DNA of 5,130 nucleotides from Deltaproteobacteria bacterium (GTDB lineage: Bacteria > JAUYMQ01), in NCBI GenBank assembly GCA_030698575.1, contig JAUYMQ010000546.1, forward strand, positions 1-5,130. Reading direction: 5' to 3'. Shown piece after piece: positions 1 through 5,130 of this stretch. The notes below the pieces were generated by a model. The model was given only the letters and a program-made list of their open reading frames with translations. It had not been told where the DNA came from and made no database searches. Position numbers and translations under genes: made by a program. Each line of letters starts with the position of its first letter. Position 1 is the stretch's first letter.

Positions 1-69
1 TGGGGTCTGTGGGCAACGCCGCACGGCGCTGCACGGTTGCGTACCACTCAAGAAGCGTCCCACCGCCCC

Positions 70-91
70 GGCGTCGAGCAAGCTCGACGCC
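70..91. repeat. Perfect 10-bp inverted repeat, strong G/C hairpin
   Basis: Arms GGCGTCGAGC (70-79) and GCTCGACGCC (82-91) are separated by only AA. As RNA this is a 9-bp stem with a CAAG-type tetraloop in the plus direction, or CUUG in the minus direction. No T-run follows on either strand, so it is either a U-less terminator-like element about 250 nt past the HD-GYP stop, or another structural or binding site. Confidence 0.6.
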
Positions 92-165
92 ATCGAAGAA
101 CATCACCGTGGTTCGGGAGCAGTTCCTCCCAGCCCACACCCGACCCGGCTCCCTCTTTGTGTTCT

Positions 166-238
166 GAGATGAGAGCCGTGCGCGCCACCACACTTCCACA
201 CGACTTCCCTGCGCGACACAGGACGATACTCTCATCTC
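166..238. repeat. Perfect 10-bp inverted repeat with 53-nt spacer
   Basis: GAGATGAGAG (166-175) is exactly complementary to CTCTCATCTC (229-238). A match of this length is unlikely by chance in so short a region. It could close a stem of a structured RNA or mark a binding site. The enclosed bases are C/A-rich and show no known motif. Confidence 0.45.
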
Positions 239-340
239 GAAGCTCGCTGCTCTGGAGTGTCTGTAAGGCAAGAGCGGTGCCACAGACGCAGCCGAGCCGA
301 CGTGTGCGGGTAACCACTTACTGTTGCAGTGTTTCGCGGG

Positions 341-1993
341 CTACGAAGGGAATGTCGGGGGTGCCGGGCACGCGCCCGCGTGTAATCGCGGGTTCACACA
401 TCGCGCCCGGAATGGAGACGGCGTTGACAGCTGCTCGTTGGATCGTGGCTCGGTGACGATCATCTCGCTGCCTTTGCTGCGAACGTAATTGACGAAGACG
501 CGGACGATCCGCGGATCAAACTGGGTGCCCGCCGCGCCTTCGAGACGCCGCGCGGCCTCGTCGACGGAAAGGGCCTTGCGGTAGGAGCGGTCGGTGGTCA
601 TGGCGTCGAAGCTGTCGGCGACGGTGATGATGCGCGCGCCCAATGGGATGGCCTCGCCCTTTATTCCGTCGGGGTAACCGCGGCCATCCCAGCTCTCGTG
701 GTGGTGTTTCACGATCTCGGCCACACCGGAGAGAAATTCCATTTTCTCGACGACGCGCGCGCCGACGACGGGGTGCTCTTGGAGGAGCTTCCATTCGTCT
801 TCGTCGAGCTTGCCTTTCGTGTGGAGGACGTTCTCGAGCACACCGACTTTACCAATATCGTGGAGCAGCGCGCCGAACATGACGCGACGACGGTGTTCCT
901 CCTCCAGTTTCAGCCGCGCGGCGATGGCGTTCGCGTAGGAGGCGACGCGCTCGGTGTGCCCGCGCGTGTACGTGTCTTTGGCCTCGATGATGGAGATCAG
1001 CGACCTGAGGGTGGACACGTATGTGATCTGGAGCTGCTTGAACATGCGCGCATTTTCCAGACCGATGCCGGCGGAGTTGGCGACGTACATCATCATGTCG
1101 AGGTCGTAGTCGTTGTACTCTTCGGACGTGATCTTGGGCCCGGTGAAAATGAGCCCCTTGGTGGCGCCACGAACCTTGATGGGCGTCACATATTCGAAGA
1201 CCGCCAACCGCAGGTCGGGAAGCAGACGCGTCCATCGGCGGTCGGGGTTGCGCGCGATCTTGCGCGGGCGCTGGTCCACTTCGAGGAGCGAGACGAACCG
1301 GCCCTGACGCTCGATATCCACGCCCGTAAACTTCTCGCGGTTGAAGCCCTTGACCCCGAGCAGGCTGAATTTCCTGCTGTTCTCGCGCTCGAGCGCAAAC
1401 ATCGCCATGCTCGAAACCTGGAGCTCGCCGAGGAGCGTGAGCGACACGACGTTTACCAGCTCCGTCGCGTCGAGCAGGCGGTTGATGTCCTGGGACACGG
1501 AGAACAAGGTGCGCATGGACAGAAGCTGGCGCTTGATCTCCTTGTTCATCTTGGACTGATCTTCGCGGCGGCGGGAGAGCTGGGTCTGGAGCGAGCTGCT
1601 CTTGTCGCGCAGCGCGCGCGTGCGCGTGCTTCGGGCCAGTATCTTCTCGACCTTGGAGTTGAGTTCGCGCAGCGAGACGGGCTTGACCAGGTACTCCTCC
1701 GCGCCCTGCTCGAGCCCCTCGACGCGCATATCGACGTCGCCATTGGCCGACAGGAACACGACGGGAACGTCCGATCCGCCGTGGGCGCGGAACTCCTTGA
1801 GGACATCGAACCCGGTCATATCGGGCAGGGCCATGTCGAGGATGACAAGCTGGGGCGTGCTGTGCTGGTAGGTCTCCAAGGCCTCGCGGCCGCTTATGGC
1901 CTGCCGCACGTGGTAGCCGTTGCGGTGGAGGGACTCGGAGAGTATCTCCAGAACCCTCGTGTCGTCGTCGACGACCAGGATTTCAGCTGTCAT
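341..1993 (-). CDS. Receiver-GAF-HD-GYP response regulator, probable c-di-GMP phosphodiesterase
   Basis: This 550-residue cytoplasmic protein has no signal peptide or membrane segment. Residues 4-118 are a response-regulator receiver with a complete site: acidic D9/D10/D11, phospho-acceptor D53, S82 and K104. Residues about 120-165 are charged and coiled-coil-like. Residues about 160-315 resemble a GAF sensor domain; its ligand is unknown. Residues about 325-505 are an HD-GYP domain with all expected metal ligands: H346, H378-D379, H407, H431-H432 and D460. It also has K382 and the full HHExxDGxGYP signature (431-441). The family hydrolyses c-di-GMP to pGpG/GMP, so this is probably an active phosphodiesterase switched by phosphorylation of D53. 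The residue four before H346 is Tyr, so the extra Glu of trinuclear enzymes seems absent and a binuclear site is likelier (from memory of the family). The ATG follows an AGGA with 9-nt spacing. The last ~35 residues are a Pro-rich tail unlike the family. The HD-GYP and GAF resemble those of the upstream gene, which suggests an old tandem duplication. Confidence 0.95.
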   Translation of the reverse strand: MTAEILVVDDDTRVLEILSESLHRNGYHVRQAISGREALETYQHSTPQLVILDMALPDMTGFDVLKEFRAHGGSDVPVVFLSANGDVDMRVEGLEQGAEEYLVKPVSLRELNSKVEKILARSTRTRALRDKSSSLQTQLSRRREDQSKMNKEIKRQLLSMRTLFSVSQDINRLLDATELVNVVSLTLLGELQVSSMAMFALERENSRKFSLLGVKGFNREKFTGVDIERQGRFVSLLEVDQRPRKIARNPDRRWTRLLPDLRLAVFEYVTPIKVRGATKGLIFTGPKITSEEYNDYDLDMMMYVANSAGIGLENARMFKQLQITYVSTLRSLISIIEAKDTYTRGHTERVASYANAIAARLKLEEEHRRRVMFGALLHDIGKVGVLENVLHTKGKLDEDEWKLLQEHPVVGARVVEKMEFLSGVAEIVKHHHESWDGRGYPDGIKGEAIPLGARIITVADSFDAMTTDRSYRKALSVDEAARRLEGAAGTQFDPRIVRVFVNYVRSKGSEMIVTEPRSNEQLSTPSPFRARCVNPRLHAGACPAPPTFPS

Positions 1994-2002
1994 GAGACTC
2001 GG

Positions 2003-2006
2003 TCCT
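2003..2006 (-). promoter_or_regulatory. Shine-Dalgarno of the receiver-GAF-HD-GYP gene, overlapping the upstream stop codon
   Basis: On the minus strand AGGA lies 9 nt before the ATG at 1993. It shares two bases with the TAG stop (2007-2005) of the preceding gene. The 11-bp intergenic gap and the overlapping ribosome site suggest that the two HD-GYP proteins are translationally coupled and made together. Confidence 0.7.
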
Positions 2007-3852
2007 ATACACTGAAGAGTTCGAATCTCTTGTTGGCCACGGTCTCGCCCGAGCGAATTTCATCTTCCACGAGATCGATGAACTGCTTGACCACGTCGGG
2101 GTCGTAGCGCATTCCCCAGTTCTCTCGGAGCGCGTTGAGCGCTTCCTCCTGGGTCAACGCGGGGCGCGTCGGCCGAAGCTGCAGCATGGCCGCGTAGCTC
2201 TCTACCACCGATACGATGCGCGCACCGAGCGGGATGGCCTGACCCTGAACTTCGCGCGGGTAGCCCTCTCCGTTGAACCGCTCGTGGTGGCACAGGACGA
2301 CGTTGACGGCGTGGTCGGAGAAGTTCATCTTACGCAGCATGTCGGCGCCGTCGCTCGGGTGATGCTTGATGACCTCCCATTCTTCCGGCATGAGCTCGCG
2401 CGGGCTACGCACGATGAGATCGCTCACCTTGATCATGCCGATGTCACGCAGCACGGTGCCGTACATGCAGTCGCGCAGGTGTTCCTCGGGGTAGTGGATC
2501 TTCTTCGCCAGCGCGTACACATAGTTGGAGACCAGCTTGGTGTTGCCGCGCCCCAGCGTGTTTTCCTCGATCAGGGAGATCAGCGTGCGTACCACGCCCA
2601 GCGTGCGCTCGTTTTCTTCCTCTACGCGCGCGGTGCTCTCGTAGGCGATGGCGGCCTGGTTGACGAGAATTCTCAGGAAGTCGATGGTACTCGGGTCGAG
2701 TTCGTTGCGGATCGGCGGTCCGAGCAATACGATGCCTCGGAAGGTGCCGTGGACGATGAATGGCGCCACGTGGTGACAACCGACCAGCATCAACGCCGCC
2801 TTGGCCTCGGCGTCGAATGGAGCGTCCTCCAGCGCCAGCACGGCGCGCGTCGGGAGCCATTCGTCGAGTCCCAGTCTCCCCTCCTCGAGGGCGAGGCCTC
2901 GGATCTCCTCGGGATCGACACCCTTCATCGCAGCGGGGTAGAAGTAGCCCTGGCTGCGCTGTAGAAACACCGCGCTCTCGACGCCCACCTGGGCGATGGT
3001 CGTGAGCAAGAACGCGTCGAGCAGGCCCTTGCGGTCGTGCATGCGGGCGAAATCGTTGTTGATCGAAAGCAGCGTGTTGTACTGGACTACCCGGCGCTTG
3101 AGCTCCCGTGACTTTGCGTCGTCCCCGGGCTCCGTGCTGGGCGCAGCAGGCGGCGGCACCTCCGCGCGTTCCGGCGCGGGGGCGGCCTCCGCTTCCACAT
3201 GGGGCTTGGGAGAGGGCGCCGAGGCCGGCGTGGGGCTGGTGTCCGCGGTGCCCTCGCCCGCCATCCCGAGGACGTCCTCGAGCACTTCCTCGCTGATAAG
3301 GGCCTCGTCGGACTCCATGTCTACTTCGACGGTCGGGCGCGGTGCCTTCGGTGGATCCACGGGTGCGGCGGCCGCCGGCGCTCCATTCGGGTGCACCAAC
3401 TCATCGTCGGGCGCTGGGGCGGGGTGCGACGATCCGTCCTCGGCGGTGGATTCATCCGGTACCACGACTTCGTCCGGCTCGACGACCTCGCTCGCTGCGG
3501 CGACGCTCGCAAGCACGCCGGCTATGGCGGCCTCGACGGAGTCCGCGGTCACGATACCGGTATTTTGATCCGTGTCCTGAAGGAACTTGAGGACGGTCTT
3601 CTTGGCGGCGGCGACGCCTATGCGGACGCCGCCTGCAGCCGCTTCGTTCCGGATGATGGTAGCGCATCCGCCGCCGAGCGACGTGAGGCGTTCAACATCC
3701 AGAACGACGTGGCTTATGTTCCTCTTCCTGCATTCGCCAAAAAGTTTCTCAAGCGTTTCTTTCTCGTGAAATCCGAGAGTTCCGGATATCTTGAAAACCA
3801 TTACATCCGGGGAGGACGCAGGAGACTTTTCAATGATTGTCTTCGGCGGCAT
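2005..3852 (-). CDS. STAS-like-linker-GAF-degenerate HD-GYP protein, probably catalytically inactive
   Basis: This is a 615-residue soluble protein. Residues about 15-118 look like a STAS (anti-sigma-factor antagonist-type) domain: a beta strand near V17-S23, then VVLDVERLTSLGGG at 49-62, then GVRIGV and a C-terminal helix. The position of the STAS phospho-Ser is G62, so it probably cannot be phosphorylated by an anti-sigma kinase. Residues 120-245 are a Pro/Ala/Glu-rich, probably disordered linker with a short acidic helix-like patch near 178-200. Residues about 250-408 resemble GAF. Residues about 418-600 are HD-GYP-like and align without gaps to the downstream paralogue from the first to the last ligand. 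H498 and H522-H523 are kept, but the first His is N437, the HD pair is R469-D470, the GK lysine is M473, the signature Asp is N527 and the last metal Asp is E551. Loss of phosphodiesterase activity is therefore likely; c-di-GMP binding or partner contact may remain. ATG at 3852 follows GGGGGA with 5-nt spacing. It sits 62 bp after the HTH gene and 11 bp before the intact HD-GYP gene. Confidence 0.93.
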   Translation of the reverse strand: MPPKTIIEKSPASSPDVMVFKISGTLGFHEKETLEKLFGECRKRNISHVVLDVERLTSLGGGCATIIRNEAAAGGVRIGVAAAKKTVLKFLQDTDQNTGIVTADSVEAAIAGVLASVAAASEVVEPDEVVVPDESTAEDGSSHPAPAPDDELVHPNGAPAAAAPVDPPKAPRPTVEVDMESDEALISEEVLEDVLGMAGEGTADTSPTPASAPSPKPHVEAEAAPAPERAEVPPPAAPSTEPGDDAKSRELKRRVVQYNTLLSINNDFARMHDRKGLLDAFLLTTIAQVGVESAVFLQRSQGYFYPAAMKGVDPEEIRGLALEEGRLGLDEWLPTRAVLALEDAPFDAEAKAALMLVGCHHVAPFIVHGTFRGIVLLGPPIRNELDPSTIDFLRILVNQAAIAYESTARVEEENERTLGVVRTLISLIEENTLGRGNTKLVSNYVYALAKKIHYPEEHLRDCMYGTVLRDIGMIKVSDLIVRSPRELMPEEWEVIKHHPSDGADMLRKMNFSDHAVNVVLCHHERFNGEGYPREVQGQAIPLGARIVSVVESYAAMLQLRPTRPALTQEEALNALRENWGMRYDPDVVKQFIDLVEDEIRSGETVANKRFELFSV

Positions 3853-3857
3853 TAAGA

Positions 3858-3863
3858 TCCCCC
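3858..3863 (-). promoter_or_regulatory. Shine-Dalgarno of the STAS-GAF-HD-GYP gene
   Basis: Minus-strand GGGGGA lies 5 nt before the ATG at 3852 and supports this start. It is a G-rich variant of the consensus. The next in-frame Met is residue 18, inside the first STAS strand, so a later start would truncate the domain. Confidence 0.5.
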
Positions 3864-3886
3864 ACGAACGCTAAGAACACAACAGA

Positions 3887-3904
3887 ATGCTGACAGGAGA
3901 GCAT
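3887..3904. repeat. Short inverted repeat in the gap before the STAS-GAF-HD-GYP gene
   Basis: Arms ATGCT (3887-3891) and AGCAT (3900-3904) are separated by 8 nt. An overlapping alternative pairs GCTGA (3889-3893) with TCAGC (3904-3908). The 62-bp gap between the HTH stop and the next start holds little else. There is no T-run for a terminator and no convincing promoter, so read-through from the HTH gene is likely. The same pentamers, in the opposite order, occur upstream of the HTH gene. Confidence 0.3.
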
Positions 3905-3914
3905 CAGCCGACGA

Positions 3915-4139
3915 TTAAATCACCTCTTGCGAGAGCCACTTATCCAACACGCTCTTGAGGAATCTCCACTCACTGCCGACTTTCTTCGCGGGAATCTTCT
4001 TCTCCTTCGCGAGGCGGCATACGGTCTTGACGTGCATCTTCAGATACTCCGCGGCTTCGATGGACGTCATCACGACGTCCTGGTCGTCGGGTCCGCCGAT
4101 CACGATGTTCGAATAGTCGGTGTCTCTCCACTTGCTCAT
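3915..4139 (-). CDS. Small excisionase/BldC-like (MerR-type) winged-HTH DNA-binding protein
   Basis: This is a 74-residue protein. Residues 1-22 are a polar N-terminal segment. Residues about 24-70 form the helix-turn-helix of the excisionase/MerR-like superfamily (helix_turn_helix_17 type). A first helix includes S26-IEAAEYL, a recognition helix covers about H36-A44, a wing follows with KKVGSEWRF (52-60), and a last helix ends DKWL. The pattern 'eaAeyLkv..ktv.rl...g.ipa.kvG..wrf....l..wl' is typical of stand-alone transcriptional regulators such as BldC and of phage Xis proteins. With no integrase or phage gene nearby and signalling genes on both sides, a regulator is the likelier reading. 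ATG at 4139 is chosen because AAGGA lies 9 nt upstream; a TTG at 4214 would add 25 residues that do not match the family. No effector domain is visible, so the regulated genes and any ligand are unknown. It may control this operon. Confidence 0.88.
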   Translation of the reverse strand: MSKWRDTDYSNIVIGGPDDQDVVMTSIEAAEYLKMHVKTVCRLAKEKKIPAKKVGSEWRFLKSVLDKWLSQEVI

Positions 4140-4148
4140 GTTGCGCCA

Positions 4149-4153
4149 TCCTT
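4149..4153 (-). promoter_or_regulatory. Shine-Dalgarno deciding the start of the HTH gene
   Basis: Minus-strand AAGGA lies 9 nt before the ATG at 4139. It favours this ATG over the longer frame that opens at the TTG at 4214. Confidence 0.6.
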
Positions 4154-4204
4154 TATCTTGACGGATTTGCTTGAGTTCCCACCCTGCTGCGAGACTAAGC
4201 ACGA

Positions 4205-4218
4205 AGCATACCAATGCT
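4205..4218. repeat. Inverted repeat AGCAT-4-ATGCT, candidate operator
   Basis: Perfect 5-bp arms at 4205-4209 and 4214-4218 are separated by ACCA. The repeat overlaps the TATGCT proposed as a minus-strand -10 box, which would suit a repressor site, possibly autoregulation by the HTH protein. BldC-type proteins often use direct repeats, so this is tentative. Confidence 0.3.
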
Positions 4219-4232
4219 AACTTGCTTTATTT

Positions 4233-4249
4233 ACAACGATTTAAGTTGT
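4233..4249. repeat. Inverted repeat ACAAC-7-GTTGT in the AT-rich intergenic stretch
   Basis: Perfect 5-bp arms at 4233-4237 and 4245-4249 flank GATTTAA. The repeat lies just upstream of the possible promoter of the HTH gene, so it could be a regulator site. It has too few G/C pairs for a terminator stem. Confidence 0.25.
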
Positions 4250-4253
4250 TCCG

Positions 4254-4276
4254 GTGCCGCTTTTTGCGCCCGGCAC
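4254..4276. repeat. Inverted repeat GTGCCG/CGGCAC, possible hairpin
   Basis: Perfect 6-bp G/C-rich arms at 4254-4259 and 4271-4276 enclose an 11-nt loop. In the minus-strand transcript of the CheW/receiver gene it lies about 70-90 nt past the stop codon and could be a 3'-end hairpin. No U-run follows, so an intrinsic terminator is not established. Confidence 0.3.
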
Positions 4277-4321
4277 GAAGGCACTTTGCACCATCACGAT
4301 CCTCGGTGCGCCGTCACTGTC

Positions 4322-4345
4322 GTTTCCGCGAAACCTCGGAGGTTT
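4322..4345. repeat. Two overlapping inverted repeats at the 3' end of the CheW/receiver gene
   Basis: AAACCT/AGGTTT (4331-4336 and 4340-4345, 3-nt loop) and GTTTC/GAAAC (4322-4326 and 4330-4334, 3-nt loop) share the bases 4331-4334. The two hairpins therefore exclude each other. The first overlaps the TAA stop at 4346-4344. Without a following U-run this is not a classical terminator; it may protect or pause the transcript end. Confidence 0.35.
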
Positions 4346-5130
4346 AGGGAATGACCCCCTCGCCGAGATACGTGTTGACTGCAGTTGTGACCTGGGCCGG
4401 ATCGAGCGGCTTGCTCAGATAACCCGAGACGCCGAGCTTCTCGACCAGCAGGTCCGCGGTGTTCCCCGTCTGCGACGTAGTCACGAGCACGGGGGTCCTC
4501 TTGCCCCTTCGATTGAGCGCGTCCACCACCTGTTTCGCGGCCATGGTGGGCATCCTGAACTCGCTAATGATCAAGCGCGGTTCCCGCGATTCGATCAGAT
4601 CGATGGCCTCGTCAATGTCACGAACGCACGTGGCCCGCACGTGTCGATCGCTTAGAATCGTCGAGAGTGCGTCCCGCATGGACTCGCTCTGCTCGACTAC
4701 CAACACATCCACTCCGTTCTCCCCTTTATCCTCAGAATAGGAATCTGGAGGAGCCGGAACGTCCACCCTGGACGCTGCCTGATGCGGAGTTTGTAATTCC
4801 GTCTCATCCTGTACTCCCCCAGAAACAGTCTCCGTGTTCATCGTGCCGGTGGCGGCGTGGTATGCCTCGACGACGTGATCGGCGTCGAGAAGCGGCAGCC
4901 GCCGCCCGTCCAGGCGCACGACCTGCGACGGCGCGCCGTGCCAGGCGGGCACGGCGTCGTGGGACACGTGAGCTTCTTTTGCCGCTCCCGGGCCGGGAGC
5001 GAAGAATGCGATTCGTTTTTCCACCGAACCGATAACAACGATGGTGTCCCCACCGGTCGGGGCCTCGTTGTAGAGTCCGTCCAGACGGAACAGCGCCACG
5101 CGCCCGCCGTCGACCTCGACGTGCTGCCCG
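4344..5130 (-). CDS. CheW-like/CheA P5 domain fused to a receiver with Asp-to-Glu at the phospho-site (5' part outside window)
   Basis: The frame is open to the window edge, so this is the C-terminal ~261 residues of a longer protein. From the edge to about 4860 it resembles the second half of a CheW-like domain (as in CheA P5 or CheV): VALFRLDGLY, a TIVVIG strand, then QVVRLDGRRLPLLD. A polar linker of about 45 residues follows (about 4859-4716). A receiver-type domain covers about 4712-4362. Its acidic pair is E-Q (4694-4689) instead of D-D. The phospho-acceptor position in LIISEFRMP is Glu (GAG, 4562-4560). The Thr (4478-4476) and Lys (SKP, 4412-4410) are kept. The domain therefore probably cannot be phosphorylated, and the Glu may mimic the phosphorylated state. 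CheA-receiver hybrids (FrzE-like) and CheV both fit; kinase domains, if any, lie outside the window. The gene ends in TAA, 204 bp before the HTH gene. Confidence 0.82.
   Translation of the reverse strand, partial: GQHVEVDGGRVALFRLDGLYNEAPTGGDTIVVIGSVEKRIAFFAPGPGAAKEAHVSHDAVPAWHGAPSQVVRLDGRRLPLLDADHVVEAYHAATGTMNTETVSGGVQDETELQTPHQAASRVDVPAPPDSYSEDKGENGVDVLVVEQSESMRDALSTILSDRHVRATCVRDIDEAIDLIESREPRLIISEFRMPTMAAKQVVDALNRRGKRTPVLVTTSQTGNTADLLVEKLGVSGYLSKPLDPAQVTTAVNTYLGEGVIP

Follow-up and report, generated by a model that had tools for sequence, protein, structure and literature searches.

What does an HD-GYP protein do once it has lost part of its metal site, and why is it encoded beside a homologue that has kept it? 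This question is raised by contig JAUYMQ010000546.1, a sequence of 5,130 bases which constitutes the entire window analyzed here and belongs to a 4.1-Mb draft genome. As a preliminary description of this DNA had proposed, two adjacent open reading frames on the minus strand encode proteins of 615 and 550 aa; the first, here called D, has a degenerate HD-GYP domain and the second, A, an intact one. The junction between them also agrees with that description: the stop codon of D ends at 2005 and A starts at 1993, which leaves a gap of 11 bp, and the proposed ribosome site, an SD-like TAGGA sequence, overlaps the TAG of D. Read from right to left, the order on the minus strand is the end of a gene for a CheW-like plus receiver protein, an HTH_17 gene, D, and A (Table 1). 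The HTH protein is 84% identical to its counterpart at another D locus (L031), and the longer relatives of the CheW-REC protein, which are encoded upstream of HTH-D, contain HATPase, CheW, and REC domains.

Table 1. Features of the window, with positions counted from its first base
Feature	Position	Strand	Basis
Gene D: STAS-linker-GAF-stalk-degenerate HD-GYP, 615 aa	2005..3852	-	ORF, Pfam, AlphaFold model
STAS domain of D, residues 1-120, with an invariant Gly (G61) in place of the SpoIIAA phospho-Ser58	3493..3852	-	Pfam, profile, Foldseek
GAF domain of D, residues about 244-405, then long stalk helix 387-431	2638..3123	-	AlphaFold model, PDB matches
Degenerate HD-GYP domain of D, residues 437-601	2050..2544	-	Pfam HD_5 7.6e-30; model vs PmGH, PA4781, DvhD
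N437 codon of D (PmGH H189 position)	2542..2544	-	Alignment
R469 codon of D (PmGH H221 position, H of HD); Arg in 63/64 homologues	2446..2448	-	Alignment
M473 codon of D (PmGH K225 position)	2434..2436	-	Alignment
E551 codon of D (PmGH D305 position); Glu in 58/63 readable homologues	2200..2202	-	Alignment
Intergenic 11 bp between D and A; SD-like AGGA starts inside the D stop codon	1994..2004	-	Sequence
Gene A: REC-GAF-HD-GYP, 550 aa, seven common metal ligands intact	341..1993	-	ORF, Pfam, alignment
REC domain of A, residues 5-115	1649..1981	-	Pfam Response_reg 5.4e-29
Intact HD-GYP domain of A, residues 332-496	506..1000	-	Pfam HD_5 5.8e-43
HTH_17/excisionase-like DNA-binding protein; most constant neighbour of D	3915..4214	-	Pfam; adjoins D in 59/64
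CheW-like + REC protein, C-terminal part, cut by contig end	4344..5129	-	Domain search

The two active sites were compared with that of PmGH from Persephonella marina (PDB 4mcw), an active, tri-iron phosphodiesterase whose metal ligands are E185, H189, H221, D222, H250, H276, H277, and D305 (PMC4159591). Both D and A possess the GYP motif and an HD_5 match, which places them in the HD-GYP family, and the distance from the first to the last named ligand is 114 residues in each, as described before. Of the seven ligands common to such proteins, A has them all, together with Lys225, whereas D has N437 for H189, R469 for H221 (so that the HD dyad reads R-D), and E551 for D305, the three substitutions reported earlier; D222, H250, H276, and H277 are kept as D470, H498, H522, and H523. 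The losses in D extend beyond those already recorded, since K225 is replaced by M, D183 by T, D281 by N, and D308 by A. At the position of E185, the eighth ligand of PmGH, D has Leu and A has Tyr, the latter being usual in the Y/F subfamily (PMC4159591). PmGH thus serves as the active-site template for A, from which it differs by this Tyr and by the extra REC domain of A. By its residues, A looks like an ordinary response-regulator phosphodiesterase and is probably a c-di-GMP-degrading enzyme.

For D, the PmGH mutants point the other way. H189A or H221A essentially abolishes hydrolysis (PMC4159591), and K225A, which removes the Lys of the catalytic site, has a similar impact; because D lacks H189, H221, and K225, it is very unlikely to be a phosphodiesterase. 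One could argue that D has stayed catalytic by using its metals differently or by acting on another substrate, as half of the metal ligands and the GYP motif are kept and PmGH retains some activity after the sole loss of E185 or D305, with D305A merely reducing it. However, in D the residues that PmGH can hardly spare are lost together, and continued catalysis of this kind appears highly improbable.

A second way to explain the lost ligands is decay. The idea that D is a pseudogene in decay, or an error of sequencing, draws on nothing beyond the ligand loss itself. It is refuted by 64 distinct homologues, collected by a species-genome scan and whole-genome searches, in which the frame is open and the substitutions are conserved, as well as by the strong conservation of the domain; its probability is practically nil. 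None of these 64 homologues has intact ligands, and the ligand loss first described for the single locus extends to its relatives. H189 is gone in every D except one partly reverted outlier (L140), the HD histidine has given way to Arg in 63 and to Cys in one, and Glu occupies the last ligand position in 58 of the 63 readable sequences (Gln in three, Asp in two), while H250, H276, and H277 are nearly always kept. Every A partner readable at these positions has all seven ligands. Within the same genomes, the mean pairwise identity of the HD-GYP domain is 0.70 for D vs 0.665 for A; in 327 of the 435 pairs, which are not independent of one another, D has the higher value. The clade-wide fixed substitutions, together with an HD-GYP domain at least as conserved as that of A, indicate that D is under purifying selection and is not decaying.

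The genomes in which D was found bear the labels Krumholzibacteriia and Latescibacterota and fall into a single phylum group of the set, where about 65 of 80 genomes carry the gene. D forms its own clade (support 100/100), apart from all intact HD-GYPs tested, including A, and the D and A of the window fall inside the clade. In a search of 386 genomes, those outside this phylum group gave ordinary HD-GYPs among the matches examined; the other-family matches of at least 220 bits that were read keep H189, H221, and D222, and three of them vary at D305. A seeming exception, G025, proved to be a member of the D-bearing phylum set. A recent tandem duplication giving rise to D and A was rejected, since A lies among ordinary intact HD-GYPs. 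Separate recruitments of A beside D (L033, L072/L073) were also dropped as a proposal, because a single A clade was not rejected (AU p 0.435).

The order GAF plus HD-GYP, described earlier for both proteins, holds firmly for its second half, as HD_5 is above the cut-off in each, but the GAF domain falls below the Pfam cut-off in both window proteins. The GAF of D is backed by the AlphaFold model, by structure matches, and by GAF matches in relatives, and that of A by a sub-cut-off GAF_2 match in an orthologue and by the homology of D and A over GAF+HD-GYP. The STAS domain of D and the REC domain of A, on which the preliminary description of this pair was silent, complete the architecture. In the window, the Pfam STAS match of D (E 1.8e-4) is just below the curated cut-off, and STAS matches occur in 16 of 20 relatives; the domain also matches SpoIIAA, both by profile and by Foldseek (1thn, TMt 0.80).

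The phosphorylatable Ser of SpoIIAA/RsbV-type STAS domains is replaced in D, where Gly61 stands in 20 of 20 aligned sequences at the position of Ser58, the phosphosite of SpoIIAA. This invariant Gly suggests that the STAS domain of D is probably not phosphorylated. The conserved STAS Ser58 of D itself, which happens to carry the same number, was discarded as a candidate for the SpoIIAA phosphosite, because the profile alignment places Gly61 there.

The AlphaFold model of D has a mean pLDDT of 74.5, with a disordered linker (122-242). Its best structural match is PmGH, which has the same GAF-stalk-HD-GYP layout (Z 25.4, rmsd 4.7, 336 residues aligned over GAF+HD-GYP), followed by PA4781 (Z 23.4), c-di-GMP-bound DvhD (Z 21.5, rmsd 3.8, 200 residues aligned), the N-terminal domain of V-cGAP3 (chain -2..240; Z 19.7), and Bd1817 (Z 17.0).

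If D is neither an enzyme nor a relic, its neighbours should be informative. A adjoins D on the same strand in 31 homologues, usually across a short gap, and in three further genomes A lies at the start of another contig, as would be expected of a locus that has been split; the co-occurrence of the pair, proposed from one locus, is thus borne out by 31 adjacent pairs and three probable ones divided by contig ends. These pairs, the homologous GAF+HD-GYP architectures of D and A, and the known dimerization of GAF-stalk-HD-GYP proteins through the stalk (PMC13090378) favour the model of the preliminary description, in which D would be a dedicated regulatory subunit that sets the activity of A allosterically within a GAF-stalk-HD-GYP heterodimer. 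The divergence of D and A is also correlated (0.89), although both track the species tree. However, at least 20 D genes have no neighbouring A (20 with enough downstream sequence to judge), nearly all of them with the Arg/Glu site kept, and neither of the two proteins is the closest relative of the other. Thus, the notion of an enzyme/pseudo-enzyme pair stands, given the conserved substitutions and the intact A, but control of A as the general role of D does not, and a dedicated subunit of A is an unlikely description of D. Since GAF-stalk-HD-GYP proteins dimerize through that stalk, direct D-A heterodimers are possible, though not as the universal role of D.

The more constant partner is the HTH gene, which precedes D in 59 of the 64 cases and often lies itself behind a CheA/CheW-REC gene. 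The five D genes with no visible HTH comprise three at contig ends, one with a broken frame, and one beside a masked stretch; the last is L103, whose upstream part is a masked run of N and allows no judgement on the HTH. With the HTH beside 59 of 64 D genes and at least 20 D genes lacking A, controlling A cannot be the general job of D; HTH-D is the core, to which A has been added or from which it has been lost.

The linkage to the HTH gene irrespective of A might also mean that D is a pure protein-interaction scaffold, binding no nucleotide and engaging mainly the HTH and CheA/CheW-REC proteins, comparable to Bd1817, an inactive, lidded HD-GYP (PMC4159591), or to HDOD domains. The invariant Gly at the STAS phosphosite agrees with such a role, as does the distribution of the residues that read guanine. 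The guanine contacts of PmGH, R314 and K317, are both Arg in the D of the window, where I294 and the GYP motif are also kept and Tyr316, between the two contacts, is Thr. Among relatives, Arg at the R314 position occurs in 30 of 31 D proteins with A vs 0 of 20 without A, and Arg at the K317 position in 31 of 31 vs 8 of 20; the GYP Tyr is often Phe in D without A. Because the guanine Arg is lost and the GYP Tyr is often changed in the D-only lineages, a function in c-di-GMP binding cannot apply to the clade as a whole. However, in A-bearing lineages R314, R317, Y285, H250, H276, and H277 are nearly invariant, a set for which a scaffold would have no need, and the scaffold reading accordingly seems rather doubtful to us. 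The association between A and Arg314 corresponds to one or two independent events on the D tree and is therefore descriptive and suggestive; with so few contrasts, it was not retained as a statistical result. Reader and eraser may travel together.

D is very probably a regulator or a sensor. The reading that we prefer, to which we assign about an even chance, is that D is catalytically dead, has been kept as a regulator, and probably serves an HTH-D-(A) module as its c-di-GMP-binding regulatory subunit. With 15 GGDEF matches in its genome, the host very likely makes c-di-GMP, and the kept recognition residues make c-di-GMP sensing by D plausible in the lineage of the window. Phosphodiesterase activity would have been permanently lost when the H-site ligands were replaced by the fixed R469/E551 pair, which would occupy the emptied metal site, probably as a putative salt bridge, and close one side of a one-metal or metal-free c-di-GMP pocket. 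D would then bind c-di-GMP on the remaining half-site and leave it uncut, as does PmGH with iron in the G site alone. The bound state may be relayed through the stalk to the GAF and STAS domains, with the output going to the DNA-binding HTH protein encoded alongside and, at loci that have A, to A as well. As a response-regulator phosphodiesterase, A would lower c-di-GMP, so that a reader and an eraser would be encoded together. The full combination, a doubly dead STAS-GAF-HD-GYP switch with an Arg-Glu bridge, a c-di-GMP half-site, and a D-A heterodimer that gates the HTH regulator, is improbable as a whole.

Inactive HD-GYP proteins that act as receptors or are otherwise kept are already known. 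In DvhD of Desulfovibrio vulgaris, a receptor for c-di-GMP, the HD-GYP domain is inactive and works as a switch (PDB 9rbz/9rc0; PMC13090378), and D shares with it the HD-GYP fold and the loss of catalytic metal ligands expected of a receptor of this type. In contrast to D, DvhD is a membrane dCache-PAS-HD-GYP protein in which SQ replaces HD and the double His has become Met/Asn, whereas in D the double His is intact and the altered positions read R-D and E; c-di-GMP binding has been shown for DvhD only. Bd1817 of Bdellovibrio (PDB 3tm8), likewise an inactive homologue with a partly kept metal site, has a di-iron centre aligned with the G-M sites and a closed lid, whereas D lacks H189, H221, and K225 and carries the Arg/Glu pair. 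V-cGAP3 of Vibrio cholerae (PDB 5z7c) also joins an HD-GYP-like N-terminal domain to an intact C-terminal one, but in one chain instead of two genes; it is a 3'3'-cGAMP phosphodiesterase and has no STAS domain. In VC1087 and VCA0895 of the same species, the HD dyad is absent (PMC4212101). A literature search for HD-GYP pseudoenzymes and for HD-GYP proteins of Krumholzibacteriota found no paper.

New in D are the combination of STAS and GAF domains with HD-GYP, a site in which Arg and Glu have become fixed, conservation throughout a clade, and a pairing with an intact homologue that is optional. Inactive HD-GYP domains have been known mainly as single characterized examples, whereas D represents a whole clade, from one little-studied group, with a defined, fixed change of site, and its natural variants, with or without A and with or without the guanine-reading residues, make the transition of HD-GYP from enzyme to receptor testable. 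D also bears on genome annotation: its HD_5 score of 104 bits lies far above the cut-off of 27, so HD_5 Pfam matches should not be counted as phosphodiesterases.

The HTH_17/excisionase-like protein is the best-conserved neighbor of D, the degenerate STAS-GAF-HD-GYP gene, with 84% identity between the window and L031, a locus of another genome, and its gene still accompanies D at the loci that lack A, the intact REC-GAF-HD-GYP gene. As judged by eye, the receiver of the window CheW-like + REC protein carries Glu (SEFRMP) at the expected phospho-Asp position, as does that of L031, and the receivers of L069 and L070 have Asp there.

Downstream of D or A, a gene for a CdaA-type diadenylate cyclase adjoins the locus in L033, L069, L070, L076 and L077, in convergent orientation in most of them, followed in several by folP- and ftsH-like genes; Pfam assigns DAC and CdaA_N domains to the L033 enzyme.

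Features of the window and of the compared loci
Feature	Locus	Position	Remark
CheW-like + REC protein	window	4344-5129	upstream; truncated at contig end
HTH_17/excisionase-like protein	window	3915-4214	
Divergent D-like protein	L140	1738-4074	Cys...Asp, first His retained
Run of N (masked sequence)	L103	about 4600-4760	within D-region frame
Run of N (masked sequence)	L033	about 2760-2865	within CheA-like gene

The divergent D-like proteins of L141-L143 display Arg-Asn...Gln and, together with that of L140, may represent intermediate or further decayed states. HD-GYPs of other families (L154, L156, L158 and L160) retain the ligands H189, H221 and D222 (PmGH numbering) and have Met in place of Lys225, the same as D, a replacement that is possibly a first step toward inactivation.
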